Positions 1 to 64,000 of a stretch of DNA of 64,000 nucleotides are shown here, in pieces; within the stretch, counting starts at the first letter, position 1, and each line of letters opens with the position of its first letter. The translations under genes and the position numbers were made by a program. Below the pieces are notes generated by a model. It did no database searches and was not told the origin of the DNA. It was given only the letters and a program-made list of their open reading frames with translations. The stretch comes from Ancylothrix sp. D3o. Its GTDB lineage: Bacteria > Cyanobacteriota > Cyanobacteriia > Cyanobacteriales > Oscillatoriaceae. Location: contig NZ_JAMXEX010000001.1 of the NCBI RefSeq assembly GCF_025370775.1, positions 372,001 through 436,000 on the forward strand. The letters are read 5' to 3'.

Positions 1-25
1 TCCTACCGTTATCTATCGAAACCGC

Positions 26-1114
26 TTAAATTTCTGTTTCTGTTTCGCTGAGGCGGACTTGCAGGGGTATTTTTTCTGCTGGTTTGTCTTGAACTCTTGT
101 TAATAGCAGTTGGTTTTCTGTTGCGGCTATACCCCGTTTGACATTCAGTATTTGGGCAATGTTATCGCGCTGATTGATTAAATATATACTCAGCAAGGTC
201 AGGCAAACTCCTGCTGTTTGTAAGGGACTGAGCATTTCTCCTAAGAATAAGTTGCCAAAGAGTAGGGCAAAGACGGGAGTTAAGAAGGTTAAGGCGCTGA
301 GACTGGTGAGGTTACCGCTGGATGCAAAGTAAAAAAATAAACCATAGGCAATTGCACTGCCAAAGACTGTGGCGTAAGCTAATCCTAGCCAGCCGGCTAA
401 GTCTAGGTTCTGCCATTGTTGGGTTTCGGTGACGGCGGAGAGGGCAAATAAGGGTAAGCCGCCTATGATCATGTGCCAGCCTGTGGCGACGACGGGATCT
501 GCATATTGGCTGACTTTGCGTATGGTGACGGTGCCGAGGGCCATTGATAGGGCTGCTAGTAGCATTAACCATTCGCCGCTTTGGAATAGGGAGGTGGCTA
601 GGTTTTGCCCTGGTTCAAAATTTTGGCTAATTGCAGAAAAGTGTCCTTGTAGTATTTCGAGTATCCATTGATCGGGTAAGCCTATGCAGCTAATGCCTAA
701 AACGCCGATTAATAGCCCTAACCATCCCCATATTCCTATTTGTTCGGCAAATAAAAATCTGCATAATATGGCGACGGCTAAGGGTTGGGAGTCTATCATT
801 ACTGAGCCGAGTCCGGCGCCGGTTCTGACTAAGCCTTGGGCTAAAAAGCCTTGAAACATGGCTGCATCTACTACGGCAAATAGGCTGATCCATAACCAGG
901 CTTTCCAGCCTTTGGGTTGGGATCTACCGGCTAAATGGGCTGCTGCTAAGACTAGCAGGCCGGCTGGAACTAGGCGCACACCGGCTACAAAAAATGCTGT
1001 TGTGTTGGGGATGGCGCTTTTCATGGCTACCATTGCTGTCCCCCAGAGGAAAAATGGTGCGATTAATAGCAGTGTGTAATAGGGGATTTTTGAAGTGTTG
1101 ACTGATGATTGCAT
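26..1114 (-). CDS. DMT-superfamily (EamA) membrane transporter
   Basis: Ten-TM drug/metabolite transporter of the EamA family, about 362 aa from the chosen start, which is the usual size. Two EamA repeats are visible: the first begins at PFFLWGTAMVAMKS, and the second ends in the LTPVFALLFGNLFLGE segment typical of the family. Substrate cannot be told from sequence; relatives export amino acids or metabolites from the cytoplasm. The open frame extends upstream to 1327, but those 71 residues are polar and unlike the family, so I start at the ATG ending at 1114, just before the first membrane segment. No clear Shine-Dalgarno is seen there. It is divergent from sppA. Confidence 0.85.
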   Translation of the reverse strand: MQSSVNTSKIPYYTLLLIAPFFLWGTAMVAMKSAIPNTTAFFVAGVRLVPAGLLVLAAAHLAGRSQPKGWKAWLWISLFAVVDAAMFQGFLAQGLVRTGAGLGSVMIDSQPLAVAILCRFLFAEQIGIWGWLGLLIGVLGISCIGLPDQWILEILQGHFSAISQNFEPGQNLATSLFQSGEWLMLLAALSMALGTVTIRKVSQYADPVVATGWHMIIGGLPLFALSAVTETQQWQNLDLAGWLGLAYATVFGSAIAYGLFFYFASSGNLTSLSALTFLTPVFALLFGNLFLGEMLSPLQTAGVCLTLLSIYLINQRDNIAQILNVKRGIAATENQLLLTRVQDKPAEKIPLQVRLSETETEI

Positions 1115-1505
1115 GGAGTTTTTTTGATTGATGTTTTTTTTGGTTTCTTTGGCCTGCGCGATTTCTGGGGCCGGTGTTGCATGGCCCAGCCTCTTCAATT
1201 TTAGCGAATTATGTAATTTTGTTAAGAAATCTGAGTGTATTGCGTCTACAGTTCTTAACAAACTCTCAAGAATTGAGGGCAACAGAAGCGGTGATCCGCA
1301 CTCTCCAAAGTTTCGGGCATCGGGCAAACTAGAATAGATGGCAGAAGATTATTGTCACGCCTTCTTGTCTGGCTTCAGAAAGTGGGCTTGTCAAAATTAT
1401 CCTTAATGTTAGGCTGGGTGTGAAATTTTTTCACGCTGGGATGCGGGATATCATCTGTACAAAAAACCAAACTATTGTTTAGACCCCAAGGGGATTTTTA
1501 ATTGC
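1115..1505. promoter_or_regulatory. Divergent intergenic region, transporter / sppA
   Basis: About 390 bp between two divergent genes, so it should carry both promoters. A perfect 6-bp hairpin, GTGAAATTTTTTCAC, lies at 1420-1434. A purine-rich AAGGGGA at 1488-1494 lies 11 bases before the sppA ATG and may serve as its ribosome binding site. I see no gene here. Confidence 0.4.
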
Positions 1506-2324
1506 ATGATTTGGCCGTTTAAACCGAGTTTTCGTAAACAAATTGCTCGCATTGAAGTTACGGGTGCAATTGCCGGTGCAACTCGTAAACAAGTTTTAGA
1601 AGCGCTAAAAACTATTGAGGAAAAGAAGTTTCCTGCTCTGCTTTTACGCATTGACAGTCCGGGCGGGACAGTGGGGGATTCTCAAGAAATTTATAGTGCT
1701 TTAAAAAAGTTAGGCGAAAAAGTTAAAATTGTTGCCAGTTTTGGCAATATTTCGGCTTCTGGTGGGGTGTATATCGCTATGGGTGCTCATCATATTGTGG
1801 CGAACCCAGGCACGATTACCGGCAGCATTGGGGTGATTCTTCGCGGCAATAATATTGAGCGGTTGCTGGAAAAAATTGGCGTTTCTTTTAAGGTGATTAA
1901 ATCGGGGCCGTATAAAGATATTTTGTCTTTTGACCGCGAATTAACTGAGGCCGAAAAAGAAATTTTGCAGCAGCTTATTGATACGAGTTACGGCCAGTTT
2001 GTGCAAACGGTGGCTGAGGCGAGAAAGTTGGCGGTTGAAACGGTAAAAAGTTTTGCGGATGGTCGCATTTTTACTGGGGAACAAGCTTTAAACTTGGGGG
2101 TGATTGACCGGCTGGGTACGGAAGAAGACGCTCGCCGCTGGGCTGCGGAACTGGTGGGGTTAGATCCTGAAAAAACCCGCTGTTATACTTTTGAAGAACG
2201 CAAACCACCGCTGAGTCGGATTTTGGGAAGTTCGCAAGCGAGTTCTAAATTCTCTGCCGGTGTGGGTTGGTTAGACTTTGAATTGTCTACCAGCGGTCAA
2301 CCTTTGTGGATGTACCGGCCTTAA
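1506..2324 (+). CDS. sppA: Signal peptide peptidase SppA, short form (S49)
   Basis: Membrane-associated serine protease of family S49 that degrades leftover signal peptides. At 272 aa it is the short, single-domain form rather than the duplicated 600-aa E. coli type. The nucleophile is the serine in the SASGG segment (about residue 85). The general base is the lysine of SGPYKD (about residue 137), which matches the Ser-Lys dyad of the family. RIDSPGGTVGDS near residue 48 is the conserved oxyanion/strand motif. There is no obvious N-terminal membrane anchor, only a short hydrophobic start. It is followed 125 bp later by aroH in the same direction, so co-transcription is possible. Confidence 0.92.
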   Translation: MIWPFKPSFRKQIARIEVTGAIAGATRKQVLEALKTIEEKKFPALLLRIDSPGGTVGDSQEIYSALKKLGEKVKIVASFGNISASGGVYIAMGAHHIVANPGTITGSIGVILRGNNIERLLEKIGVSFKVIKSGPYKDILSFDRELTEAEKEILQQLIDTSYGQFVQTVAEARKLAVETVKSFADGRIFTGEQALNLGVIDRLGTEEDARRWAAELVGLDPEKTRCYTFEERKPPLSRILGSSQASSKFSAGVGWLDFELSTSGQPLWMYRP

Positions 2325-2449
2325 GTAAGGCGCTAGGTGCAATTTTAGGTTTTAAAGTGTGTTTTAATGCCTAAAATTGTGCCTGGGCAATCAAGTCAAA
2401 TGTCTAAAATCTAAATTCTAAATTTTGTAATCCCAGGAGGTTTTTTGGC

Positions 2450-2830
2450 GTGGAGTGGAAAGTAAGGGCAATTCGTGGCGCTACAACTGTTTCAGAAAAT
2501 ACGGTTGAAGCAATTCAAGAGGCGGTAACTGAACTGTTGGATGAGTTAGAGTCACGCAATGATTTAGATCCTGAAAATATTATTAGCGTCACTTTTTCTG
2601 TAACGCGCGATATTGATGTTATCTTTCCTGCTGCTATTGCCAGAAGTCGTCCTGGGTGGGATAATGTGGCTCTTTTGGATGTTCAGCAAATGCACGTTGA
2701 GGGCAGTTTGCCTCGCTGTATTCGCTTTTTAATTCATGTTAATTTGCCGGTTCTTCAAGACCGCATTTATCACCCCTATTTACGCCTCGCTCAAAATCTT
2801 CGTCCTGATCGGAGTTTAAGTTTAAGTTAG
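2450..2830 (+). CDS. aroH: Chorismate mutase, AroH class
   Basis: Monofunctional chorismate mutase of the trimeric AroH fold, converting chorismate to prephenate for phenylalanine and tyrosine synthesis. Length 126 aa is typical of the Bacillus AroH family. Diagnostic stretches are RAIRGATTVSENT at the N-terminus, FSVTRDIDVIFPA, and CIRFLIHVN, which carry the active-site arginines. Translation starts at GTG (2450), fixed by a strong AGGAGG at 2435-2440. The stop is followed at once by a long perfect inverted repeat that separates it from convergent crtR. Confidence 0.93.
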   Translation: MEWKVRAIRGATTVSENTVEAIQEAVTELLDELESRNDLDPENIISVTFSVTRDIDVIFPAAIARSRPGWDNVALLDVQQMHVEGSLPRCIRFLIHVNLPVLQDRIYHPYLRLAQNLRPDRSLSLS

Positions 2831-2832
2831 TG

Positions 2833-2877
2833 ATTTGTCAGTAGAGACGTTTTGGCAGAACGTCTCTACTGACAAAT
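2833..2877. terminator. Perfect 19-bp inverted repeat between aroH and crtR
   Basis: Arms ATTTGTCAGTAGAGACGTT (2833-2851) and its exact complement (2859-2877) enclose a 7-base loop. It fills nearly all of the 52 bp between two convergent stop codons, so it probably acts as a bidirectional terminator. The core GTAGAGACGTT resembles a short palindromic repeat I associate with filamentous cyanobacteria, so it may also be a MITE-like repeat. Confidence 0.8.
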
Positions 2878-2882
2878 GACGA

Positions 2883-3779
2883 TTAGAGTTGTTTGGTGGC
2901 TTCGCTGTGGTGATGAAAGCGAATGCCTATAAAGATGTCGTAAACAAAACTCCAAAAGCTTTTTCCTTGTAATAATCCCAGGGTTTGTTCGCAACCTTTG
3001 GCATCTAATAAGGGTTTGGTTGCTTCGTAGGCGGGTTTGTAGTAGTACCAAGGAATTGCAGGCCACAAATGATGTATGAGATGGTAGTTTTGTCCCATAA
3101 TTAAGATGTTTAAAATGGCGTTTGGGTAAACTCTGGCATTTTTCCAGCGGTCTTGTTCTACAAAGGGCCGGTGAGGTAAATAATCAAAAAATAATCCCAA
3201 GGCTATACCGACAACTAAGGCCGGTAAAAACCAAAAGTTGAGGATGTAACCCAAATGATCATGCTGGCAAGCAATATAGACGATACTGCCCACAAAAAGC
3301 CGGCTTAAAAACCATTCCAGCAATTCCCATTTTTTCCACAAACGTCTTTTGAAAAAGAAGACTTCGTGGTAAAAAAATCTGGCTGCAATTAAAAACAGGG
3401 GCCCGCCGGTGGAAACAAAGTGATCCGGGTCGTTTTTGGGGTCGTTAACGTGGGCGTGGTGTTGCAAATGCACGCGGGTAAATACCGGAAAGGCAAACCC
3501 TAGCATTAAAGCACTGCCGTGCCCTAACAGCGCGTTGACAATTCGGTTGCGATGGGCAACATTGTGAGAGGCATCGTGAATGACTGTGCCTACTAAATGT
3601 AGGGCAAGCACGTTTGTGCAAAAGCAACACCAGTCTACCCAGTGAAAAAACCAGTACCCTATGTGAGAACTGGCGAACATGGCGACTGCACCTAAAAACA
3701 TAATTAAAGTCGGGTTTACGTCCCCTGGAGGCCCGACAAATTGTTTAGGAACTGTCAGCGGCTGCGTTGCCTCCGACAT
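2883..3779 (-). CDS. crtR: Beta-carotene hydroxylase CrtR
   Basis: Membrane di-iron hydroxylase of the fatty-acid-desaturase superfamily that adds the 3-hydroxyl to beta-ionone rings, giving zeaxanthin and, in many cyanobacteria, the end groups of myxoxanthophyll. The three histidine clusters are visible: HDASHNVAH (about residues 68-76), HLQHHAH (104-110) and HLIHH (233-237). Several hydrophobic segments separate them. Length 298 aa and the N-terminus MSEATQPLTVPKQF fit cyanobacterial CrtR. A GGAG lies about 12 bases upstream of the ATG. It is transcribed alone, convergent with aroH. Confidence 0.95.
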   Translation of the reverse strand: MSEATQPLTVPKQFVGPPGDVNPTLIMFLGAVAMFASSHIGYWFFHWVDWCCFCTNVLALHLVGTVIHDASHNVAHRNRIVNALLGHGSALMLGFAFPVFTRVHLQHHAHVNDPKNDPDHFVSTGGPLFLIAARFFYHEVFFFKRRLWKKWELLEWFLSRLFVGSIVYIACQHDHLGYILNFWFLPALVVGIALGLFFDYLPHRPFVEQDRWKNARVYPNAILNILIMGQNYHLIHHLWPAIPWYYYKPAYEATKPLLDAKGCEQTLGLLQGKSFWSFVYDIFIGIRFHHHSEATKQL

Positions 3780-4414
3780 TGTTGTATTTACTCCTTATTG
3801 TTAATAACTGTGGGGCATTGTAAGCTATTTTTGAAAAAAAATAAAGTTTTATGACAAAATTTCATCCCTTAGTTGGTAATATCTAAGAATCTTTAAACTA
3901 TAGGCCAAACGCAAAAAATCGTTTTTTTGGCCCCGCGTTAACTTTAGTTAGATACTCTCCAAGTTTTTTTAAGCACATTATACTAATTTTTGTTTTTTTT
4001 ATATGTTTGCTCCTTCTGTGCCGATCTCCTAATCTCTGGAAAAAAGTCCCTAATAAACATCCACCTTATATTTTCTGGCGGTGCTATTATCGAGCCTGCG
4101 TTGGAATATATAGCCGGTGAATGCCTATTTTAATTCAGCGGTCAAGTTCGCTGCGAACATTTTTAGCGTTCCTGAATCTTGTATAAAGTCCATAGGGCCA
4201 ATACTCTATTTTTTCTTGAACAAGTCCCAGCAGCGCTGATGCCAGACTATCCCCTCGATAAGCGGGTCAGGTGGTGAATTTTGATTGCCATCAATAAATA
4301 AGCCGGCAACTCAAACTATAAAATGTTAATGAGACAGGGTGGAATGCGATAGCCATCAGCAAGGATGCCGAGTTTTTTGCGAGCAACAGCGATTTATTTA
4401 AGTGAAATTATGTC
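3780..4414. other. 635-bp intergenic region, crtR / histidine kinase
   Basis: Divergent spacer that should hold the promoters of crtR and the downstream kinase. It is AT-rich near crtR. I see no convincing small gene, RNA gene or repeat in it. Confidence 0.4.
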
Positions 4415-6655
4415 ATGGAACTAACAACCTCTTGGTTACACCGGTTATCTTCAATCTTTGCGATTTCTCCTCAAACTCAACTAATGAATCAACTCAGCCA
4501 CCCCGACAAACAAAGCGCCTTGTTGCGAAAAATTATTGATCGTATTCGTAACTCGCTAGAGTTAAAAGTTGTGCTGCAAACTGCCGTTGATGAAGTAGCT
4601 AGTTTGCTGAATTTAGATCGATGTAGTTTTTTGTGGTACTACAGCGATACTCAACGAGTGCAAGTTGTTTGCGAGTGTATTTGCGGGGAAGGTTCTCCCT
4701 CATCTGTGGGGTATCACCCCCTCGAAAGTTTTGGCAACAACGGCACCGCTATTGCTCAAGGTTCTTTAATTGTAAATTATGGTCAACAGGTTAATTCCGC
4801 CGGCCTTCTTTCGGTGACTCGTTTGCTTTCTGGGATGGCAAAATATTCTCAATTTACCAGAACTCACCAAGCTGAAAATAAAAGTGTTTTAGGTTCAGTT
4901 TCTAACTTATTAATTCCCGTCAAAAGTAAATCAGGTTGGATAGGATTTATTGCCTGTTTGTGCGATCATCCCCGTCGCTGGAAAAGTGGAGAAATAGAAT
5001 TTTTGGAATCCCTCGCTCAACAGTTAGAAATTGCCATCCGTCAAGCTCAACTTTATGAGCAAACTCAAAAACAAGCCCAACGCGAACAATTAGTTAATCA
5101 AATCACTAGCCAAACTCGTCAAAGTTTAAATTTAGAGACGATTCTTAGCTCGGCAATTGCTCAATTAATGGAAGCATTAAAAGCAGACAGATGTTTAGTT
5201 CATTTGGTAGAACATGATGAAATAGAAGACGGCAAAAGCGGTTATATTTTATCAGAAGAAGAACTCGAAGAAGCAGCTAAATTAGTTGGTTTCCGTCGCC
5301 GGCATTTGTTTGAAGTTTGCCGAGATCCTTTTCCCCCATCTGTAGAGTATTTTGACACACACGGGCCGATAACTAACTGGGTGATTCAACACCGGCAACA
5401 GGTTGTAATTTCTGATGTCACTCAAGATCCGCGTATTGATAGCAACAATTCTGAATACGAACAAGCTCAAATTAAATCCTCGTTGGTGGTGCCGGTGCAG
5501 GCAAATAATCAACTTCATGCTATTCTTTACCTAAATCAATGTTCTCATACTCGTTATTGGTCAAAAAATGACCTCGAACTTTCTCAAGCCGTCGCCGATC
5601 AATTAGCGATTTCTATTCATCAAGCTTATCTTTATGCTAGGGCAAAAGCCGCCGCTGCCACCGCCACCGCTCAAGCGCAACAATTGGCTCAACTTTTAGA
5701 AGACTTACAGCAAAGTCAAGCCCAATTAATTCAAACAGAAAAAATGTCTAGTTTGGGGCAATTGGTGGCCGGTGTTGCCCACGAAATTAATAACCCCGTC
5801 AATTTTATTTATGGCAATCTCAAATACGCTAACAACTATATTGAAGAGTTGTTAGACTTGGTGGGACTCTACCAAAAATATTATCCAGAACCGCCCCCAG
5901 AAATTCAAGAACACAGCGAAACTATCGATTTGGAGTTTTTGCGGGATGATTTGGTTAAATTGCTGGCATCGATGAAAATTGGCGCTGATAGAATTCGCCA
6001 AATTGTCTTATCTTTACGGAATTTTTCTCGCGTTGATCAAGCAGAAATGAAGCTGGTTGATTTGCATGAAGGCATCGATAATACTTTGCTGATTTTGCAA
6101 AATCGTCTCAAATGCAACGGCACATTACGCGCGATAGAAGTTGTCAAAGACTACGGTAAATTACCGCCAGTTGAGTGCTACGCCGGCAGTTTGAATCAAG
6201 TATTTATGAATATTATTACCAACGCCATTGACGCTTTAGAACCTCTCAGAAACGGTGAGAAGCCCAAAGGGAAAGAATGCCAAAACGATGCCTGTACAGA
6301 AGAAGTTAAGCCCACAATTTCTATTTGTACCGAAATAGATAATAGCCATGTTAGAATCCGAATTGCTGATAATGGCCCCGGCATTAGTGAAGCAGCAAAA
6401 GGCAAATTATTTGATCCGTTTTTTACAACAAAGCCGGTGGGAAAAGGCACCGGCCTGGGTTTATCGATCAGCTATAGAATTATTGTCGAAAAACACAAAG
6501 GAAACCTTTCTTGTATTTCCGAACTCGGCAAAGGCACAGAATTTCAGATCGAAATTCCCCGATCTCCTGCCATTAGCAAAAATGAAGAGGCCGGTCAGAA
6601 AAAGGAGGTTTTGGCAGCCACAATGGCTTCTGCATCCCCACCAGACAGCAAGTAA
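4415..6655 (+). CDS. GAF-GAF sensor histidine kinase
   Basis: Soluble sensor kinase of 746 aa. Two GAF domains (about residues 45-205 and 230-410) are followed by a Gln/Ala-rich coiled linker, a HisKA-type helix with phospho-acceptor His456 in AGVAHEINNP, and a HATPase domain with NGPGI and KGTGLGLS motifs (about 640-690). The first GAF begins RSLL-like after a short N-terminus, so there is no membrane segment. No cysteine in a clear bilin-attachment context is evident, so I do not call it a phytochrome. No response regulator is adjacent; the partner is unknown. The C-terminal 30 residues after the kinase domain are not recognisable. Confidence 0.88.
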   Translation: MELTTSWLHRLSSIFAISPQTQLMNQLSHPDKQSALLRKIIDRIRNSLELKVVLQTAVDEVASLLNLDRCSFLWYYSDTQRVQVVCECICGEGSPSSVGYHPLESFGNNGTAIAQGSLIVNYGQQVNSAGLLSVTRLLSGMAKYSQFTRTHQAENKSVLGSVSNLLIPVKSKSGWIGFIACLCDHPRRWKSGEIEFLESLAQQLEIAIRQAQLYEQTQKQAQREQLVNQITSQTRQSLNLETILSSAIAQLMEALKADRCLVHLVEHDEIEDGKSGYILSEEELEEAAKLVGFRRRHLFEVCRDPFPPSVEYFDTHGPITNWVIQHRQQVVISDVTQDPRIDSNNSEYEQAQIKSSLVVPVQANNQLHAILYLNQCSHTRYWSKNDLELSQAVADQLAISIHQAYLYARAKAAAATATAQAQQLAQLLEDLQQSQAQLIQTEKMSSLGQLVAGVAHEINNPVNFIYGNLKYANNYIEELLDLVGLYQKYYPEPPPEIQEHSETIDLEFLRDDLVKLLASMKIGADRIRQIVLSLRNFSRVDQAEMKLVDLHEGIDNTLLILQNRLKCNGTLRAIEVVKDYGKLPPVECYAGSLNQVFMNIITNAIDALEPLRNGEKPKGKECQNDACTEEVKPTISICTEIDNSHVRIRIADNGPGISEAAKGKLFDPFFTTKPVGKGTGLGLSISYRIIVEKHKGNLSCISELGKGTEFQIEIPRSPAISKNEEAGQKKEVLAATMASASPPDSK

Positions 6656-6782
6656 AATTTTCAGCCTTTCCTCAACTTTGCCTGAACTCAGCAAATATGA
6701 ACAATTGTAAACCTGCCAACTCGCAATAGCTACAATGGTAAGCTTACTATGGCATTTAAGATACAAATAAGGTGAAGTCTAA

Positions 6783-7844
6783 ATGACTGGGTTAACCCAG
6801 CTACCCTATTTACTAAGGGCAGCGCGAGGCGAAGTGCTTGACCGGCCCCCCGTGTGGATGATGCGGCAAGCCGGCCGGTACATGAAAGAGTACCGCGACT
6901 TACGGCAAAAATATCCCTCGTTCCGCGAACGTTCCGAAAACGTCGATCTCGCCCTTGAAATCTCCCTCCAACCGTTTCGGGCCTTCCAGCCAGACGGCGT
7001 AATTCTATTTTCCGACATTCTTACCCCCCTGCCGGGGCTGGGCATTCCTTTTGATATCATCGAAAGCAAAGGGCCAATCATCGACCCGCCCATCCGCACC
7101 GCAGAACAAGTTAAAAATCTCCTTCCCTTCAACCCCGCTGAATGTGTGCCTTTTGTGGGAGAAATCTTGCAAACTTTACGCAAAGAAGTAGGCAATAAAG
7201 CGACGGTATTAGGCTTTGTGGGAGCACCTTGGACGCTCGCCGCCTACGCCATTGAAGGAAAATCTTCCAAAGACTACACGATCATTAAAAGCATGGCCTT
7301 CTCGGAACCGGCCATCTTACATGAATTGTTAGGCAAAATTGCCGATGCAATCGCTGTGTATGTCCGCTATCAAATCGACGCCGGTGCCCAAGTGGTGCAA
7401 ATGTTCGATTCTTGGGCCGGCCATCTTTCGCCCCAAGACTACGATATCTTTGCCTTGCCTTACCAGCAGCGTGTTGTCCAACAAGTCAAAGCCACCCACC
7501 CCGACACCCCAATGATTTTGTATATCAATGGCAGTGCCGGTTTGCTAGAACGCATGGCCCAGTCTGGTGTCGATATCGTCAGCCTTGACTGGACAGTGGA
7601 CATGGCAGAAGCGCGTAAACGTCTCGGCCCAAATGTCGGGGTACAAGGAAACATCGATCCCTGCGCCTTATTTGGTTCCAAAGACTTTATCCGCCAGCGT
7701 ATCCTCGACACCATCCGCAAAGCCGGCAACCGAGGCCATATTCTGAATTTGGGTCATGGTATTATCGCCAACACCCCAGAAGAAAACGCCGCTTACTTCT
7801 TTGAAACTGCCAAACAAGCAGATCAATTGATGGCCCGCGCCTAA
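6783..7844 (+). CDS. hemE: Uroporphyrinogen decarboxylase
   Basis: Converts uroporphyrinogen III to coproporphyrinogen III in the shared haem and chlorophyll pathway. At 353 aa it has full family length. The N-terminal signature [17 protein letters not shown] and the internal [16 protein letters not shown] are both intact; the active-site Asp lies in [10 protein letters not shown]. An AAGGTGA at 6768-6774 precedes the ATG by 8 bases. A strong hairpin with a T-run follows (7873-7909), so it is probably monocistronic. Confidence 0.98.
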
Positions 7845-7872
7845 CCACTCAGGTGTCAGCCGGCAGTTTTTG

Positions 7873-7909
7873 TAGGTTGGGTTGAAAAACCCAACCTATA
7901 ACTTTTTTT
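7873..7909 (+). terminator. Intrinsic terminator after hemE
   Basis: Arms TAGGTTGGGTT and AACCCAACCTA enclose GAAA, followed closely by TAACTTTTTTT. A closely similar hairpin follows alaS at 23617, so this is also a recurring element. Confidence 0.8.
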
Positions 7910-8025
7910 GTGCCAGAAACTTCTAAAATTATTCCTAGTTCTTATTAAAGTGTTCCTTAGCGAATCACAACACCCAAATTAAGGGCGGGTAAGGCATCAA
8001 AGACGCTATCCCCGAATTACCAACT

Positions 8026-8979
8026 ATGAAAAAAATTCTCATCACCGGCGCGAGTGGATGTATTGGTCATTACATCAGCGAAACCTTAATACAGCAAACC
8101 AACCACGAATTATATCTGTTTGTCCGCACACCCGAAAAACTGAAAATTGATTGCACAGTTCGCCCTGGTGTTCATATCATCCAAGGCGATATGGTGGAAA
8201 TTGAAAAGTATGGCGCATTAATCAAAAACATTGATGTGGCAGTGTTGACAGCGACCGCTTGGGGAGGGATCAAAGCAGTTTGTGATGTAAACGTCAATAA
8301 AACAATTCAACTAATGAAAATGCTAGAAGCGGGGAAATGTGAACACATTATTTATTTTTCTACCGCCAGCATTTTAGGCCGCAATAACGAATTATTACCC
8401 CAAGCCGGCCAACTGGGTACAGACTATATAAGCTCAAAATATGAATGTTACGGGCAATTTTCCCGCTTACCCCTAGCCAAAATGGTAACAACTCTCTATC
8501 CTACTTTAGTCTTAGGAGGAGATGAAAATAAACCGTTTTCTCACCTTACCTCTGGGTTGCCACAAGTGGTTAAATGGATTGATTTAATCCGCTTTTTAAA
8601 AGCTGATGGCAGTTTCCATTTTATTCACGGCAAAGATATCGCCGCTGTAGTAAATCACCTGATTGATAATCCTCCAGGCGAAGGAGAAAACCGAAGTTTA
8701 GTATTAGGAACTGAACCGGTGACAGTCAATCAAGCCGTAGAAACTGCCTGCGAATATTTAGGAAAAGAAATTAAATTTCGCGTTGATTTAAGTCCGACTT
8801 TAGCTAATGTGATTATTAAGGTTTTTCGCATTCAAATGGCTGCTTGGGATCGCTTTTGTTTGGAATACCGGCATTTTACTTATCAAAATCCTGTTAATCC
8901 TGGGACTTTTGGGCTGCCGGTTTATTGCAAAAGTTTTACTGATTTATTGAAAGTAAGTGGTGTTCCTCAAAAAAGTTAA
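8026..8979 (+). CDS. NAD(P)-dependent epimerase/dehydratase family protein
   Basis: Extended short-chain dehydrogenase of 317 aa. The N-terminal Rossmann motif GASGCIGH (residues 7-14) and a catalytic YxxxK (YISSK, near residue 133) preceded by a serine in STASI are visible. Overall shape fits nucleotide-sugar epimerases, flavonol-reductase-like and 3-beta-HSD-like enzymes. The substrate cannot be inferred, as no sugar or pigment pathway genes adjoin. It stands alone between the hemE terminator and the hairpin shared with convergent gap1. Confidence 0.8.
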   Translation: MKKILITGASGCIGHYISETLIQQTNHELYLFVRTPEKLKIDCTVRPGVHIIQGDMVEIEKYGALIKNIDVAVLTATAWGGIKAVCDVNVNKTIQLMKMLEAGKCEHIIYFSTASILGRNNELLPQAGQLGTDYISSKYECYGQFSRLPLAKMVTTLYPTLVLGGDENKPFSHLTSGLPQVVKWIDLIRFLKADGSFHFIHGKDIAAVVNHLIDNPPGEGENRSLVLGTEPVTVNQAVETACEYLGKEIKFRVDLSPTLANVIIKVFRIQMAAWDRFCLEYRHFTYQNPVNPGTFGLPVYCKSFTDLLKVSGVPQKS

Positions 8980-9034
8980 TGGCTTGCCGGTGGGGGCAAT
9001 TTTTCTGTGGTTGTTTGGGATTATGAGATAAGAG

Positions 9035-9083
9035 TTTTTTAACCGCCGATGAATTGCAGGCAAGATGCCTGCCCCACAGATGG
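9035..9083 (+). repeat. Dispersed 50-bp repeat, copy 1
   Basis: TTTTTTAACCGC, then a short variable part, then GCAGGCAAGATGCCTGCC and CCACAGATGG. An inverted copy lies at 10405-10454, so gap1 is bracketed by the pair. Shorter, diverged relatives occur near 55281 and 60848. The core is itself palindromic (GCAGGCAAGATGCCTGC). Confidence 0.75.
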
Positions 9084-9138
9084 GTTATTTGTTGGTGTTT
9101 GGGGTTAGGGGCGCTTTTTTAGGCGGGTTTGCTATTAG

Positions 9139-9171
9139 AAAAACCCGGTTTGTTTGAGAAACCGGGTTTTT
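9139..9171. terminator. Bidirectional terminator, epimerase / gap1
   Basis: Perfect 13-bp arms AAAAACCCGGTTT and AAACCGGGTTTTT around a 7-base loop. The A-run on one side and T-run on the other let it work on both strands, between two convergent genes. Confidence 0.85.
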
Positions 9172-9210
9172 AAAAACTTGTGTTTACGGGATAAGTTGGG
9201 ATTGGGAAAA

Positions 9211-10667
<1,457 letters not shown>

Positions 10668-12398
10668 TCACACCGGCATCAACACACACCCCACACCAGA
10701 CTCCGGCGCCGCCGCCGTTATAGAAGCCGGTGCCTTCGTGTACTGCTGAAAATTAGTTGCAAACCGGCAAGCAAGGTCTAAAGCAGCACGGTGATAAGCC
10801 TCCTTATCACCCCAGGTACTTTGGGCATCTAAAATTGCACTATCCACACCAGGTACATAACTAGGCACCAACACCTTAAATATCGGATGGGGATAGAATT
10901 TCACATCATCCAACCACCCATTTAGCGCCGCCGAAACCATCGCGCGAGTATCCTTAATTGCAATGCGATGTCCCACCCCATACGGGCCACCAGACCAGCC
11001 GGTGTTAATTAAATAAACCGTTGCGCCTAGTTGTTCGAGACGTTCCCCAAGCATTTTGGCATACACCGTCGCCGACAAAGGCAAAAACGGCTTACCAAAA
11101 CAAGCAGAAAAAGTAGCTTGTGGTTCCGTGATCCCGCGTTCGGTACCGGCCACCTTACTTGTGTATCCTGACATAAAGTGATACATCGCTTGCTCGGTCG
11201 TGAGTTTAGAAATCGGTGGCAATACCCCAAACGCATCTGCCGTTAAAAATATCACCGTTTTAGGATGACTCCCCATGCTAGGAATTACCGCACCAGGGAT
11301 ATAGTCAAGCGGATAAGCAGCGCGAGTATTTTCAGTTAAAATACCGTCGTTGTAGTCAGGAATGCGCGTTTGGGAGTCTAAAATCACATTTTCCATCAAA
11401 GCACCAAAACGCAACGCATCCCAGATTTGCGGTTCATTTTCTTTAGAAAGTTTAATGGTTTTTGCGTAGCAGCCGCCCTCAAAGTTAAAAATGCCTTCTC
11501 TACTCCATCCGTGCTCGTCATCGCCAATTAACCGGCGTTCGGGGTCAGCAGAAAGGGTAGTTTTGCCGGTGCCAGAAAGCCCAAAAAATAAAGCCGTGTT
11601 GCCGTTTGCGTCCATATTTGCCGAACAGTGCATAGGCAAAACGTTTTCTTTTGTCATAAAGTAATTCATTAAGTAAAACACCGATTTTTTAATTTCACCG
11701 GCATACTTAGAACCGCCAATAATGACAAGTCGTTTGCCAAAATTAATAACGATAAAAGCTTCGGAATTAATGCCATCATCTTCGGGATCGCCGTGTAATC
11801 CTGGCACGGAAATTACCGTAAAATCTGGATAATGGTTTTGCAGTTCTTCTGGGGTGGGGCGAATAAACATTTGCTGGGCAAATAAACTTTGGGCCGGCAG
11901 TTCTGTTACTACGCGCACGGCTTTTTGATAACCCGTATCAGCGCCAACAAAGCCATCAAATATGTAGAGATCACGGCCTTGAACATACGAAAGAACACGG
12001 CGGTAGAGACGTTTAAAGTTTTCTTCGGAAATGGGAACATTAAGTTTATTCCAGTCGATATCCTGGCGGCTGCTGGGTTCATCGACAACAAATTTATCAT
12101 TAGGAGAGCGTCCGGTATATTTGCCGGTATTTACACATAAGGTACCATTGGAAGCTAAGACACCTTCGCCGCGAGCAAGGGTATGTTCTATTAATTTGGG
12201 AATGGGCAAATTTTGATAAACATGAGCGAGGTTTTTCATCCCCAGCATTTCCAGCCCGCAAAAAAGTTTGTTTTGGTTATTGAAACATACCGCCCGATGG
12301 GTATGAGTCAAATTTTCATTATTAGCTAAACCGTGATTGATCCGCTTATCAACAAACACATCTTGATATTTATGGTGGAAATTAATGTTATTTTCCAT
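10668..12398 (-). CDS. pckA: Phosphoenolpyruvate carboxykinase (ATP)
   Basis: Interconverts oxaloacetate + ATP and phosphoenolpyruvate + CO2 + ADP. The kinase-1a P-loop FFGLSGTGKTTLS (about residues 271-283), the metal-binding LIGDDEHGW and the substrate-binding NTGKYTGRSPNDKF are intact. At 576 aa it is longer than most family members (about 530-540) because of some 50 extra residues rich in Asn and His before MLGMKNL. The upstream ATG is supported by a GGGAAGGA ribosome binding site, so I keep the long form. An NtcA-like promoter lies about 360 bp upstream. ATP-type PckA is not universal in cyanobacteria. Confidence 0.95.
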   Translation of the reverse strand: MENNINFHHKYQDVFVDKRINHGLANNENLTHTHRAVCFNNQNKLFCGLEMLGMKNLAHVYQNLPIPKLIEHTLARGEGVLASNGTLCVNTGKYTGRSPNDKFVVDEPSSRQDIDWNKLNVPISEENFKRLYRRVLSYVQGRDLYIFDGFVGADTGYQKAVRVVTELPAQSLFAQQMFIRPTPEELQNHYPDFTVISVPGLHGDPEDDGINSEAFIVINFGKRLVIIGGSKYAGEIKKSVFYLMNYFMTKENVLPMHCSANMDANGNTALFFGLSGTGKTTLSADPERRLIGDDEHGWSREGIFNFEGGCYAKTIKLSKENEPQIWDALRFGALMENVILDSQTRIPDYNDGILTENTRAAYPLDYIPGAVIPSMGSHPKTVIFLTADAFGVLPPISKLTTEQAMYHFMSGYTSKVAGTERGITEPQATFSACFGKPFLPLSATVYAKMLGERLEQLGATVYLINTGWSGGPYGVGHRIAIKDTRAMVSAALNGWLDDVKFYPHPIFKVLVPSYVPGVDSAILDAQSTWGDKEAYHRAALDLACRFATNFQQYTKAPASITAAAPESGVGCVLMPV

Positions 12399-13244
12399 GT
12401 CCGTATCCTTCCCTTACATTCGTTTGGGTTTTTCCCGTATTTCTACGGGGAGTTTGAGATAAATTTTCATTAGTTACGGCTAATTTTTCCGCAAATATGC
12501 GTAAATTACGCGACATCTGCTTTGCCCAACTTAGGCGAGATTTGTTTAGGGGATAAAATTTGTAGATGCCGGTCAACCGGCAGTCAAGATTTTTTATGTC
12601 TGACTTTCTTGGTTTTCGCCTAAGTTACGGAAATCACAGTGGGGATCAACGCTTTCTATTTTTAAATAAAGAATAAACCTAAAACCCGATTTTTCTGTTT
12701 AACAGCGTGATCCACGCCTTTCAGGGTATAGCTTGAGAAAAATTTTCCCTTCCTTTTGAGAATTTACTCCTCTTATTTCTAAGCATATTGTAACTTAAGC
12801 TACCAGTCAAGTGTGGAGCCGGTGAAAAATGTTCACGGTTAGGAAGATAACCTAAAAATCTGTTAACAATTTCCTAGGTATTTATTACCTAAAATTCCTA
12901 AAACAAGCTATGTAAGGGCGGGTTAACCTAGAGATTGGCCTTGATCAAACAACCGGGTTAAACCAGTCCTTAGAGAAGGAACAGAAAAAACGACAAATTG
13001 TAGAGAGCAGTCGGTATGCAGTCAAAAAAAGGCTACAAACAGGGAAAATATCCAGTAAACTCAAAAGAGAAAAGGCTAAAAGAAGAGAATGTTCGGCAAA
13101 TATTACCATTGTGTTAAAAAAAACATCCTTCTGGAAAACAAAACGTTAGCCTAGACATAGGGAGACAAAAACCAGCCAAAAAAGCCGGCCAAACAGTAGG
13201 AAACCGTAGATGGTGGCCCTACGGTCGGATAATAGGAGAGACTA
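12399..13244. promoter_or_regulatory. Long divergent regulatory region pckA / CoA-ligase
   Basis: 846 bp without a gene. It holds the NtcA-like site (12790-12803), an 11-bp inverted repeat AACTTAGGCGA (12528-12538) and TCGCCTAAGTT (12616-12626) 77 bases apart, and the small palindrome TGCCGGTCAACCGGCA near 12570. The right half is purine-rich and leads to GGAGAG seven bases before the ATG at 13245. Confidence 0.5.
12761..12803 (-). promoter_or_regulatory. NtcA-like activated promoter for pckA
   Basis: GTAACTTAAGCTAC at 12790-12803 fits the NtcA consensus GTA-N8-TAC and is nearly palindromic. Read toward pckA, a -10-like TAAATT (12761-12766 on the minus strand) follows after 23 bases, which is the spacing of classical NtcA-activated promoters. 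In the other direction no TAN3T lies at that distance. A transcript from here would have a leader of about 355 bases. Confidence 0.55.
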
Positions 13245-15983
13245 ATGCAAACGATCCAACGAACGACCAATCTTTCCCAAGACTTATTAAGCTACGAACG
13301 CCAGCCCCTCGATGCCATTTTTGCACCCAAAACCGTCGCCGTGATTGGTGCAACCGAAAAAGCAGGCAGCGTAGGCCGCACAATATTATGGAATTTAATT
13401 AGTAGCCCGTTTGGGGGTACAGTTTTTCCGGTGAACCCAAAACGCCACAGTGTTCTCGGTATCAAAGCTTATCCGTCCATTTCTGTAGTACCCGAAAAAG
13501 TCGATTTGGCAGTGATCGTCACCCCGGCACAAACTGTCCCCGCTGTGATTTCTGAGTGCGTCGAAAGTGGTGTCAAAGGTGCGATTATCATTTCTGCCGG
13601 CTTCAAAGAAATTGGCCCCGAAGGTGTAGAATTAGAACGCCAAATCCTCGAAGAAGCCCACCGAGGCCACTTGAGAATTATCGGCCCCAACTGTTTAGGG
13701 GTGATGAGTCCGCTCACCGGCCTAAATGCGACGTTCGCAAGTGTGATGGCAAGACCGGGTAATGTCGGATTTATCAGTCAAAGTGGGGCGTTGTGTACAG
13801 CAATTCTTGACTGGAGTTTCCGCGAAAATGTCGGCTTCAGTGCCTTTGTGTCTATCGGTTCGATGTTAGATGTAGACTGGGGCGATTTAATTTATTATCT
13901 TGGCGACGATACCCGCACAAAAAGTATCGTCATTTATATGGAGTCTATCGGGGATGCTCGGTCTTTTCTTTCGGCAGCGCGAGAAGTAGCATTGAGTAAA
14001 CCGATTATTGTCATTAAATCCGGTCGAACTGCCGCCGCCGCACAAGCAGCCGCCTCTCACACCGGCGCCCTGGCAGGAAGTGATGAAGTATTAGATGCTG
14101 CTTTCCGTCGCTCTGGGGTGTTGCGAGTTAATACGATTGATGATTTGTTTAATATGGCGGAAGTTTTGGCAAAACAACCGCGTCCGAAAAATAAACGTTT
14201 AACGATTTTAACAAATGCTGGTGGCCCCGGAGTTTTAACCACTGATGCGTTGATTTCTGAAGGTGGAGAGTTGGCACAACTTGCCCCAGAAACCATTGCA
14301 GAACTTGATAAAATTTTGCCTCCTCATTGGAGTCATGGTAACCCGATTGATATTTTGGGAGATGCTGATCCCGAACGTTATGCAAAAGCGATTGCAATTG
14401 CGGCAAAAGACCCCAATAGTGATGGTTTGTTGGCAATTTTAACACCGCAAGCTATGAGTGACCCAACTCAAACAGCGGAACAATTAAAAAATGTTACTTC
14501 GCATTTACAAGGCAAACCGTTGTTAGCAAGTTGGATGGGTGGTGCAGAAGTTGCTGCCGGTGAAGCAATTTTAAATCGGGCGAATATTTACACTTTTCCT
14601 TATCCCGATACCGCAGCCCACGTTTTTAATTATATGTGGCGTTACACTTACAATTTGCGGGGGTTGTATGAGACGCCAAGTTTGCCAAAAGATGATGGTG
14701 ATACGCCCATTGACCGGCCCACAGCACAGCGAATTATTCAACAAGCCAGGGCTGCCGGTCGTACCATTTTAACTGAGTATGAATCGAAAAATTTACTGGC
14801 TGCTTATGGCATTCCAACGGTTGATACTCGCGTGGCTAGAACCGAAGATGAGGCTGTAAAACTGGCGGAACAAATTGGTTATCCGGTGGTTTTAAAGTTG
14901 TTTTCTGAAACCATCACTCACAAAACTGATGTGGGTGGGGTACGGTTGTTGTTAAAGGATGCGGAAACGGTACGCGGTGCTTATGGTGGAATTAAGTCTT
15001 CGGTGACGGAAAAAGTCGGGGCTGAACATTTCCAAGGTGTGACGGTACAGCCAATGTTGAAAGTAGAGGGTTATGAGATTATCATTGGCAGTAGTTTGGA
15101 TGCACAATTTGGGCCGGTTTTGTTGTTTGGCACCGGCGGACAATTGGTGGAAGTTTTTAAAGATCGGGCTTTAGCTTTGCCGCCTTTAAATACAACTTTG
15201 GCGCGAAGAATGATGGAACAAACTAAGATTTTTACAGCGCTGAAAGGAGTACGGGGGCGGCAGCCGGTTGATTTGGAAAAGTTAGAGCAATTAATGGTAC
15301 GTTTTAGTCAGTTGGTGGTAGAGCAGCGCTGGATTAAGGAAATTGATATTAATCCTTTGTTGGCTTCTGCGGAACAGTTAATTGCTTTGGATGCACGGGT
15401 GGTTTTGCATGATCCTGAAACACCGGAGGAAAAGTTGCCGGTGCCGGCTATTCGTCCTTATCCTATTCAATATGTTGCGCCTTGGCAAACAAAGGATGGA
15501 ATGGAGGTGATGATTCGGCCTATTCGTCCTGAAGATGAGCCTTTGGTGGTAAAATTTCACGAAAGTTTGAGTGACCGCAGTGTTTATTTTCGGTATTTTA
15601 ATTTGCTGAAGTTAAGCCGGCGTGTTTCTCACGAACGTTTGACGCGAATTTGTTTTATTGATTACAATCAGGAGATGGCTTTGGTGGTGGAATACCGCGA
15701 TCCTGCAACACATGAAAGGCATTTGTTGGGGTTTGGCCGGTTGACAAAAGTACACGGCAAAAATGACGGCGAATTTGGGCTTTTGGTTACAGATCAATAC
15801 CAACATCGCGGTTTAGGAACCGAGTTGTTAAACCGGCTTCTTCAAGTTGCCAAGGATGAAAATTTATCTCGTTTAGTTGCTGATATTTTGCCGGAAAATG
15901 TCGAAATGCAGCGTGTTTGTGAAAAGCTTGGTTTCCGCTTACATCGCAATTTTGATCTGGTGACAGCGGAAATTGATTTGTAG
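13245..15983 (+). CDS. NDP-forming acyl-CoA synthetase fused to GNAT acetyltransferase
   Basis: 912-aa protein with a CoA-binding Rossmann domain (about 22-125), succinyl-CoA-ligase-like domains (150-480) including the SHTGALAGS phospho-histidine loop, an ATP-grasp domain (510-715) and a C-terminal GNAT domain (745-905) with the acetyl-CoA loop [12 protein letters not shown]. This order matches bacterial Pat/PatZ-type protein lysine acetyltransferases, in which the ligase part may be catalytic or only sense acetyl-CoA. It faces pckA across a shared regulatory region, and known Pat enzymes control central-carbon enzymes such as acetyl-CoA synthetase. Substrate here is unknown. The start is fixed by AGGAGAG. 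Confidence 0.88.
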
Positions 15984-16054
15984 GGAAAGCCTTTCTAAAG
16001 TTGCCGGTTAATGTTATCGGTTAATGCCAATAGCCGGTAGAAGCCACTGGTACA

Positions 16055-16078
16055 AGCCACCGGTTAAAACCGGTGGCT
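16055..16078. terminator. Hairpin after the CoA-ligase/GNAT gene
   Basis: Arms AGCCACCGGTT and AACCGGTGGCT around AA. No long T-run follows, so it may be a repeat rather than a terminator. Confidence 0.5.
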
Positions 16079-16091
16079 ACAGGAATAAGAA

Positions 16092-16108
16092 AACCCCCTC
16101 CGGGGGTT
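16092..16108. terminator. GC-rich hairpin
   Basis: AACCCCC and GGGGGTT around a 3-base loop, 13 bp after the previous hairpin, between two convergent genes. Confidence 0.5.
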
Positions 16109-16230
16109 AGAAACATTGAGGTGGGGTTCATTGGTGGCTGTGGCTTCAAAAATGCACTTTTTTAACTTCTTTTGGGGGTTTTATTCGTGTAGACACCGAT
16201 TTTAATCGGTGGCGTTAATCGGTGGCGAAT

Positions 16231-19200
16231 CTAATGACCCATGACTAATGACAAAATAGATTCAATGATTTTATCAGGTTCCACCGGCTTTGATAAATGC
16301 GCCGAAAACCCCGCAGAAAGCGCTTGTTTTTCATTGTACTCCCCGGCATAAGCCGTCAGAGCAATAGCAGGAATAGTAGCAACTTCAGAATTCATTTTTC
16401 TTAATTTTTGCACGAGTTCATAACCATCCATCACCGGCATTCCAATATCACTTACTAAAACATCAAAACGCTGGCGCTGCAAAATTTCCAAAGCTTCTTG
16501 TGCCGAAGCAACCACCGTTACTACACCGCCGGCAGACTCTAAAACATAGCCCAAATAATCCAGCATATCCCGTTCATCATCCACCGCCAAAATTCGCACA
16601 CCGGCAATATTTAAAACCCCCGGAAACTCCTCAGAGTTAGCTATTTTTTCCGAAGACAAAATCAAAGGCAACTCCACCTTAAACGTTGCGCCGGTGCCCT
16701 CTCCTAAACTTTCTGCTTGGATATTACCGCCATGTAACTCCACCAAATGACGAGCAATACTTAAACCCAACCCCAAACCGCCAAACTTTCGAGTAATGCT
16801 ACTATCTGCCTGCCGAAAGGTATCAAAAACATAAGGTAAAAACTCAGGATTAATTCCTTTGCCATTATCTTTAACAATAATTTGAGCGCTGTTATTCCCC
16901 CTCTCTAACATTACTTCTATCCGTCCACCGGCCGGTGTAAACTTCACCGCATTTGATAATAAATTCCAGAAAACTTGTTGCAAACGTCCGCTATCTCCCA
17001 TCACTAAACCCAAATTAGCATCCAAATTTGTGAGGATAGAAATAGACTTTGCCTCTGCCGAGAGACGCACCGTTTCTAAAGCCGCTTCTATAGCCGTTGA
17101 TAAATTGGTCGGGGCTATTTGTAAACTTAATTTCCCCCCCAAAATCCGCGATACATCTAATAAATCTTCTATTAACTGTGTTTGTAATTTGGCATTGCGT
17201 TCAATAGTTTCTAAAGCGCGGTTTGTTGCTTCGCGGCTAAAGGTGCGAGAACGCAACAATTTTGCCCAACCTAAAATCGGATTCAAAGGCGAACGTAATT
17301 CATGGGATAACACCGCCAAAAATTCATCTTTAATACGATTTGCCGTTTCGGCTTGTTCGCGGGCACAACGTTCTCGCTGCAATAATTCTTCTTTTTCCGC
17401 TTCCGCTTTTTTGCGTTCAGTAATATCAATAGTAATGCCATCAAAACGCCGGCCAATGCCATTTTGATCATAAAAAGCTCGACCTATGGCTCTAACCCAA
17501 CGCATTTTTCCGTCTTGGCCAATGGTGCGATAATCAATATCAAATTCACTGTGATTGTTAATACTCTGTTCTATGGCAATGCGAGTAGATTCACGGTCAT
17601 CGGGATGCAGTGTATTATAAAACAACTCTATCGTAACTTCTGTTTCCGGGCTGAGGCCAAAATGCTCTTTACATTTTGAATTCCATTGCAGTTTACTAAA
17701 AGGCAAATCGCAATACCATAAACCCAATTGCGACGCATCAAGAATTAAATCTAAACGTTCGCGGTTAACTTGCAAAGATTGCTGCATTCGTTCGCGTTCG
17801 GTAATGTCGAGTGCGAAAGAAAGCACTGAAGTAATATTACCGTTTTCATCTTTGAGCGTGGAGTTATACCACTCGCAAGAAATTACTGAGCCTTGTTTAG
17901 TATAGTTGCGATTTATACAAAAATATTTTGTTTGCCGGTTTTCTTTGATCTGCAAAATAAAATCCCTGACAGTGGGTAAATCTTCTGGATAAACAAATTC
18001 CCAGTCTGTAAAAGTTTTGCCCAGCACTTCTTCACTTTTCCAGCCAAAAATGCGTTCTGAACCGCTACTCCAGCGCACTACTTGCCAATTGGCATCCCAC
18101 TCCACCACCGCCAAAGGGCTGTTATCAACATGGAGTAAAACCCTTTCTAGGGCTTGTTGCAAAGCGATTTCTGCGTTTCTGCGCTCGGTGATATCTTCGG
18201 CAATGCCGGCTGCTCGGTCTGGCTCTCCAGAAGAACCGGTAATGGGAAAACCTCGGTCGCGTATCCAGCGTATTGACCCGTCGGGACGAACAACGCGATA
18301 CTCGGTGTCGTAGTTCTCCCCGGCCACTTGTTTTTCAAATTCCTCAAGCACTCGCGGTTGATCTTGAGGGTGGATAGCCTCAATCCAGCTAAAGTAGTTA
18401 GTGTATAAACTTTGGCTGCTGCGTCCCCAAATTTCCTCATAAGCGGGGCTGACGTAAAGTAGTTGGCCTTGCTTGATATTAGACACCCATAAAACATCAT
18501 TAATATTTTCGGCAAATTGACGAAAACGTTCTTCAGAAATTCGCAGGGCTTCTTCGAGTTGCCAGCGCTGGGTAAGATCAAAGACGATGCCGATCATGCG
18601 GCTGGGTTCTCCTGCCTCGTTGCGAAAAATTTCGCCGAGGGAATAAAACCAGCGAATGTCCTTCGGGTGGAGAACTCGAAATTCTAAGGTAATCTCATTT
18701 TGAGTTTCTAAGGCAGAAAAAATTGCGGAGTGGATTTTTTCGCGGTCTTCGGGATAGATGCAATTCATCCAATTTTCATAACTTGGCTCGGTGGAAAAAT
18801 CGAGTCCGTAGAGTTGGTAATATTCTTCTGACCAACTGACGGTGTTGTTGAGAATATCCCAGTCCCAGGTGCCTGCTTTGGCGGCTTTTTGAGCAACTCT
18901 GAGGCGAGATTCACTTTCTCGGAGAGCCGTTTCTGCTTCTACACGGTGGGTGATGTCGGTATGGATGCCAACCCATTCTTCAATAATGCCGTTATCGTTG
19001 AACACCGGCACGGCTCGCGTTGTGAAATGACGATAGGTGCCGTCTGTGGTTTTGATGCGATATTCGTCTTCATACGGGCCCTGTGGCATCGAACGCCCCG
19101 ACATAGCACTAGAGGTGGCGTTTTGCCAGCGTTTAACAGTGGTTGGCCGGTCATCGGGGTGGATGGCTTCTAACCAGCCCCAACCGCTATATTCTGCTTG

Positions 19201-20019
19201 GGTTTGGCCGGTGAGAACTTGCCAGCTTGGTTGGGGTTCAATAAATTCGCCCTTGGGGTTGCAAGTCCAAACGGCTTGGGCGGTGGCAAAGATTAAAGAG
19301 CGAAATCTGGCTTCTGAGCGTTTGCGTTCGTTGATTTCTTGCTCTAAGGATTGATTAATAATTTCGAGTTGTTGGGTGCGTTCTTTAACCCGCTCTTCGA
19401 GTTGAATATTGAGGTTTTCTATTTGTTTTTGGGCTTGTTTTTTGGTGGTAACATCGCGGACAATATGAGATGCTCCGATAATTTTTCCGCTTTCGTTTTT
19501 GATAGGATTAAAGCTTAATTCATAATAGTTTCTTTGTAATTCTTCGATACCAAAATCTTCTGTGATAACAAATTTTTCACCGTTCAAGGCCCGTTGCCAT
19601 ATAGCAATGGCTTTTTTTTGCTCGGTTGGCAAGTGGGCGATGCTGTCTGCTAGGTTTGCGCCAATTTGAATATCTACGCCAAAAATTGCTTTAAATTCTT
19701 TTTGGTAGGCTTGGTTAAAGGCAATGAAATTAAAGTTTGTGTCGAGGGCGGCAATGATGTCGTTGTTGCTGTTGATGATGCCGGCTAACCAATTGTTTGC
19801 GGTTTGCAGTTCAGCGGTGCGCTGTTGAATGAGAGTTTCTAATTCAGCGTTTATCTTAAGAATTTTTTCTTCACCACATTTGTGTTCGCTATCGAGGTTT
19901 TCTGCGGGCAATTCTTGGTTTAAATCGTGGTTGTTTGCCTGCTGGTGTTTTAACACTCGATCCGGGCGGGCGTTGATCTCGTCCCCTCTTTGTCTTTGAT
20001 AAATTTCTTCACTCTGCAT
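16231..20019 (-). CDS. Six-PAS hybrid histidine kinase with receiver domain
   Basis: Soluble hybrid kinase of about 1262 aa. After an N-terminal coiled region come six PAS/PAC units, recognisable by repeated W...HPDDR-type ends and by DITERK/DITHR linkers. A HisKA domain follows with His906 in VLSHELRSP, then a HATPase with DNGKGI and FGGLGLGLS, then a receiver domain with phospho-acceptor Asp1191 in SDIGMPVMDGYE. The frame opens at a TTG at 20043, but I prefer the ATG at 20019 (MQSEEIYQ). No haem- or flavin-binding residue is obvious in the PAS domains, so the signal is unknown. No regulator gene is adjacent; output is probably by phosphotransfer to an HPt protein elsewhere. Confidence 0.88.
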   Translation of the reverse strand: MQSEEIYQRQRGDEINARPDRVLKHQQANNHDLNQELPAENLDSEHKCGEEKILKINAELETLIQQRTAELQTANNWLAGIINSNNDIIAALDTNFNFIAFNQAYQKEFKAIFGVDIQIGANLADSIAHLPTEQKKAIAIWQRALNGEKFVITEDFGIEELQRNYYELSFNPIKNESGKIIGASHIVRDVTTKKQAQKQIENLNIQLEERVKERTQQLEIINQSLEQEINERKRSEARFRSLIFATAQAVWTCNPKGEFIEPQPSWQVLTGQTQAEYSGWGWLEAIHPDDRPTTVKRWQNATSSAMSGRSMPQGPYEDEYRIKTTDGTYRHFTTRAVPVFNDNGIIEEWVGIHTDITHRVEAETALRESESRLRVAQKAAKAGTWDWDILNNTVSWSEEYYQLYGLDFSTEPSYENWMNCIYPEDREKIHSAIFSALETQNEITLEFRVLHPKDIRWFYSLGEIFRNEAGEPSRMIGIVFDLTQRWQLEEALRISEERFRQFAENINDVLWVSNIKQGQLLYVSPAYEEIWGRSSQSLYTNYFSWIEAIHPQDQPRVLEEFEKQVAGENYDTEYRVVRPDGSIRWIRDRGFPITGSSGEPDRAAGIAEDITERRNAEIALQQALERVLLHVDNSPLAVVEWDANWQVVRWSSGSERIFGWKSEEVLGKTFTDWEFVYPEDLPTVRDFILQIKENRQTKYFCINRNYTKQGSVISCEWYNSTLKDENGNITSVLSFALDITERERMQQSLQVNRERLDLILDASQLGLWYCDLPFSKLQWNSKCKEHFGLSPETEVTIELFYNTLHPDDRESTRIAIEQSINNHSEFDIDYRTIGQDGKMRWVRAIGRAFYDQNGIGRRFDGITIDITERKKAEAEKEELLQRERCAREQAETANRIKDEFLAVLSHELRSPLNPILGWAKLLRSRTFSREATNRALETIERNAKLQTQLIEDLLDVSRILGGKLSLQIAPTNLSTAIEAALETVRLSAEAKSISILTNLDANLGLVMGDSGRLQQVFWNLLSNAVKFTPAGGRIEVMLERGNNSAQIIVKDNGKGINPEFLPYVFDTFRQADSSITRKFGGLGLGLSIARHLVELHGGNIQAESLGEGTGATFKVELPLILSSEKIANSEEFPGVLNIAGVRILAVDDERDMLDYLGYVLESAGGVVTVVASAQEALEILQRQRFDVLVSDIGMPVMDGYELVQKLRKMNSEVATIPAIALTAYAGEYNEKQALSAGFSAHLSKPVEPDKIIESILSLVMGH

Positions 20020-20149
20020 TTTATTTGCTTTGGGAACGCCCAATATCTTTGAGGCTGAAAAAGTTTAGGTTTGCGGGTTTTTTTGTAAATTTTTTAATTT
20101 TAACTGTGGCTGGTGGGCCTGTTTGAACTTATTAAGTTTTAACAATTCT

Positions 20150-20279
20150 ATATCTAAAGAAATAGTTTAGCCTCTATCTAAAGACTGATGTGAGCGCTCC
20201 GGTGACAGGGCTGATGGGGTGGGGGAAAATTACCCGAAAAATTGTTAAGGGTCTAGTCGGAAACTGACTAGACCCTTTT
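20150..20279 (+). ncRNA. Candidate small RNA ending in a strong terminator
   Basis: A perfect 12-bp hairpin (AAGGGTCTAGTC, loop GGAAACT, exact complement) at 20247-20277 runs into TTTT. No protein gene on this strand lies upstream for several kilobases, so the terminator probably belongs to a short transcript. A weak TTGAAC...TTCTAT pair near 20125-20155 could be its promoter. The 5' end is a guess. Confidence 0.3.
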
Positions 20280-20936
20280 AGCACGATAGTTGGATTTCAA
20301 TGAGTTAGTGGTTTTGAGAAGTATCGGTCTTCTTACTAAGGGTTGACTTGTCGCAGTTATTTCTTTATCGCCTCTACACAGTTTGATCTTTCCAGATTAT
20401 GGGTTTGGCTCTTCCCCAAATGAGGGGCGTTTGGCCACTTCCTGCTATGTGCGTAAAGCTTTCACTGCTTGGCTTTTGACAGGAGATACCAGGTCTGAGC
20501 CTTTGTTTGTTTGTTTTGTTTTTATTTCTTTTTGGTATCTATTTAGTAAGTTAGCAGGTGGTTTTTTGCTTGACAAGGGGTTTTTACTTTTTTTTACAAG
20601 GCTTTACATTTGGTAATATTTGCGTCATCTTTTGTAAAACCGGCCCCCGAAAGTCGCGCATCCGGGCTGATCAGTTTTGGGGCGTATAATTAATGCTGAA
20701 GAAAAGGGATAAAGTTAGGGGATCTGATCAGTATTCCCGAAATCTAGGTTTAAAAAATCTGGTTATTGTTAATAATTAATGGGTAATTATTAATTATTAA
20801 ACGTATCGAAAGACTTGGCCTGCTTCTGGGAAGAAAGTGGGTTTTTTTAGGTAAATTTTAGTAGCCTGGCTTTAATACTGGTGAAAAAGCTCTTCGGGAC
20901 TCCTAAGCGTTTGTCCTGTTCAGGTTATGATAGATA

Positions 20937-20954
20937 AATCCCGATCACGGGATT
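20937..20954 (+). promoter_or_regulatory. Leader hairpin before alaS
   Basis: AATCCCGATCACGGGATT, a perfect 7-bp stem with a 4-base loop, ends 22 bases before the alaS ATG. A -10-like TATGAT lies just upstream. It could affect translation initiation, but this is inference. Confidence 0.35.
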
Positions 20955-20976
20955 GAAATGTTGTGTATGAAAACCT

Positions 20977-23610
20977 ATGTTATCCTCTTCTCAATTTTTA
21001 TCTGGTAGCGAAATTCGCCAAAAATTCCTTGACTTCTATGCCCAACGAGGTCATCAAGTGCTACCAAGTGCCTCGCTTGTGCCCGAAGATCCGACGGTTT
21101 TGTTAACGATTGCCGGTATGTTACCGTTTAAACCGATTTTTTTGGGTCAGCGGACTCCTGAATTTAAGCGAGCTACCACATCTCAAAAATGTATCCGCAC
21201 CAATGATATCGAAAATGTGGGACGCACTGCCAGACACCACACTTTTTTTGAGATGTTGGGAAATTTTAGTTTTGGCGATTATTTTAAAGAGCAAGCTATC
21301 GAGTGGGGATGGGAATTATCCACGAAAATTTTTAATTTGTCCCCCCAAAACTTGGTAGTTAGTGTATTTCGTGAAGATGAAGAAGCTTATGCAATTTGGC
21401 GCGATAAAATTGGCGTGCCAGAAAAACGCATTAAGCGGATGGATGAGGCTGATAATTTTTGGGCAAGTGGCCCCACCGGCCCCTGTGGCCCTTGTTCAGA
21501 AATCTATTATGATTTTCACCCAGAAAAGGGAGATGAAACGATAGATTTAGAAGATGATAGCCGGTTTATTGAATTTTATAATTTGGTGTTTATGCAATAC
21601 AATCGGGATGCAGAAGGCAATCTCACCCCGCTTGCAAATAAAAACATAGACACCGGCATGGGATTGGAACGAATGGCGCAAATTTTGCAAAAAGTTCCAA
21701 ATAATTACGAAACAGATTTGATTTTTCCGATCATTAAAACGGCTGGGGAAATTGCCGGAATTGATTACAGCAAAGCTGAGGAAAAAACCAAAGTTTCTCT
21801 TAAGGTGATTGGTGATCATGTGCGGTCTGTTGTTCACATGATTGCTGATGAAATTCGCGCTTCTAATATTGGGCGTGGGTATGTTTTGCGGCGTTTAATT
21901 CGGCGGGTGGTTCGTCATGGCCGGTTGATTGGCATTGAAGGCGAGTTTACGACAAAAGTTGCTGAAACTGCCATTCAATTATCGGAGTCTGCTTATCCGA
22001 ATGTGCGGAAACGCGAAGCACAAATTAAGGCAGAATTACAGCGAGAAGAAAACCGTTTTTTGAAAACTTTGGAACGGGGAGAAAAGCTGCTAACAGAAAT
22101 TTTGGAAAAGAAACCACAACAAATTTCTGGTGTGGATGCTTTTACGCTTTATGATACTTACGGTTTTCCCTTGGAATTAACCCAAGAAATTGCGGAAGAA
22201 CAGGGAATAACGGTAGATGTAAAAGGTTTTGATGCGGAAATGGAAGCGCAGAAAAATCGCGGGCGAGAAGCACACGAAACGATTGATTTAACGGTGCAAG
22301 GTTCGCTGGATAAGTTAGCAGAAAATATCCAAGCAACGGAGTTTGTGGGATATAGCGAGCCGGTGACGGAAGCTGAGGTGACGGTAATTTTAATTAATGG
22401 CGAAAGTGTGGATGAGGCGGAAGCAGGAAATGCGGTGCAAATTGTCTTGAATAAAACGCCTTTTTATGCTGAGTCTGGCGGACAAATTGGCGACCGGGGT
22501 TATATCTCTGGGAGTGATTTGGTGATTCGCGTTGAGGATGTGAAAAAAGAATCGGATTTCTTTGTGCATTTTGGCCGTATTGAGCGTGGCGTTGTGCGGG
22601 TTGGGGATGCGGTAACGGCTCAAATTGATCGAGCTTTTCGCAGACGCGCTCAAGCAAATCATACTGCAACTCATTTGTTGCAAGCGGCGCTTAAAAGAAT
22701 TGTGGATGATACGATTTCGCAGGCCGGTTCTTTGGTGGATTTTGACCGGCTGCGGTTTGATTTTAATTGTCCCCGTGCTTTAACAACAGATGAATTGCAA
22801 CAAGTTGAGGAGCAAATTAATATCTGGGTTGCTGAGGCGCATTCTGCACAAGTTAATCAATTGCCGTTAGAAGAAGCTAAGGCAAAAGGTGCGGTGGCGA
22901 TGTTTGGTGAGAAGTATGCTGATATTGTCCGGGTGGTCGATTATCCGGGGGTTTCGATGGAGTTATGCGGCGGAACTCATGTTAGCAATACGGCGGAAAT
23001 TGGAGTGTTTAAGATTATCTCTGAAACGGGTATTGCTTCGGGGGTTCGTCGTATTGAGGCGGTGGCCGGCCCGTCGGTTTTGGAGTATCTCAATTTGCGG
23101 GATAAAGTTGTTAAGGAGTTGACGGATCGCTTTAAGGTTAAGCCTGAAGAAGTGGCGGATCGTGTGACTGCTTTGCAAGGTGAACTGAAAGCTACTCAAA
23201 AACAATTGGAAGCTGCAAAGGCGGAGTTAGCTATTGCAAAATCTGAGCAATTGTTCGCAGAAGCTGAGGCGGTGGGTGAGTTTAAGTTTATTGTTGCTCA
23301 ACTTGGTGATGTAGAGGCGGAGGCTTTGAAGACGGCGGCGGAACGTTTGCAGCAAAAATTAGGGGCTGCTGGTGCGGTTGTTTTGGCAAGTGTACCGGAG
23401 ACGAATAAGGTTAATTTTATTGCTGTTTTTGGTGCAGATGTGAATAAGAAAAATGTGCAAGCCGGTAAGTTTATTGGTGCTGTTGCTAAAATTTGCGGCG
23501 GTGGCGGTGGCGGACGTCCGAATTTAGCGCAAGCTGGGGGACGTGATAGCACTAAGCTGAATGAAGCTTTAGAAACTGCTCATAAGCTGTTAGTTGAAGG
23601 TTTGCAATAA
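20977..23610 (+). CDS. alaS: Alanyl-tRNA synthetase
   Basis: Class II synthetase that charges tRNA-Ala and edits mischarged Ser and Gly. Length 877 aa is complete. The catalytic domain starts [20 protein letters not shown]; the editing domain carries [11 protein letters not shown] and CGGTHV; the C-terminal DHHA1/C-Ala part has the glycine-rich [15 protein letters not shown]. The gene has its own promoter region and leader hairpin, and a terminator follows within 10 bases of the stop. Confidence 0.98.
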
Positions 23611-23616
23611 TATTGT

Positions 23617-23645
23617 AGGTTGGGTTAATTCACCCAACCTTTTTT
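23617..23645 (+). terminator. Intrinsic terminator after alaS
   Basis: AGGTTGGGT, loop TAATTC, ACCCAACCT, then TTTTT. It resembles the hemE terminator. The next gene starts only 17 bases later. Confidence 0.8.
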
Positions 23646-23661
23646 GTAAAAGGAGAAAATT

Positions 23662-23922
23662 ATGCCACGTTATGAACGGTTTACGATTCAGATGCAAATT
23701 ACGCGGATGTTTAATGAGGGTCAATCTTTTTTTGCGCCGCTAAAGGTGCAGGATTGGTTAAAAGAACGAAATGAAACACCGGCGGATTATGATATTATTT
23801 TTAATCAAAGGCCGGCGCCTCCTGGTTCAGGAAGAATTATTGATATTGACATAGAATTGCGGCGGAAAGATGGCAAGCCGGTTGATCCTTGGTTGCTAGA
23901 ACAATTGAATAGCCATGCTTAA
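23662..23922 (+). CDS. Small conserved-looking hypothetical protein (86 aa)
   Basis: I do not recognise the family. The 86-residue protein is charged and soluble, with no signal peptide or membrane segment. A motif-like RPAPPGSGRIIDIDIELRRK occupies residues 51-70 and suggests a small alpha/beta domain. An AAAAGGAGAAAATT ribosome binding site precedes the ATG, which makes it a real gene. It sits just after the alaS terminator and 76 bp before the VanZ-like gene in the same direction; context gives no function. Confidence 0.7.
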   Translation: MPRYERFTIQMQITRMFNEGQSFFAPLKVQDWLKERNETPADYDIIFNQRPAPPGSGRIIDIDIELRRKDGKPVDPWLLEQLNSHA

Positions 23923-23998
23923 GGTTTTTTAGGAAGGAGTTTCAGGAATTGTGCAGGATGAGGGTGAGGAAAAATAGGAACCCTACAAACAATTCTTT

Positions 23999-24379
23999 AT
24001 GAAACTCCGCCTTTCAAGTTTTAACTGGAAACTTGCTTTTTTTGGGTATTTGGGAATTCTGTTAGGCATCATGCTTTTAGCAGGTTTGGGAATGCTGAAA
24101 ACGTTTGTTTTGGCGCATCCTCCCTACGATAAACTGGGCCATTTTATTTTGTATGGCATTGCTTCTTTTCTCAGTCATCGTGCCATTAACCGCAACTATC
24201 TCGTTATTTTTGGTGTTTCAATTCCTTTAGGGCCGTTTATTTTCAGCCATTTTACGGCGTTTGAAGAGTTTTTACAAGCAATTTTACCCAATCGTTCGGC
24301 AAGTTTTGAAGATTTTTTTGCTAGTATGGCCGGCATTATTTTATTTTACTACATTGGCGAAAAACTGGATAAAAAATAG
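23999..24379 (+). CDS. VanZ-like membrane protein
   Basis: 126-aa protein with about four hydrophobic segments. DKLGHFILYGIASFLS (residues 41-56) and the following FEEFLQ match the conserved DKxxHf and E-x3-Q signatures of VanZ-like proteins. Members occur in many bacteria, and the molecular role outside teicoplanin resistance is unknown. Length suits the family. A hairpin separates it from the convergent glycosidase-like gene. Confidence 0.7.
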   Translation: MKLRLSSFNWKLAFFGYLGILLGIMLLAGLGMLKTFVLAHPPYDKLGHFILYGIASFLSHRAINRNYLVIFGVSIPLGPFIFSHFTAFEEFLQAILPNRSASFEDFFASMAGIILFYYIGEKLDKK

Positions 24380-24405
24380 GGTGAGTTATGCCCACCCTAC
24401 TTTTT
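24377..24405. terminator. Terminator between VanZ-like and GHL10 genes
   Basis: TAGGGTG and CACCCTA arms around an 9-base loop, followed by CTTTTT on the plus strand. The element overlaps the VanZ-like stop codon. Confidence 0.65.
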
Positions 24406-24419
24406 ATAAAGCAAGATGT

Positions 24420-26051
24420 TTACTGAACAGGAACCAAAACACCTTGACTTTCATTTTCCATTTTATCAACAGCAGCGATGGCATAGGTTCCGCGTTGCAG
24501 ACGTACAGCATTTGCAGAAACCGGCAAAACACGCAGTAATTTCCAAGTGTTTCCAGCCTTCGTATAAACCGTCCAAGAACGAATATCACCATCCACAGAA
24601 GGCTGCCATGCAACAACATCATTGTTAATAGTAATTCCGCTTGGGGGCTGCGGCGCTGTTGCATCTAACCAAGGCATTGTTGGGGGTAAAGCCGGGGATG
24701 GATAAAGGGCAGATCGGAAGGCTTCATTTACTCCCAGACGGTTTTCTTTAAACACTTTGTAGCTAAAGAAAATATTGCCTAAAGAATTTTGAGGGGCCAA
24801 TTTTCGAGAAATATCAACTTGGCGTTTAAATTCGCCAATAGACCAGCTTCCGCCATCCAATTTGCTGAGGTAATTTCCTGCATAAATATGGCGACCTTTG
24901 ATGTTTTGTTGTGTCCACCAATTCAACAAGGCGGGATAACTTTGTTGGGGGGGATCAATACGCCAGTAAAGTTGCGGTGCAAGGTAATCAACCCAGCCTT
25001 CTTGAAGCCATTTTTTAGCATCAGCATAAATGTCGTTATATTGGTCAAGTCCAACAATGCCGGCAGGTTGCCCGGGCCGGTAAATTCCAAAGGGACTAAT
25101 GCCAAATTTAACATTAGGTTTTTCGGCGCGAATTCCTTGATCAAGACGACGCATTAAGCTATTAACATTTTCCCGGCGCCAGTCTCCCAAAGACATTGTA
25201 CCACCGGCAGCTTTATAGGCTCCATAGGTGCGAGAATCGGGGAAAGAAACGCCTTCTTTTGGATACGGATAGAAGTAATCATCCAAGTGAATGCCATCAA
25301 CATCGTAGCGGCGAACCACATCCATAATGACGCTATAAGTGCGGTCTTGCACTTCTTTTGCACCGGGGTCCATCCACAATAAATCGCCATATTGATAGGC
25401 ATATTGTGGAAATTGGTTTGCCATGTGGTTCGGGGTAAGATTGCCGCGTCCGGGGGATTTTGCGCGGTAAGGATTAAACCAGGCGTGCAGTTCTATGTTG
25501 CGTTTGTGGGCTTCATTTACTGCAAATTCCAAGGGGTCATAATAGGGGGATGGAGCGACGCCTTGGGTGCCGGTTAACCACCCACTCCAAGGCTCAATGG
25601 AGGAGGCATAAAAGGCATCACCGGCCGGTCGAACTTGCAAGACTAAAGCATTAAGATTTAAGGATTGCATTCTGTCAAGAATGCCGATTAATTCTGCTTG
25701 CTGTTGTTGCACCGGCATTCCCGGTTTGGAAGGCCAATCAATATTAGCCACCGTTGCTACCCACACGCCGCGAAATTCGCGTTGGTGTCCTACTGTTACC
25801 AATTGATTGCTATCAAGTGCAGTGCTGTTAGCCGGGGGAAATGCTGCATAAACTTGACTCACGCCGAAACCAAAAATTAAAGAAATTGCAAATATCAAAA
25901 CTCGGCTTTTTTTGTGTTTATTTGCCAAACCAGAGGAAACCTCAGCATTTGAGGATTGCAATTTTCCTAAGCGGTGCCGGTTAGCGCTGAAATTTTGCCA
26001 TCCCAGACGGAGGCGATGTAGAAGTCGGAGAGCAATGTCTGTCAAATTCAT
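24420..26051 (-). CDS. GHL10-family glycoside-hydrolase-like protein, exported
   Basis: 543 aa. An arginine-rich N-terminus of about 45 residues leads to one hydrophobic segment (VLIFAISLIFGFGVSQVYA, about 51-69), which should be an anchor or signal peptide, so the rest is outside the cytoplasm. The main domain begins FRGVWVATVANIDWPS and includes LHAWFNPYRA, DGIHLDDYFYPYP and DYLAPQLYWR, all typical of the DUF187/GHL10 TIM barrel related to YngK. A C-terminal fibronectin-like domain ends at residue 543. Likely acts on an extracellular or cell-wall glycan; substrate unproven. Confidence 0.9.
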   Translation of the reverse strand: MNLTDIALRLLHRLRLGWQNFSANRHRLGKLQSSNAEVSSGLANKHKKSRVLIFAISLIFGFGVSQVYAAFPPANSTALDSNQLVTVGHQREFRGVWVATVANIDWPSKPGMPVQQQQAELIGILDRMQSLNLNALVLQVRPAGDAFYASSIEPWSGWLTGTQGVAPSPYYDPLEFAVNEAHKRNIELHAWFNPYRAKSPGRGNLTPNHMANQFPQYAYQYGDLLWMDPGAKEVQDRTYSVIMDVVRRYDVDGIHLDDYFYPYPKEGVSFPDSRTYGAYKAAGGTMSLGDWRRENVNSLMRRLDQGIRAEKPNVKFGISPFGIYRPGQPAGIVGLDQYNDIYADAKKWLQEGWVDYLAPQLYWRIDPPQQSYPALLNWWTQQNIKGRHIYAGNYLSKLDGGSWSIGEFKRQVDISRKLAPQNSLGNIFFSYKVFKENRLGVNEAFRSALYPSPALPPTMPWLDATAPQPPSGITINNDVVAWQPSVDGDIRSWTVYTKAGNTWKLLRVLPVSANAVRLQRGTYAIAAVDKMENESQGVLVPVQ

Positions 26052-26104
26052 GTTTTTTCGCGGTTGGATGTTGACTCCTCAACAGCAATGCCCCCTATCA
26101 TACC

Positions 26105-26134
26105 ATTTTTGATTTTTGATTTTTGATTTTTGAT
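26105..26134. repeat. Short tandem repeat TTTTTGA
   Basis: Four consecutive TTTTTGA units upstream of the glycosidase-like gene. Probably slippage-derived. Confidence 0.7.
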
Positions 26135-26342
26135 TCAAAAAATCCAGATTGGATCAGGGCAACGCTGTTGATGGTTCAAAACGTCGTCAAAAGCTATTGA
26201 TTTTGTTTACTGCCTTAGTTTTCCCGCTTTTGAGAGAGCTTAACCGGAAAGAGCATTTTTTTTTAGTTTTGGGTGATATTTTTGCAATATTTTTAGCCTC
26301 AGAGGGGGAGTGGATGTTTTTTTTGCTAAGCGAGAAAAAAAC

Positions 26343-28853
26343 TTATCGACTTTCCCCGAAATAATCTTGTTCCAGCTTATTTTTTATTCTTTTAATCAAG
26401 CGTTGGCTTGCCTGTACCATACTTTCTTTAAAGTTTATCTTGGCAAGTTCGATGCTTTGTAAATCCCTAATATCTTGTCGCGCCAGCAGAAAATAAGTTC
26501 TCATCTCTCCTTTACCTTTGACTTGAATAATGCCGCGTTTTTCAAAAACATATTTATGGCGTAAAAGTCTATGAGTGGTATCGGAAATGTGAATTCGTCC
26601 GGGGCTGCCGTGAGATTCCATGCGCGAAGCAGTGTTAACAGTATCGCCCCACAAATCGTAAATAAACTTTTTGATGCCAATCACACCGGCCACCACTGGC
26701 CCGGAATGAATGCCAATTCGGATATTAAAATTAAGGTTATTTTGGGCATTAAATTCAGCAATTGCCCCTTGCATATCCAGCGCCATTTCTGCAATTGCTT
26801 CAGCATGATTAACACGGCGTTTTGGCAGTCCTCCCACCACCATATAGGCATCACCAATTGTTTTGATTTTTTCTAAGCCATAATGTTCGGTGAGCCGGTC
26901 AAAAGAGGAAAAAATTTGATTTAACAAACTCACTAAGGCTATCGGAGAAAGCGAGGAGGCAATTTCTGTAAAACCCACAATATCTGCAAACAAAACTGTT
27001 ACCGCTGCAAAACTTTCTGCAATCGTTGCGTGTTCTTGTTTGAGCCGGTCAGCAATTGCTTCGGGTAAAATATTCAGCAAAAGCCGCTCGGTTTGTTCCT
27101 GTTCGTGACGCAGCGCTTCTTCAGCTAGTAAACGTTGTGTAATATCTCGAAAAATTCCCCGCGTCGCCACCGGCTTGCCTTCGACAAATTTACAATTCAC
27201 ACTGCCTTCTACAAAGATTCTTTGGCCGGTTTTACTGCGAAATGCCGCTTGTACCCGCTGGCATTGTTCCCCAGAAATTACCCGTTGAAACATCTCTAAA
27301 CATTGCTCTTTGCAATCGGGATCTAACACCTCAAAAACGCTCATATTTGCGAGGTCTGCTTCGCTATAACCCAAGGTTTCTTTCCAGGCGCGATTCACAT
27401 AAATAAAACTGCCATCTGGGCCTACTGATTGAATTAAATCTGTGGCATTTTCAAATAAATCTCGATAGCGCTCTTCGCTTTCAACAAGGGCGATTTCGGC
27501 TCGTTTCCGCTTCATAAATTGCCCAATTTGAGAAGCAATAGCGTTCATTGTTTGCAGCAAATCTTGATCTGGTTGCTGGATCTCTCGGTGGAAGAAAACC
27601 ATCACTCCCAAAACTTCCCCATTGCTGAGTACAGGAATGCTAAATACTGTGTGTAAATTGTTTTCTTCTGCTACTTTTTTTCGCCTAAATAAGGGTTCTT
27701 GCAAAACATCACTCACCCACAAAGATGAGCGAGTTGCCCAAACATGACCCGGTAAATAGGCATCCCAAGCAAAGACTAAGCTTTTTGAAAATTCGATGAA
27801 TTCTCCACTAACGGCTGAGGGACGCGACCAAATTTCTGCACATTTGAGTATTTTTGAAGGTGGTAGGAAATCTCGATGTAGATTAAACTCGCCCCCGCGA
27901 TTTGGAGAAGTTTCTTCTACTATCCAAAACTCGCCAAGTGTCCAGCCTAACACCTCGCAAATTGCTAACAAAATTTTCGGGAGTGCTTGTTCAAAATTGG
28001 TAGCTTCTGATAAAATTCTGCCGATAGCATACTGTGCGGTTAAACGTTGCTGGGTGCGCTGGCGTTCTGTGATGTTTCGCCCAATGTAAATAATGTCTTT
28101 AAGACCGGCTTCTGTGTTGGCATTGCTATCGCTATCTGGGGCGATCCTAGAGCAAGAAAATTCAACGATAATTTTTTGGCCCGCTTTGGTATGGCAAACT
28201 AACTCAATATCTTTTAATAACTCTCCATCCCCTAAAATAGCCTCTTCCGCTATCAAATTTAAAAAATTTCTGTCGGCGATCAAAATTGAAATATTTTCGC
28301 CTTGAAGTTCTTCTTGTTCGTAGCCAAACAAGTTTTCGGCAGCGGGGTTCACAGATTTAATTTGTCCCGAATTTTTCGTCACCACCAAAGCTTCTGCCAT
28401 CGAGCTAATAATTTGATTGATATAATTGCGTGAATTTGATAACGCTGCTAACAAAAGATGCGTTTCATTAGAACTCTGCACCAATCTCTGCTCCAGCATC
28501 ATTCGATCTGTCACATCTTCAAAAAATACAATTAGTTTTTTTTCTTGGCTTTCTTCATCTTGGTATAAATTTACATAAAAATCAAGATATAAAGGCGCTC
28601 TATCGTTAGGAAACCGGCCAATGCTTTTTAACTCAAAACTTTTTTCTTCGCCGCAAAAAACGCCCTCCAGCAATTCTTCAGTGCCAATCAATTCAGGAAA
28701 ACCAACACGCACATCATTCCCCACACCTACCTCATCAGGACAATCAGCAAACCGCTTGACATCCGAAGATAGCTCTACAATCATCAAATTTTCATCCAAT
28801 GTCAGGTACTCTAAATGATCGGGGACGAATAATTTTTGTAAAACTTTTTTCAT
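26343..28853 (-). CDS. Class III adenylate cyclase with PAS and GAF domains
   Basis: 836 aa, no membrane segment. Order: an N-terminal module (1-130) shared with the next upstream gene, a PAS domain (about 140-265), GAF (285-455), PAS (460-585), a helical linker, and a class III cyclase domain (610-795). Metal-binding aspartates lie in LFADIVGFT and GDAYMV. The purine-selecting lysine (EKIKTIGDAY) and aspartate (YDLWGDTVN) point to ATP, and transition-state Asn and Arg are present in NTASRMES, so it should make cAMP. It ends 50 bp downstream of the kinase gene, in the same direction, so the two are probably co-transcribed. Confidence 0.9.
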   Translation of the reverse strand: MKKVLQKLFVPDHLEYLTLDENLMIVELSSDVKRFADCPDEVGVGNDVRVGFPELIGTEELLEGVFCGEEKSFELKSIGRFPNDRAPLYLDFYVNLYQDEESQEKKLIVFFEDVTDRMMLEQRLVQSSNETHLLLAALSNSRNYINQIISSMAEALVVTKNSGQIKSVNPAAENLFGYEQEELQGENISILIADRNFLNLIAEEAILGDGELLKDIELVCHTKAGQKIIVEFSCSRIAPDSDSNANTEAGLKDIIYIGRNITERQRTQQRLTAQYAIGRILSEATNFEQALPKILLAICEVLGWTLGEFWIVEETSPNRGGEFNLHRDFLPPSKILKCAEIWSRPSAVSGEFIEFSKSLVFAWDAYLPGHVWATRSSLWVSDVLQEPLFRRKKVAEENNLHTVFSIPVLSNGEVLGVMVFFHREIQQPDQDLLQTMNAIASQIGQFMKRKRAEIALVESEERYRDLFENATDLIQSVGPDGSFIYVNRAWKETLGYSEADLANMSVFEVLDPDCKEQCLEMFQRVISGEQCQRVQAAFRSKTGQRIFVEGSVNCKFVEGKPVATRGIFRDITQRLLAEEALRHEQEQTERLLLNILPEAIADRLKQEHATIAESFAAVTVLFADIVGFTEIASSLSPIALVSLLNQIFSSFDRLTEHYGLEKIKTIGDAYMVVGGLPKRRVNHAEAIAEMALDMQGAIAEFNAQNNLNFNIRIGIHSGPVVAGVIGIKKFIYDLWGDTVNTASRMESHGSPGRIHISDTTHRLLRHKYVFEKRGIIQVKGKGEMRTYFLLARQDIRDLQSIELAKINFKESMVQASQRLIKRIKNKLEQDYFGESR

Positions 28854-28903
28854 GTCGGCTCTTTATTCCCTACACCCTGATTTTTATCGAAGCTGATTTA
28901 AGT

Positions 28904-30427
28904 TTACTGCATAGTGTTTGTTTTGAGGGGCAAAATCACTTGAAACACTGTCCCTTTCCCTACTTCACTCCTCATTATAATTTCACCGCCGTGTAAATCT
29001 ACCGAGCTTTTAACAATTGCCAATCCCAAACCCGTACCAGAAATATTATTAACATTTCGACCCCGATAAAACGACTCAAAAAGTCTTTCTTGATCTTCTT
29101 TTAAAATACCCATCCCTTCATCTTCAATCTCAAAACTTACATTGTCTTGTTCTTGGCGCAAATCAAAACGTACCATCCCCCCTTGGGGAGAGTATTTAAT
29201 CGCATTTGAAAGTAAATTAACAAGAATTTGTCTGAGCAATTTTTCATCCACCCAACCAAAAACTTTTTCAGGAGGGCAGGTAAATTTTAGCGTATGTTTT
29301 TTGCTTTTGCTAAACTGCATTTCTGCAACAATTTCTTCAGAAAACTTTTTCACATCCAACAAGCTCGGATGAAACGTCAGCTTTCCGGCCTCAGCCTTAC
29401 TGAGCAGCAGCACCTCATCCAACATATCGGCCATCTGTCGGATAGCATTTTCGATCATTTTAAAATACTGCTGAACTTTTGGTTTATATTTGTCCGTCGT
29501 CTCATAAAAATTTTCTAATAACTCAACAGAAGTTAAAATAACTGTCAGCGGGGTGCGAAATTCGTGAGAAGTCATCGAAATAAAATTTGCCCGCATTTGA
29601 TTGAGTTCTTTTTGTGTCTCTAATGCCTTTTGGGTTTCGGCTTCTGCCCGTTTTCGCTCGGTGATATCCCTGCCAATATATACAAAATCTCGCTTCTCAA
29701 TGCCATCAGCCTGAATACAGGAACAAGAAAAATCTACTAAAAAATTATCGCCCTCTTTTTTGCTGCAAACTACTTCTCTATTCCTTAACAATTCCGAGCC
29801 GTTTAAACAAGGCAGTTGGTTTTTGATGTCGTCAATAAATTGCTGATCTTTAATCAGCAGCGAAACCGGCTGGCCGAGCAATTCTGCTTCACTATAGCCA
29901 AACAATTTTTGAGCCGCCGGATTAATCGTTTTTATTTGCCCCGAACTGGTTGTCACCAATAGGGCATCTGCCATAGAGGTAATAATTTTATGAATATAAT
30001 CTTGCGAACTCGCTAAAGCACTCACCAGCAGGCTTGCTTCATTGGCTCTTTGAACTAAAGCCTGCTTTAAAACCATGTTTTCTGTGACATCTTCTAACAA
30101 AATTAGCAGCAAAGGTTCAAGGGAAATTTCATCTTGATGCTGGCTGATATATAAGTCTATATAAAACGGCTTGTCTCCTTCTGCAAAGCGGGCAATTCCT
30201 TTTACTTCAAAGCTGGCTTTTTTCCCCTCGAAAACGGCCTTTAAAACTTCTTCAGCCCCAATTAATTCAGGAAAACTGGCCCGAACATCTTTACCCGGAG
30301 AAACTTCTTCGGGCCGATCAGCAAACTGCCGCACCGCTCTCGATGTTTCCAAAATCATTAAGTTGCGATCCACTGATAAATATTCAATGTGGCGAGGTGC
30401 CAAGAGTTTCTTTAAAAAAGGGTTCAT
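28904..30427 (-). CDS. PAS histidine kinase sharing the cyclase N-terminal module
   Basis: 507 aa, soluble. Residues 1-130 (starting MNPFLKKLLAPRHIEYLSVD) match the first 130 residues of the downstream cyclase closely, and the PAS domain after it (135-255) also matches. A HisKA domain follows with His288 in MTSHEFRTPL, then HATPase with EDEGMGI and GTGLGLAIV. No receiver is attached. A decayed GTPase gene lies 81 bp upstream on the same strand, and the adenylate cyclase lies 50 bp downstream, so this looks like an operon. The signal and partner are unknown. Confidence 0.88.
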   Translation of the reverse strand: MNPFLKKLLAPRHIEYLSVDRNLMILETSRAVRQFADRPEEVSPGKDVRASFPELIGAEEVLKAVFEGKKASFEVKGIARFAEGDKPFYIDLYISQHQDEISLEPLLLILLEDVTENMVLKQALVQRANEASLLVSALASSQDYIHKIITSMADALLVTTSSGQIKTINPAAQKLFGYSEAELLGQPVSLLIKDQQFIDDIKNQLPCLNGSELLRNREVVCSKKEGDNFLVDFSCSCIQADGIEKRDFVYIGRDITERKRAEAETQKALETQKELNQMRANFISMTSHEFRTPLTVILTSVELLENFYETTDKYKPKVQQYFKMIENAIRQMADMLDEVLLLSKAEAGKLTFHPSLLDVKKFSEEIVAEMQFSKSKKHTLKFTCPPEKVFGWVDEKLLRQILVNLLSNAIKYSPQGGMVRFDLRQEQDNVSFEIEDEGMGILKEDQERLFESFYRGRNVNNISGTGLGLAIVKSSVDLHGGEIIMRSEVGKGTVFQVILPLKTNTMQ

Positions 30428-30508
30428 GCAGACTCTATTATTTTGTAGGTGATATTGTGCAGAAGTTCATTTACTTATGGATCGTCTGGGGTTGTTTGGA
30501 TCAATAAA

Positions 30509-30865
30509 TCAAACGGTACAATTTTGATTTTCCGACTTCAATGCCAGCATTTCTTGGCTCGGCTTTGCCTGCTTAACTTCAAGGAAATTAAAAACAAAAA
30601 TTAGCAAAGAAACCGCTCCGCTGGCTGCTCGCAAATAACTGACCCTCAGTCGGTTAAAAATCGCTTGTTTTAAAAACAAAATAATCAACGGTAAAACTCT
30701 TTTCTTCGTCAAATGAGCAGCGTCTAATTCCACAGTTCTGCAAAAATTTTTAACGCCCAATGTCGAAAGCCAAGAGCCTCCCATCAGCCAGTGTTCTACC
30801 CCACCCATCCGCGTATTTTTGCCAAAAAGTCCCATCAAGCATATTCCCTTAGATATCCTTTCCAT
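30509..30865 (-). pseudogene. Decayed Rab/Ras-like small GTPase
   Basis: The frame is open for 118 codons but reads as a broken copy of the intact GTPase at 33036-33551. Matching parts in order: ISKGICLMGLFG with ISKKMCMIGDFG; LSTLGVKNFCRTVEL with LSTVGVKISRKTVEI; LRVSYLRAASGAVSLL with GIAPTYLQGAAGVLVV. The P-loop has lost about two codons (GLFGKNTRM against GDFGVGKTS). The DxxG of switch II is gone. The C-terminal half with NKxD is missing. So it cannot bind GTP. It lies just upstream of the kinase and cyclase genes, where an intact GTPase may once have belonged to the operon. Confidence 0.75.
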
Positions 30866-31262
30866 GATTAGGGGCTATTGCCAATATTGAGCATTTTTTC
30901 AAATCGTAAAAATTGATTTCCTCATCTCCGTTATTTAAGCCAAGTATGATAAAATTCTATTTTAGTTTATTTATATTATCTGATCATCATGCCCGTAAGT
31001 TCAAGACAGACCGGCAACTCTAGCTCAACAGCAAGCCTGTGGCTAGAAAAGCTTGGCTCTATAGGCGTTTAACAAGCAACTTGCCGGTGGAATGCCTTTA
31101 GGGCCAAGCCCAAATCCAAAGGGCAACCAAGCCCCCAGCCCCAGAGATTTGCAAAGTTTAACGAAGTAAAGATAAATTCGCTGACAACATTTGTAAATAA
31201 ATTTAATGCCAGAAAGAGCATTCCCAGCGAACAACAAACCGTGAGGGCGCTAAAAAAACAAT
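30866..31262. other. Divergent intergenic region, pseudo-GTPase / PDE
   Basis: About 400 bp. It should contain the promoters of the kinase operon and of the REC-GGDEF-EAL gene. I see no gene, repeat or clear operator. Confidence 0.35.
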
Positions 31263-32999
31263 ATGAAAAAAATTTTAGTCATAGAAGACGAGGATAGCAT
31301 TCGCAGTAACCTCCTAGAAATGCTCAGCGTGGGAGGATTTGAAGCCATCGGGGCAGAAAATGGTCAAGTCGGAGTGCACCTAGCCCGCCTTGAGCATCCG
31401 GACATAATTTTGTGTGACATAATGATGCCCCTCCTCGACGGTTATGGAGTTTTGAGTGCCCTACAACAAGATGCCCTCACTTCAACTATTCCCGTTATTT
31501 GTTTGACGGCTAAATCCGAGCGTTCTGATTTGCGAAAGGCAATGGAAATGGGCGCCAGCGATTACCTCACCAAACCCTTTACCCGCGTTGAACTGCTCAA
31601 AGCCATCAGCACCCAACTCGACAAACTCGACAAAATAAAGCGCATTCAAAATACCGCCGTCTCCGAAGCAATCTCGCACCTAAATGACTTGGTATATTAC
31701 GACAGTTTAACCAACCTGCCCAACCGGCTGGTGTTGCAAGACCGGTTTGAGCAAGCCCTCGCGCCGGTGTGGGCCACTCACACAGTGCCGGTGGCAGTCC
31801 TCAGCTTAGACCAATTTGATCGCCTCCACAGCAGCCTCGGAACCGATTACACCGATTTATTATTACAAGCTGTCCAAGAGCGAATTTCACCCTGCATCGG
31901 CACCAACGGCACCGTCGCGCGCCTCAACAGCGATCAGCTTGCCTTAATTTTGCCGCCGATTCTTGACAAACAAGAAGCCTCTGGGGAGGCGGTTTTAATT
32001 CTTAACAGTTTATCCACCGCTTTTAGCCTGCAAAAATATCAAGTTTTTATCACCGGCAGTCTGGGCATTTCCCTTTATCCCTCGGATGGCAACGATATTG
32101 ACAGCCTCCTCAAAGCCGCCAGCACCGCCATGAAAGTAGCCAAACAAAAAGGCGGCAATTGCTATCAGGTGTACAACCGGGAACTTCAAGAAAAATCCTA
32201 TGATTGTTTAATGTTAGAACTTGAATTACACACTTGCTTAGAAAAAAACCAACTTCAAGTTTATTACCAGCCCCAAGTTGACACCAAAACAGGCAAAATA
32301 GTCGCAGCCGAAGCCCTCTGCCGGTGGTATCATCCCGAAAAAGGTTTTATCCCACCCAGCGAATTTATCCCCATTGCCGAACAAACCGGCCTCATTACCT
32401 ATCTTGACCGCTGCATCTTGCAAAACGTTTGCCAACAACTAAAAATCTGGCGAAATGCCGGTTATGACCTCTCTATTGCCGTCAACCTTTCGGCGGCTCA
32501 ATTCCAACAAGCCAATTTAACTCAGCAAATTCTGGACATCCTCAAAGCCACCGCTGTTGACCCCCAATGGCTCGAATTCGAGCTAACAGAAACGGCAGTT
32601 GTCCAAAACCAAGAAACAGCCAAAACTACCCTTCAAGAACTCAAAGCTGCCGGTCTTAATCTCGCCTTAGACGATTTTGGCACCGGCTATTCTTCCTTAA
32701 GTTATTTACAAAATTTTCCCTTTGACTCAATCAAAATTGACCGCAGCTTTATTAATAACCTTTCCCAAAATTCCAAAAACACCGCCATTATCAACGCCAT
32801 CATTCAACTTGCCAGGAGTTTAAATTTAAAATCCATTGCCGAAGGAGTAGAAACCCAAGCTCAACAAGACTTTATCCGCCAGTGTGGTTGTGATCTCATG
32901 CAGGGTTATTGGTTTAGCCCTCCCGTTACCGCCGCAGCATTTGAAGAAATGTTAAAACAACAACAATACGGCACATTAAAGCCCATTGCTAACTATTAA
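31263..32999 (+). CDS. REC-GGDEF-EAL response regulator, probable c-di-GMP phosphodiesterase
   Basis: 578 aa. Receiver domain with Asp52 in LCDIMMPLLDGYG and a C-terminal KPF switch; GGDEF domain (about 140-310) in which the catalytic motif is NSDQL, so it should not make c-di-GMP; EAL domain (about 325-570) with EALCRW, NLSAAQF, ELTE, LDDFGTGYSS, IKIDRSFI, AEGVET and MQGYW motifs, so it should be active. The likely role is phosphorylation-controlled breakdown of c-di-GMP. It faces the intact GTPase gene across only 36 bp and points away from the decayed one. Confidence 0.92.
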   Translation: MKKILVIEDEDSIRSNLLEMLSVGGFEAIGAENGQVGVHLARLEHPDIILCDIMMPLLDGYGVLSALQQDALTSTIPVICLTAKSERSDLRKAMEMGASDYLTKPFTRVELLKAISTQLDKLDKIKRIQNTAVSEAISHLNDLVYYDSLTNLPNRLVLQDRFEQALAPVWATHTVPVAVLSLDQFDRLHSSLGTDYTDLLLQAVQERISPCIGTNGTVARLNSDQLALILPPILDKQEASGEAVLILNSLSTAFSLQKYQVFITGSLGISLYPSDGNDIDSLLKAASTAMKVAKQKGGNCYQVYNRELQEKSYDCLMLELELHTCLEKNQLQVYYQPQVDTKTGKIVAAEALCRWYHPEKGFIPPSEFIPIAEQTGLITYLDRCILQNVCQQLKIWRNAGYDLSIAVNLSAAQFQQANLTQQILDILKATAVDPQWLEFELTETAVVQNQETAKTTLQELKAAGLNLALDDFGTGYSSLSYLQNFPFDSIKIDRSFINNLSQNSKNTAIINAIIQLARSLNLKSIAEGVETQAQQDFIRQCGCDLMQGYWFSPPVTAAAFEEMLKQQQYGTLKPIANY

Positions 33000-33035
33000 T
33001 TACCTAAAAATTTCGTTTTTCTAAAATTACATTAA

Positions 33036-33551
33036 TTATAACATTTTTGCCGCTAAATTATAAAAAATTTCATCTACACAAATCCCATCTTTTGCCGAAG
33101 TTGGATAAATAGCAACTACGCGCTCATACTCAGGATATCGTGCAATTCCCCGCAAGATTTCTAGTTTTTCTTCGTCCACTAAATCAGCCTTATTCAAAGC
33201 AATAATAATCGCGCCTTTAGGATTCACTGACGAAAAAAGTTTTAAGTGTTCGGGAATTCGCTCAATCGTTTCGCTGCGAGTCACATCCGCCACAACCAGA
33301 ACCCCAGCAGCCCCCTGCAAATAAGTAGGAGCAATACCCTTAAACTTTGTGTGACCTTCCAAATCCCAAATTAAAAGCTGCACATCCCGTTTTTCATTTT
33401 CGATAATTTCCACAGTTTTCCGCGAAATCTTTACCCCCACCGTTGAAAGATATTGATCGCTAAACTGACCGTCAACAAACCTGCGGATCAGGCTGGTTTT
33501 ACCGACGCCAAAATCTCCTATCATGCACATTTTTTTAGAAATAGTTCCCAT
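33036..33551 (-). CDS. Rab/Ras-like small GTPase
   Basis: 171 aa, close to a minimal Ras fold. G1 GDFGVGKT (12-19), a switch-I Thr in YLSTVGVK (Thr37), G3 WDLEGHTKF (62-70), G4 NKAD (120-123) and G5 TSAK (151-154) are all present. Histidine 67 replaces the catalytic glutamine of eukaryotic Rabs (WDTAGQ), so intrinsic hydrolysis may be slow or need an activator. There is no C-terminal prenylation cysteine. It starts 7 bp after the stop of the OmpA-like gene and is the last gene of that operon. Prokaryotic relatives include MglA and other Ras-like families. Confidence 0.9.
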   Translation of the reverse strand: MGTISKKMCMIGDFGVGKTSLIRRFVDGQFSDQYLSTVGVKISRKTVEIIENEKRDVQLLIWDLEGHTKFKGIAPTYLQGAAGVLVVADVTRSETIERIPEHLKLFSSVNPKGAIIIALNKADLVDEEKLEILRGIARYPEYERVVAIYPTSAKDGICVDEIFYNLAAKML

Positions 33552-33558
33552 AATTTAT

Positions 33559-36369
33559 TTACTTTTGTACTTCCTTACTTACCGGCTCAAATACAACACA
33601 CCGACTTAACAATAACGGTTGATTTGATCCCACATCCGCCGGCGGGTTGCCATTGCCAGCAATTTGTAAGCGTTTGGGATCGGCCCCCTGTTTTACCAGA
33701 GCATCTCTTACCGCTGTCGCTCGCAAAACCGCTATCCGCTGGTTGGCCGCCTTGTTGCCGGTGCTGTCACTGTGACCGATTATTTTAAGGTATTTTTGGG
33801 GATATTGATTCAAAAACTCGTTAATTTCCCTCAAGTTCTTTTCATAACCTGGATTTACTTTAGCTGATCCCGACTCAAAATAAATTCGGCTGGCAATATT
33901 GAGAGGATTAAGCTTCATCGTACTAACCACAGCTTTTACCCCCGGAATACTCGCAAAACCCCCGGTAATTTTTTCAGCATCAGCCATCTGCATTACCGTT
34001 CCCCATACGCTTACTTTTTGATCTTCAACTTTTGCAGAAATTGCCACCCCATTCATTTGATTAAAAACCGAAGTCAGCCGCTTTACTTCCGCCGCCATCA
34101 ACAAAGGATCAGGCGGAACCTCCACCGCTAAAATTTCATTTTCTAACTTCAATTCTCCCGCATTTAACCGCGCGATTTGTTCAGCTTTTGCTCGCATTGC
34201 CTCATTTGGCAATTGTCCGCTTAACTTTATCACTCCCCCTTCAGTATTCACATTTAAACGATACACAGCTAACTCTGGAGTAGATGCCAAAGCCGTCGCC
34301 GTTTTGGCTTGGATGCGCTGTTCAATACTGCGGCGATGCTCAGAGATTCCCCAAGGCACAAGAATTGCTGTTAAAACTGCTAAACCAATTACTATCAAAG
34401 CTAGGGGAGATTTGGGTTTTTTCTTCTTGTCTGATTCAATTCCCATCAACAGCGCCAGCCGCGCTTGCAGCGCATCAGGAATCGTCGAGGTATCCCCATC
34501 AAATTCTTCGATGGGCTGACCATAGTATAAAATAATTTTTCCCAAAGTATCACGCAGTTTTTCGATAAACTCTTTAGGGGCTTCTCCTTTTTCTATCACT
34601 GCCAAATAGCAATAACCGGCCACTTCTAAAATTATCCTAGAATCCCCATAATCGATTTGATTTAGCTCGGAAATTTCCCCTTTTTTCACAATACAATCAT
34701 TGACAAAGCTGCGAATCGCCGTCAACATCCCGGCCACCATTTCTGATTCTAGCTTTTCGCTATCACATCGCTGCGCTTCGCTTATCACTAAACCCGATGT
34801 TTTCTGAATTAAAAATACAGCTTGGACAGTAAAAGGAATCGATTCATGCAAAATTAATTCGGCTTCAGAAACTCCCTGCATTTTCGCTTTCAATTTTCTC
34901 CGCATTCCTTCCATACTAAAAGCATTTTCAACCTTTTTATTGATGGTGCGGATTGCCTCAGATAAATATTTAGCAATTGTACTCCCGATCACCGGATAAA
35001 GCGCATCTACCATTGCGTCTCTTTCCAGTTCTATTTGCCCTTTAATCGCCCTTCCCATTTCCGGCGCTAGGGTACTAATAATTTCGTCTCTGTCAATTCT
35101 AATTTGCTCACGAATGGCTTCCCCAATTTCCGGGCCAATAGCTTTGGCGATTTCTTTGGGAGAGTTGGTAATTTCTTGGGAAATAGCAGCTGGTAATAAT
35201 TCCCCAATAGCTGCACTCATCGCCTGTTTGTCCTGCTGGGTTCTTTCTCGAATCACATCATCAATAATCGGCACCAAGGCTTTAATAACTTCTTCTTTTG
35301 ATGCTGCCACTTTTAAACTGAGAATTTCGGCAATCCAAGGCACTAGCAAGCTAATTAATTCTTTGGAATCTGTGAGTTTATGCTCTAGTTGTCCTAGTTT
35401 GGTTTCCAGAATTTCTATCATTTCCCGCATCCCAGGCAAGCCGGTTTCTGCAACAAGCTTTTTCAGTTCGTCGAGTTGGGAAATTTGCGATCCCAGCAGC
35501 AAATTTTGCAACTGTTCGAGGGGATTTTCGGGGCTATTTGCTTGCACCATATTGGCGCTGTCAATATTTTGGTTTTGTTCTTCGCTGTCGGCAAAAAAGT
35601 TAATTATTTCTGTTTCTGGGGTTAGTTCGGGGGCGACAATTTTTTCTTGGTTGCTGTTAGTTAAAGTTTCACAGACCTCTAATTCCACCGGCTCCAATGT
35701 TTCTCTTTCTCTGTTTGCAGTTGTTTCTGATTCTGCTATTCCTCCCAACAGCAAACTGGAAAGTACCTCTCTAGTCATCTCTGAACTCAAAACCGGCCTT
35801 TCTTTGACTTGCTCTGGCCGGTTTCCCTGGGAAATTTCTTGAGCTTTTTCCCCCTCAGTTTTCAGACGAATTAGCCGATTTTGCCACCGCTCTAAAATCT
35901 CATCTAAAGCGCTTAAATCTGGCTGATAATCTATCGGCGCGTCGTCGTCACTTTTTAAAGTTTTTTCCGACACTTGGGCGGAGATTTTCAAATTTTCCTG
36001 CTTGGCCGGTTTCGAGGTATCTTCGCTTTCTTCTATCTCCCCAGACACACTGCCTATTTCTGGCTCTTTAACTTTGTCTATTTTACCGGATTCCTCCAGG
36101 CTGTTCAGGGGTTCAGGTGTTGCTAACCGCTTTTCAGAGGGTTCTTCGTTGTAAGCTTTACCGTTTGAAGTGTCATCGTATGAATCCGATGTAAAATCGG
36201 TGCCGGTGTCGCTGCTTTCTTGAACCGGCACAGGAGACTCTACACCCAGTAGCAAATTGAGCAAAGTTTCCAGATCAACCGTATGGGAATCTGGAGAGGC
36301 TGCCGGTGTAGAAACCAATTTTTCAGAATCTTCTTTAGCAAGAATTCGATTTTCTTCCGATAAAGCCAT
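33559..36369 (-). CDS. Membrane-anchored LC7-like / BON / OmpA protein
   Basis: 936 aa from the ATG at 36369, supported by AGAGG seven bases upstream; 20 more codons are open before it. Order: a long acidic disordered region (1-275) with short LxxLLLG motifs near 37-43, 204-210 and 288-294; amphipathic helical repeats (300-480); an LC7/roadblock- or longin-like domain (505-615) with AVFLIQKTSGLVIS and MVAGMLTAI; one TM segment (655-672, LALIVIGLAVLTAILVPW); two BON-like repeats (680-820); a C-terminal OmpA peptidoglycan-binding domain (825-935) with YFESGSAKV and IIGHSDSTG. So the LC7-like part faces the cytoplasm and OmpA the wall. It lies between a coiled-coil protein and a small GTPase. 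Confidence 0.85.
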   Translation of the reverse strand: MALSEENRILAKEDSEKLVSTPAASPDSHTVDLETLLNLLLGVESPVPVQESSDTGTDFTSDSYDDTSNGKAYNEEPSEKRLATPEPLNSLEESGKIDKVKEPEIGSVSGEIEESEDTSKPAKQENLKISAQVSEKTLKSDDDAPIDYQPDLSALDEILERWQNRLIRLKTEGEKAQEISQGNRPEQVKERPVLSSEMTREVLSSLLLGGIAESETTANRERETLEPVELEVCETLTNSNQEKIVAPELTPETEIINFFADSEEQNQNIDSANMVQANSPENPLEQLQNLLLGSQISQLDELKKLVAETGLPGMREMIEILETKLGQLEHKLTDSKELISLLVPWIAEILSLKVAASKEEVIKALVPIIDDVIRERTQQDKQAMSAAIGELLPAAISQEITNSPKEIAKAIGPEIGEAIREQIRIDRDEIISTLAPEMGRAIKGQIELERDAMVDALYPVIGSTIAKYLSEAIRTINKKVENAFSMEGMRRKLKAKMQGVSEAELILHESIPFTVQAVFLIQKTSGLVISEAQRCDSEKLESEMVAGMLTAIRSFVNDCIVKKGEISELNQIDYGDSRIILEVAGYCYLAVIEKGEAPKEFIEKLRDTLGKIILYYGQPIEEFDGDTSTIPDALQARLALLMGIESDKKKKPKSPLALIVIGLAVLTAILVPWGISEHRRSIEQRIQAKTATALASTPELAVYRLNVNTEGGVIKLSGQLPNEAMRAKAEQIARLNAGELKLENEILAVEVPPDPLLMAAEVKRLTSVFNQMNGVAISAKVEDQKVSVWGTVMQMADAEKITGGFASIPGVKAVVSTMKLNPLNIASRIYFESGSAKVNPGYEKNLREINEFLNQYPQKYLKIIGHSDSTGNKAANQRIAVLRATAVRDALVKQGADPKRLQIAGNGNPPADVGSNQPLLLSRCVVFEPVSKEVQK

Positions 36370-36432
36370 ACTCGAACCTCTGCGTGCGGTAGTTCCACCC
36401 AATACCCTCATCCTAACAATCAAAAACAAAGC

Positions 36433-37056
36433 TTAGAGAGTGTCATTTAAACCGTCATTTGGAGACTCAATCAGCCGCACATCGGTATAGAGATTTGTAT
36501 CAGCGGCTTGTTTAAGTTCTGGCACAAACTCAGTACCTTTTAGCTTCATCCCCAGTTCAAACAAAATTTCTGCCATATCATCGCGGGAAACTTTGGCATC
36601 CCGCATCACAGAAAGCCGGCCATTTAACTCATCAAAAACTTGATTTCTCAAAGAGCGGACATCTTCTTGCAGCCGGTCGCGGGTATCAGAAAATTCTTCT
36701 CGCATTAAATTAATTTGTTTATCTACCGATTCATCCAGAGATTCTATGGTAGTTGTAAATTTGCGATTAATCCTGTCAATTTGTTGACGTAAATCGGTAC
36801 TTTCTTCTTGACTAGATAAACTCAGAGATTTGAGTTTTTTCTCAAAAGATTCTATAGCAGCCCGCAGTTCCGTAGAAAGCACACTTTTTACCTGAGAGGC
36901 GTAGTCGTGCATTTCTTGCTGGAGCAGGGCAATATCCGACTCTATTTTTTCAAACCGAGAGCCATATTCTCTGAGTAAAGAACCAAAAAGAATATCGCGT
37001 ATTTGGTCTATGTTTCCCAATTTCTCGCGCATTTCTTCTTTTGTAATTTCTGGCAT
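36433..37056 (-). CDS. Coiled-coil protein, first gene of the GTPase operon
   Basis: 207 aa of mostly coiled coil (about residues 25-150), with no membrane segment or signal peptide. I do not recognise a family. An N-terminal IRDILFGSLLREYG (about 18-31) recalls the LxxLLLG motifs in the OmpA-like partner and may be an interaction point. I start at MPEITKEE, whose ATG has AGAGG seven bases upstream; the longer frame to 37101 lacks a ribosome binding site. The stop lies 63 bp before the OmpA-like gene. Likely a structural or adaptor subunit for the GTPase system, by inference. Confidence 0.75.
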   Translation of the reverse strand: MPEITKEEMREKLGNIDQIRDILFGSLLREYGSRFEKIESDIALLQQEMHDYASQVKSVLSTELRAAIESFEKKLKSLSLSSQEESTDLRQQIDRINRKFTTTIESLDESVDKQINLMREEFSDTRDRLQEDVRSLRNQVFDELNGRLSVMRDAKVSRDDMAEILFELGMKLKGTEFVPELKQAADTNLYTDVRLIESPNDGLNDTL

Positions 37057-37383
37057 TTTCGGGCCTCTAGTGTGTGGGTTTTTCTCAAATATTGGAGACA
37101 TAAGTTTAGAGGGGTAATAGAGTAAGCTATTGTCAAACGCTGTTTGGTTTTTTTTGATAAACTGCGCTTAGCTGCTGCTTGCTTCTTCTATACCATAAAA
37201 ATGTCCCAATGTAAGTAAATCATTAACGATTCTATTTTCTCATGTTTCTGTTAGTTTATTAAATTCCTTCACCGGCACGTTTTAGGCTGCCAATCGTCCC
37301 AGCGCCGATTTCTTCATGTTTTAGGACGATGGCAAAAGGCTACAATAGAAGAAAATCTTTACATTCATCAGTAATTTATTGTA

Positions 37384-38877
37384 ATGTCGATGAGCACCGG
37401 GCTACCTGTTAAAACTCAGTACGAAGCCGTTATTGGCCTGGAAACGCACTGTCAGCTTAGTACGCAGACTAAGATTTTCTCAAATTCGTCTACGGAATTT
37501 GGTGCGCCACCAAACACAAATATCGATCCAATCTGTATGGGAATGCCGGGGGTGTTGCCGGTACTCAATGAAAAGGTGCTGGAGTACGCTGTTAAAGCGG
37601 GTTTGGCGCTTAATTGCGAAATTGCCAAATACAGCAAGTTTGACCGCAAGCAGTATTTTTACCCGGATTTGCCGAAAAATTACCAAATTTCTCAATTTGA
37701 TTTGCCCATTGCTGAAAATGGCTGGCTAGAAATTGAGTTAGTTGGTGAGGACGGTGAGCCGGTTCGTAAGCGAATTGGCATCACACGCCTGCACATGGAA
37801 GAAGATGCTGGGAAGTTGGTTCACGGCGGCAGTGAGCGGCTTTCGGGTTCGTCTTATTCGCTGGTAGATTACAATCGCGCTGGTGTGCCTTTGGTGGAAA
37901 TTGTCTCAGAACCGGATATACGTTCTGGTCAAGAAGCTGCCGAATATGCTGAAGAATTGCGGCGGATTATGCGTTATTTGGGTGTCAGTGATGGCAATAT
38001 GCAGGAAGGTTCGCTGCGCTGTGATGTGAATATTTCGGTTAGGCCGGTGGGCACATCGGAGTTTGGCACGAAGGTGGAAATTAAGAATATGAATTCTTTT
38101 AATGCTATCCAGCGTGCTATTGAGTATGAAATTGACCGCCAAATTGCTGCCATTGAGGCCGGTGAGCGGATAATGCAAGAAACTCGTCTCTGGGAAGAAG
38201 CTTCTCAACGCACGATTAGTATGCGTTCTAAGGAAGGTTCGAGCGATTATCGTTATTTTCCAGAGCCGGATCTGCCGCCAATTGAGGTTTCGGCGAAGCA
38301 ACTTGATGACTGGAAGGCTGATTTACCAGAGTTGCCGGCCCAAAAACGCTATCGTTATGAAACTCAATTCGGACTTTCGCCTTATGATGTGCGGGTTTTG
38401 ACCGATGATAAGGCGGTGGCTGAGTATTTTGAGGCGACAGTAGGGGCCGGTGCAGATTGCAAACAAGCTGCAAACTGGATCATGGGTGATATCACGGCTT
38501 ACCTCAAGGCGCAAAAGCTCTCGATTAATGAGTTGGCGCTCAAACCGGCCGGTTTAGCTGAATTAATTTCGTTGATTGAAACGGGCACCATTAGCGGCAA
38601 AATTGCCAAAGAAATCTTACCGGAATTATTGGTAAATGGTGGTTCTGCCAAACAACTAATCGAAGCCAAGGGACTCAGCCAAATTTCTGATACATCGGCC
38701 ATTGAAAAAATTATCGATGAAGTTTTGGCAGCCAATCCCAAGGAACTAGAACAATATCGGGCTGGGAAAACCAAACTCCAAGGCTTTTTTGTCGGTCAAG
38801 TGATGAAACAAACAGGCGGACGGGCCGATCCGAAACTGACAAACCAACTGCTGATGCAGAAATTAAACGCTCAGTAG
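37384..38877 (+). CDS. gatB: Asp/Glu-tRNA amidotransferase subunit B
   Basis: Transamidase subunit that activates Glu-tRNA(Gln) (and Asp-tRNA(Asn) where used). At 497 aa it is complete. [13 protein letters not shown], the tRNA-binding core [14 protein letters not shown] and [12 protein letters not shown] are intact, with the YqeY-like tail at the C-terminus. Cyanobacteria lack GlnRS, so the gene should be essential. GatA and GatC are not in this window. Transcription is divergent from the GTPase operon. Confidence 0.97.
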
Positions 38878-39280
38878 TTGCGCTAAAGCGCTTTGTATGT
38901 AGTGGCTAGTAGACAAAAAACCATTAACCAGTGGGGGTCAGACAATGGCCCCTATTTTTTTGTGATTATTTTTTTACAAAATTTAATTCGAGGGGTATAG
39001 CCCCTCATCCCTAAAATGCTTTATTGTGATATGTAGATGCACCCTGATGGCTGGGAGAGTCCCCAAGCTCTCCCTTTTTTTGTTAAATAGCGAGCGAACT
39101 AAGCATTATTTAAAACAGGAAACTTGAAGCAGCGGGATAGATTTTGTGGTTCGGAAAATATGTTTGTTTGATGACACCGGCCCTGATAGGCAAGTTCCAA
39201 AACTTTCCAATTCCTAATTAAGAGCCACCAATTTGATATAATCGCCTCTCATTAAACCTAGAAAAGGTTGAGAAGAATTT
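38878..39280. other. gatB-argJ intergenic region with two hairpin stops
   Basis: About 400 bp. A copy of the GTAGTTGCGCTAAAGCGC repeat overlaps the gatB end. A hairpin with a T-run near 38933-38961 may end gatB. A second structured stretch follows (38989-39081), then the argJ promoter region. Confidence 0.4.
38989..39081 (+). ncRNA. Candidate structured small RNA
   Basis: Starts with a hairpin GAGGGGTATAGCCCCTC and ends with GGGAGAG, an 8-base loop, CTCTCCC and seven Ts (39053-39081), a textbook terminator. It comes after the probable gatB terminator, so an independent transcript of about 90 bases is possible. No known family recognised; it could also be a second gatB terminator. Confidence 0.3.
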
Positions 39281-40522
39281 ATGGCCGATTGGAAAGTGAT
39301 TTCGGGTGGAGTAACGGCTCCGAAAGGATACAAAGCAGCGGGGATGAAGGCGGGGTTAAAACCTTCAGGTACACCGGATCTAGCCTTGGTGTTGTCAGAA
39401 GTAGATGCCATTGCGGCAGGGGTGTTTACAACATCAGTGGTGCGGGCGGCGCCGGTGGACTATTGCCGGCAACGTTTGCAAGCAAAAGCAACTGCGCGGG
39501 CGATTTTGTGCAATGCCGGTCAAGCCAATGCAGCCACCGGTGAACAAGGCTGGATAGATACAATTGAAAGCGCCCAATTGCTGGCACAAACCTTAAATAT
39601 TTCCTCAGATTTAGTATTAATTGCCTCCACCGGCGTGATCGGACAACGCATCAAAATGGAGCAATTGCGAGCAGCAATTCCCAGTTTAGTTGCCCAAGCT
39701 TCAGAAGAAGGGGGAGATGCAGCAGCTAAAGCAATTTGCACCACAGATTTAGTGGCAAAATCCATAGCATTAGAAACCACATTTGGTGACCGAGTAGTGC
39801 GGATGGGGGGAATGTGTAAAGGCTCAGGAATGATTCACCCAAATATGGCAACAATGCTGGCTTTTGTAACTTGTGATGCTGCCGTTTCTCCGCATCTGTG
39901 GCAGCAAATGTTAAGCCGTGCAGCCGACAGAAGTTTTAATCAAATTACCGTCGATGGAGATACAAGCACCAATGATAGTTTGTTTGCTTTAGCAAATGGC
40001 GCTTCGCGGACACCGGCAATTACAGAAATGGGTGCAGAAGCAGAAAAATTAGAAGAAATGTTGACAGAAATTTGTCAATATTTAGCTAAAGCAATTGCCC
40101 GCGATGGTGAGGGGGCAACTTGTTTAGTGGAGGTCGAAGTTTCGGGGACAAAAGATGAAGCTTCAGCACAACAAATTGCTAAAACAATTGTTGGATCTTC
40201 TTTGGTGAAGTCGGCAATTTTTGGACGTGATCCCAATTGGGGGCGAATTGCGGCGGCGGCTGGACGGGCGGGAGTTCCTTTTGAGCAGGAAAATTTGCGA
40301 ATTCAATTAGGTGAATTTTTGATGATGGAACAGGGGCAACCTTTGGCTTTTGATCGGGCTGCTGCTAGTGATTATATGAAAAAAGCGGCTGCCGGTGCTT
40401 ATTTGAAAGAAGATACAGTTTTAATTGCTGTTTCTGTTGGCAATGGGCCTGGTTCTGGTAAGGCTTGGGGTTGTGATTTGAGCTACGATTATGTGAAGAT
40501 TAACGCGGAATATACGACTTAA
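39281..40522 (+). CDS. argJ: Bifunctional ornithine acetyltransferase / N-acetylglutamate synthase
   Basis: Recycles the acetyl group in arginine synthesis. 413 aa, full length. The precursor cleaves itself at the conserved threonine in GMIHPNMATMLAF (about residue 190) to give alpha and beta chains; that motif is intact. Other marks: TGVIGQRI, QITVDGDTSTND, and the C-terminal GNGPGSGKAWGCDLSYDYV. AAAGG upstream of the ATG serves as ribosome binding site. Arginine is also a cyanophycin precursor in cyanobacteria. Confidence 0.97.
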   Translation: MADWKVISGGVTAPKGYKAAGMKAGLKPSGTPDLALVLSEVDAIAAGVFTTSVVRAAPVDYCRQRLQAKATARAILCNAGQANAATGEQGWIDTIESAQLLAQTLNISSDLVLIASTGVIGQRIKMEQLRAAIPSLVAQASEEGGDAAAKAICTTDLVAKSIALETTFGDRVVRMGGMCKGSGMIHPNMATMLAFVTCDAAVSPHLWQQMLSRAADRSFNQITVDGDTSTNDSLFALANGASRTPAITEMGAEAEKLEEMLTEICQYLAKAIARDGEGATCLVEVEVSGTKDEASAQQIAKTIVGSSLVKSAIFGRDPNWGRIAAAAGRAGVPFEQENLRIQLGEFLMMEQGQPLAFDRAAASDYMKKAAAGAYLKEDTVLIAVSVGNGPGSGKAWGCDLSYDYVKINAEYTT

Positions 40523-40890
40523 TTTTTAGGCAGTTTAGATGCAGGGGTTGCGAACTCGAAGCATCTAAACTGCCGACTAATAGGCGATAAGAGCGCTTAT
40601 CATATCAAGGTAATTTTAGGCTAAATTGTTATAAAAATTTAGGATTGTTTAGAATTTTCAAAATATTTTTTTTGTATAAAACTTAACTTGACGCTTCAGC
40701 GTGGCCCGTTTATACTGGGTGGGTAAAATTGGCTTAAAATAATTTTAAGCTTTGTTGATGGTTGATTACCAATTAGCTTTTGTTTAAATAGTTCTGTCTT
40801 ATTCTTAAGCAACAGCTAGAAAAACTGAGTTTTTGATAATTTCTGCCGAGCTTTGTATCAGGGATAACACCTTTAAGGTGTAAAAAGATA
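40523..40890. other. argJ downstream region
   Basis: About 370 bp. Holds the terminator at 40529-40574 and a small GATAAGAGCGCTTATC palindrome near 40586. The rest is AT-rich and should contain the promoter of the fusion gene at 40891. Confidence 0.4.
40529..40574. terminator. Perfect 14-bp hairpin after argJ
   Basis: GGCAGTTTAGATGC and its exact complement enclose 18 bases, beginning 6 bases after the argJ stop. No T-run follows. Confidence 0.65.
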
Positions 40891-42891
40891 ATGGAAACAA
40901 TCAGCAACCCACCCCTTAATTCACCCACACCTGATCTCGAAGATAATAGCGTTCAATCAGGAGAAGCTTACTTTATCCGACATGGGGAAAGTACCAGTAA
41001 CGAGCGTAACATTTTTGCCGGCATTTTAGATGTAGGACTCACCGCCTTTGGCAAACTGCAAGCACGTCGCGCCGGCACTGATCTTAAGAAAAAAGGTATC
41101 AAATTTGATGCCGTTTATGTTTCCCACATGAGACGAGCACGGCAAACTTGTGAAATTGCTCTTGCAGAAAGTCAAGCCCTAAAATCTCCTGATATTCCTA
41201 TTCATGTAGATCACCGCATTAGCGAGCGTTCTTTTGGTCTTTTTGCCGGCAGAAACTTAAATTTATTGCGTTTAGCTTTGGGTTATGAAGGCTTCGAGGA
41301 AATGTTACATTCCCATAACGAAGCACCACCAACCGGCGAAAAAATTGCCCAAGTTTATGCCCGCGCTTCCAGCTTTTATGAAGAAAAAGTTGTGCCGCAT
41401 TTAAAAAGAGGTGAAAACGTTTTAGTTGTTTGCCACCAGTATGTTTTAGAACCGCTGGCACTGCATTTAAGCCATTTACCACCAAGTGCTTATCATACTC
41501 TGAAATTGCCGAACGGAAAAGCACTGAGTCGGGAAGAGTTAGTTAAATATCGGGATACAGAATCAAGTGGTGCAGCTTCTCTGCGGAAAAAGATTAACGA
41601 TCTTTCAACTATGTGGGCAATTATGCTTTATGCCGGAGCATTTTTGCTAGGTACTTTAATTAAAGCTGTCACCGTTTCCGCAGGAATGCCGGCAGAATTA
41701 TTTAGAGCAATTATTGTTCTGTGCCTTGGCATTTCCACGTTTTATACTTACCTAGACATTGACTTTGCCGCCAGTAAGAAAAAAGTCACACCAACGATTA
41801 AAAATATCGTCAATTTTTGGATGGTAGCTCGCTGGGTTGTGGGGCTTTTCTTAATTTTTTCTGGAGTTTTGTCTCAAAATTCAGGGGATTTTTACAAAAT
41901 CTTGTGGGTGCTTTTCTGGATGGTGCCGCCGGCTCTTACTTCCTCAGTTTTATCAATTTTGTGGGGAGGCAATCTTTATCCTTCGGCTGTTATTTCCAGA
42001 ACCTTATCAATTATTGCGCCGCTGGCACTTCTCGGTACTTTAATTGTCGCCGGAAATCGCTTACCTATTAACGTTGCGAGTTTACAATTTTTCTTTCTGA
42101 TTTTGATTTTGGGTTTAGCGGTACCCGGAACTCTTGCTCAGTTGTGGCGTTCTAACTCTCCTGTTGACTCAAACCGGCATAGCAAAGAATGGAAATTTAT
42201 CGGCGTTTTGGCGGTTGCATTTATGGCATTAGCAACCGGCTTTCAATTTGCCCCAGATACTTTAATTTCGGATGTTTTTTCGCCGGTTGATACTAATCGC
42301 TCATTTATCGGTTTTCAACAGCTTGCCGTAGCACTTTTGGTATTTTTGTTAATGCGGGTTTTGGCAGTATTAACTGTAACTTTTGCCAAAGGCAAATTAA
42401 ATCATGCCGAAGCCCAAGATGCTTACATTTTGCTTGTCAATCCCAACTTTTTCTTGTGGGCGGCTCTTTTTAGCGGTGTAACTACAGATGCGAGTTCGGA
42501 TACTTTAAGCTATGCAATTTTTTGGGCCGGTTTAGGGTTTTTCTGCATTCCTGTACTTGAGCAAATTTTGTTTATGAATGCCTTTACGTCAGACATTCTT
42601 CGGGAAACCTTAAGGTCTTCAAGAATGGCAACAGAAGACGTGAAAAAACTTTTCCATAATTTAGATGCCGATGGAAGTGGAGTCCTCGACAAACCCGAAA
42701 TTATTGAGCTATTGGGGTTAATTGAAGATATGACTGTCGGTGAACGCAGTTCCGAAGAAATGCGTAGTTACATCACCGATTATCTTTTCAACATTCTTGA
42801 TAATGACAAAAATGGCACGGTTGATTTAAAAGAATTGGAAGACTATGTATCAACCTATGGGATGGTTGTCAACTTAAACATTGCGGAATAA
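40891..42891 (+). CDS. Histidine phosphatase - membrane - EF-hand fusion
   Basis: 666 aa with an unusual order. Residues 24-210 form a phosphoglycerate-mutase-like histidine phosphatase: RHG (30-32) with nucleophile His31, the ERSFGLFAG loop and a second catalytic His182 in VVCHQY. Residues 240-565 hold about eight to ten membrane segments that I cannot assign. Residues 585-655 carry two EF-hands: DADGSGVLDKPE (592-603) and DNDKNGTVDLKE (637-648), each with calcium ligands at positions 1, 3, 5 and 12. The phosphatase resembles dPGM (RHGESTSNE, DVGLTAFG) but is not a normal glycolytic mutase. A calcium-controlled membrane protein with a cytoplasmic phosphatase head is my inference. Confidence 0.85.
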   Translation: METISNPPLNSPTPDLEDNSVQSGEAYFIRHGESTSNERNIFAGILDVGLTAFGKLQARRAGTDLKKKGIKFDAVYVSHMRRARQTCEIALAESQALKSPDIPIHVDHRISERSFGLFAGRNLNLLRLALGYEGFEEMLHSHNEAPPTGEKIAQVYARASSFYEEKVVPHLKRGENVLVVCHQYVLEPLALHLSHLPPSAYHTLKLPNGKALSREELVKYRDTESSGAASLRKKINDLSTMWAIMLYAGAFLLGTLIKAVTVSAGMPAELFRAIIVLCLGISTFYTYLDIDFAASKKKVTPTIKNIVNFWMVARWVVGLFLIFSGVLSQNSGDFYKILWVLFWMVPPALTSSVLSILWGGNLYPSAVISRTLSIIAPLALLGTLIVAGNRLPINVASLQFFFLILILGLAVPGTLAQLWRSNSPVDSNRHSKEWKFIGVLAVAFMALATGFQFAPDTLISDVFSPVDTNRSFIGFQQLAVALLVFLLMRVLAVLTVTFAKGKLNHAEAQDAYILLVNPNFFLWAALFSGVTTDASSDTLSYAIFWAGLGFFCIPVLEQILFMNAFTSDILRETLRSSRMATEDVKKLFHNLDADGSGVLDKPEIIELLGLIEDMTVGERSSEEMRSYITDYLFNILDNDKNGTVDLKELEDYVSTYGMVVNLNIAE

Positions 42892-42909
42892 CAGAAACTT
42901 AACCGCAGG

Positions 42910-42951
42910 GCATCTTATGAATGTTTATCGGGATAAAGATTCATAAGATGC
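42910..42951. terminator. Perfect 13-bp hairpin between convergent genes
   Basis: GCATCTTATGAAT and its complement around 16 bases, which can pair further (TTTAT with ATAAA). It lies midway between the EF-hand fusion and the globin fusion. Confidence 0.7.
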
Positions 42952-42976
42952 AGCCTTAGCCTTTTTCTTGAGAAAG

Positions 42977-44863
42977 TTAAGCTTGATATTTTGAACCATC
43001 CGGCATTGTTGCGCCTTCTAAAAACGCTCCTTTTAACTCAGAAATACTCACCTTTGCATCTTTTAAATTTGCTCCATTCAAATACGAACCCTCCAAAATT
43101 GCCCCACTCAAACTCGCATTCCTCAAATTTACACCACTTAAATTTGCCTTACTCAAATCAGCACAAATCAAATTTGCACCCTTGAGATTTGCACTACTTA
43201 AATTAACCTCCATCAACTTCGCAAAACTCAAGTCCGCCTCCACAAGATTTGCACCGCTGAGTTTACATAAACTGAGATTTGCATTATTTAAATTCGCTTC
43301 TCTCAAATTAGCATTACTCAAATCACTTTCACTTAAATTTGCTTCACTCAAATTTGCTTGTGGCAAGTTAATCTTCACTAACTCAGCCCCCGAAACATCT
43401 AAACCTCTCAGCGAAACACCATCCTCATTCAAATCTTGCAAAGCTAAAATTCTCGCATAGCTGACTTTTACATGATGGGCTGCATCAATGGTACTCCAAG
43501 CTTGGTAATGAAATTGTTTTCGTCGATCTGGCGCTTCTTTAATAAATAAAACCACCGCCACCACTAAACTAATCGCATCAGCGCCATTTAACACCTCTCC
43601 TAGCCACGATTCTTCATCTCCAATTACATACACTACAGACATCACAACTGCGGCAATTAATGCAACTTTCCAAGCCGGCAATGACCAAAATATCTCGTTT
43701 AATTTAGCCGGCAATTCTTTGAGAGCCTTTCCCCAAGGCTGTTGAGAAACTAGCTCTTTAATTTGTTGATACTTTTCCGTTATGTTGTTCAAAAATTCTT
43801 GAACAATCTCGTTATTAAATCCAAAGCTGAATAAACCCGGCTTTGCTTTGGAACCCTCAACTTCGTTTAATTCTTCTTTTGCTTCTGGCTTAGATTCTGG
43901 CGGTTTTTGTTCTCGCACAGAAGCGGCAGAAATTTCTCTTGCACCTTTTAACATTTGCGCTGTAATTAATCGCAACGCATCCCCCCACGCATCCTTAACT
44001 TCTTTTGTCCATTCGTCGCCCAAATATTCCTCAAAAGTGCTCAATAAAGCTTGTCCAACGGCAGGGTAATATTTGGGAATTGCCCCATAACCAATATGTC
44101 TTGCTCCCAAAACATTTAAAACCTGTGCCAATGCTTCTGGATTTCGCAGACTTTCTACAACAACTACTAAAGAATTTATCAGTTTTTTGTGTTGGTTGGT
44201 CATCTCTGTTTTAGCAAACAACGGTTTTACTTCTGGATGCGCTTCAAAGAGATATTCATAAAATCTGGCAGCAAATTCCTCGGCGCGAGGTTTAATTTTT
44301 TCAAAGCTATTTTCTAGCAGTTCCACCGGCAACTCTTTTGTCACCGAGGAGTTTTCTTCTTCGGTAATAGATGCCGGTATTTCTGTTGGCTTCACCTCTT
44401 CTTCAGTAATTAAAGTTTTGTCTTTAACGTTAGGTTTTTCTGATTTTTCAGTTACCGATTCTATCCCCGCACCTTTTAACATTTGAGCGCTAATGGCAGC
44501 AAAGGCATCTACCCAAGCTTTTTTAACTTCCGGTGTCCAATCTTTCTCTAAATATTGCTCAAAAGTTGTTAATAAAGCTTGTCCAACCGCAGGATAATAT
44601 TCAGAAATTGCCCCATAACCAACGTGCCTGGCTCCCAAGGCATTTAAAACTTGTCCTAACGCTTCGGGATTTCGCAGACTTTCTACCACCAAAACCAAAG
44701 AACTTAACAGCTTTTTTTGTTGCTTTTCCATATCGGTTTTAGCAAAAAGCGGTTTTACCTCTGGATAGGCAATAAACAAGTTTTCGTAAAAGCTTACTGC
44801 AAATTGATCGGCGCGAGGTTTAACTTGCTCAAAACTTTGCTCTAAAAGTTCCACATCTAACAT
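42977..44863 (-). CDS. Double-globin membrane protein with pentapeptide repeats
   Basis: 628 aa. Two globin domains (about 3-135 and 180-310) are near copies of each other. Each keeps a proximal His in GARHVGYG or GARHIGYG (His80, His256), a B10-like Tyr in FYENLF/FYEYLF (26 and 202) and an E7-like Gln (48 and 224), as in flavohaemoglobin-type globins. There is no reductase domain. A charged linker, two hydrophobic segments (about 396-415 and 427-442) and a right-handed pentapeptide-repeat region of A(N/D)LxxA units (about 485-620) follow. The ATG at 44863 has GGAG eight bases upstream. It follows the 105-aa gene by 15 bp, so the two form an operon. Confidence 0.88.
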   Translation of the reverse strand: MLDVELLEQSFEQVKPRADQFAVSFYENLFIAYPEVKPLFAKTDMEKQQKKLLSSLVLVVESLRNPEALGQVLNALGARHVGYGAISEYYPAVGQALLTTFEQYLEKDWTPEVKKAWVDAFAAISAQMLKGAGIESVTEKSEKPNVKDKTLITEEEVKPTEIPASITEEENSSVTKELPVELLENSFEKIKPRAEEFAARFYEYLFEAHPEVKPLFAKTEMTNQHKKLINSLVVVVESLRNPEALAQVLNVLGARHIGYGAIPKYYPAVGQALLSTFEEYLGDEWTKEVKDAWGDALRLITAQMLKGAREISAASVREQKPPESKPEAKEELNEVEGSKAKPGLFSFGFNNEIVQEFLNNITEKYQQIKELVSQQPWGKALKELPAKLNEIFWSLPAWKVALIAAVVMSVVYVIGDEESWLGEVLNGADAISLVVAVVLFIKEAPDRRKQFHYQAWSTIDAAHHVKVSYARILALQDLNEDGVSLRGLDVSGAELVKINLPQANLSEANLSESDLSNANLREANLNNANLSLCKLSGANLVEADLSFAKLMEVNLSSANLKGANLICADLSKANLSGVNLRNASLSGAILEGSYLNGANLKDAKVSISELKGAFLEGATMPDGSKYQA

Positions 44864-44878
44864 TATCAATTCTCCATT

Positions 44879-45196
44879 TTACAAATTCAAGTTTTCTAGC
44901 TCTTGCGACAAAATTGCCATAAATTCATCGGAATTTTTAATCCCCATTTCTCCCAAAGCTTTCCATTCCTCTGAAGTGTAATCTAAATCCTGCCCCATGA
45001 CATCTTGCGTCCAATAAGCTAAATTAGACGGATTTTCCATGAGGTCATAAGTCAATTTTAAGAGATCCAAACCTTGCGTTTTTTCACGGACTTTGACCGT
45101 CAAACAAAAAGTTAATAATTTGGCTAAGTTGCTGTCGGGGGGAATGGAAATTAAAAAAGCCATCGTCTGAGCAAGGGTAAATCTGTCTAATTTCAT
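44879..45196 (-). CDS. Hypothetical protein upstream of the globin fusion
   Basis: 105 aa, mostly helical by composition, without membrane or signal segments; I do not recognise it. The C-terminal half is acidic (LDYTSEEWKALGEMG). The start is supported by AAGGAGAT. Being co-transcribed with the double globin, it may assist or regulate it, but nothing in the sequence shows how. Confidence 0.7.
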   Translation of the reverse strand: MKLDRFTLAQTMAFLISIPPDSNLAKLLTFCLTVKVREKTQGLDLLKLTYDLMENPSNLAYWTQDVMGQDLDYTSEEWKALGEMGIKNSDEFMAILSQELENLNL

Positions 45197-45275
45197 TGAT
45201 ATCTCCTTTATAATTTGGAATGGATAAATTATAGTTTAAAATAAATTAGTATGGAATTTAAGGAAGAAATCTCTC

Positions 45276-45689
45276 ATGCCCTATCATGTTGTCTATGATG
45301 GCAATTGTAATCTTTGTGTAACTTTGGTGCAATTGCTAGAAAATTTAGATAAAGGTCAACAATTTAACTACATTCCCATGCAAGACCAAACCGGCCTAAA
45401 CCGTTTTGGAATAACACCGGCAGATTGTGAATTAGGGATGATTTTAATTGATGCAAAAACGCCAGATCGCCGCTGGCAAGGAAGCGACGCCGCCGAAGAA
45501 ATAGGCCGACTGCTGCCAGCCGGAGAAATTTTTGTTTCTGCCTATCGGGCGCTACCCGGTTTAAAATGGGCGGGAGATCGATTTTATGAACAAATACGCG
45601 ATAACCGTTATACACTTTTTGGTAAACGCAACTCTACCTATGAGCCGGTTTACAAAAGCGATTGCGGTTGTACGCCTAAGACTGAGTAG
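45276..45689 (+). CDS. DCC-family thiol-disulfide oxidoreductase-like protein
   Basis: 137 aa of the DUF393 family. It is named after the DxxCxxC motif, here DGNCNLC (residues 8-14), a thioredoxin-like redox site. There is no export signal, so it should act in the cytoplasm. The last four codons overlap the end of the convergent 143-aa gene by 14 bp. Confidence 0.88.
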   Translation: MPYHVVYDGNCNLCVTLVQLLENLDKGQQFNYIPMQDQTGLNRFGITPADCELGMILIDAKTPDRRWQGSDAAEEIGRLLPAGEIFVSAYRALPGLKWAGDRFYEQIRDNRYTLFGKRNSTYEPVYKSDCGCTPKTE

Positions 45690-46107
45690 AACCATTAAAC
45701 ACCTCAAGAATTTGCCGGCACAAGAGTTTTAACTTTTCTCCAGCCGCATCAGAAGGCGACTTATCGCCAACAAATTGCCAATTTTCCACCGTAGAAAAGC
45801 GCCATTGTTTGCCGGTGTGATCAAACCCCGCCGCCTCCACACCAATAGCCCGCCGGCAGCCATCGAGAGGATCGTCATAAAAGCGAATCTGAATCAAAAT
45901 GCTGCGACTTTGAAAAGACCGCGATAACCCCGGAAAATGAAAACCAATATCAATCGAATCAGGATCAACCAATTCGCGGGTATCAGGATCATTCATCCAA
46001 GGTTTGAGATCCACCCGCAACTCTGGAAACTCTGACTTAAACAAATTCACGACAGCCGCGATTTTGCTTGCCAATTCAAAATTTTTCACTTGTTCCGCTG
46101 CATTCAC
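45676..46107 (-). CDS. Hypothetical protein, 143 aa
   Basis: Unrecognised soluble protein. It seems to be an alpha/beta domain with IDIGFHFPGLSRSF and ILIQIRFYDD strands. GTG start, supported by AGGGGAG nine bases upstream. It overlaps the end of the DCC gene tail-to-tail and is divergent from the 128-aa gene. Codon use and ribosome binding site make it real. Confidence 0.65.
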   Translation of the reverse strand: MNAAEQVKNFELASKIAAVVNLFKSEFPELRVDLKPWMNDPDTRELVDPDSIDIGFHFPGLSRSFQSRSILIQIRFYDDPLDGCRRAIGVEAAGFDHTGKQWRFSTVENWQFVGDKSPSDAAGEKLKLLCRQILEVFNGSTQS

Positions 46108-46244
46108 TCCAACACACTCCCCTACTAACGATGCTCTCAGATTGTGATCTAATGGTTTGAGATGGGCAGAGACGTTTTTTTATCTCAAGATAGCCCATAT
46201 CTTGCCAAAGTAGCCCAAACCACAGAAGATCAGGAGTCAAAGAA

Positions 46245-46631
46245 ATGGCCATACCCTGCCACATCCTTGTTGTAGGCAACCCCGCAGTTATTTATGCAAG
46301 TCGCAATGGTAGCCCCGAAAAAGTACGCCGCATCCTCAAACCTTTCTTAGAAAAATTTTTGCAAGAGAGGGAAACTGCCGGTGAATACTGCGACACCCCC
46401 GAATGCTTAGTTGCTCAAATTGTGGTGCGATTTGGGTTTGAAATTTGCGAGGATGATTTTTCTAACCTCCGAGTTGGGGTAGCGTTTAATTCCGATGTGC
46501 AGTACCTTTACTCTGTGGCCCCAGATTGGACAGTGACGGTATGGGTACCCACAGAAGAATACCGCCAAAATCCCAGTCTGGGGCTAAAAGCCTGCCAGCA
46601 ACTCGAAAACGAAGGCTGGACTATGGAATAA
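46245..46631 (+). CDS. Hypothetical protein, 128 aa
   Basis: Unrecognised. Residues 1-20 (AIPCHILVVGNPAVIYASRN) look like a beta strand and loop; the middle has PFLEKFLQERE and ICEDDFSNLRVGVAF; it ends LKACQQLENEGWTME. No membrane segment. AGGAG eight bases before the ATG supports the start. No operon partner is apparent. Confidence 0.65.
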   Translation: MAIPCHILVVGNPAVIYASRNGSPEKVRRILKPFLEKFLQERETAGEYCDTPECLVAQIVVRFGFEICEDDFSNLRVGVAFNSDVQYLYSVAPDWTVTVWVPTEEYRQNPSLGLKACQQLENEGWTME

Positions 46632-46665
46632 ACTTTATATTAATTCTCACCAACAATAAACCTAA

Positions 46666-46698
46666 CCCCCCTGCCTCGTTCCCTACAAGGCAAGGGGG
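46666..46698. terminator. Terminator between convergent genes
   Basis: CCCCCTGCCT and AGGCAAGGGGG arms with one mismatch around a 12-base loop, then an A-run, so it should end the minus-strand gene as well as the plus-strand one. Confidence 0.65.
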
Positions 46699-46724
46699 AA
46701 AAAAAGGGAGAGGTTGATAGGGGG

Positions 46725-49040
46725 TTAGATTTCAGATGCCGGCAATACCCTAACCCGTGCAAACCTTAAACCGCTGACGCCTTGCAAAGGTTCCACCATT
46801 CCGCATTCAATCTCACTTTCTACCCAACCTTCCCGCGCCAAATAACGCAAATATTCTTGATATTGCCCGTACTCTCCATCTGTGGAATAAACCACCGTCA
46901 GCATTCCCGGTTGAGTAATGCGGGTTTGGCTGTGACTTTCCACGCCTTTATCAATTCGCTTTTTGACAATTTCATAACGAGTATCGCGTGTACCGCGCAC
47001 ATCAAACAAATTATCGGTTTGTTCATCGTGGAAAATATCAACAGTTGAATCTTGAACTAATACCAAATGTGTGACTTGCATTTTGGTACTATATTGGTCT
47101 TGAATTTTAAACGCTGTGCGAGCACAATCACACAAAGCCCGTAGTTGTTCATAGCGCAAACTTCGCAAATGAAACGGCGTAAATTTTGGGTCTATGGATG
47201 CACCGGCATAAATCATGTGATCAATGCCGTCGGTAAATTCTACATCACAATAGTGCGGTGTAATTTCCTGCATTCTTCCTTGCCAGCGTTCCCAAGTTTC
47301 CCTAAGCAGCATATTAATTTGATTGATCGTTTGATCGTAATGAGCACGAGCGACATATACACATTCGTGTTCATTGGCGCAATGCTGCCGGTAAGTTTCG
47401 ACAGCCTGCTGCGCTTCTTCTCCACAGCTTGCAAAATAATCAAAGTAAATTTCGACTTGTTCTTTTAAATATTGGGTGGCGGTGACTTCTGCATCAACGG
47501 TGACTTCTTCTTGCAATTTTTCGGCATATTCTTTTAAGTCTATTTTTAATTGCTCACCAAGGGAAGTTTTTTGATTGTTACAAACTGCTGTAACTATGGC
47601 AATTGCTAAACGGAATTGTTCGATTAAATCTGCTTGAATTGCACGGTTTCTTTCTTCAGAAGAACCGCGAATATCGGAAATGCCATACAAGGGGTAAACA
47701 TCATTAAAAACGATGGGTTCCGGCGGTAAACCCCAACTGCGGCGCTCGGCTTCTTGCAAAAATCGCCACTCAACGGCGGGGTGGATGTTGTGGAGGGTGG
47801 TAACGCGCTGCTGGATGGCGGATCTTAAGGCTGCAAGAAAGGCGGGGATAAGGGTTTCGGCGTTTTGGCTGTCTGTGCTGTTGAAGTTGTTGGGGCGGTC
47901 GCTGGTTAGGCCCACTAAACCGGCAAGTTGGCCGGTGCTTGGTGTGGAGTCGGTGGCTTTAATAACTAGGGGAATAAGTAGCATAGAACGCACTCCCATT
48001 TGCAAAAGTGTGCGCTCACATTCGGTTTGACAATCTGCTGCTAAGTCGGCAATATTTAAGACTTGATTGGCTTTGGCGGCGCGTAAAAAATGTGAGCCGC
48101 GTAGGGATTGCATGGGATAGGTGGTTGGGTTTAGTTTGTCGCTGATATTGCCTAAAAATATCTGGGCTTTGTCGCGTTCTATGCTTAAAACAACGGTATT
48201 TTGAGCGCGAAATAGGGATCTTAAATGCCGGTTAATTTTGCTGAATTTACTGGGGCGTAAAATTGAGTCTCGCTGAATTAAAAGCTGAATAAGTCGCCGT
48301 TGGGTTTCTTGGGGGGTGATGTCGAATCCCACAAGCAAAAAATGTCCTTCGATGTGGTAATTTTCTAGTTTCAGCCGATTTTCTAAGCTTGACAAATTAG
48401 GCAAAACATGATAAAATTTACCATTTTTTTTACCTGGATAAGAAACCGGTTGTAAATCGGCAAATTCATCAATGGAGTTAAGGCGGGAGATTTTTAGAAG
48501 GTGAGATTCCAGCCAAAATTGAATATAGCGGGGTTCCCGGTAGAGGGGACTTTGGACGGTGACGGTGAGGGGTTCTTCTAATTCTACAGGGTCGGTAAAG
48601 TTAAGGTGATAAAGTTGTTTGAAAATTTGACAAATTAGATGTTGCCGGTAGAGGCGGTTTTCTTGGGGTGTATCAAAATCGGCAAAAATTTCAGTGAGTT
48701 GGGTGGGTTTTGTTTCGAGGGTGTGGGTGTCGGTGCCGGTGAGACGGCAAAATGTTTCGTTAGCGTGGGTGAGGGTAAAATTGTTGGGGTGAATGGCTGC
48801 GATCAGTAGCCTTTGGGAGCTAGGCGAGCCGGTGAGCCAGTCGAAATTGTGCGTTTTGGCTTGGTGTTGGTCAATTTCTGGCATTTGGGATGCCGGTAAA
48901 GCCACAGGTTGTAAAACTGAGTTAATTTTTTTGGCTTTTGTTTGAGCGAGTTTGCCTGGTTTGCCGGCTTTGTCTTGGCTGGCAACTTGCCTGTCGCTGC
49001 GGTTGTTGTTTAAATCAAAATTGGGCTCGGAAGTAGACAT
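46725..49040 (-). CDS. PAS/GAF sensor protein with unfamiliar C-terminal domain
   Basis: 771 aa, no membrane segment and no kinase or cyclase motifs. A low-complexity N-terminus (1-70) leads to a PAS-like domain (about 75-240, AAIHPNNFTLTHANETFCRLTG quoted in part: LTHANETFCRL), then a GAF domain (about 265-410). The remaining 350 residues start at FNDVYPLYGISDIRGSSEERN and contain long helices and a segment HMIYAGASIDPKFTPFHLRSL; I cannot assign this part to an output family. It could be a sensory scaffold or a new effector domain. Confidence 0.7.
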   Translation of the reverse strand: MSTSEPNFDLNNNRSDRQVASQDKAGKPGKLAQTKAKKINSVLQPVALPASQMPEIDQHQAKTHNFDWLTGSPSSQRLLIAAIHPNNFTLTHANETFCRLTGTDTHTLETKPTQLTEIFADFDTPQENRLYRQHLICQIFKQLYHLNFTDPVELEEPLTVTVQSPLYREPRYIQFWLESHLLKISRLNSIDEFADLQPVSYPGKKNGKFYHVLPNLSSLENRLKLENYHIEGHFLLVGFDITPQETQRRLIQLLIQRDSILRPSKFSKINRHLRSLFRAQNTVVLSIERDKAQIFLGNISDKLNPTTYPMQSLRGSHFLRAAKANQVLNIADLAADCQTECERTLLQMGVRSMLLIPLVIKATDSTPSTGQLAGLVGLTSDRPNNFNSTDSQNAETLIPAFLAALRSAIQQRVTTLHNIHPAVEWRFLQEAERRSWGLPPEPIVFNDVYPLYGISDIRGSSEERNRAIQADLIEQFRLAIAIVTAVCNNQKTSLGEQLKIDLKEYAEKLQEEVTVDAEVTATQYLKEQVEIYFDYFASCGEEAQQAVETYRQHCANEHECVYVARAHYDQTINQINMLLRETWERWQGRMQEITPHYCDVEFTDGIDHMIYAGASIDPKFTPFHLRSLRYEQLRALCDCARTAFKIQDQYSTKMQVTHLVLVQDSTVDIFHDEQTDNLFDVRGTRDTRYEIVKKRIDKGVESHSQTRITQPGMLTVVYSTDGEYGQYQEYLRYLAREGWVESEIECGMVEPLQGVSGLRFARVRVLPASEI

Positions 49041-49675
49041 GGGTGATGCACCTGTAATGTGTGAAATTAAGACAGGGTTGTTGTTGAAAACAAGGCCGGT
49101 GGTACTTCCAAGGCAAGCCTGGAGCTATACCCCCAGATGCTATCGAGGCTGGGTATTCTCCCTTAAGATAAAATGTGATGCACCCGTTGTCTGCCTAGTT
49201 GTCTGACAAGTTTAGGCATTTGTTTAAACTTTGTTTTATTTTAAGCGTCTTTTTTGCGAATTAAAATACTTCCCAGACAGAAATCTATAAATTCTTGCTA
49301 TCTTTACCAAATCTTTACTGACTCCATCTCTGGCGGCTCTCTACCCGATAAGAAAATGGCCGATGAGCGCTATCACGATATATCTCTATAAAAACCAAAA
49401 TTCCGGGTATTGAGGTATGGCTAGGAATTGCTGATAACTGCGCTCAAAATCACAACTTTTAAAGATATTATTTTTTTGTTGCCGTTTTTTGCCAGTAAAT
49501 TTCGCGCTTTGTTTCTGGATGTCCGGATCGCGTCTCGCCTTTTGGTACAAGTAGCTAATGCAGCTTGCATCGTTACAAAAACTTTCCTATTTTTGGCTTT
49601 TGTTGAACTTGCTTAGAGTTCTTGCCAATTCGTCATTGATTTTTTCTAATTAACCCTATTGATTAGCAGGCTTTT
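49041..49675. other. 635-bp divergent intergenic region
   Basis: Separates the PAS/GAF protein from the TPR protein. A 62-codon frame at 49428-49616 lacks a ribosome binding site and coding character. I see nothing else. Confidence 0.35.
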
Positions 49676-51451
49676 ATGAGGGTTTCAAACATTGCAATTG
49701 TTACTTTACTTTCTCTGGCCACTCAGGAATTATTTGGCGATGTTTTGGAAAAAATATTTGAAGATTCCTTTGGCCCAATAAGCCCAAACCAAAACGCTAT
49801 TTCTTTTGATACACCGGCCTTTGCAGTCGAGCCGGTTAGCGTTCCCGAAACGCTTTTTGTCGGGAATTTTTCTCGCAGCACCTCATCGGAACTTACCCCA
49901 ATTGAGTTGGCGGAGCCACCGCTAACTTTAATAAATATTTTGGCTTTAAATTTCCTTTTTTCCACCCTCGCAGGAATTGTAGTTTTTTTATTATGCCGGC
50001 AAGTTGTTATCTTTCGAGTAGTCGAAGAAGTCAAACAACGCTTAAAAGAATTAAACCTCTTAGAACAACAAATTCTAAGCGTCACAAACACATCAGAAAA
50101 ATTAAGCGATGAATTGCAACAACATTTCACCACAACCAAACAATCAACCCAAAAAGAACTGCAAATTTTAAAAATTGAATTTGAAAACCAGAAAAAAAGC
50201 CTGCAACAATTCCAAGCCCTCAAAGATCAGTGTATTTTTCAAGTACAAAAAATCACTTTAGAGGCTCAAGAAGCCAAAGAAAATGTAATTCACCGGCTCT
50301 CTAAAATTACAGAAACTCAGATTTTAGAAGCCCTGAAGCCAGAAATAAACCAGCAAATTAACGGCCAAAAATCACAACAAGCAAACTCAAACTCCCAGCA
50401 GGGTTTCGAGAATGAATGGGAATATATTAAACAAGGAGAGGTGCTTTTTCAAAACCAAAAATATCAGGAAGCTCTTATCTGTTATGAGCAAGCCCTAAAA
50501 ATCAACCAAAATTTTTATCAAGCCTGGTATAATCGCGCCATTGCTTTAGCAAAATTAGAGCAATATGAAGAATGCTTACTTTCTTATGATCGGGCAACTT
50601 ATCTGCAACCGGATAAATATGAACCCTTGTATAACAAAGGTAACTTACTCGTAAGATTACAACGCTATGAAGAAGCCCTAAGTTATTACGATAAAGCCTT
50701 AAACCTTAAACCAGATATTGCCGAAGCTTGGCACAATAGAGCGGCGGTTTTAGCTAAACTTCAGCGCGATGAAGAAGCACTCGCTGCTTATAACAACGCC
50801 CTTAAACTGAAACCAGATAAATATGAATCGTGGTACAATCGAGGAAACTTACTGGTAAAATTGCAGCAAAATGAAGAAGCCTTAAAATCCTATGAAAACG
50901 CCCTCAAAGTTCAAAATAATCGGGCGGAAGTTTGGCACACCAGAGGCATACTTCTTGAGAAAATGCAGCGCAATCAATTGGCTCTTGATTCTTACAATAA
51001 AGCTCTAGCCATCAAACCTAACTTTGCTGAAGTGTGGCATAGTGTGGGAAAATTATTAGAGAAAATTCAGCAATATGATCAGGCAATCGCGTCTTACAAA
51101 AAAGCCCTGGAAATTCAACCAAAAAATCCCTTATTCTGGCAAAGCCAAGGGGGATTGATGGAAAAATTAAGCCGATATGAAGAAGCGATTATTTGTTATG
51201 ATAAAGTGATTGAACTTCAGCCAGAAAACTTTGAAGCGTGGTACAGTTCCGCCAATTCGCTTTTAAATTTACATCGCTATGAAGAAGCGCTTGTCTCTTA
51301 TGAAAAAGCGATTAAAATTAAGCCAGAGCAATATGAAGTGTGGTATAGTCGGGGCAATTTGCTGGCGAGTTTACACCAATATCAAGAAGCCTTAGCATCC
51401 TTTAGTAAAGCCTTTCAAATTCAGCAAAATTTAACGGTAGCCGGTTGTTAA
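49676..51451 (+). CDS. Membrane-anchored TPR protein
   Basis: 591 aa. An N-terminal hydrophobic stretch (1-22) and a TM segment (about 84-106, ALNFLFSTLAGIVVFLL) bracket a short loop, then a coiled coil (108-205), then ten consecutive 34-residue TPR units from about 245 to the end, each of the AWYNRG...YEEAL..Y.KAL..KP type. The TPR solenoid should bind partner proteins in the cytoplasm. Function unknown; no operon partner. Confidence 0.85.
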   Translation: MRVSNIAIVTLLSLATQELFGDVLEKIFEDSFGPISPNQNAISFDTPAFAVEPVSVPETLFVGNFSRSTSSELTPIELAEPPLTLINILALNFLFSTLAGIVVFLLCRQVVIFRVVEEVKQRLKELNLLEQQILSVTNTSEKLSDELQQHFTTTKQSTQKELQILKIEFENQKKSLQQFQALKDQCIFQVQKITLEAQEAKENVIHRLSKITETQILEALKPEINQQINGQKSQQANSNSQQGFENEWEYIKQGEVLFQNQKYQEALICYEQALKINQNFYQAWYNRAIALAKLEQYEECLLSYDRATYLQPDKYEPLYNKGNLLVRLQRYEEALSYYDKALNLKPDIAEAWHNRAAVLAKLQRDEEALAAYNNALKLKPDKYESWYNRGNLLVKLQQNEEALKSYENALKVQNNRAEVWHTRGILLEKMQRNQLALDSYNKALAIKPNFAEVWHSVGKLLEKIQQYDQAIASYKKALEIQPKNPLFWQSQGGLMEKLSRYEEAIICYDKVIELQPENFEAWYSSANSLLNLHRYEEALVSYEKAIKIKPEQYEVWYSRGNLLASLHQYQEALASFSKAFQIQQNLTVAGC

Positions 51452-51488
51452 TTATCTCTGAGAATAGAACGAGTTAAGGTTTAACTTG

Positions 51489-51566
51489 GTATGTAGTTGC
51501 AATAAGGGCGGTGCGTATATAGTTGCGCTTTAGCGCTCCGTATGTAGTTGCGCTTTAGCGCCATCC
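51489..51566 (+). repeat. Three tandem copies of the GTAGTTGCGC repeat
   Basis: Units begin GTATGTAGTTGCAATAAGG, GTATATAGTTGCGCTTTAG and GTATGTAGTTGCGCTTTAG, about 26 bases apart. The inner TGCGCTTTAGCGC is a palindrome. A relative lies at 38876. Confidence 0.75.
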
Positions 51567-51639
51567 GTGCCACCGGCACACCAAAAAGAGCTATTCTAAT
51601 CAATAACTCTTAAACAAAAAACTACACACAACACCATTC

Positions 51640-53112
51640 ATGTTTGACGCCCTTTCCGAACGCCTAGAAACAGCCTGGAAAAAACTACGCGGACAAGACA
51701 AAATCTCAGAGTCCAACATACAAGAAGCCCTCCGAGATGTAAGACGAGCCCTCCTCGAAGCCGACGTCAACCTACAAGTTGTAAAAGATTTCATAGCCGA
51801 AGTCGAAAAAAGAGCCTTGGGAGCCGAAGTCATCAGCGGCGTGCGACCGGCCCAACAGTTCGTCAAAATCGTAAACGACGAACTCGTAAAAGTCATGGGC
51901 GAAACAAACGCCCCCCTAGCCGAAGCAGAAAAAGCCCCCACCATCGTATTAATGGCCGGTTTGCAGGGAACAGGTAAAACCACAGCCACAGCCAAACTCG
52001 CCCTACACCTGCGGAAACAAGATCGTAGCACCCTCCTCGTCGCCACAGACATCTACCGGCCCGCCGCTATTGACCAACTCGTTACCCTCGGTAAACAAAT
52101 CAACGTGCCGGTCTTTGAAATGGGAACCGGCACCGATCCCGTAGAAATCGCCCGTCAAGGCGTAGAAAAAGCCAAAGCAGACGGCGTAGATACCGTCATC
52201 ATCGACACCGCAGGCCGGTTACAAATCGACCGCGACATGATGGCAGAACTCGCCAGAATCAAACAAACCGTCAAACCCCACGAAACCCTCCTCGTCGTGG
52301 ACGCCATGACCGGCCAAGAAGCCGCCAACCTCACCCGCACTTTCCACGAAGAAATCGGCATCACCGGCGCCATCCTCACCAAAATGGACGGCGACAGCCG
52401 AGGCGGCGCAGCCCTATCCGTGCGGCAAATCTCCGGCGCCCCCATTAAATTTGTCGGGATGGGAGAAAAAGTCGAAGCCCTGCAACCGTTTTACCCCGAA
52501 CGGATGGCCTCGCGCATATTAGGTATGGGAGATATCGTCAGCTTGGTAGAAAAAGCCGCTGAAGAAGTCGATATCGCCGACGCCGAAAAAATGCAGCGGA
52601 AAATTCTGGAAGCGCAATTTGACTTTACCGACTTCCTCAAACAAATGCGCTTGCTGAAAAACATGGGTTCCCTCGGCGGCTTATTAAAATACATACCGGG
52701 GATGAACAAAATCTCAGACACCGACTTGCAAAGAGGCGAAGCCCAACTCAAGCAAGCCGAAGCCATGATTAACTCCATGACGCCAGAAGAACGAAAAAAT
52801 CCAGATTTGCTGGCAAGCACTCCATCGCGGCGCCGGCGCATCGCCAAAGGCTGCGGTTATGGGGAAAAAGAAGTCAGCGAACTGGTAACAAACTTTACCA
52901 AAATGCGAGCCATGATGCAGCAGATGGGCCAAGGTCAAATGCCGATGCCTGGAATGCCTGGAATGCCCGGAATGGGAGGCATGGGAGGCATGGGAGGCAT
53001 GGGAATGGGAGGGGGCCGGCCTCAAGCAGGTTGGCGCGGCTATCCAGGGGCACCAACTAGCGGTAAAAAAAAGAAAAAAGAAAAGAAAAAGAAAGGCTTC
53101 GGGCAGTTATAA
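51640..53112 (+). CDS. ffh: Signal recognition particle GTPase
   Basis: SRP54 homologue, binds signal sequences and 4.5S RNA. N domain (1-85), GTPase domain with GLQGTGKTT (107-115), DTAGRLQ and TKMDGDSRGG, and M domain (328-430). The C-terminus (about 430-490) is a Met/Gly-rich tail, coded by tandem GGAATGCC- and GGAGGCATG-type repeats near 52945-53005, then a lysine-rich end. 490 aa is normal for cyanobacteria. Confidence 0.97.
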   Translation: MFDALSERLETAWKKLRGQDKISESNIQEALRDVRRALLEADVNLQVVKDFIAEVEKRALGAEVISGVRPAQQFVKIVNDELVKVMGETNAPLAEAEKAPTIVLMAGLQGTGKTTATAKLALHLRKQDRSTLLVATDIYRPAAIDQLVTLGKQINVPVFEMGTGTDPVEIARQGVEKAKADGVDTVIIDTAGRLQIDRDMMAELARIKQTVKPHETLLVVDAMTGQEAANLTRTFHEEIGITGAILTKMDGDSRGGAALSVRQISGAPIKFVGMGEKVEALQPFYPERMASRILGMGDIVSLVEKAAEEVDIADAEKMQRKILEAQFDFTDFLKQMRLLKNMGSLGGLLKYIPGMNKISDTDLQRGEAQLKQAEAMINSMTPEERKNPDLLASTPSRRRRIAKGCGYGEKEVSELVTNFTKMRAMMQQMGQGQMPMPGMPGMPGMGGMGGMGGMGMGGGRPQAGWRGYPGAPTSGKKKKKEKKKKGFGQL

Positions 53113-53304
53113 GGTTGTCATTAGTCATTTGTTAGGGCCCTGCCAACGGGCCGACAGATGGGCAATCGGGGACATTTGAGAAACCACGATTAAGCAAAGC
53201 CCAGACATGGTACAATATAGAACTCTGTACCGCAAAGACCAGAACAGCTAAAAGCTTGTACCAGCCCAAAGCTGAAAAACACACCAAAAGAAAATCACAG
53301 CAAC

Positions 53305-53571
53305 ATGATTAGATTGCGCTTAAAGCGATTCGGCAAAAAAAGAGAAGTCAGCTATCGTATCGTCGCCGTACACAGCACCTCACGCCGTGATGGCCGGCCC
53401 CTAGAAGAACTTGGCTTTTATAACCCCAGAACCGATGAAGTAAAACTGAAAACAGAAGCTATCATCACCCGCCTCAAACAAGGCGCCCAGCCCACACAAA
53501 CCGTGAGAAACCTCCTCACCAAACAAAAAGTTTTTGAGCTACTAAGCGGCGAAGCTACCTCAAATGCCTGA
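53305..53571 (+). CDS. rpsP: 30S ribosomal protein S16
   Basis: 88 aa, [20 protein letters not shown] start and the PRTDE region of S16. Follows ffh by 190 bp. Its stop overlaps the start of the KH gene by 8 bp, so the two are translationally coupled. Confidence 0.97.
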
Positions 53572-53962
53572 AAATCAACGATTGCCAGCTGGTGAAAACT
53601 ACACCGGCTTGGTACAGTTTCTCATCGAGCCCTTTTTAGAAAGCCCTGAGTCTCTGAAAATCGATTGCGAAATCTTGCCCAGCAAGCCCCGCGTTTGGAT
53701 ACGCCTCGCCATTGACGGCGAAGACAAAGGGCGCGTATTTGGTCGCGGCGGTCGCAACATCCAAGCGATCCGCACCGTATTAGAAGCCTCGGCCCGATCC
53801 AATGGCCAGACGCTTTATCTCGATATCTACGGCAGTGGATCAGAACGGCGCGAAAGTCCTCCTCCATCGGAAAGTCGAGTGCCACCGTCACGGCCCTCCA
53901 GACCTCCCTCTCGCCGGCCAGAATTCCCCAGCCGGTCTTCACCGAAATTTCGGACTCCTTAA
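53564..53962 (+). CDS. KH-domain RNA-binding protein (KhpA/YlqC-like)
   Basis: 132 aa. The KH domain (about 15-98) has the GRGGRN loop (62-67), which matches the G-x-x-G RNA-binding motif. The C-terminal 35 residues are rich in Pro, Ser and Arg and not part of the usual YlqC fold. It lies after rpsP, the normal place for this gene in many bacteria. Confidence 0.9.
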
Positions 53963-54273
53963 AATTAGCTAAACGGGAAGACTGACTGACTTTTTAAGCA
54001 AATTATCAGTTTAAAAACCAAGCCGCACAAAAACACCCATTAAAAAAAATCGTTTCGTATCGCCAAAAAACAAACCGCGATACTTGCGAGTTGTTGACAG
54101 TGCCGGCCAAACTCCAACGCCTGGAAAATCGCCCAAAATGCTGATTTCAGGTGTTTTTTTATCTTGATTTTCATAAACTAAAATAAACTTATAGTGCCTT
54201 GTCAACCCAACGCACCCCACTCACCTTTTCACCAACCAAGGGCCAGCGGGTTTACGCCCGTACCCAATTACGG
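53963..54273. other. Region between KH and phoH genes
   Basis: 311 bp, with imperfect inverted copies of CGTATCGC / GCGATAC (about 54055-54082). It should hold the phoH promoter. No gene seen. Confidence 0.35.
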
Positions 54274-55230
54274 ATGACAGAAAGCAAAACCATTTCCTTA
54301 CCCAACATAGAAAGTGCCATCGCCCTCGCCGGCAACCGCGAAGAAAACCTCAAAACCCTCTCCAAACAAACCGGCGCCACCCTCGTCCTGCGCGGCCAAG
54401 ACTTGCTGATCACCGGCACCGCAAATCAAATTCAACTTTGTTGCCGGCTTGTCTCCTCGCTTGAGGACTTCTGGAAACACGGCAAAAGCATCACCAATGT
54501 AGACATTCTCACCGCCCGCCACGCCCTCGACACCAACCGCCAAGACGAACTCCAAGACTTGCGCGGCGACGTCCTCGCCCGAAACCGCCGAGGCGACGAA
54601 ATACGCGCGAAAACCTTTCGCCAGCGTCAATATGTCCAAGCCGTCCGCACCCACGACCTCACCTTTTGTATTGGCCCAGCCGGCACCGGCAAAACCTATC
54701 TCGCCGCTGTGCTCGCTGTCCAAGCCTTGCTCAGCAATCAATACGAACGACTTATTTTAACCCGCCCCGCCGTCGAGGCCGGTGAAAGACTAGGCTTTTT
54801 ACCAGGCGACTTACAACAAAAAGTTAACCCCTATCTGCGCCCCCTCTATGATGCCCTTCACGAATTCATAGACCCCGAAAAAATCGCAAACCTCATGGAA
54901 CGCGGCATCGTCGAAGTCGCGCCCCTGGCTTATATGCGCGGACGCACCCTCAGTAACGCTTTTGTGATTTTAGATGAAGCCCAAAACACAACGCCGGCAC
55001 AAATGAAAATGGTGTTAACTCGTCTCGGTTTTAATTCCCGAATGGTAGTAACAGGCGACCTCACCCAAACCGACTTACCGCTGCATCAAGCCTCCGGTTT
55101 ATCCGTTTCTCAAAAAATCCTCGAAAAAGTCGAAGGAATAGCCTTTTGCTATCTCGGTAAAGGCGATGTTGTCCGCCATCCCCTAGTTCAGCGCATTGTC
55201 GCCGCCTACGAAGAGCACGAAAAAACCTAA
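54274..55230 (+). CDS. PhoH-like ATPase
   Basis: 318 aa. Walker A GPAGTGKTYLA and Walker B FVILDEAQNT are intact, and RMVVTGDLTQTDLP follows. An N-terminal helical domain (MTESKTISLPNIESAIALAG) precedes. I use the ATG at 54274; the frame is open upstream to a TTG at 54199, but homologues begin near MTE. PhoH-like proteins are ATPases linked to RNA metabolism; linkage to rpsP and KH genes fits. Confidence 0.93.
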   Translation: MTESKTISLPNIESAIALAGNREENLKTLSKQTGATLVLRGQDLLITGTANQIQLCCRLVSSLEDFWKHGKSITNVDILTARHALDTNRQDELQDLRGDVLARNRRGDEIRAKTFRQRQYVQAVRTHDLTFCIGPAGTGKTYLAAVLAVQALLSNQYERLILTRPAVEAGERLGFLPGDLQQKVNPYLRPLYDALHEFIDPEKIANLMERGIVEVAPLAYMRGRTLSNAFVILDEAQNTTPAQMKMVLTRLGFNSRMVVTGDLTQTDLPLHQASGLSVSQKILEKVEGIAFCYLGKGDVVRHPLVQRIVAAYEEHEKT

Positions 55231-55280
55231 TTTGTGCTTAAAATTAACCCGAAACCCAATTAACAAAAAATCCCTAAACT

Positions 55281-55350
55281 ATCTGTGGGGCATACATTGC
55301 CTGCCTTATACAATGGCGGGCATCTTGCCCGCCCCACTGGTGGGGCATAA
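55281..55350. repeat. Dispersed repeat, diverged copies
   Basis: Two head-to-tail relatives of the 9035 element: CTGTGGGGCATACATTGCCT and GGCGGGCATCTTGCCCGCCC. Confidence 0.6.
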
Positions 55351-55377
55351 ATCGGCATTTAAAAAATCCAAGCTTTT

Positions 55378-56142
55378 ATGAAGCAAATATTTTCCAGCTT
55401 ATTATTAGCCTTACTGCTGTTTCTTTCAACTGCAACTCAAGCAAGTGCCGGCCCATTAACTGAGCGCATTGCTCAATTTCCTAACTGGGAAAGTAAACCC
55501 CTGCTAAAAGCCGCCAAAGGAGATTTAATTTATCCAGAATGGATAACCGGCACTTGGGAAGCCACCAGCACATTAGTAGAAATGATTGCCCCTTTAGCCC
55601 CAAAAATAGTAACTCCGGGGTTTGAAACTAACCGAAAATATATTAATATTCCTGTGACTTTTATGGTGCGGTTTCAACCGGCCCTCACTTCTTCCAATTC
55701 CGAAAAATCTCGTTTTATTCAAAGTGAAATAGTAGCAGATCGCGCTTTTAATGGCTTGAATATTGCCGAGGCTTATCTGGGAAAAGAGGCAGTTTTAAAT
55801 GTCAAAGTTGACCCCAATTCCCCTAACAGACAAATCACCTTTTTACGCGGCGACCGGCAACTTATTTCTACCGTCACAGCTAGACAAAGTGAGACAGAAA
55901 ACACCCGTTTTGTCGCTACAGAAGTGAGCCAACAAGTTTTTCAAACCGGCCCCCGAATTTATCTCAACGAAGTTGAAACCACCACCAGCTATACACCACC
56001 GCAACCACCAGACTCAAAAATTAGCGCACAACAGATAACTGCAATTTACCTTTCTCCGCAAGACCCCGATTATTTCGCCGCAGGTAACAAGCCAGTAGCA
56101 CTTTATTATTATACTTTAGAACTTGTGCCCCAGCCATTTTAG
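55378..56142 (+). CDS. Exported protein of unknown function
   Basis: 254 aa. A clear signal peptide (residues 1-25, LLLALLLFLSTATQASA) ends at an AxA site, so the mature protein is in the periplasm or thylakoid lumen. The mature part has LIYPEWITGTWEATSTLVEM and later strands, resembling a lipocalin-like or cyanobacterial/plastid DUF family (possibly DUF6816); I am not sure of the name. Alone in its direction; convergent with the MASE1 kinase. Confidence 0.72.
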   Translation: MKQIFSSLLLALLLFLSTATQASAGPLTERIAQFPNWESKPLLKAAKGDLIYPEWITGTWEATSTLVEMIAPLAPKIVTPGFETNRKYINIPVTFMVRFQPALTSSNSEKSRFIQSEIVADRAFNGLNIAEAYLGKEAVLNVKVDPNSPNRQITFLRGDRQLISTVTARQSETENTRFVATEVSQQVFQTGPRIYLNEVETTTSYTPPQPPDSKISAQQITAIYLSPQDPDYFAAGNKPVALYYYTLELVPQPF

Positions 56143-56187
56143 ATTTTTCTCTGAAGAAAGAATTTAAGCAAAATTAGCGAGCAAATT

Positions 56188-58293
56188 TTAATCAGATTCT
56201 AAGGCAGGATTAGAAAGAACAGCAGGCAAATAAATAGTAAAAGTTGAACCGCGATTTAATTCACTCGTCACCATAATATCACCTCCCATCATTTGGCAGT
56301 ATTTTTGAGTAATAGTTAATCCCAGGCCGGTGCCCCCATAATGACGGGTGGTGGAGGAGTCAGCTTGAGTGAAAGGCTGGAAAACCTTAGAAACTTGTTC
56401 TGGACTCATACCAATGCCGGTATCCGTGATAGAAAAAATAATCCAAGAACTTTGATTTGTCGCCAAATCTGTTGGTTTAGCCTGGCGTAGACAAGGAGGA
56501 ATTTTCGATTTGTCAAAGTTTTGGTCTTTGATTTCATCCTTACTAATAGAAAAAACAATTGTGCCTTGATGGGTAAACTTTGTGGCATTACTCAAAAGAT
56601 TTAGCAAACACTGACGGACTTTTGTTAAATCGAGTTGGGCTGTACCAATATCATCAGGACATTTCACGGTGAGGGTATTTCCATTTTTAGGAAGTAAAGG
56701 CTCAATAGTCGTCACCACTTCCCAAATCAAAGTTTCCACTTTAAAAGTTTCTATATAAAGCTGCATTCGACCGGCTTCAATTTTAGATAAATCCAAAATA
56801 TCGCTAATCAAAGATAACAATTGTTTGCCGGCAGAATTAATTTTTAGTAAGTCATCAACAAACTCTTCTTCTCCTAAATCAACCGCTTCTTCTTGCAGCA
56901 TTTCACTATAGCCGATAATCGCATTAAGGGGAGTTCGCAACTCGTGACTCATATTTGCCAAAAAAGCACTTTTAGCCCGATTTGCTTCTTCAGCAGCTTC
57001 TTTTGCTAAACGAAATTCCTCAGCGCGGGCGCGTTCTGTAATATCTTGAACCGTGCCGGTGATTCGTATTGCAGCGCCCGAAGAATTGAGAAAAATTTCC
57101 GATTGTTCGTGAACAATTCGCACTTGACCATCAGGAAGCAGAATGCGGTAATCAATACTATAAAGTACCTGATCATCGATAGCTTTTTTAATAGAAGCCC
57201 CAACAAAATCGCGGTCATCAGGATGGATAAATTCTAAAAAAGACTCGTGGTTGGGGGGAAAAGCAGCAGGGGGAAAACCTAAAAGCCGGTACATTTCATC
57301 AGACCAAGAAAGCAGGTTTTTTTCTAAGTCTAAATCCCAGTTTCCCAATTGAGCGATACGTTGAGCATTAGCTAAACTGGCTTGATTTTGACGCAGAGAT
57401 TGTTCGGCTCGTTGCCGGCCAGCAATAGCAGTAGCCAAAACCAAAGAAGTGAGGATGAGAACCGCCATAAAAGCTTGGAGAGTTAAAAACGCCTCACTGG
57501 GGTTATTGGTGTGTTTGAGAAACGGGCCACTACCGCGCGCCACCCCCCAAATGGCCAAAGCAGAGATAATTAAATTTCCTACCGCAGTTCCGCCGCGTCC
57601 AAACCGCAAAGCTCCCCAAACGACAAGCGGAAAGGGTAAATACTCCATTGGGTATTTTGCGATATAAATGCGAGTTCTGGAACAAAAAACAACCCAACCA
57701 ACACAGACAAGCAAACTCAACCAAAAACCAATTTCCAGTAAGCGTTGGGGGTTCCGGTTGCCGCCTTGCCACTCATGGCCTACTAACAGCAGAGGCGAGA
57801 TGGCGACCACACCCATAACATCCCCCACCCACAGACTCCACCAGAGAAATTCAAAATGCTGCCAAGGGTGGAGACCGTCCAGACACAGAGCCAGAGCGCT
57901 GAGGGTGGAATTAATCAGCATTGACACCATTGCGGCCAAAAAGAGGAAAACCACATCTTGGGGGCGTTCCATTGAAGGGCGGAATTTGAGCTTGTCCAGC
58001 AGCCTGACTCCGGCAATAGCTTGTAAAGTGCTGGCAGTAGCCACAACAAAAGCAACAGCAATAGATCCTGACTGTTGGAAGGTAAAAAAGAAAGCACCCA
58101 GAGCAACTCCGGGCCAGAGACGTTGATTGTAAAGCAGTGCGGCCAGAGCAATACCGACCGGTGGCCCCACCGGCACTGCTTTAACATCCATTCCTGGAAT
58201 AAAGGCTGAGACCACCGATGCCCAAAAATAGCTCACAGCCAGCGCAGCCACTAAGATTAAAAATTGTCCATACCTGTTCTGGAGGAAGGTCAT
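56188..58293 (-). CDS. MASE1-PAS histidine kinase
   Basis: 701 aa. The N-terminal MASE1 membrane sensor (1-300, about eight TM segments) starts YGQFLILVAALAVSYF. Then a PAS domain (about 310-430), HisKA with His450 in MSHELRTPL, and HATPase with DTGIGM and YGGTGLGLT. No receiver. The ligand of MASE1 is unknown. Confidence 0.9.
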   Translation of the reverse strand: MTFLQNRYGQFLILVAALAVSYFWASVVSAFIPGMDVKAVPVGPPVGIALAALLYNQRLWPGVALGAFFFTFQQSGSIAVAFVVATASTLQAIAGVRLLDKLKFRPSMERPQDVVFLFLAAMVSMLINSTLSALALCLDGLHPWQHFEFLWWSLWVGDVMGVVAISPLLLVGHEWQGGNRNPQRLLEIGFWLSLLVCVGWVVFCSRTRIYIAKYPMEYLPFPLVVWGALRFGRGGTAVGNLIISALAIWGVARGSGPFLKHTNNPSEAFLTLQAFMAVLILTSLVLATAIAGRQRAEQSLRQNQASLANAQRIAQLGNWDLDLEKNLLSWSDEMYRLLGFPPAAFPPNHESFLEFIHPDDRDFVGASIKKAIDDQVLYSIDYRILLPDGQVRIVHEQSEIFLNSSGAAIRITGTVQDITERARAEEFRLAKEAAEEANRAKSAFLANMSHELRTPLNAIIGYSEMLQEEAVDLGEEEFVDDLLKINSAGKQLLSLISDILDLSKIEAGRMQLYIETFKVETLIWEVVTTIEPLLPKNGNTLTVKCPDDIGTAQLDLTKVRQCLLNLLSNATKFTHQGTIVFSISKDEIKDQNFDKSKIPPCLRQAKPTDLATNQSSWIIFSITDTGIGMSPEQVSKVFQPFTQADSSTTRHYGGTGLGLTITQKYCQMMGGDIMVTSELNRGSTFTIYLPAVLSNPALESD

Positions 58294-58823
58294 AATTATC
58301 TGTTATCCTCTAAAATTCCTACTCTCGACCTCACTATATTTTTCCTTGTATTGCAGCTAGAAGCTAGAAAATCCGACCCACTATTAGAACTGGCTAACAA
58401 AGTATGGGATTCTTCTACCTTCAACCCTAGCTTGAGCTTTTTTCCCTTAACTCGCGTTTGCCTTAACTGGCGCCCTTGTGACATCCGTGATGCGTGCGTT
58501 GGTTTATGTATCAACTATAACTTGGAGCCCCATCAGGGGTTGCTGAAGTATCTTATCGTGCTATGGCAAAATTCAAAATCCTTTCACCTGCCCCCCAAGC
58601 GCCGCCTTATAAAGTTGAAACCAAGCAATAGACGCTTAAGAAAGTGGCTAAAATCTAAAATCTTTGTGTTTTAAATTCTGCTTTAGCAAAAAGTCCACCA
58701 ACTCCCTGACCAACCCAATTTTTTTAATAAAAACTCAGTCTCAACATCCCAAGCCCATTGAAAATGACTCGTTAAAAATTTAATAACCATCTAAAATTTT
58801 TCAATTAAAATACTTTTAGAAGC
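58294..58823. other. 530-bp intergenic region
   Basis: Between two minus-strand genes. A 136-codon plus-strand frame at 58264-58674 lacks family features and runs into the kinase gene. Nothing convincing is seen. Confidence 0.35.
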
Positions 58824-59261
58824 TTAAAATTCTCGCTCTACAAACCGCTTCAACTCCCGTGCCATTCGCAACATCGCCTTTTGTTCATCTTGACGAATAA
58901 AAGGAAAAAACACTCTGCACAAAAAACCAGAAAACTCCTGCCGGTGGGTGTATTTTGTCCGACCCACGCCAATTTCTTGTAACTCAAAAACCTGCTGGCT
59001 GCGAAACCCCGGAATTTCTGAGATCCATGCTAAACAAACATTGCGCTGGACTCTGCTACAGACGGGGGTGATCAGGGTTTCCGACTCGCCCGGATGCCGG
59101 CGAAAGCCTAAACACACCACTTCCCCTGTTTGAAATGGCAGCGAAGCATCACAGTCAAATAAAAAAGAATTCCATTCTTTCCAGCGTTGCTTGGCCATCA
59201 AAACCTGCCAAACCCTCTCCCTGGGGGCACTTATCTCAATTTCAACATACACACTCGCCAT
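58824..59261 (-). CDS. SRPBCC (START-like) ligand-binding protein
   Basis: 145 aa. The N-terminal VEIEISAPRERVWQVL is the SRPBCC/polyketide-cyclase-like signature; the W..WN (RWKEWN) position also fits. A hydrophobic ligand cavity is expected. I use the ATG at 59261; the longer frame begins at a GTG. Context gives no ligand. Confidence 0.82.
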   Translation of the reverse strand: MASVYVEIEISAPRERVWQVLMAKQRWKEWNSFLFDCDASLPFQTGEVVCLGFRRHPGESETLITPVCSRVQRNVCLAWISEIPGFRSQQVFELQEIGVGRTKYTHRQEFSGFLCRVFFPFIRQDEQKAMLRMARELKRFVEREF

Positions 59262-59413
59262 AATCTTAAACACTATATTGGTGCAAATCAGTACATTTTG
59301 CTTAGGTGTGTTTCCCCTAAGATCAACGATTGTCCAGCAAGATGTACGATGGACATCTCTGGCAAAAACACAAATCTTAACGCCTTAACTTTACCCTAGA
59401 AAACAGAAACAGC

Positions 59414-60805
59414 ATGGTAGACCTAACTCCGACCCCCAGTTTTAGTTTAACGATTCGCTTGCAACTCCCCAACCGCGCTGGAATGCTGGCCAACGTCACT
59501 CACGCTATTGCCTCGGTTGGCGGCAACTTGGGCCAAATTGATTTAATCGAGCAAACTCGACAAGTTTCTCTTCGGGAAATTACGGTTGATGCGACTTGTG
59601 ACGAACACATTGAGGCTATTGTTAACGCTGTTAAAGCCTTAGAAGATGTGCAAGTCTTGAAAGTTTATGATCGGACTTTTCATCTGCATCGTGGCGGAAA
59701 AATTAGCATCCACAGCAAAATGCACCTGAAAACTCAGGCAGAATTAGCTATGGCTTATACTCCGGGTGTGGGCCGTATTTGTAAGGCAATTGCTGAAGAT
59801 CCGCAACAGGTTTATAAACTCACGATTAAACAAAATACTGTTGCTATTGTTACTGATGGTAGTGCGGTTTTGGGCCTTGGCAATTTGGGCCCAGAGGCGG
59901 CGATGCCGGTGATGGAAGGCAAGGCGATGTTGTTTAAAGAGTTTGCCGGTATTGATGCGTTTCCGATTTGTTTGGCAACTCAAAATACAGACGAAATTGT
60001 GCAAACGGTGAAAAATTTGGCGCCGGTTTTTGGCGGGGTGAATTTAGAAGATATTGCGGCACCGCGATGTTTTGAAATTGAATCTCGTCTGCGTCAAGAG
60101 TTGGATATTCCTATTTTTCACGATGACCAACATGGGACGGCAATTGTGACGCTGGCGGCGTTGGTTAATGCGCTTAAAGTTGTAAATAAGGCAATGGCTG
60201 AGGTGGCAATTGTTATTAATGGTGCCGGTGCGGCTGGCATTGCTATTGCACGTTTACTGCAAAAAGCTGGAGCCGAAAAAATTGTCATTTGCGATTCTAA
60301 GGGGATTTTGTCGAAGAGCCGGTCTGACCTGAATCCAGAAAAACAGCAATTTGCGGTGGAACAAACTGGCTTGCTGGCGGATGCGCTAATTGGTGCTGAT
60401 GTGTTTATTGGGGTAAGCGCGCCGGGGGTTTTGACTCCGGAGATGGTACGCTCTATGGCAAAAGAGCGCATTGTTTTTGCGATGGCTAATCCGATTCCTG
60501 AAATTCAGCCGGAGTTGGTGGCGACGGAAGTGGCGGTGATGGCTACCGGTCGCAGTGATTATGCTAACCAAATTAATAATGTTTTGGCGTTTCCGGGGCT
60601 GTTTCGCGGTGCTCTTGATTGTCGCGCTGCTACGCTGACTACAACGATGTATCTGGAAGCGGCGATGGCTATTGCTTCTTTGATTAATCCTTCGGAGTTG
60701 CACCGCGAGTATATAGTGCCTTCGGTTTTTGATGAGCGGGTGGCAACTGCTGTGGCCGGTGCTGTTCAAAAAGCGGCTCGTACTGAAGGTGTTGCTCGGT
60801 CGTAG
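59414..60805 (+). CDS. NAD(P)-malic enzyme with N-terminal ACT domain
   Basis: 463 aa. An ACT regulatory domain (10-85, [20 protein letters not shown] quoted in part: [11 protein letters not shown]), then a malic-enzyme catalytic domain (95-215) with AYTPGVG and the lysine in EGKAMLFKE, then an NAD-binding domain ([11 protein letters not shown]). It decarboxylates malate to pyruvate. The ACT domain suggests control by an amino acid. With pckA and gap1 it marks the C3/C4 node. Confidence 0.93.
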
Positions 60806-60847
60806 TAATTTTCGCTTTGCCGGTGGGTTTGGGTTGAGGGTAATCGC

Positions 60848-60880
60848 GGGCAAGATGCCCGCGCCACTGGGGCATAACCC
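60848..60880. repeat. Dispersed repeat, short copy
   Basis: GCGGGCAAGATGCCCGCGCC and CACTGGGGCATAA, matching the core of the 9035 element, between convergent genes. Confidence 0.6.
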
Positions 60881-61512
60881 TAGCCACCCACCGGCACGAT
60901 AGCCAACCGTTCATAGGCAGAGGTAATGGCTTTTTGACCGCGTAAATAGCCGGTATTTGCACCCGGACAAATGTAACTAAGGGTGTCAGCGCTAAAACTG
61001 TTTAGGAGTTTTTGGACGTTTTGTAATTGCCTGGGCCAATGAAAAGTTTTTGAGGTTTTCAGGGGCACCGGCTCGCCTTTTTGGTTGGGTATGATGTGCC
61101 GGCCTGTAAATAAAACTCCGCCGTTGCTGCTATGGTACAAACAGGATGACCCCGGAGAGTGTCCGGGTGTCCAAATCAGCTTGGCGGTTTCACTAAGATT
61201 GTATTCTTCGCGGAAGGTGGTTACTTTTGTTTCTGGCAGGAGGTAGGCTTCTTGTTCGGAGATGATCACTTCGCAGCCGAGAATTTGGCTGAGTTTTTCC
61301 GCTTTGCCTATGGCTCCTCGGTGGGTGATAAACAGCCCCTTGACTCCGCCTTGTTGTTGCAAAAATTCGAGGTTGGTGTCATCTAGGGCGGGAGAGTCTA
61401 TGAGGATGTTACCTCTATTTTCTACAATGAGATAGGCTGTTGCTCCCAAGGTGTCCCGATTGGGTGAAAACGCAAAAATTGTATCAAGGACGGCCTGTGG
61501 TTGCTTGGACAT
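60880..61512 (-). CDS. Metallo-beta-lactamase-fold protein with degenerate metal site
   Basis: 210 aa. The fold is visible from FITHRGAIGKAEK, WTPGHSPGSS and LFTGRHIIP. In active members the first would be THxHxDH; only His64 remains. The metal-bridging Asp of the third motif (TGD) is an Arg here (TGRH). His118 in TPGHSPG is kept. So it may bind no metal or only one, and its activity is doubtful. It starts 3 bp from the divergent M50-like gene. Confidence 0.82.
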   Translation of the reverse strand: MSKQPQAVLDTIFAFSPNRDTLGATAYLIVENRGNILIDSPALDDTNLEFLQQQGGVKGLFITHRGAIGKAEKLSQILGCEVIISEQEAYLLPETKVTTFREEYNLSETAKLIWTPGHSPGSSCLYHSSNGGVLFTGRHIIPNQKGEPVPLKTSKTFHWPRQLQNVQKLLNSFSADTLSYICPGANTGYLRGQKAITSAYERLAIVPVGG

Positions 61513-61515
61513 AGC

Positions 61516-62991
61516 ATGATTTTCTCTTTAATCCTGGTTTTAGGACTGCTTACTTATATTATTTTGCAGCGGACGGTGGCGCCGGTGACGGCTACCCCGG
61601 TTTGGCTTTTGTGGTTGGTGATGATGACTCCAGCTTTTTTGTGGAGTGCTTGGGTGTTGGTGTACGGTGAAAATAAACCGATTCCACCCTTGCTGATGCT
61701 GGTGCCATTTGTGCTTTGTCCGACTATTTATTTGTGGTTGGTTCAGCGGGGCCGGTTGCCAGAAACTCGCTCGGCTGCAACGGATGAGTCGAATGTAGAA
61801 AAAACTCTCCAGACTCCTGCTGAGCATACTGTGCCTTTACGTCCCATTTCCCAAGCGGAAGAAACGCAGTTACGAGAGTGTTTTCCTTGGTCGGTTTATT
61901 TTTTACAAAATCTGGAATACCGGCCTCAAGCGGTGATTTGTTGGGGTCATTTACGCAGTAATCCAGAAGAAGCTTATGGGGTTATTGGGGAAAATATTAA
62001 TAAGATTTTTGGCGACAGGTTTTTGTTGGTTTTTCGAGAAAATTTGAATGGTAAACCGTTTTTTGCTTTGGTTCCTAATCCTTATCAAGAATCGGCGGCG
62101 GAGAATTCTCTGGAGTTAAACCGGCCTTTTTTAGCTTTTGCCTTGTTTTTACTTTCGCTGTTTACGACAACGGTTGTCGGTGCACAAATGGCTGGGGTAT
62201 CAGCTAAAAGTCAGTCGTTAAATCTGGGGATTTTGCAGTTAGGTTTACCCTATGCTTTGGCTTTAATGGGAATTTTTGGGGTTTATGCGGTTTCGCGCTT
62301 TTTTGTGGCGCGTCATTACCGGTTGCGTTCAACTTTGCCTTATTTTATTCCGATTCCTTTTTTCTTGGGAACTTTGGGCGCTTTTATTTCCATTCGTTCG
62401 CCGGTTCCTCACCGCAAGGCTTTGTTTGATTTGAGTGTATCGGGGCCGGTTTTAAGTTTGCTGTTGAGTTTACCTTTGCTTTTGTGGGGGTTAGCTCATT
62501 CGCAGGTGGTGGCTTTGGGTGAGGATGTGGGATTGTTTAATTTTGATAAAGTTAATCCCCGTTTTTCTTTATTGTTTGCTCTTTTGAGTAAGTTGATGTT
62601 AGGCGCGGCTTTAACTGCGGATAAGGCTATTGATTTGCATCCGGTGGGCGTTGCTGGTTATGTGGGTTTGGTGATTACGGCGTTTTATTTGATGCCGGTT
62701 GGTCAGTTGGATGGGGGGCATATTGTTCATGCTATGTTTGGGCATCGAACGGCGGCTATTATTGGTCAATTTTCTCGGTTTTTGTTGTTAATTTTGTCGG
62801 TGGTTCAGCGCGAGTTGTTATTATGGGCTTTGCTGTTGTTTTTGATTCCTATTCGGGATGAACCGGCCCTTAATGATGTGACAGAGTTGGATAATAAACG
62901 TGATTTGTTGGGGCTAGTGATGTTGGGTTTGTTACTTTTGATTATTTTGCCCTTGCCTAAGTTTTTGTTAAATGTTTTGCAGTTTTCTTGA
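61516..62991 (+). CDS. M50 (site-2 protease)-like membrane protein without HExxH
   Basis: 491 aa with about eight TM segments. It aligns with EGY/S2P proteins through LPYFIPIPFFLGTLGAF, HRKALFDLSVSGP and MPVGQLDGGH (the distal zinc-binding LDG). The place where active members have HELGH reads YAVSR (before FFVARHYRLRSTLPYF), so the catalytic His-Glu-His is missing. Plant EGY3 is a known parallel. I use the ATG at 61516; the frame opens at a TTG at 61501. Confidence 0.85.
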   Translation: MIFSLILVLGLLTYIILQRTVAPVTATPVWLLWLVMMTPAFLWSAWVLVYGENKPIPPLLMLVPFVLCPTIYLWLVQRGRLPETRSAATDESNVEKTLQTPAEHTVPLRPISQAEETQLRECFPWSVYFLQNLEYRPQAVICWGHLRSNPEEAYGVIGENINKIFGDRFLLVFRENLNGKPFFALVPNPYQESAAENSLELNRPFLAFALFLLSLFTTTVVGAQMAGVSAKSQSLNLGILQLGLPYALALMGIFGVYAVSRFFVARHYRLRSTLPYFIPIPFFLGTLGAFISIRSPVPHRKALFDLSVSGPVLSLLLSLPLLLWGLAHSQVVALGEDVGLFNFDKVNPRFSLLFALLSKLMLGAALTADKAIDLHPVGVAGYVGLVITAFYLMPVGQLDGGHIVHAMFGHRTAAIIGQFSRFLLLILSVVQRELLLWALLLFLIPIRDEPALNDVTELDNKRDLLGLVMLGLLLLIILPLPKFLLNVLQFS

Positions 62992-63066
62992 AAGCTAATT
63001 AACTTGACAATTTACGTTATTTGTGATAACAAATAAAAACTAAATAAATTTGAGGAAAAAGTTAAA

Positions 63067-64000
63067 ATGAGCGATATAAAACCAATTAAAGTTTTTGGCG
63101 GTGGGCTGGCTGGAACTGAGGCGGCGTGGCAAATTGCACGGGCTGGGGTGCCGGTGATTTTGTATGAAATGCGGCCAAATTTTCTGAGTCCGGCACATCA
63201 TACAAGTGAATTGGCGGAGTTGGTTTGCAGTAATTCTTTTGGCGCAAAAGCAACGGATCGTGCTGCCGGTTTGCTGCATGAAGAATTACGTCGGCTGGGT
63301 TCGATTATTATTGGCAAGGCTGATAATCATTCGGTGCCGGCTGGGGGTGCTTTGGCGGTGGATCGAGCAGTTTTTAGTAAAGATTTAACGGAAACTTTGG
63401 CAAATCATCCTTTAATTGAATTGCGGCGCGAAGAGGTGCGATCTATTCCTGAAGATGATCTTGTGGTGTTAACCACCGGCCCCCTAACCAGTCACGATTT
63501 AGCGGAAGATTTACGCGCTTTTACCGGCCTGGAATACATGAGTTTTTTTGATGCTGCAAGTCCGATTGTTCTGGGCGAATCAATTAATTTTGATGTGGCT
63601 TTTCGGGCTTCTCGTTATGATAAAGGCGATGCAGATTATGTTAATTGCCCTATGAATAAGGAGCAATATCTGCATTTTTGGCAGGAATTATGCAAGGCTG
63701 AACAAGCAGAATTAAAAGATTTTGAACGGGAAACGGCAAAGTTTTTTGAGGCGTGTTTGCCTATTGAAGAAATGGCAAAACGCGGGGAAGATACAATGCG
63801 TTATGGCCCCCTCAAGCCGGTGGGTTTAACGGATGAGCGCACGGGTGAACGTTTTTATGCGGTTGTACAATTAAGACAGGAAGATAAGGCCGGTCAGCTT
63901 TGGAATATGGTAGGGTTTCAAACTAACCTCCGTTGGGGTGAACAAAAGCGAGTTTTTAGTTTGATTCCGGGGTTAGAAAATGCGGACTTTGTAAGGATGG
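63067..64000 (+). CDS. trmFO: tRNA m5U54 methyltransferase TrmFO (partial)
   Basis: Open from ATG 63067 to the window end, 311 codons. The FAD-binding [14 protein letters not shown] and [17 protein letters not shown] are diagnostic. Uses methylene-THF to methylate U54 of tRNA. The full protein is normally about 440-460 aa, so about one third lies outside. Confidence 0.96.

Follow-up and report, generated by a model that had tools for sequence, protein, structure and literature searches.

What do three tightly packed genes that place a Rab-like small GTPase beside a cell-wall-binding membrane protein do in Ancylothrix sp. D3o: mark a position in the cell, or carry a signal across its envelope? 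They lie at 33036-37056 of the window, by which we mean the whole 64,000-nucleotide stretch analysed here. As the earlier note stated, the three genes are co-directional: all three ORFs are present on the minus strand and in operon order code for a coiled-coil protein, a roadblock-TM-BON-OmpA protein (LC7-OmpA hereafter), and the GTPase, whose ATG is separated from the LC7-OmpA stop codon by only 7 nt. The features of this triplet are:

36433..37056, minus strand: coiled-coil cytoplasmic protein of 207 aa (ORF; orthologues in relatives' loci)
33559..36369, minus strand: roadblock/longin-TM-BON-OmpA protein, 936 aa from the ATG (ORF, Pfam OmpA and BON, hydropathy)
34867..35052, minus strand: conserved helical stretch N-terminal to the roadblock core, LErdamVDALYPviGsti..Ym (near-invariant alignment columns; AF2)
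34507..34866, minus strand: roadblock/longin core, residues about 502-621, cytoplasmic (AF2 model, Foldseek against PDB)
34339..34416, minus strand: single TM helix, residues about 652-677 (Kyte-Doolittle maximum 2.48)
34153..34320, minus strand: BON domain, the better of two stretches, predicted to be periplasmic (Pfam PF04972, 8e-13)
33646..33882, minus strand: OmpA-like peptidoglycan-binding domain (Pfam PF00691, 5.3e-16)
33036..33551, minus strand: Rup (Rab-like) small GTPase of 171 aa (Pfam Ras, 1e-29; PDB matches; motifs)

The Rab-like character claimed for the GTPase is borne out by its Pfam Ras match, by its best PDB matches (Rab22/Rab5, 2e-24), and by a complete set of eukaryote-like G1-G5 motifs in a single domain, viz., GDFGVGKT, T37, WDLEGH, NKAD, and TSAK. 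The equivalent of Ras Gln61 is absent from its G3 motif (WDLEGH); among the 113 GTPase genes from the fetched loci, which sample some genomes twice, this position is His in 92 and Gln in only 6. The histidine of the EF-Tu-type DxxGH motif is catalytic, and the conserved His of Rup resembles it. We rejected an MglA identity: the motifs fit Group 1 Rup, whose pattern has no G3 Gln, and a profile search found no Robl_LC7 or MglB protein in the genome. Since the GTPase at 33036-33551 is also the only single-domain Ras-like GTPase of this genome, neither it nor the roadblock protein has another visible candidate partner.

The note's reading of the LC7-OmpA protein as carrying one TM segment, BON repeats, and an OmpA domain agrees with hydropathy, which shows exactly one strong TM helix, and with the Pfam matches to OmpA and to two BON stretches. 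A KKKKPK stretch on the N-terminal side of the helix follows the positive-inside pattern and is consistent with an N-in/C-out topology, and the OmpA-like domain conserves the motif GH.D..g....n..l...Ra; together the OmpA and BON domains support the predicted wall-anchored architecture. An alternative TTG start at 36429 would yield a 956-aa version. The cytoplasmic domain at residues 505-615 adopts, in an AF2 model built from a 46-sequence alignment, an a1-b1-b2-a2-b3-b4-b5-a3 arrangement with a five-stranded sheet (for the greater part of the core, pLDDT averages about 90). Foldseek searches of the PDB with this core returned almost exclusively roadblock/longin domains as top matches (probability 1.00, TMt up to about 0.65), including Ragulator, Mon1-Ccz1, TRAPP, MglB, and an S. 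avermitilis roadblock protein; these are small-GTPase regulators and platforms. With strand order and matches to solved members in agreement, the predicted model places the domain in the roadblock/longin fold, as had been proposed, and outside Pfam Robl_LC7 (PF03259), which matches 0/46 members of the family. Pfam, NCBIfam, and PDB sequence profiles likewise returned nothing for region 440-650, and the structure model alone resolved the fold. The conserved region preceding the core is helical in AF2 at low confidence (pLDDT <50 at model residues 11-31).

The coiled-coil protein, for which a gene had also been correctly called, has only generic Pfam matches and an alternative upstream ATG at 37101 that would extend it to 222 aa. 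Its N-terminus bears a conserved motif, emReRlGNidqIRdiifG...rey..Rf, retained in its Mesorhizobium counterpart as IRDLLFG..YDRRF.

Further genes in the window belong to the same system or flank it:

30509..30865, minus strand: decayed second Rup GTPase, a 118-aa ORF without a P-loop (tblastn to relatives' GTPases)
28904..30427, minus strand: effector 1, a histidine kinase with a PAS-coil N-terminus, a second PAS, HisKA, and HATPase_c (Pfam)
29993..30427, minus strand: PAS-coil N-terminal domain of effector 1, residues 1-145 (AF2, Foldseek, conservation)
26343..28853, minus strand: effector 2, a nucleotidyl cyclase with a PAS-coil N-terminus as in effector 1, GAF, PAS, and a class III cyclase domain (Pfam)
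31263..32999, plus strand: receiver-GGDEF-EAL protein, convergent neighbor (Pfam)

The effector genes at 26343-30427, coding for the histidine kinase and the nucleotidyl cyclase, had been left out of the earlier note. Their shared N-terminal domain escapes Pfam PAS (no match on kinase residues 1-143), and its AF2 model (pLDDT 90) recovers PAS/LOV domains in Foldseek (2.7e-7), pointing to a PAS fold with a long C-terminal helix. In that helix lie two near-invariant glutamines, Q122 (138/139 sequences) and Q126 (135/139). The cyclase domain of effector 2 is a strong Pfam Guanylate_cyc match (1.6e-70), and its EKIKTIGD and YDLWGD motifs suggest an adenylate cyclase. In relatives the output joined to the PAS-coil may be an HK, a hybrid HK, a cyclase, or a GGDEF domain, a variety that fits a constant input docking site with interchangeable output domains. 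The decayed GTPase, directly upstream of effector 1, is about 33-37% identical to relatives' GTPases (best E 2e-8). The receiver-GGDEF-EAL gene keeps its convergent position in loci L036, L039, L095, and others; it is probably outside the operon, and we rejected its product as a Group 1 output protein, as it has no PAS-coil domain.

That these genes are functionally unrelated neighbors, kept together by shared ancestry, is a reading favored by the convergent gene that parts the effectors from the triplet: about 2.6 kb separates them from the GTPase, and so they are not in its transcript. Orthologues of effector 1, on the other hand, sit directly after the GTPase in many relatives, and the linkage proposed for the triplet is conserved far above chance, with an LC7-OmpA gene at most 400 bp upstream of 97/113 GTPase genes and a coiled-coil orthologue upstream of 92/103 LC7-OmpA genes in the fetched loci. 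Spacing is very short in most loci examined, and the order persists across phyla, being identical in Mesorhizobium, where a PAS-cyclase accompanies it. Further, the GTPase, the roadblock-OmpA protein, the PAS-coil effectors, and the coiled-coil protein occur in almost the same 26 of 194 cyanobacterial genomes: LC7-OmpA and the PAS-coil effector are each found in 25, and in both cases Rup is present in all 25 (hypergeometric probability about 1e-30 for each pairing, ignoring shared ancestry, which accounts for the co-occurrence in part). This pattern of co-loss extends even to effectors unlinked to the triplet, leaving the unrelated-neighbor reading strongly disfavored and very improbable.

By its motifs, gene content, and family match, we identify the locus as a Group 1 Rup system, a kind described computationally in 2014 (Wuichet and Sogaard-Andersen; PMC4316618). 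Like the published clusters, it combines a Rup GTPase without the G3 Gln, a lack reported for Group 1 Rup, with a coiled-coil protein and a conserved domain-TM-OmpA protein, both encoded beside the GTPase and kept in relatives. Its output proteins, too, correspond to the histidine kinases or diguanylate cyclases/phosphodiesterases with an invariant N-terminal Gln described there (PMC4316618): the kinase and cyclase carry Q122 and Q126, which we infer to include the Gln of the published logo, and lie behind one convergent gene. The 2014 survey left the domain of the OmpA protein as 'unknown', stated that Rup GTPases are without MglB-type partners, and noted that none had been characterized and that a Group 1 Rup is transcribed in Nostoc punctiforme (PMC4316618); in the literature searched we found no later characterization of Rup, LC7-OmpA, or cyanobacterial small GTPases, and CyDiv, the one cyanobacterial candidate, is a different protein. 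In contrast to that description, the unknown domain is here predicted to be roadblock/longin and the effector N-terminus a PAS-coil, outputs are frequently class III cyclases, and in the window two effectors stand apart from the triplet and there is a decayed second GTPase. What is likely new is the assignment of the unknown domain to roadblock/longin, the cyclases as outputs, and the conserved P-loop-less second GTPase.

The same survey suggested that the effector N-terminal domain supplies the missing catalytic Gln in trans (PMC4316618). Extended to the whole system, this would make the PAS-coil the regulator and Rup the output, with LC7-OmpA merely an anchor. The near-invariance of Q122 and Q126 beside a GTPase devoid of Gln61 is in line with this, as is genome G133, which has Rup and a PAS-coil effector without LC7-OmpA and thereby indicates that the platform is not always required. 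However, the glutamines occupy the usual dimer-coil position in the long C-terminal helix, and with its EF-Tu-like His, Rup may do without a Gln supplied by another protein; we therefore regard this arrangement as quite unlikely.

We instead consider it probable that Group 1 Rup is a wall-anchored G-protein signaling module, in which the roadblock platform regulates the GTPase and the GTPase sets the kinase/cyclase output. The OmpA/BON part would attach to peptidoglycan or else to the outer envelope, with the single TM helix joining it to the cytoplasmic roadblock/longin domain. The latter, probably a dimer, would serve soluble Rup as a platform and also regulate it, be it as a GEF, a GAP, or a scaffold, with the coiled-coil protein as an adaptor. 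GTP-bound Rup would then engage the PAS-coil common to the histidine kinase and the class III cyclase to set their output. In this scheme we infer every protein contact, which way nucleotide control runs, what the envelope feeds in, and which physiological response results.

The polarity or positioning switch proposed in the earlier note would have the wall-tethered roadblock protein mark a site and draw Rup there, so that machinery for motility or division is positioned in the manner of Myxococcus MglA/MglB. The modelled roadblock fold, with MglB among its structural matches, and the Pfam-supported wall anchor accord with this, as do the 79 named loci from cyanobacteria, of genera that we take to be filamentous and mostly gliding, in a scan that favors close relatives. 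But the GTPase is Rup and not MglA, the genome has no Robl_LC7 or MglB protein by profile search, the system is also present in rhizobia, and the co-occurrence of a dedicated PAS-coil kinase and cyclase implies an enzymatic signaling output; polarity thus has no specific support here, and we consider it unlikely. That the kinase and cyclase share a PAS-coil suggests signaling across the membrane, nearer the actinobacterial conservons than Myxococcus polarity. Conservon operons (CvnA-D; the mfp conservon) similarly unite genes for a small GTPase, a roadblock protein, and a histidine kinase, and code for a G-protein-like membrane signaling complex of the kind proposed here, but theirs is an MglA-family GTPase with a separate soluble MglB-type roadblock protein, whereas here Rup is paired with a roadblock fused to TM-BON-OmpA. 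The MglA/MglB pairs of Myxococcus and Thermus also join a small GTPase to a roadblock-fold partner, but differ in GTPase family, and the partner here is wall-anchored and escapes Pfam Robl_LC7.

With a roadblock/longin domain in the protein whose gene is most closely linked to its own, Rup gains a concrete candidate regulator, with the PAS-coil as the domain predicted to read the GTPase in the kinase and cyclase. Rup GTPases have been proposed as bacterial sisters of eukaryotic Ras/Rab GTPases, and pairing of Rab-like GTPases with roadblock/longin domains would then be found in bacteria and eukaryotes alike. There is about an even chance that Rup with its peptidoglycan-anchored platform is a bacterial counterpart of the Ragulator/TRAPP-Rab systems, relaying envelope state to cyclic-nucleotide/phosphorelay output via the PAS-coil. 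As in Ragulator/Rag, TRAPP, and Mon1-Ccz1 with their Rab/Rag GTPases, the best Foldseek matches, a Rab-like GTPase accompanies a roadblock/longin platform; the eukaryotic platforms, however, are multi-subunit assemblies on organelle membranes, and their likeness to the OmpA-protein domain is at the level of fold only (about 8-20% identity). Among 72,556 plasmids, the GTPase and LC7-OmpA matched the same 4.

The earlier note placed three genes here in one direction with tight spacing, which the open reading frames bear out, and two effector genes probably belong with them:

36433-37056 (minus strand): coiled-coil protein
33559-36369 (minus strand): LC7-OmpA, a 936-residue roadblock/longin-TM-BON-OmpA protein
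33036-33551 (minus strand): Rup GTPase
28904-30427: effector kinase, PAS-coil followed by PAS and histidine kinase domains (Pfam)
26343-28853: effector cyclase, PAS-coil followed by GAF, PAS and class III cyclase domains (Pfam)

This cluster is of a kind already described in the 2014 survey that defined the Group 1 Rup GTPases, which lack the G3 Gln and are linked to genes for a coiled-coil protein, a conserved-domain-TM-OmpA protein and an output protein, viz., a kinase or diguanylate cyclase/phosphodiesterase with an invariant Gln in its N-terminus; the Gln was proposed to be supplied in trans to Rup (PMC4316618). The window agrees with the Group 1 definition on every point tested. Its GTPase, the only single-domain Ras-like GTPase in the genome, matches the Pfam Ras profile (1e-29), has Rab22, Rab5 and further Rabs as its closest solved structures in the PDB, and retains all five G motifs (GDFGVGKT, T37, WDLEGH, NKAD, TSAK). 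Its sequence has no C-terminal cysteine and it is thus probably soluble, needing a membrane partner. DxxGH is a motif of translational GTPases, and the His conserved in Rup at the Gln61 position resembles it, so that a Gln in trans is not the sole option.

Pfam recovers OmpA and BON domains in LC7-OmpA, and a single strong TM segment is preceded by KKKKPK. Its N-terminal 430 residues are poorly conserved and are followed by a highly conserved block (440-620); residues 440-650 gave zero matches with sequence-level profiles. The AlphaFold2 model of this domain, from an alignment of 46 homologs, has the topology a1-b1-b2-a2-b3-b4-b5-a3, with block-mean pLDDT mostly 84-93 in the core and 64 in the loop preceding the third strand; a conserved helix ahead of the core is modeled with low confidence. 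Nearly all Foldseek matches in the PDB are roadblock/longin domains (probability 1.00), including Ragulator, Mon1-Ccz1, TRAPP, longin SNARE domains, a Streptomyces roadblock protein and MglB. Hence, the guess that residues 505-615 form such a domain is, on this model, correct at the fold level. LC7-OmpA falls outside Pfam Robl_LC7, and the genome codes for no Robl_LC7 proteins. The assignment alters the 2014 picture of Rup GTPases without an MglB-type partner.

The first 145 residues common to both effectors (PAS-coil), which Pfam does not recognize, are predicted to fold as a PAS domain plus a signaling helix, with nearly invariant Q122 and Q126. In the fetched loci, with some genomes included twice, the PAS-coil is carried by 56 kinases, 17 kinases with a receiver domain, 46 cyclases and three GGDEF proteins; such a constant domain on varying outputs is the pattern expected of a GTPase docking site. 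Microcoleus and relatives have the order coiled coil, LC7-OmpA, GTPase, kinase, cyclase, with the GTPase stop overlapped by the kinase start, and in Mesorhizobium sp. WSM1497 the genes follow this order too, with a PAS-cyclase as the last one. At the system level, we consider it most likely, with reasonable confidence, that a wall-anchored roadblock platform would recruit and regulate Rup, which would then act on PAS-coil effectors. The polarity switch suggested in the earlier note is a less likely possibility, favored by no result of the analysis. The open-licence literature searched yielded no mention of a roadblock/longin domain in the Rup membrane partner, of a PAS-coil at the effector N-terminus, of class III cyclases as a frequent output or of a P-loop-less Rup paralog.

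Among 194 cyanobacterial genomes, single-domain Rup occurs in 26, namely the 25 with LC7-OmpA plus G133 (GTPase matches within frames of 870-984 residues in G057 and G094 being left out); the PAS-coil occurs in 25, all of them among these 26, and the coiled coil also in 25, of which 24 are among the 26. Several PAS-coil effectors are distant from the operon (e.g., in G016 and G198), still only alongside Rup. Hypergeometric values for co-occurrence are near 1e-30, ignoring shared ancestry and hence indicative only. The GTPase and LC7-OmpA domain match the same four records among 72,556 plasmids. On contig C19 of G133, Rup adjoins a PAS-coil effector, and LC7-OmpA was not detected in that genome; G085 has a coiled-coil homolog (C1:3456780-3457547) and no Rup, LC7-OmpA or PAS-coil matches.

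Two loci from Oscillatoria/Kamptonema relatives (L036, L039) each contain two units, the first comprising coiled coil, LC7-OmpA, GTPase and a giant hybrid kinase, and the second a second GTPase, kinase and cyclase; between them lies the same convergent receiver-GGDEF-EAL gene as in the window:

L036:6854-7420 (minus strand): full-length second GTPase, overlapping the kinase gene start
L039:17615-18193 (plus strand): full-length second GTPase, overlapping the kinase gene start
30509-30865 (minus strand, window): decayed second Rup GTPase, a 118-residue ORF without P-loop, directly upstream of the PAS-coil kinase
31263-32999 (plus strand, window): receiver-GGDEF-EAL gene, whose convergent position is kept in several relatives though it lacks a PAS-coil

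The second GTPase of L036 and L039 has lost its P-loop, and lacks the P-loop lysine and the G3 glycine. Its dN/dS between the two (0.43, versus 0.18 for the intact paralog) suggests that it is perhaps still constrained, making a pseudo-GTPase subunit possible. The giant kinase is missing in the window copy, with only two PAS-coil matches in the genome, and the two effectors may now share the intact GTPase.

Five loci of family f33 (L159, L160, L161, L165, L166) code for LC7 proteins of a divergent subfamily, about 590-605 residues long; in the three translated (L159-L161), the C-terminus is OmpA-like and the sequence looks by eye nearer to the Mesorhizobium version. The Rup found alongside this subfamily is more divergent (about 40% identity), which suggests that one cyanobacterial family carries two Rup systems in parallel.

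Follow-up and report, generated by a model that had tools for sequence, protein, structure and literature searches.

The locus described here raises the question of whether a single protein of the cyanobacterium Ancylothrix sp. D3o unites a histidine phosphatase, a multispan membrane domain and a pair of EF-hands, and of what such a protein would do. The gene lies in a stretch of 64,000 nucleotides, which is referred to as the window; its features are collected in Table 1.

Architecture and conservation of the fusion gene

The open reading frame runs from ATG to TAA through 666 codons and contains no internal stop. A Pfam search of the protein identified the histidine phosphatase domain and EF-hand models at residues ~585–607 and ~630–657, several of which exceed their cut-offs, and hydropathy places a membrane domain between them. 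A homologue scan with one genome per species returned 39 loci, a few of them short or marginal matches, and nearly all are cyanobacterial. The 27 complete homologues were aligned with the window protein (28 sequences), to which they are 54–77% identical over the alignment, and all 27 share the whole layout. In close pairs, dN/dS is 0.01–0.07 for the head and mostly 0.06–0.18 for the membrane part and the EF-hand tail; the single value of 0.32, for an EF-hand tail, comes from a pair with a very small dS. Since dN/dS is well below 1 in all three parts, each part is maintained by purifying selection. Together with the layout repeated in 27 homologues, these ratios show that the fusion is neither a chance reading frame nor an artefact of assembly or frameshift that joined neighbouring genes, a reading that we regard as refuted and to which we give practically no weight. 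The union of a histidine phosphatase, a membrane domain and an EF-hand pair in one protein is thus confirmed, and the first-pass annotation, which had joined the three parts in one protein and in one frame without a frameshift, was correct on both points.

The gene is patchily distributed. The intact gene or a remnant is present in 13 of 386 cyanobacterial genomes, with nine copies intact and four broken: one has no head (G039), one consists of a head only, with a stop (G099), and two are fragments (G127 and G174). An intact copy with 54% identity also occurs in a Desulfobacterales MAG (L029:4717-6666), where its GC content of 34% differs from that of its flanks (47–52%) and where it stands among genes, identified by eye, such as that of NAD-dependent DNA ligase. 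This copy looks like the result of lateral transfer, and the MAG could be mis-binned. A plasmid search returned only ordinary phosphatase matches.

Among the degenerate copies, three in two Microcoleaceae MAGs (L038:5908-6894, L039:3662-4652 and L040:2-949) share nearly the same internal deletions, with only residues ~11–92, 348–393 and 480–666 left, a pattern that inheritance or spread of a decayed second copy would produce. In a headless copy (L033:5968-7299, the same region as L166), the frame starts at residue 234 and is preceded by an unrelated PPILSPTRGEGE-like stretch, which is perhaps a repeat insertion.

Table 1. Features of the locus and their positions in the window.
Feature	Position	Strand	Evidence or remark
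Fusion gene (histidine phosphatase / predicted ten-helix membrane domain / EF-hand pair)	40891..42891	+	666 aa; layout shared by 27 complete homologues
dPGM-like histidine phosphatase head, residues 27–209	40969..41517	+	Pfam His_Phos_1, E 1e-32; alignments with dPGM of the PDB
Predicted ten-helix membrane domain, residues ~239–564	41605..42582	+	Hydropathy, charge, AlphaFold, Foldseek, VIA-align
Predicted break of helix 4, residues 345–351 (VPPALTS)	41923..41943	+	Model; P346–T350 invariant
Predicted break of helix 9, residues 516–518 (VNP), followed by invariant N519	42436..42444	+	Model and conservation
EF-hand loop 1, residues 592–603, DADGSGVLDKPE	42664..42699	+	Positions 1, 3 and 12 invariant (28/28)
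EF-hand loop 2, residues 637–648, DNDKNGTVDLKE	42799..42834	+	Glu at position 12 in 25/28
N0, two globin domains, membrane segment and pentapeptide repeats	42977..44869	-	Pfam
N2, orphan protein of 105 aa	44879..45196	-	

Phosphatase head and EF-hand tail

The head belongs to branch 1 of the histidine phosphatase superfamily (Pfam PF00300, E 1e-32), with R30, H31, R82, E112 and H182 invariant in all 28 sequences; these residues cover the RHG motif, the second catalytic histidine and the pocket's arginine and acid. Its best match in the PDB is a phosphoglycerate mutase (1fzt, E 4e-25), and it scores 94.7 with the dPGM model TIGR01258, above the cut-off of 81.7, so automatic annotation may well name the protein a mutase. 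We take Y92, K100, R116, R117, G185 and N186 (E. coli numbering) to be the residues by which dPGM binds 3PG and 2,3-BPG. In the head, Y92 corresponds to F115, R116 to L139, R117 to H140 (in 27 of the 28 sequences), G185 to Q183 and N186 to Y184, while the position of K100 is mostly occupied by L123; the residues that follow the second catalytic histidine are changed as well. Because the residues that bind 3-phosphoglycerate are replaced, the head is unlikely to be a mutase, and a glycolytic phosphoglycerate mutase is an unlikely identity for the protein despite its TIGR01258 score. The residues argue for a phosphatase whose substrate would be other than 3-phosphoglycerate. The earlier label of "dPGM-like" holds for descent and probably not for mutase function: the protein shares the fold and the catalytic residues of dPGM, but its 3PG/2,3-BPG residues are replaced and a membrane domain and EF-hands are attached.

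The changes in the 3PG pocket and after the second catalytic histidine could also be read as the mark of a pseudo-enzyme, in which the head would control a calcium-regulated transporter by binding a ligand or as a structural element. We consider this quite improbable, since the five residues listed above are invariant in every sequence, which is unusual in a dead enzyme.

At the other end of the protein, the two 12-residue loops carry acidic or other oxygen ligands at positions 1, 3 and 5 and Glu at position 12, and EF-hand_7 exceeds the Pfam cut-off. In loop 1, the invariant residues are D1, D3 and E12, so that it is canonical in all sequences. Loop 2 is canonical in 25 of the 28, and three Pseudanabaenaceae sequences (L025, L026 and L027) have Lys in place of E12, so this loop is probably a poor calcium binder there. 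The claim of two canonical EF-hands is thereby upheld. An EF-hand pair is also found in the calcium sensor CSE of Anabaena, likewise a filamentous cyanobacterium (PMC7065334), but CSE is a small Ca2+-binding protein and has no reported membrane or phosphatase domain.

Predicted fold of the membrane domain

Alignment-averaged hydropathy and the positive-inside rule give ten membrane segments in an N-in/C-in arrangement, at the top of the range of eight to ten that had been proposed. The head and the EF-hand pair are both predicted to be cytoplasmic. Pfam gave no credible match for the membrane region of the window protein or of its 27 relatives, and SBF (PF01758), Mem_trans (PF03547) and Na_H_Exchanger (PF00999) matched none of the 28 members at E values up to 10. 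In profile comparisons with ACR3, BASS, AEC, SBF, Mem_trans and Na/H exchanger proteins, nothing rose above the controls. Membership of SBF, AEC or the Na/H exchangers by sequence was rejected, as the scores are no better than those of EamA controls or permuted profiles, and the resemblance of "VPPALTS...LWGGN" to "APCTAMV...GN" of ACR3 is for that reason not evidence. An internal repeat relating helices 1–5 to helices 6–10 was not detectable by sequence.

The AlphaFold model of the membrane domain (28 close relatives) contains ten helices and is of moderate confidence (mean pLDDT 69.8, pTM 0.74); the full-length model has a pTM of 0.45, and the relative placement of the domains in it is uncertain. 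In the model, the strongly conserved VPPALTS and VNP interrupt helices 4 and 9, respectively. The best 20 Foldseek matches in the PDB are the bile-acid symporters ASBT/NTCP and the auxin transporter PIN8, with probabilities of 0.97–1.00, TM-scores of 0.35–0.47 and a best E value of 5e-3, which is weak. All 50 entries listed by VIA-align are ASBT, NTCP, NHA2, NhaP, SOS1, SLC9C1, KefC, NhaA, PIN or LYCHOS, and the best Z is 11.1 (ASBT, 247 residues), although helical bundles can reach such values by chance. The membrane domain probably adopts the ASBT/NhaA/PIN fold of 5+5 helices, an assignment that rests on the uniformity of the VIA-align list and on the coincidence of the helix breaks with conserved motifs. 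The earlier statement that the segments belong to no recognised family thus stands for the sequence, as judged by Pfam and the profile comparisons, and probably falls for the fold, and the suggestion of a transporter is supported insofar as fold prediction and comparison favour a transporter-type membrane domain of this class.

The likeness to the ASBT/NTCP and NhaA/PIN/SbtA class lies in the predicted 5+5 helices, in the breaks of the fourth and ninth of them and in the best structural matches. However, there is no detectable sequence relation, and the sodium sites are not recognisable in the fusion protein, which additionally carries the phosphatase and the EF-hands. Transporters of this class bind their ions and substrate at the breaks in helices 4 and 9. 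Several charged residues within the membrane segments never vary, among them R314, R370, R489 and E557. The helix-5 aspartate of the CPA Na+/H+ antiporters is absent from the 28 sequences, in which, by the model-based helix numbering, R370 is invariant and no acid is. With this set of residues, an anionic substrate would be a better fit than classical Na+/H+ antiport. SLC9C1, SOS1 and KefC, all in the VIA-align list, offer a precedent for a transport domain of the same fold that is governed by attached cytoplasmic sensors. They are regulated by cyclic-nucleotide, autoinhibitory or RCK-type domains, whereas the fusion protein has EF-hands and a histidine phosphatase instead and lacks an invariant helix-5 acid.

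With conserved catalytic residues in the head and conserved ligands in the EF-hand loops, both a calcium-gated transporter and a calcium-controlled membrane phosphatase are possible. In the latter, the transporter-fold domain would be a ligand sensor or an anchor, with no transport, and the EF-hands would switch the head. The head is indeed the most conserved part, with the lowest dN/dS in most pairs and a mean column identity of 87% versus 82% for the membrane part; its catalytic residues do not vary, and the VIA-align list includes a sensor protein, LYCHOS. The conservation of the membrane domain, however, far exceeds what an anchor needs, and some of its most conserved motifs sit at the breaks of helices 4 and 9. 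We regard a membrane phosphatase without transport as rather unlikely.

Gene neighbourhood and proposed function

Neighbouring genes were clustered at 26 loci, which represent 25 distinct regions because L016 and L161 share a contig; one genome contributes two of the regions, L162 and L163. In the window, N0 and N2 both adjoin the fusion gene on the opposite strand and are convergent with it, and the stop codons of N0 and the fusion gene are 85 bp apart. N2 has no match in Pfam or NCBIfam and no credible match in the PDB. N0 recurs at 22 of the 26 loci, N2 at 20, N3 (an EF-hand NADPH oxidase) at nine, N4 (a bestrophin-like channel protein) at six, and N10 (another EF-hand membrane protein) at a few. 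As these loci had been picked for carrying N0, N3 or the fusion gene, the counts for N2 and N4 and those over whole genomes are the more independent ones. Same-strand runs typically have the order N3–N2–fusion gene–N0 (L034) and, with one extra gene, N3–N4–N2–fusion gene–N0 (L159).

Among the 386 cyanobacterial genomes, 13 carry N0, and it is precisely these that carry N2. The fusion gene or a remnant is present in 11 of these and in two further genomes without N0 and N2, and all five genomes with N3 have N0, N2 and the fusion gene or a remnant. The hypergeometric p-values over the 386 genomes (2e-24 for N0 and N2, 1e-17 for the fusion gene and N0, 2e-8 for the fusion gene and N3) ignore shared ancestry and are a guide only; physical linkage across genera is the firmer evidence.

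N3 is a close match to the dehydrogenase and transmembrane domains in 5o0x and 5o0t, crystal structures from a "putative ferric reductase" that we identified as csNOX5 from the description in PMC7317449. The ferric reductase, FAD-binding and NAD-binding domains that Pfam finds in N3, in other genomes, are absent from the fusion protein. Both are membrane proteins with EF-hands, which in the fusion protein are predicted to sense calcium, and a close csNOX5 relative lies near the fusion gene in several genomes. The similarity between the EF-hand regions is weak (E 1.6e-5), the catalytic and membrane domains are unlike, and the EF-hands are N-terminal in NOX5 but C-terminal in the fusion protein. 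No N3 (NOX5) match was found in the window genome, so NOX5 is not an obligatory partner. The PADLOC models of anti-phage defence matched none of the six module proteins, which speaks against a known defence system for the gene or its neighbours.

At one locus, a further membrane protein with C-terminal EF-hands lies between the globin-pentapeptide gene and the fusion-gene homologue (L157:7924-9228, minus strand), and a truncated remnant of a protein of this type occurs elsewhere (L161:13086-13382). Two genes downstream of another homologue, a protein combines a receptor-type periplasmic binding domain with a C-terminal hydrophobic, possibly channel-like region (L013:8425-10773).

The neighbourhood as a whole points to an undescribed calcium-and-redox system. 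We propose, at an even chance, that the fusion protein is a calcium-regulated secondary transporter, or a channel or sensor derived from a transporter, of the ASBT/NhaA/PIN class, which carries a phosphatase head and works within a calcium/redox module. The EF-hand pair, attached straight after helix 10, would sense a rise in cytosolic calcium, and its calcium-loaded form would alter the state of the membrane domain, of the phosphatase head or of both. The protein may act in one physiological unit with the csNOX5-type EF-hand NADPH oxidase and the globin-pentapeptide membrane protein. Calcium gating, transport and its substrate, the substrate of the phosphatase and the link to redox are what we infer from the domains and the neighbours.

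Enzyme and transporter could also be coupled: the head would dephosphorylate a cytoplasmic phospho-compound, the membrane domain would move the product or the phosphate, and calcium would set the rate. This scheme would fit a hydrolase fused to a transporter-type domain, the several invariant arginines in membrane segments and the changed dPGM pocket, yet the pocket is without the residues with which dPGM binds small phospho-acids, and the genes that recur nearby are of redox and channel type and form no metabolic pathway. We hold it to be improbable.

A wider and speculative form of our proposal, to which we assign a low probability, likens the module to the oxidative burst of eukaryotes. In this bacterial equivalent, a calcium-triggered oxidase module would rely on the fusion gene for the transport of ions or anions. 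Calcium in the cytosol would turn on the EF-hand NADPH oxidase, which would export electrons to oxygen; the fusion transporter and the bestrophin-like channel would, in parallel, balance charge or metabolites; and the haem globin would serve as a sensor of oxygen, NO or superoxide.

The combination, with which the first-pass annotation was unfamiliar, is not described in the open-access literature that was searched: neither an architecture of histidine phosphatase and EF-hands nor the gene set was found, which is weak evidence of novelty. For cyanobacteria or other bacteria, a survey of bacterial EF-hand fusions (PMC7016017) mentions those of the 7TM, Tic110-like, NO synthase and NADPH oxidase types; the terms histidine phosphatase and phosphoglycerate are not present in its main text. 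The parts of the protein are of known kinds, and their combination and the module appear to be new.

Few effectors are defined in bacterial calcium signalling, and the sequence of the fusion protein predicts a direct route from calcium, through the EF-hands, to transport and dephosphorylation. csNOX5 is the structural model for human NOX5, and a close relative of it lies in the neighbourhood of the fusion gene. Should the module work as a single system, genetics in culturable filamentous cyanobacteria could be used to test in what physiological context csNOX5 and bacterial calcium signals operate.

Follow-up and report, generated by a model that had tools for sequence, protein, structure and literature searches.

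A conserved cyanobacterial gene joining tandem flavohaemoglobin-like globins to a predicted membrane hairpin and a pentapeptide-repeat solenoid

Fusions that involve a globin are, in bacteria, usually classed as either flavohaemoglobins or globin-coupled sensors. The NOS-globins and HGbRL, in which a globin is fused to a Roadblock domain, joined the chimeric classes after a census made in 2006. Globins of the flavohaemoglobin-like (F) lineage usually carry out NO/O2 chemistry. The 2006 census listed flavohaemoglobins and globin-coupled sensors as the only chimeric classes (PMC1457004). In syNOS, a globin acting as NO dioxygenase is paired with a pseudoglobin (PMC12922734). Membrane association of globins was proposed to aid their reduction by membrane-bound reductases (PMC3820574). 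Here we describe a cyanobacterial gene in which two globins are followed by a membrane hairpin and pentapeptide repeats. No description of a globin and a pentapeptide repeat in one protein was found in the open-licence papers searched, a description elsewhere being possible; nor did these papers yield one of cyanobacterial tail-anchored tandem globins or of the partner family presented below.

The window analysed is a 64,000-nucleotide stretch of the genome of Ancylothrix sp. D3o. The fusion gene lies on its minus strand (42977-44863) and encodes, in this order, two globin domains, a linker, two hydrophobic helices and pentapeptide repeats. The longest reading of the frame covers 42977-44869, with a TTG start at 44869 and 630 aa. 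The ATG at 44863, giving 629 aa and a protein that begins M-L-D-V-E-L-L, is the likelier start, with a GGAG 8 nt ahead of it. No other PF00042 globin gene was detected in the source genome. The order of two globins, a membrane region and a pentapeptide solenoid had been read from the letters alone, and Pfam, hydropathy and the relatives agree with it.

Globin domain A spans approximately residues 2-133 (44465-44860, minus strand) and domain B approximately residues 179-311 (43930-44330, same strand), as judged from Pfam and alignments to solved globins. Both PF00042 matches are over the cut-off (E 1.4e-37). The closest solved relatives of the two domains are Hell's Gate globin I, HGbRL, Vitreoscilla haemoglobin (VHb) and flavohaemoglobins. 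When aligned with 3S1I (Hell's Gate globin I), 3WFW (HGbRL) and 1VHB (VHb), both domains have Tyr B10, Phe CD1, Gln E7, Leu E11 and His F8, which bears out the earlier assignment of the proximal His, B10 Tyr and E7 Gln in both globins. Both would be expected to bind haem. The NCBI model of NO-inducible flavohaemoproteins also matches the two domains (E 2e-38, 132 bits for a cut-off of 432); the score stays under this whole-protein cut-off because the reductase part is missing. Indeed, Pfam finds no FAD/NAD reductase domain in the 630-aa protein. PF00042 is the best Pfam model for the fusion protein, and any match to the Protoglobin model is weaker than E 0.1. The domains show the 3/3 globin domain, with F8 His and CD1 Phe, expected of the single-domain type in the F lineage of the globin superfamily. 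By sequence, the globins of the fusion thus belong to the F lineage and not to the globin-coupled sensors.

The pocket is strongly conserved. Among 75 globin domains from such fusions, CD1 Phe is found in 75, B10 Tyr and E7 Gln in 73 each and F8 His in 71. When G5 Tyr is considered with Tyr B10, Gln E7 and His F8, each is present in 71-75 of the 75 domains as well as in nearly all of 91 related domains. The four domains devoid of F8 His include the lone globins of Oscillatoria sp. PCC 10802 (Asp at F8) and of Microseira wollei (Gln), so haem is not essential in every member.

Two hydrophobic helices, at approximately residues 397-415 and 423-441 (43540-43680, minus strand), are predicted from hydropathy to form a membrane hairpin, also conserved in the relatives. 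They are separated by an acidic loop, GDEESWLGEVLNGAD, and followed by a basic stretch, KEAPDRRKQ. Because of these charges, the globins and the solenoid are probably both cytoplasmic according to the positive-inside rule. The solenoid corresponds to approximately residues 475-625 (42980-43450, minus strand). Pfam detects PF00805 in five stretches (E 9.5e-43), and the tandem A(D/N)LXX repeats, which form a beta solenoid, place this region in the pentapeptide-repeat class. The AlphaFold2 model of the full fusion, built from 4 sequences (pLDDT 61, pTM 0.32), is usable for the globin helices and the solenoid only and not for the placement of the domains. In this model, the part that runs as a solenoid to the C-terminus starts near residue 511 and has block pLDDT values of 80-94. 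Search for structural similarities using Foldseek gave 2J8K and HetL (3DU1) as matches. Pfam shows only pentapeptide repeats after the hairpin, and no C-terminal signalling output domain was found there. Two functions known for other proteins were rejected. A Qnr- or MfpA-like gyrase protector is discarded by the scores (at most 39 bits against 240-500 for the Qnr models, and 53 against 360 for MfpA). A component of anti-phage defence is not supported by PADLOC, where neither the fusion nor the 105-aa partner nor the phosphatase-EF-hand protein described below gave a match.

Relatives were collected by a genome scan, which yielded 79 named loci (L numbers hereafter). The architecture search suggested in the sequence-only reading finds the same globin-TM-pentapeptide fusion, with 1, 2 or 3 globins, at about 45 cyanobacterial loci. 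The hosts include Anabaena, Cylindrospermum, Nostoc, Scytonema, Hassallia, Brasilonema, Rhizonema and Microcoleus as well as Phormidium, Tychonema, Oscillatoria PCC 10802, Okeania, Drouetiella, Elainella, Microseira and others. Two globins are present in most fusions, one in L147-L156 for instance, and three in Okeania L141 and L142. Two-globin fusions, at 35-39% identity, also occur on two contigs of metagenome-assembled genomes binned as Flavobacteriales (L154:4244-5977 and L170:294-2069). Since the genes flanking them appear Bacteroidota-like, as read from translations, transfer between phyla seems more likely than contamination for these two contigs, with the reserve that both belong to metagenome-assembled genomes. 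For five close pairs of fusions, dN/dS is 0.20-0.35 in four cases and 0.47 in the fifth. F8 His in 71/75 domains and dN/dS values mostly around 0.2-0.35 indicate, at the sequence level, a working protein under purifying selection. The recurrence at about 45 loci and this selection rule out a misassembly or a chance ORF.

Domains A and B of the source protein share 73% identity at the protein level, 77% at the DNA level and 58% at third codon positions; in relatives, the A/B identity reaches 95%. They are therefore duplicates, as had been proposed, but "near copies" was too strong a term. Internal duplication also holds as their origin, not as one event. One old duplication, from which distinct A and B clades would descend, is rejected (AU test, p 0.0002), the number of copies varies from 1 to 3, and sister A/B pairs recur. 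The phylogeny of the two globins, which had been put forward as a check, does not separate A and B into two clades. The globin trees are built on few columns and contain many weak forks; within these limits, domains A and B of a given protein often group as sisters, as in Hassallia, Brasilonema and Phormidium. In a smaller tree, the A/B pair of the source protein is supported at 98/78. Because the grouping of all A domains is rejected and A/B sisters are seen in several lineages, the sequences argue that the globin domains have been re-duplicated or homogenised inside lineages. Variable copy number and homogenisation of A and B would favour a role in dosage or capacity over two specialised sensor domains.

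The strongest gene association of the fusion, absent from the sequence-only reading, is a small ORF located 15 bp upstream on the same strand (44879-45196, minus strand). It encodes a conserved helical protein of 105 aa. Each of the 10 genomes that have a close fusion also has a close homologue of this partner, against 1 of the 378 others (388 genomes in total). At 35/50 loci the partner gene lies near the fusion, in every case on its strand; in Okeania it is downstream. The protein has no match in Pfam or PADLOC and only a chance-level match in NCBIfam. AlphaFold2 predicts six helices (pLDDT 77). From a model of this quality, Foldseek and VIA-align gave nothing usable, and the absent match is not a sign of a new fold.

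Some one-globin fusions have a degraded haem site. In Oscillatoria PCC 10802, where the globin has Asp at F8, the partner is missing from the genome. In Microseira wollei, with Gln at F8, the partner is broken by a repeat-like insert. In Chlorogloea, the globin has His at E7 and Phe at E11, and no partner was found. Thus, in a comparison made post hoc on small numbers, the one-globin fusions with a degraded site (L173, L152 and L168) lack the partner or have a broken copy, and, with the same reserve, 13/14 of those with a normal site have it intact. The Microseira wollei partner is split at L152:8374-8900 by an insert of about 150 bp.

Other neighbours recur less often. The gene-neighbour links come for the most part from related genomes, without phylogenetic correction. 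A gene for a NADPH oxidase with EF hands, a ferric-reductase TM domain, and FAD and NAD domains is found near 8/50 loci, and 7 of these 8 genes are on the same strand as the fusion. The oxidase of Cylindrospermum sp. FACHB-282 is very close to csNOX5 of Cylindrospermum stagnale, scoring 553 bits over 281 residues against its crystal structures (5O0X/5O0T). csNOX5 is activated by Ca2+ (PMC7317449). Full-length homologues of this NOX5 type occur in 9/388 genomes, 3 of them beside the fusion or the partner and 6 in one other genus; all 9 genomes hold the globin clade of the fusion. In the source genome, no NOX5 homologue passed the threshold used, so the oxidase is not obligatory.

A second Ca2+-related neighbour is present in the source locus itself. 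This gene (40891-42891, plus strand), convergent with the fusion, encodes a 666-aa protein made of a His_Phos_1 phosphatase domain, several TM segments and a C-terminal EF-hand pair. It is found near 16/50 loci including this one, and is co-directional with the fusion in the 15 others. Of the 388 genomes, 9 carry it, all with the globin clade of the fusion. When genomes with the oxidase or the phosphatase-EF-hand gene are taken together, 17/17 have the globin clade against a base rate of 94/388, a figure that ignores kinship, includes part of the discovery set and, outside the fusion-bearing genomes, is supported by three genera. In Anabaena catenula and A. lutea, the oxidase, the partner, the phosphatase/EF-hand gene and the fusion follow each other in this order and are all co-directional.

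Genes for a dCache-HAMP-nucleotide cyclase and a cNMP-binding MscS channel adjoin the fusion in L123, L126 and L134, with cyclases as neighbours at about 4-5 of the 50 loci. Bestrophins and stand-alone globins likewise belong to the less frequent neighbours. In two further loci (L103:11129-15466 and L112:7963-12073), a dCache-HAMP-nucleotide cyclase carries its own C-terminal globin and is followed by a cNMP-binding MscS gene, an arrangement that makes a candidate globin-cyclase-channel pathway. At L132:5522-10168, a gene for a 1548-aa NOS with an EF-hand pair and globin-like domains is located 2 kb downstream of the fusion; such an adjacency was seen once. In the window, genes for a PAS/GAF nucleotide cyclase, a PAS histidine kinase and a GGDEF-EAL response regulator cluster at 26343-32999, and no link to the globin gene was seen. 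The sequence-only reading stated that the usual outputs of globin-coupled proteins are lacking. This is true of the protein itself and not of the neighbourhoods of its relatives, which hold cyclases, MscS channels and EF-hand oxidases.

We tentatively favour, at somewhat less than an even chance, a membrane-tethered globin array devoted to NO/O2 chemistry, with NO dioxygenation served by a separate flavin reductase, within a Ca2+/ROS/NO module. This reading is preferred because the pockets are of the flavohaemoglobin type, the ligands are near invariant, the dosage varies and the globins are tethered to the membrane. Two interchangeable globins, or 1-3 in the relatives, would face the cytoplasm, held by the two-helix hairpin. 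They would bind O2 and oxidise NO to nitrate at the membrane, with electrons supplied by a separate flavin reductase, probably a membrane flavoenzyme; the syNOS globin, itself an NO dioxygenase (PMC12922734), is a close precedent. The pentapeptide rod beside them would probably offer a docking or assembly surface, and the 105-aa partner may act in the same module. Where present, the EF-hand NADPH oxidase encoded next to the fusion could be its electron donor or its client. Haem binding, topology, NO dioxygenation, electron source and protein-protein contacts are all inferred. Against this reading, the fusion has no reductase domain, the source genome has no NOX5 homologue, four of the 75 domains have lost F8 His, a NOS lies beside the fusion at one locus only, and the cyclase and MscS neighbours fit signalling equally well.

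Because of these cyclase and channel neighbours, a role as gas sensor is a serious rival, even if on balance we consider it rather unlikely. Binding of O2, NO or CO would shift the hairpin and the solenoid and send a signal to the 105-aa protein, a cyclase or an ion channel. The cyclase and cNMP-binding MscS genes adjoining the fusion in several genomes fit this, as do the related cyclases that bear their own globin. The partner, lost or broken where the haem site is degraded and intact in 13/14 normal cases (post hoc, small numbers), behaves as if it needed a working globin. However, the globins are of the F lineage and not of the globin-coupled-sensor lineage, the fusion has no output domain, and cyclases adjoin few loci. 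Moreover, the domains drift freely in number and identity, as input domains seldom do. The "oxygen- or NO-responsive" protein of the sequence-only reading is thus possible, but F-lineage globins that are interchangeable and variable in number do not make it a globin-coupled sensor.

Vitreoscilla haemoglobin has been proposed to supply O2 to an oxidase. By analogy, the array might concentrate or remove O2 at the membrane for NOX5 or a respiratory oxidase. The tethered arrays of variable size, their specific adjacency to an O2-consuming NADPH oxidase and a pocket that aligns with that of VHb go in this direction. However, pockets with Tyr B10 and Gln E7 usually release O2 slowly, as established for Hell's Gate globin I, and are poor for delivery. 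In addition, NOX5 is missing from many fusion genomes including the source genome. We regard this role as improbable. Finally, it is very improbable that the globin folds serve mainly as protein-binding modules on a TM-pentapeptide chassis, with haem chemistry secondary or lost: the globin-free unit is widespread, a few members have no proximal His and syNOS pairs a haem-free pseudoglobin with a true globin (PMC12922734), but the haem-pocket residues are near invariant in the fusions (71-75/75 domains).

The reading as an NO/O2 chemistry unit can be extended. The array of 1-3 globins, the small partner, a Ca2+-gated NOX5-type oxidase and the EF-hand phosphatase might form a dedicated membrane system controlling superoxide, NO and O2 chemistry, an idea that we consider doubtful as a whole. 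NOX5 is a Ca2+-activated superoxide producer studied mainly in eukaryotes, and csNOX5 is the structural model for human NOX5. The recurrent neighbourhood offers a bacterial setting for NOX5 with its natural companions and bears on the management of NO and ROS at the membranes of oxygen-producing cells. If the dedicated system exists, csNOX5 would gain a physiological context in bacteria. For work on function, the fixed small partner gene is a ready starting point.

Compared with known systems, the fusion is another arrangement, conserved and selected, in which multiplied globins are pinned to the membrane. Hell's Gate globin I and HGbRL, single-domain F globins from Methylacidiphilum, have the same Tyr B10, Gln E7, Leu E11 and His F8. 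Unlike the fusion, each contains a single globin and has neither membrane hairpin nor pentapeptide repeats. The NO dioxygenase flavohaemoglobin (Hmp) has a homologous globin domain and pocket, whereas the fusion has no FAD/NAD reductase domain and possesses an extra globin, TM helices and a solenoid. The tandem of globin and pseudoglobin in syNOS resembles that of the fusion, a fold search giving about 346 aligned columns with a high rmsd. However, syNOS is a NOS enzyme with haem in only one of its two globin folds, and it has neither TM hairpin nor pentapeptide repeats. Globin-coupled sensors such as HemAT and the globin-diguanylate cyclases likewise associate a globin with another module. 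They differ by their globin lineage and by a kinase, cyclase or methyl-accepting output that the fusion lacks.

Two cyanobacterial families each share one half of the fusion. The tail-anchored globins have the same clade, tandem domains and a membrane tether, but this tether is a single C-terminal TM helix and there are no pentapeptide repeats. A large set of such proteins, with 1-3 near-identical domains, was seen at L025, L026, L033, L034, L041, L042, L044, L049, L159-L174 and L198. At L025, L033 and L046, a separate pentapeptide protein of 308-327 aa adjoins tail-anchored globins. The globin-free 2TM-pentapeptide unit is common in cyanobacteria (L061-L080 for example). It has the same two TM helices and solenoid, and the motifs HY(Q/E)AW and SYARI.ALQDLN.DGVSL are found in this order with or without globins; only the globins make the difference. 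From these comparisons, the fusion looks like globins of the tail-anchored type joined to a 2TM-pentapeptide unit.
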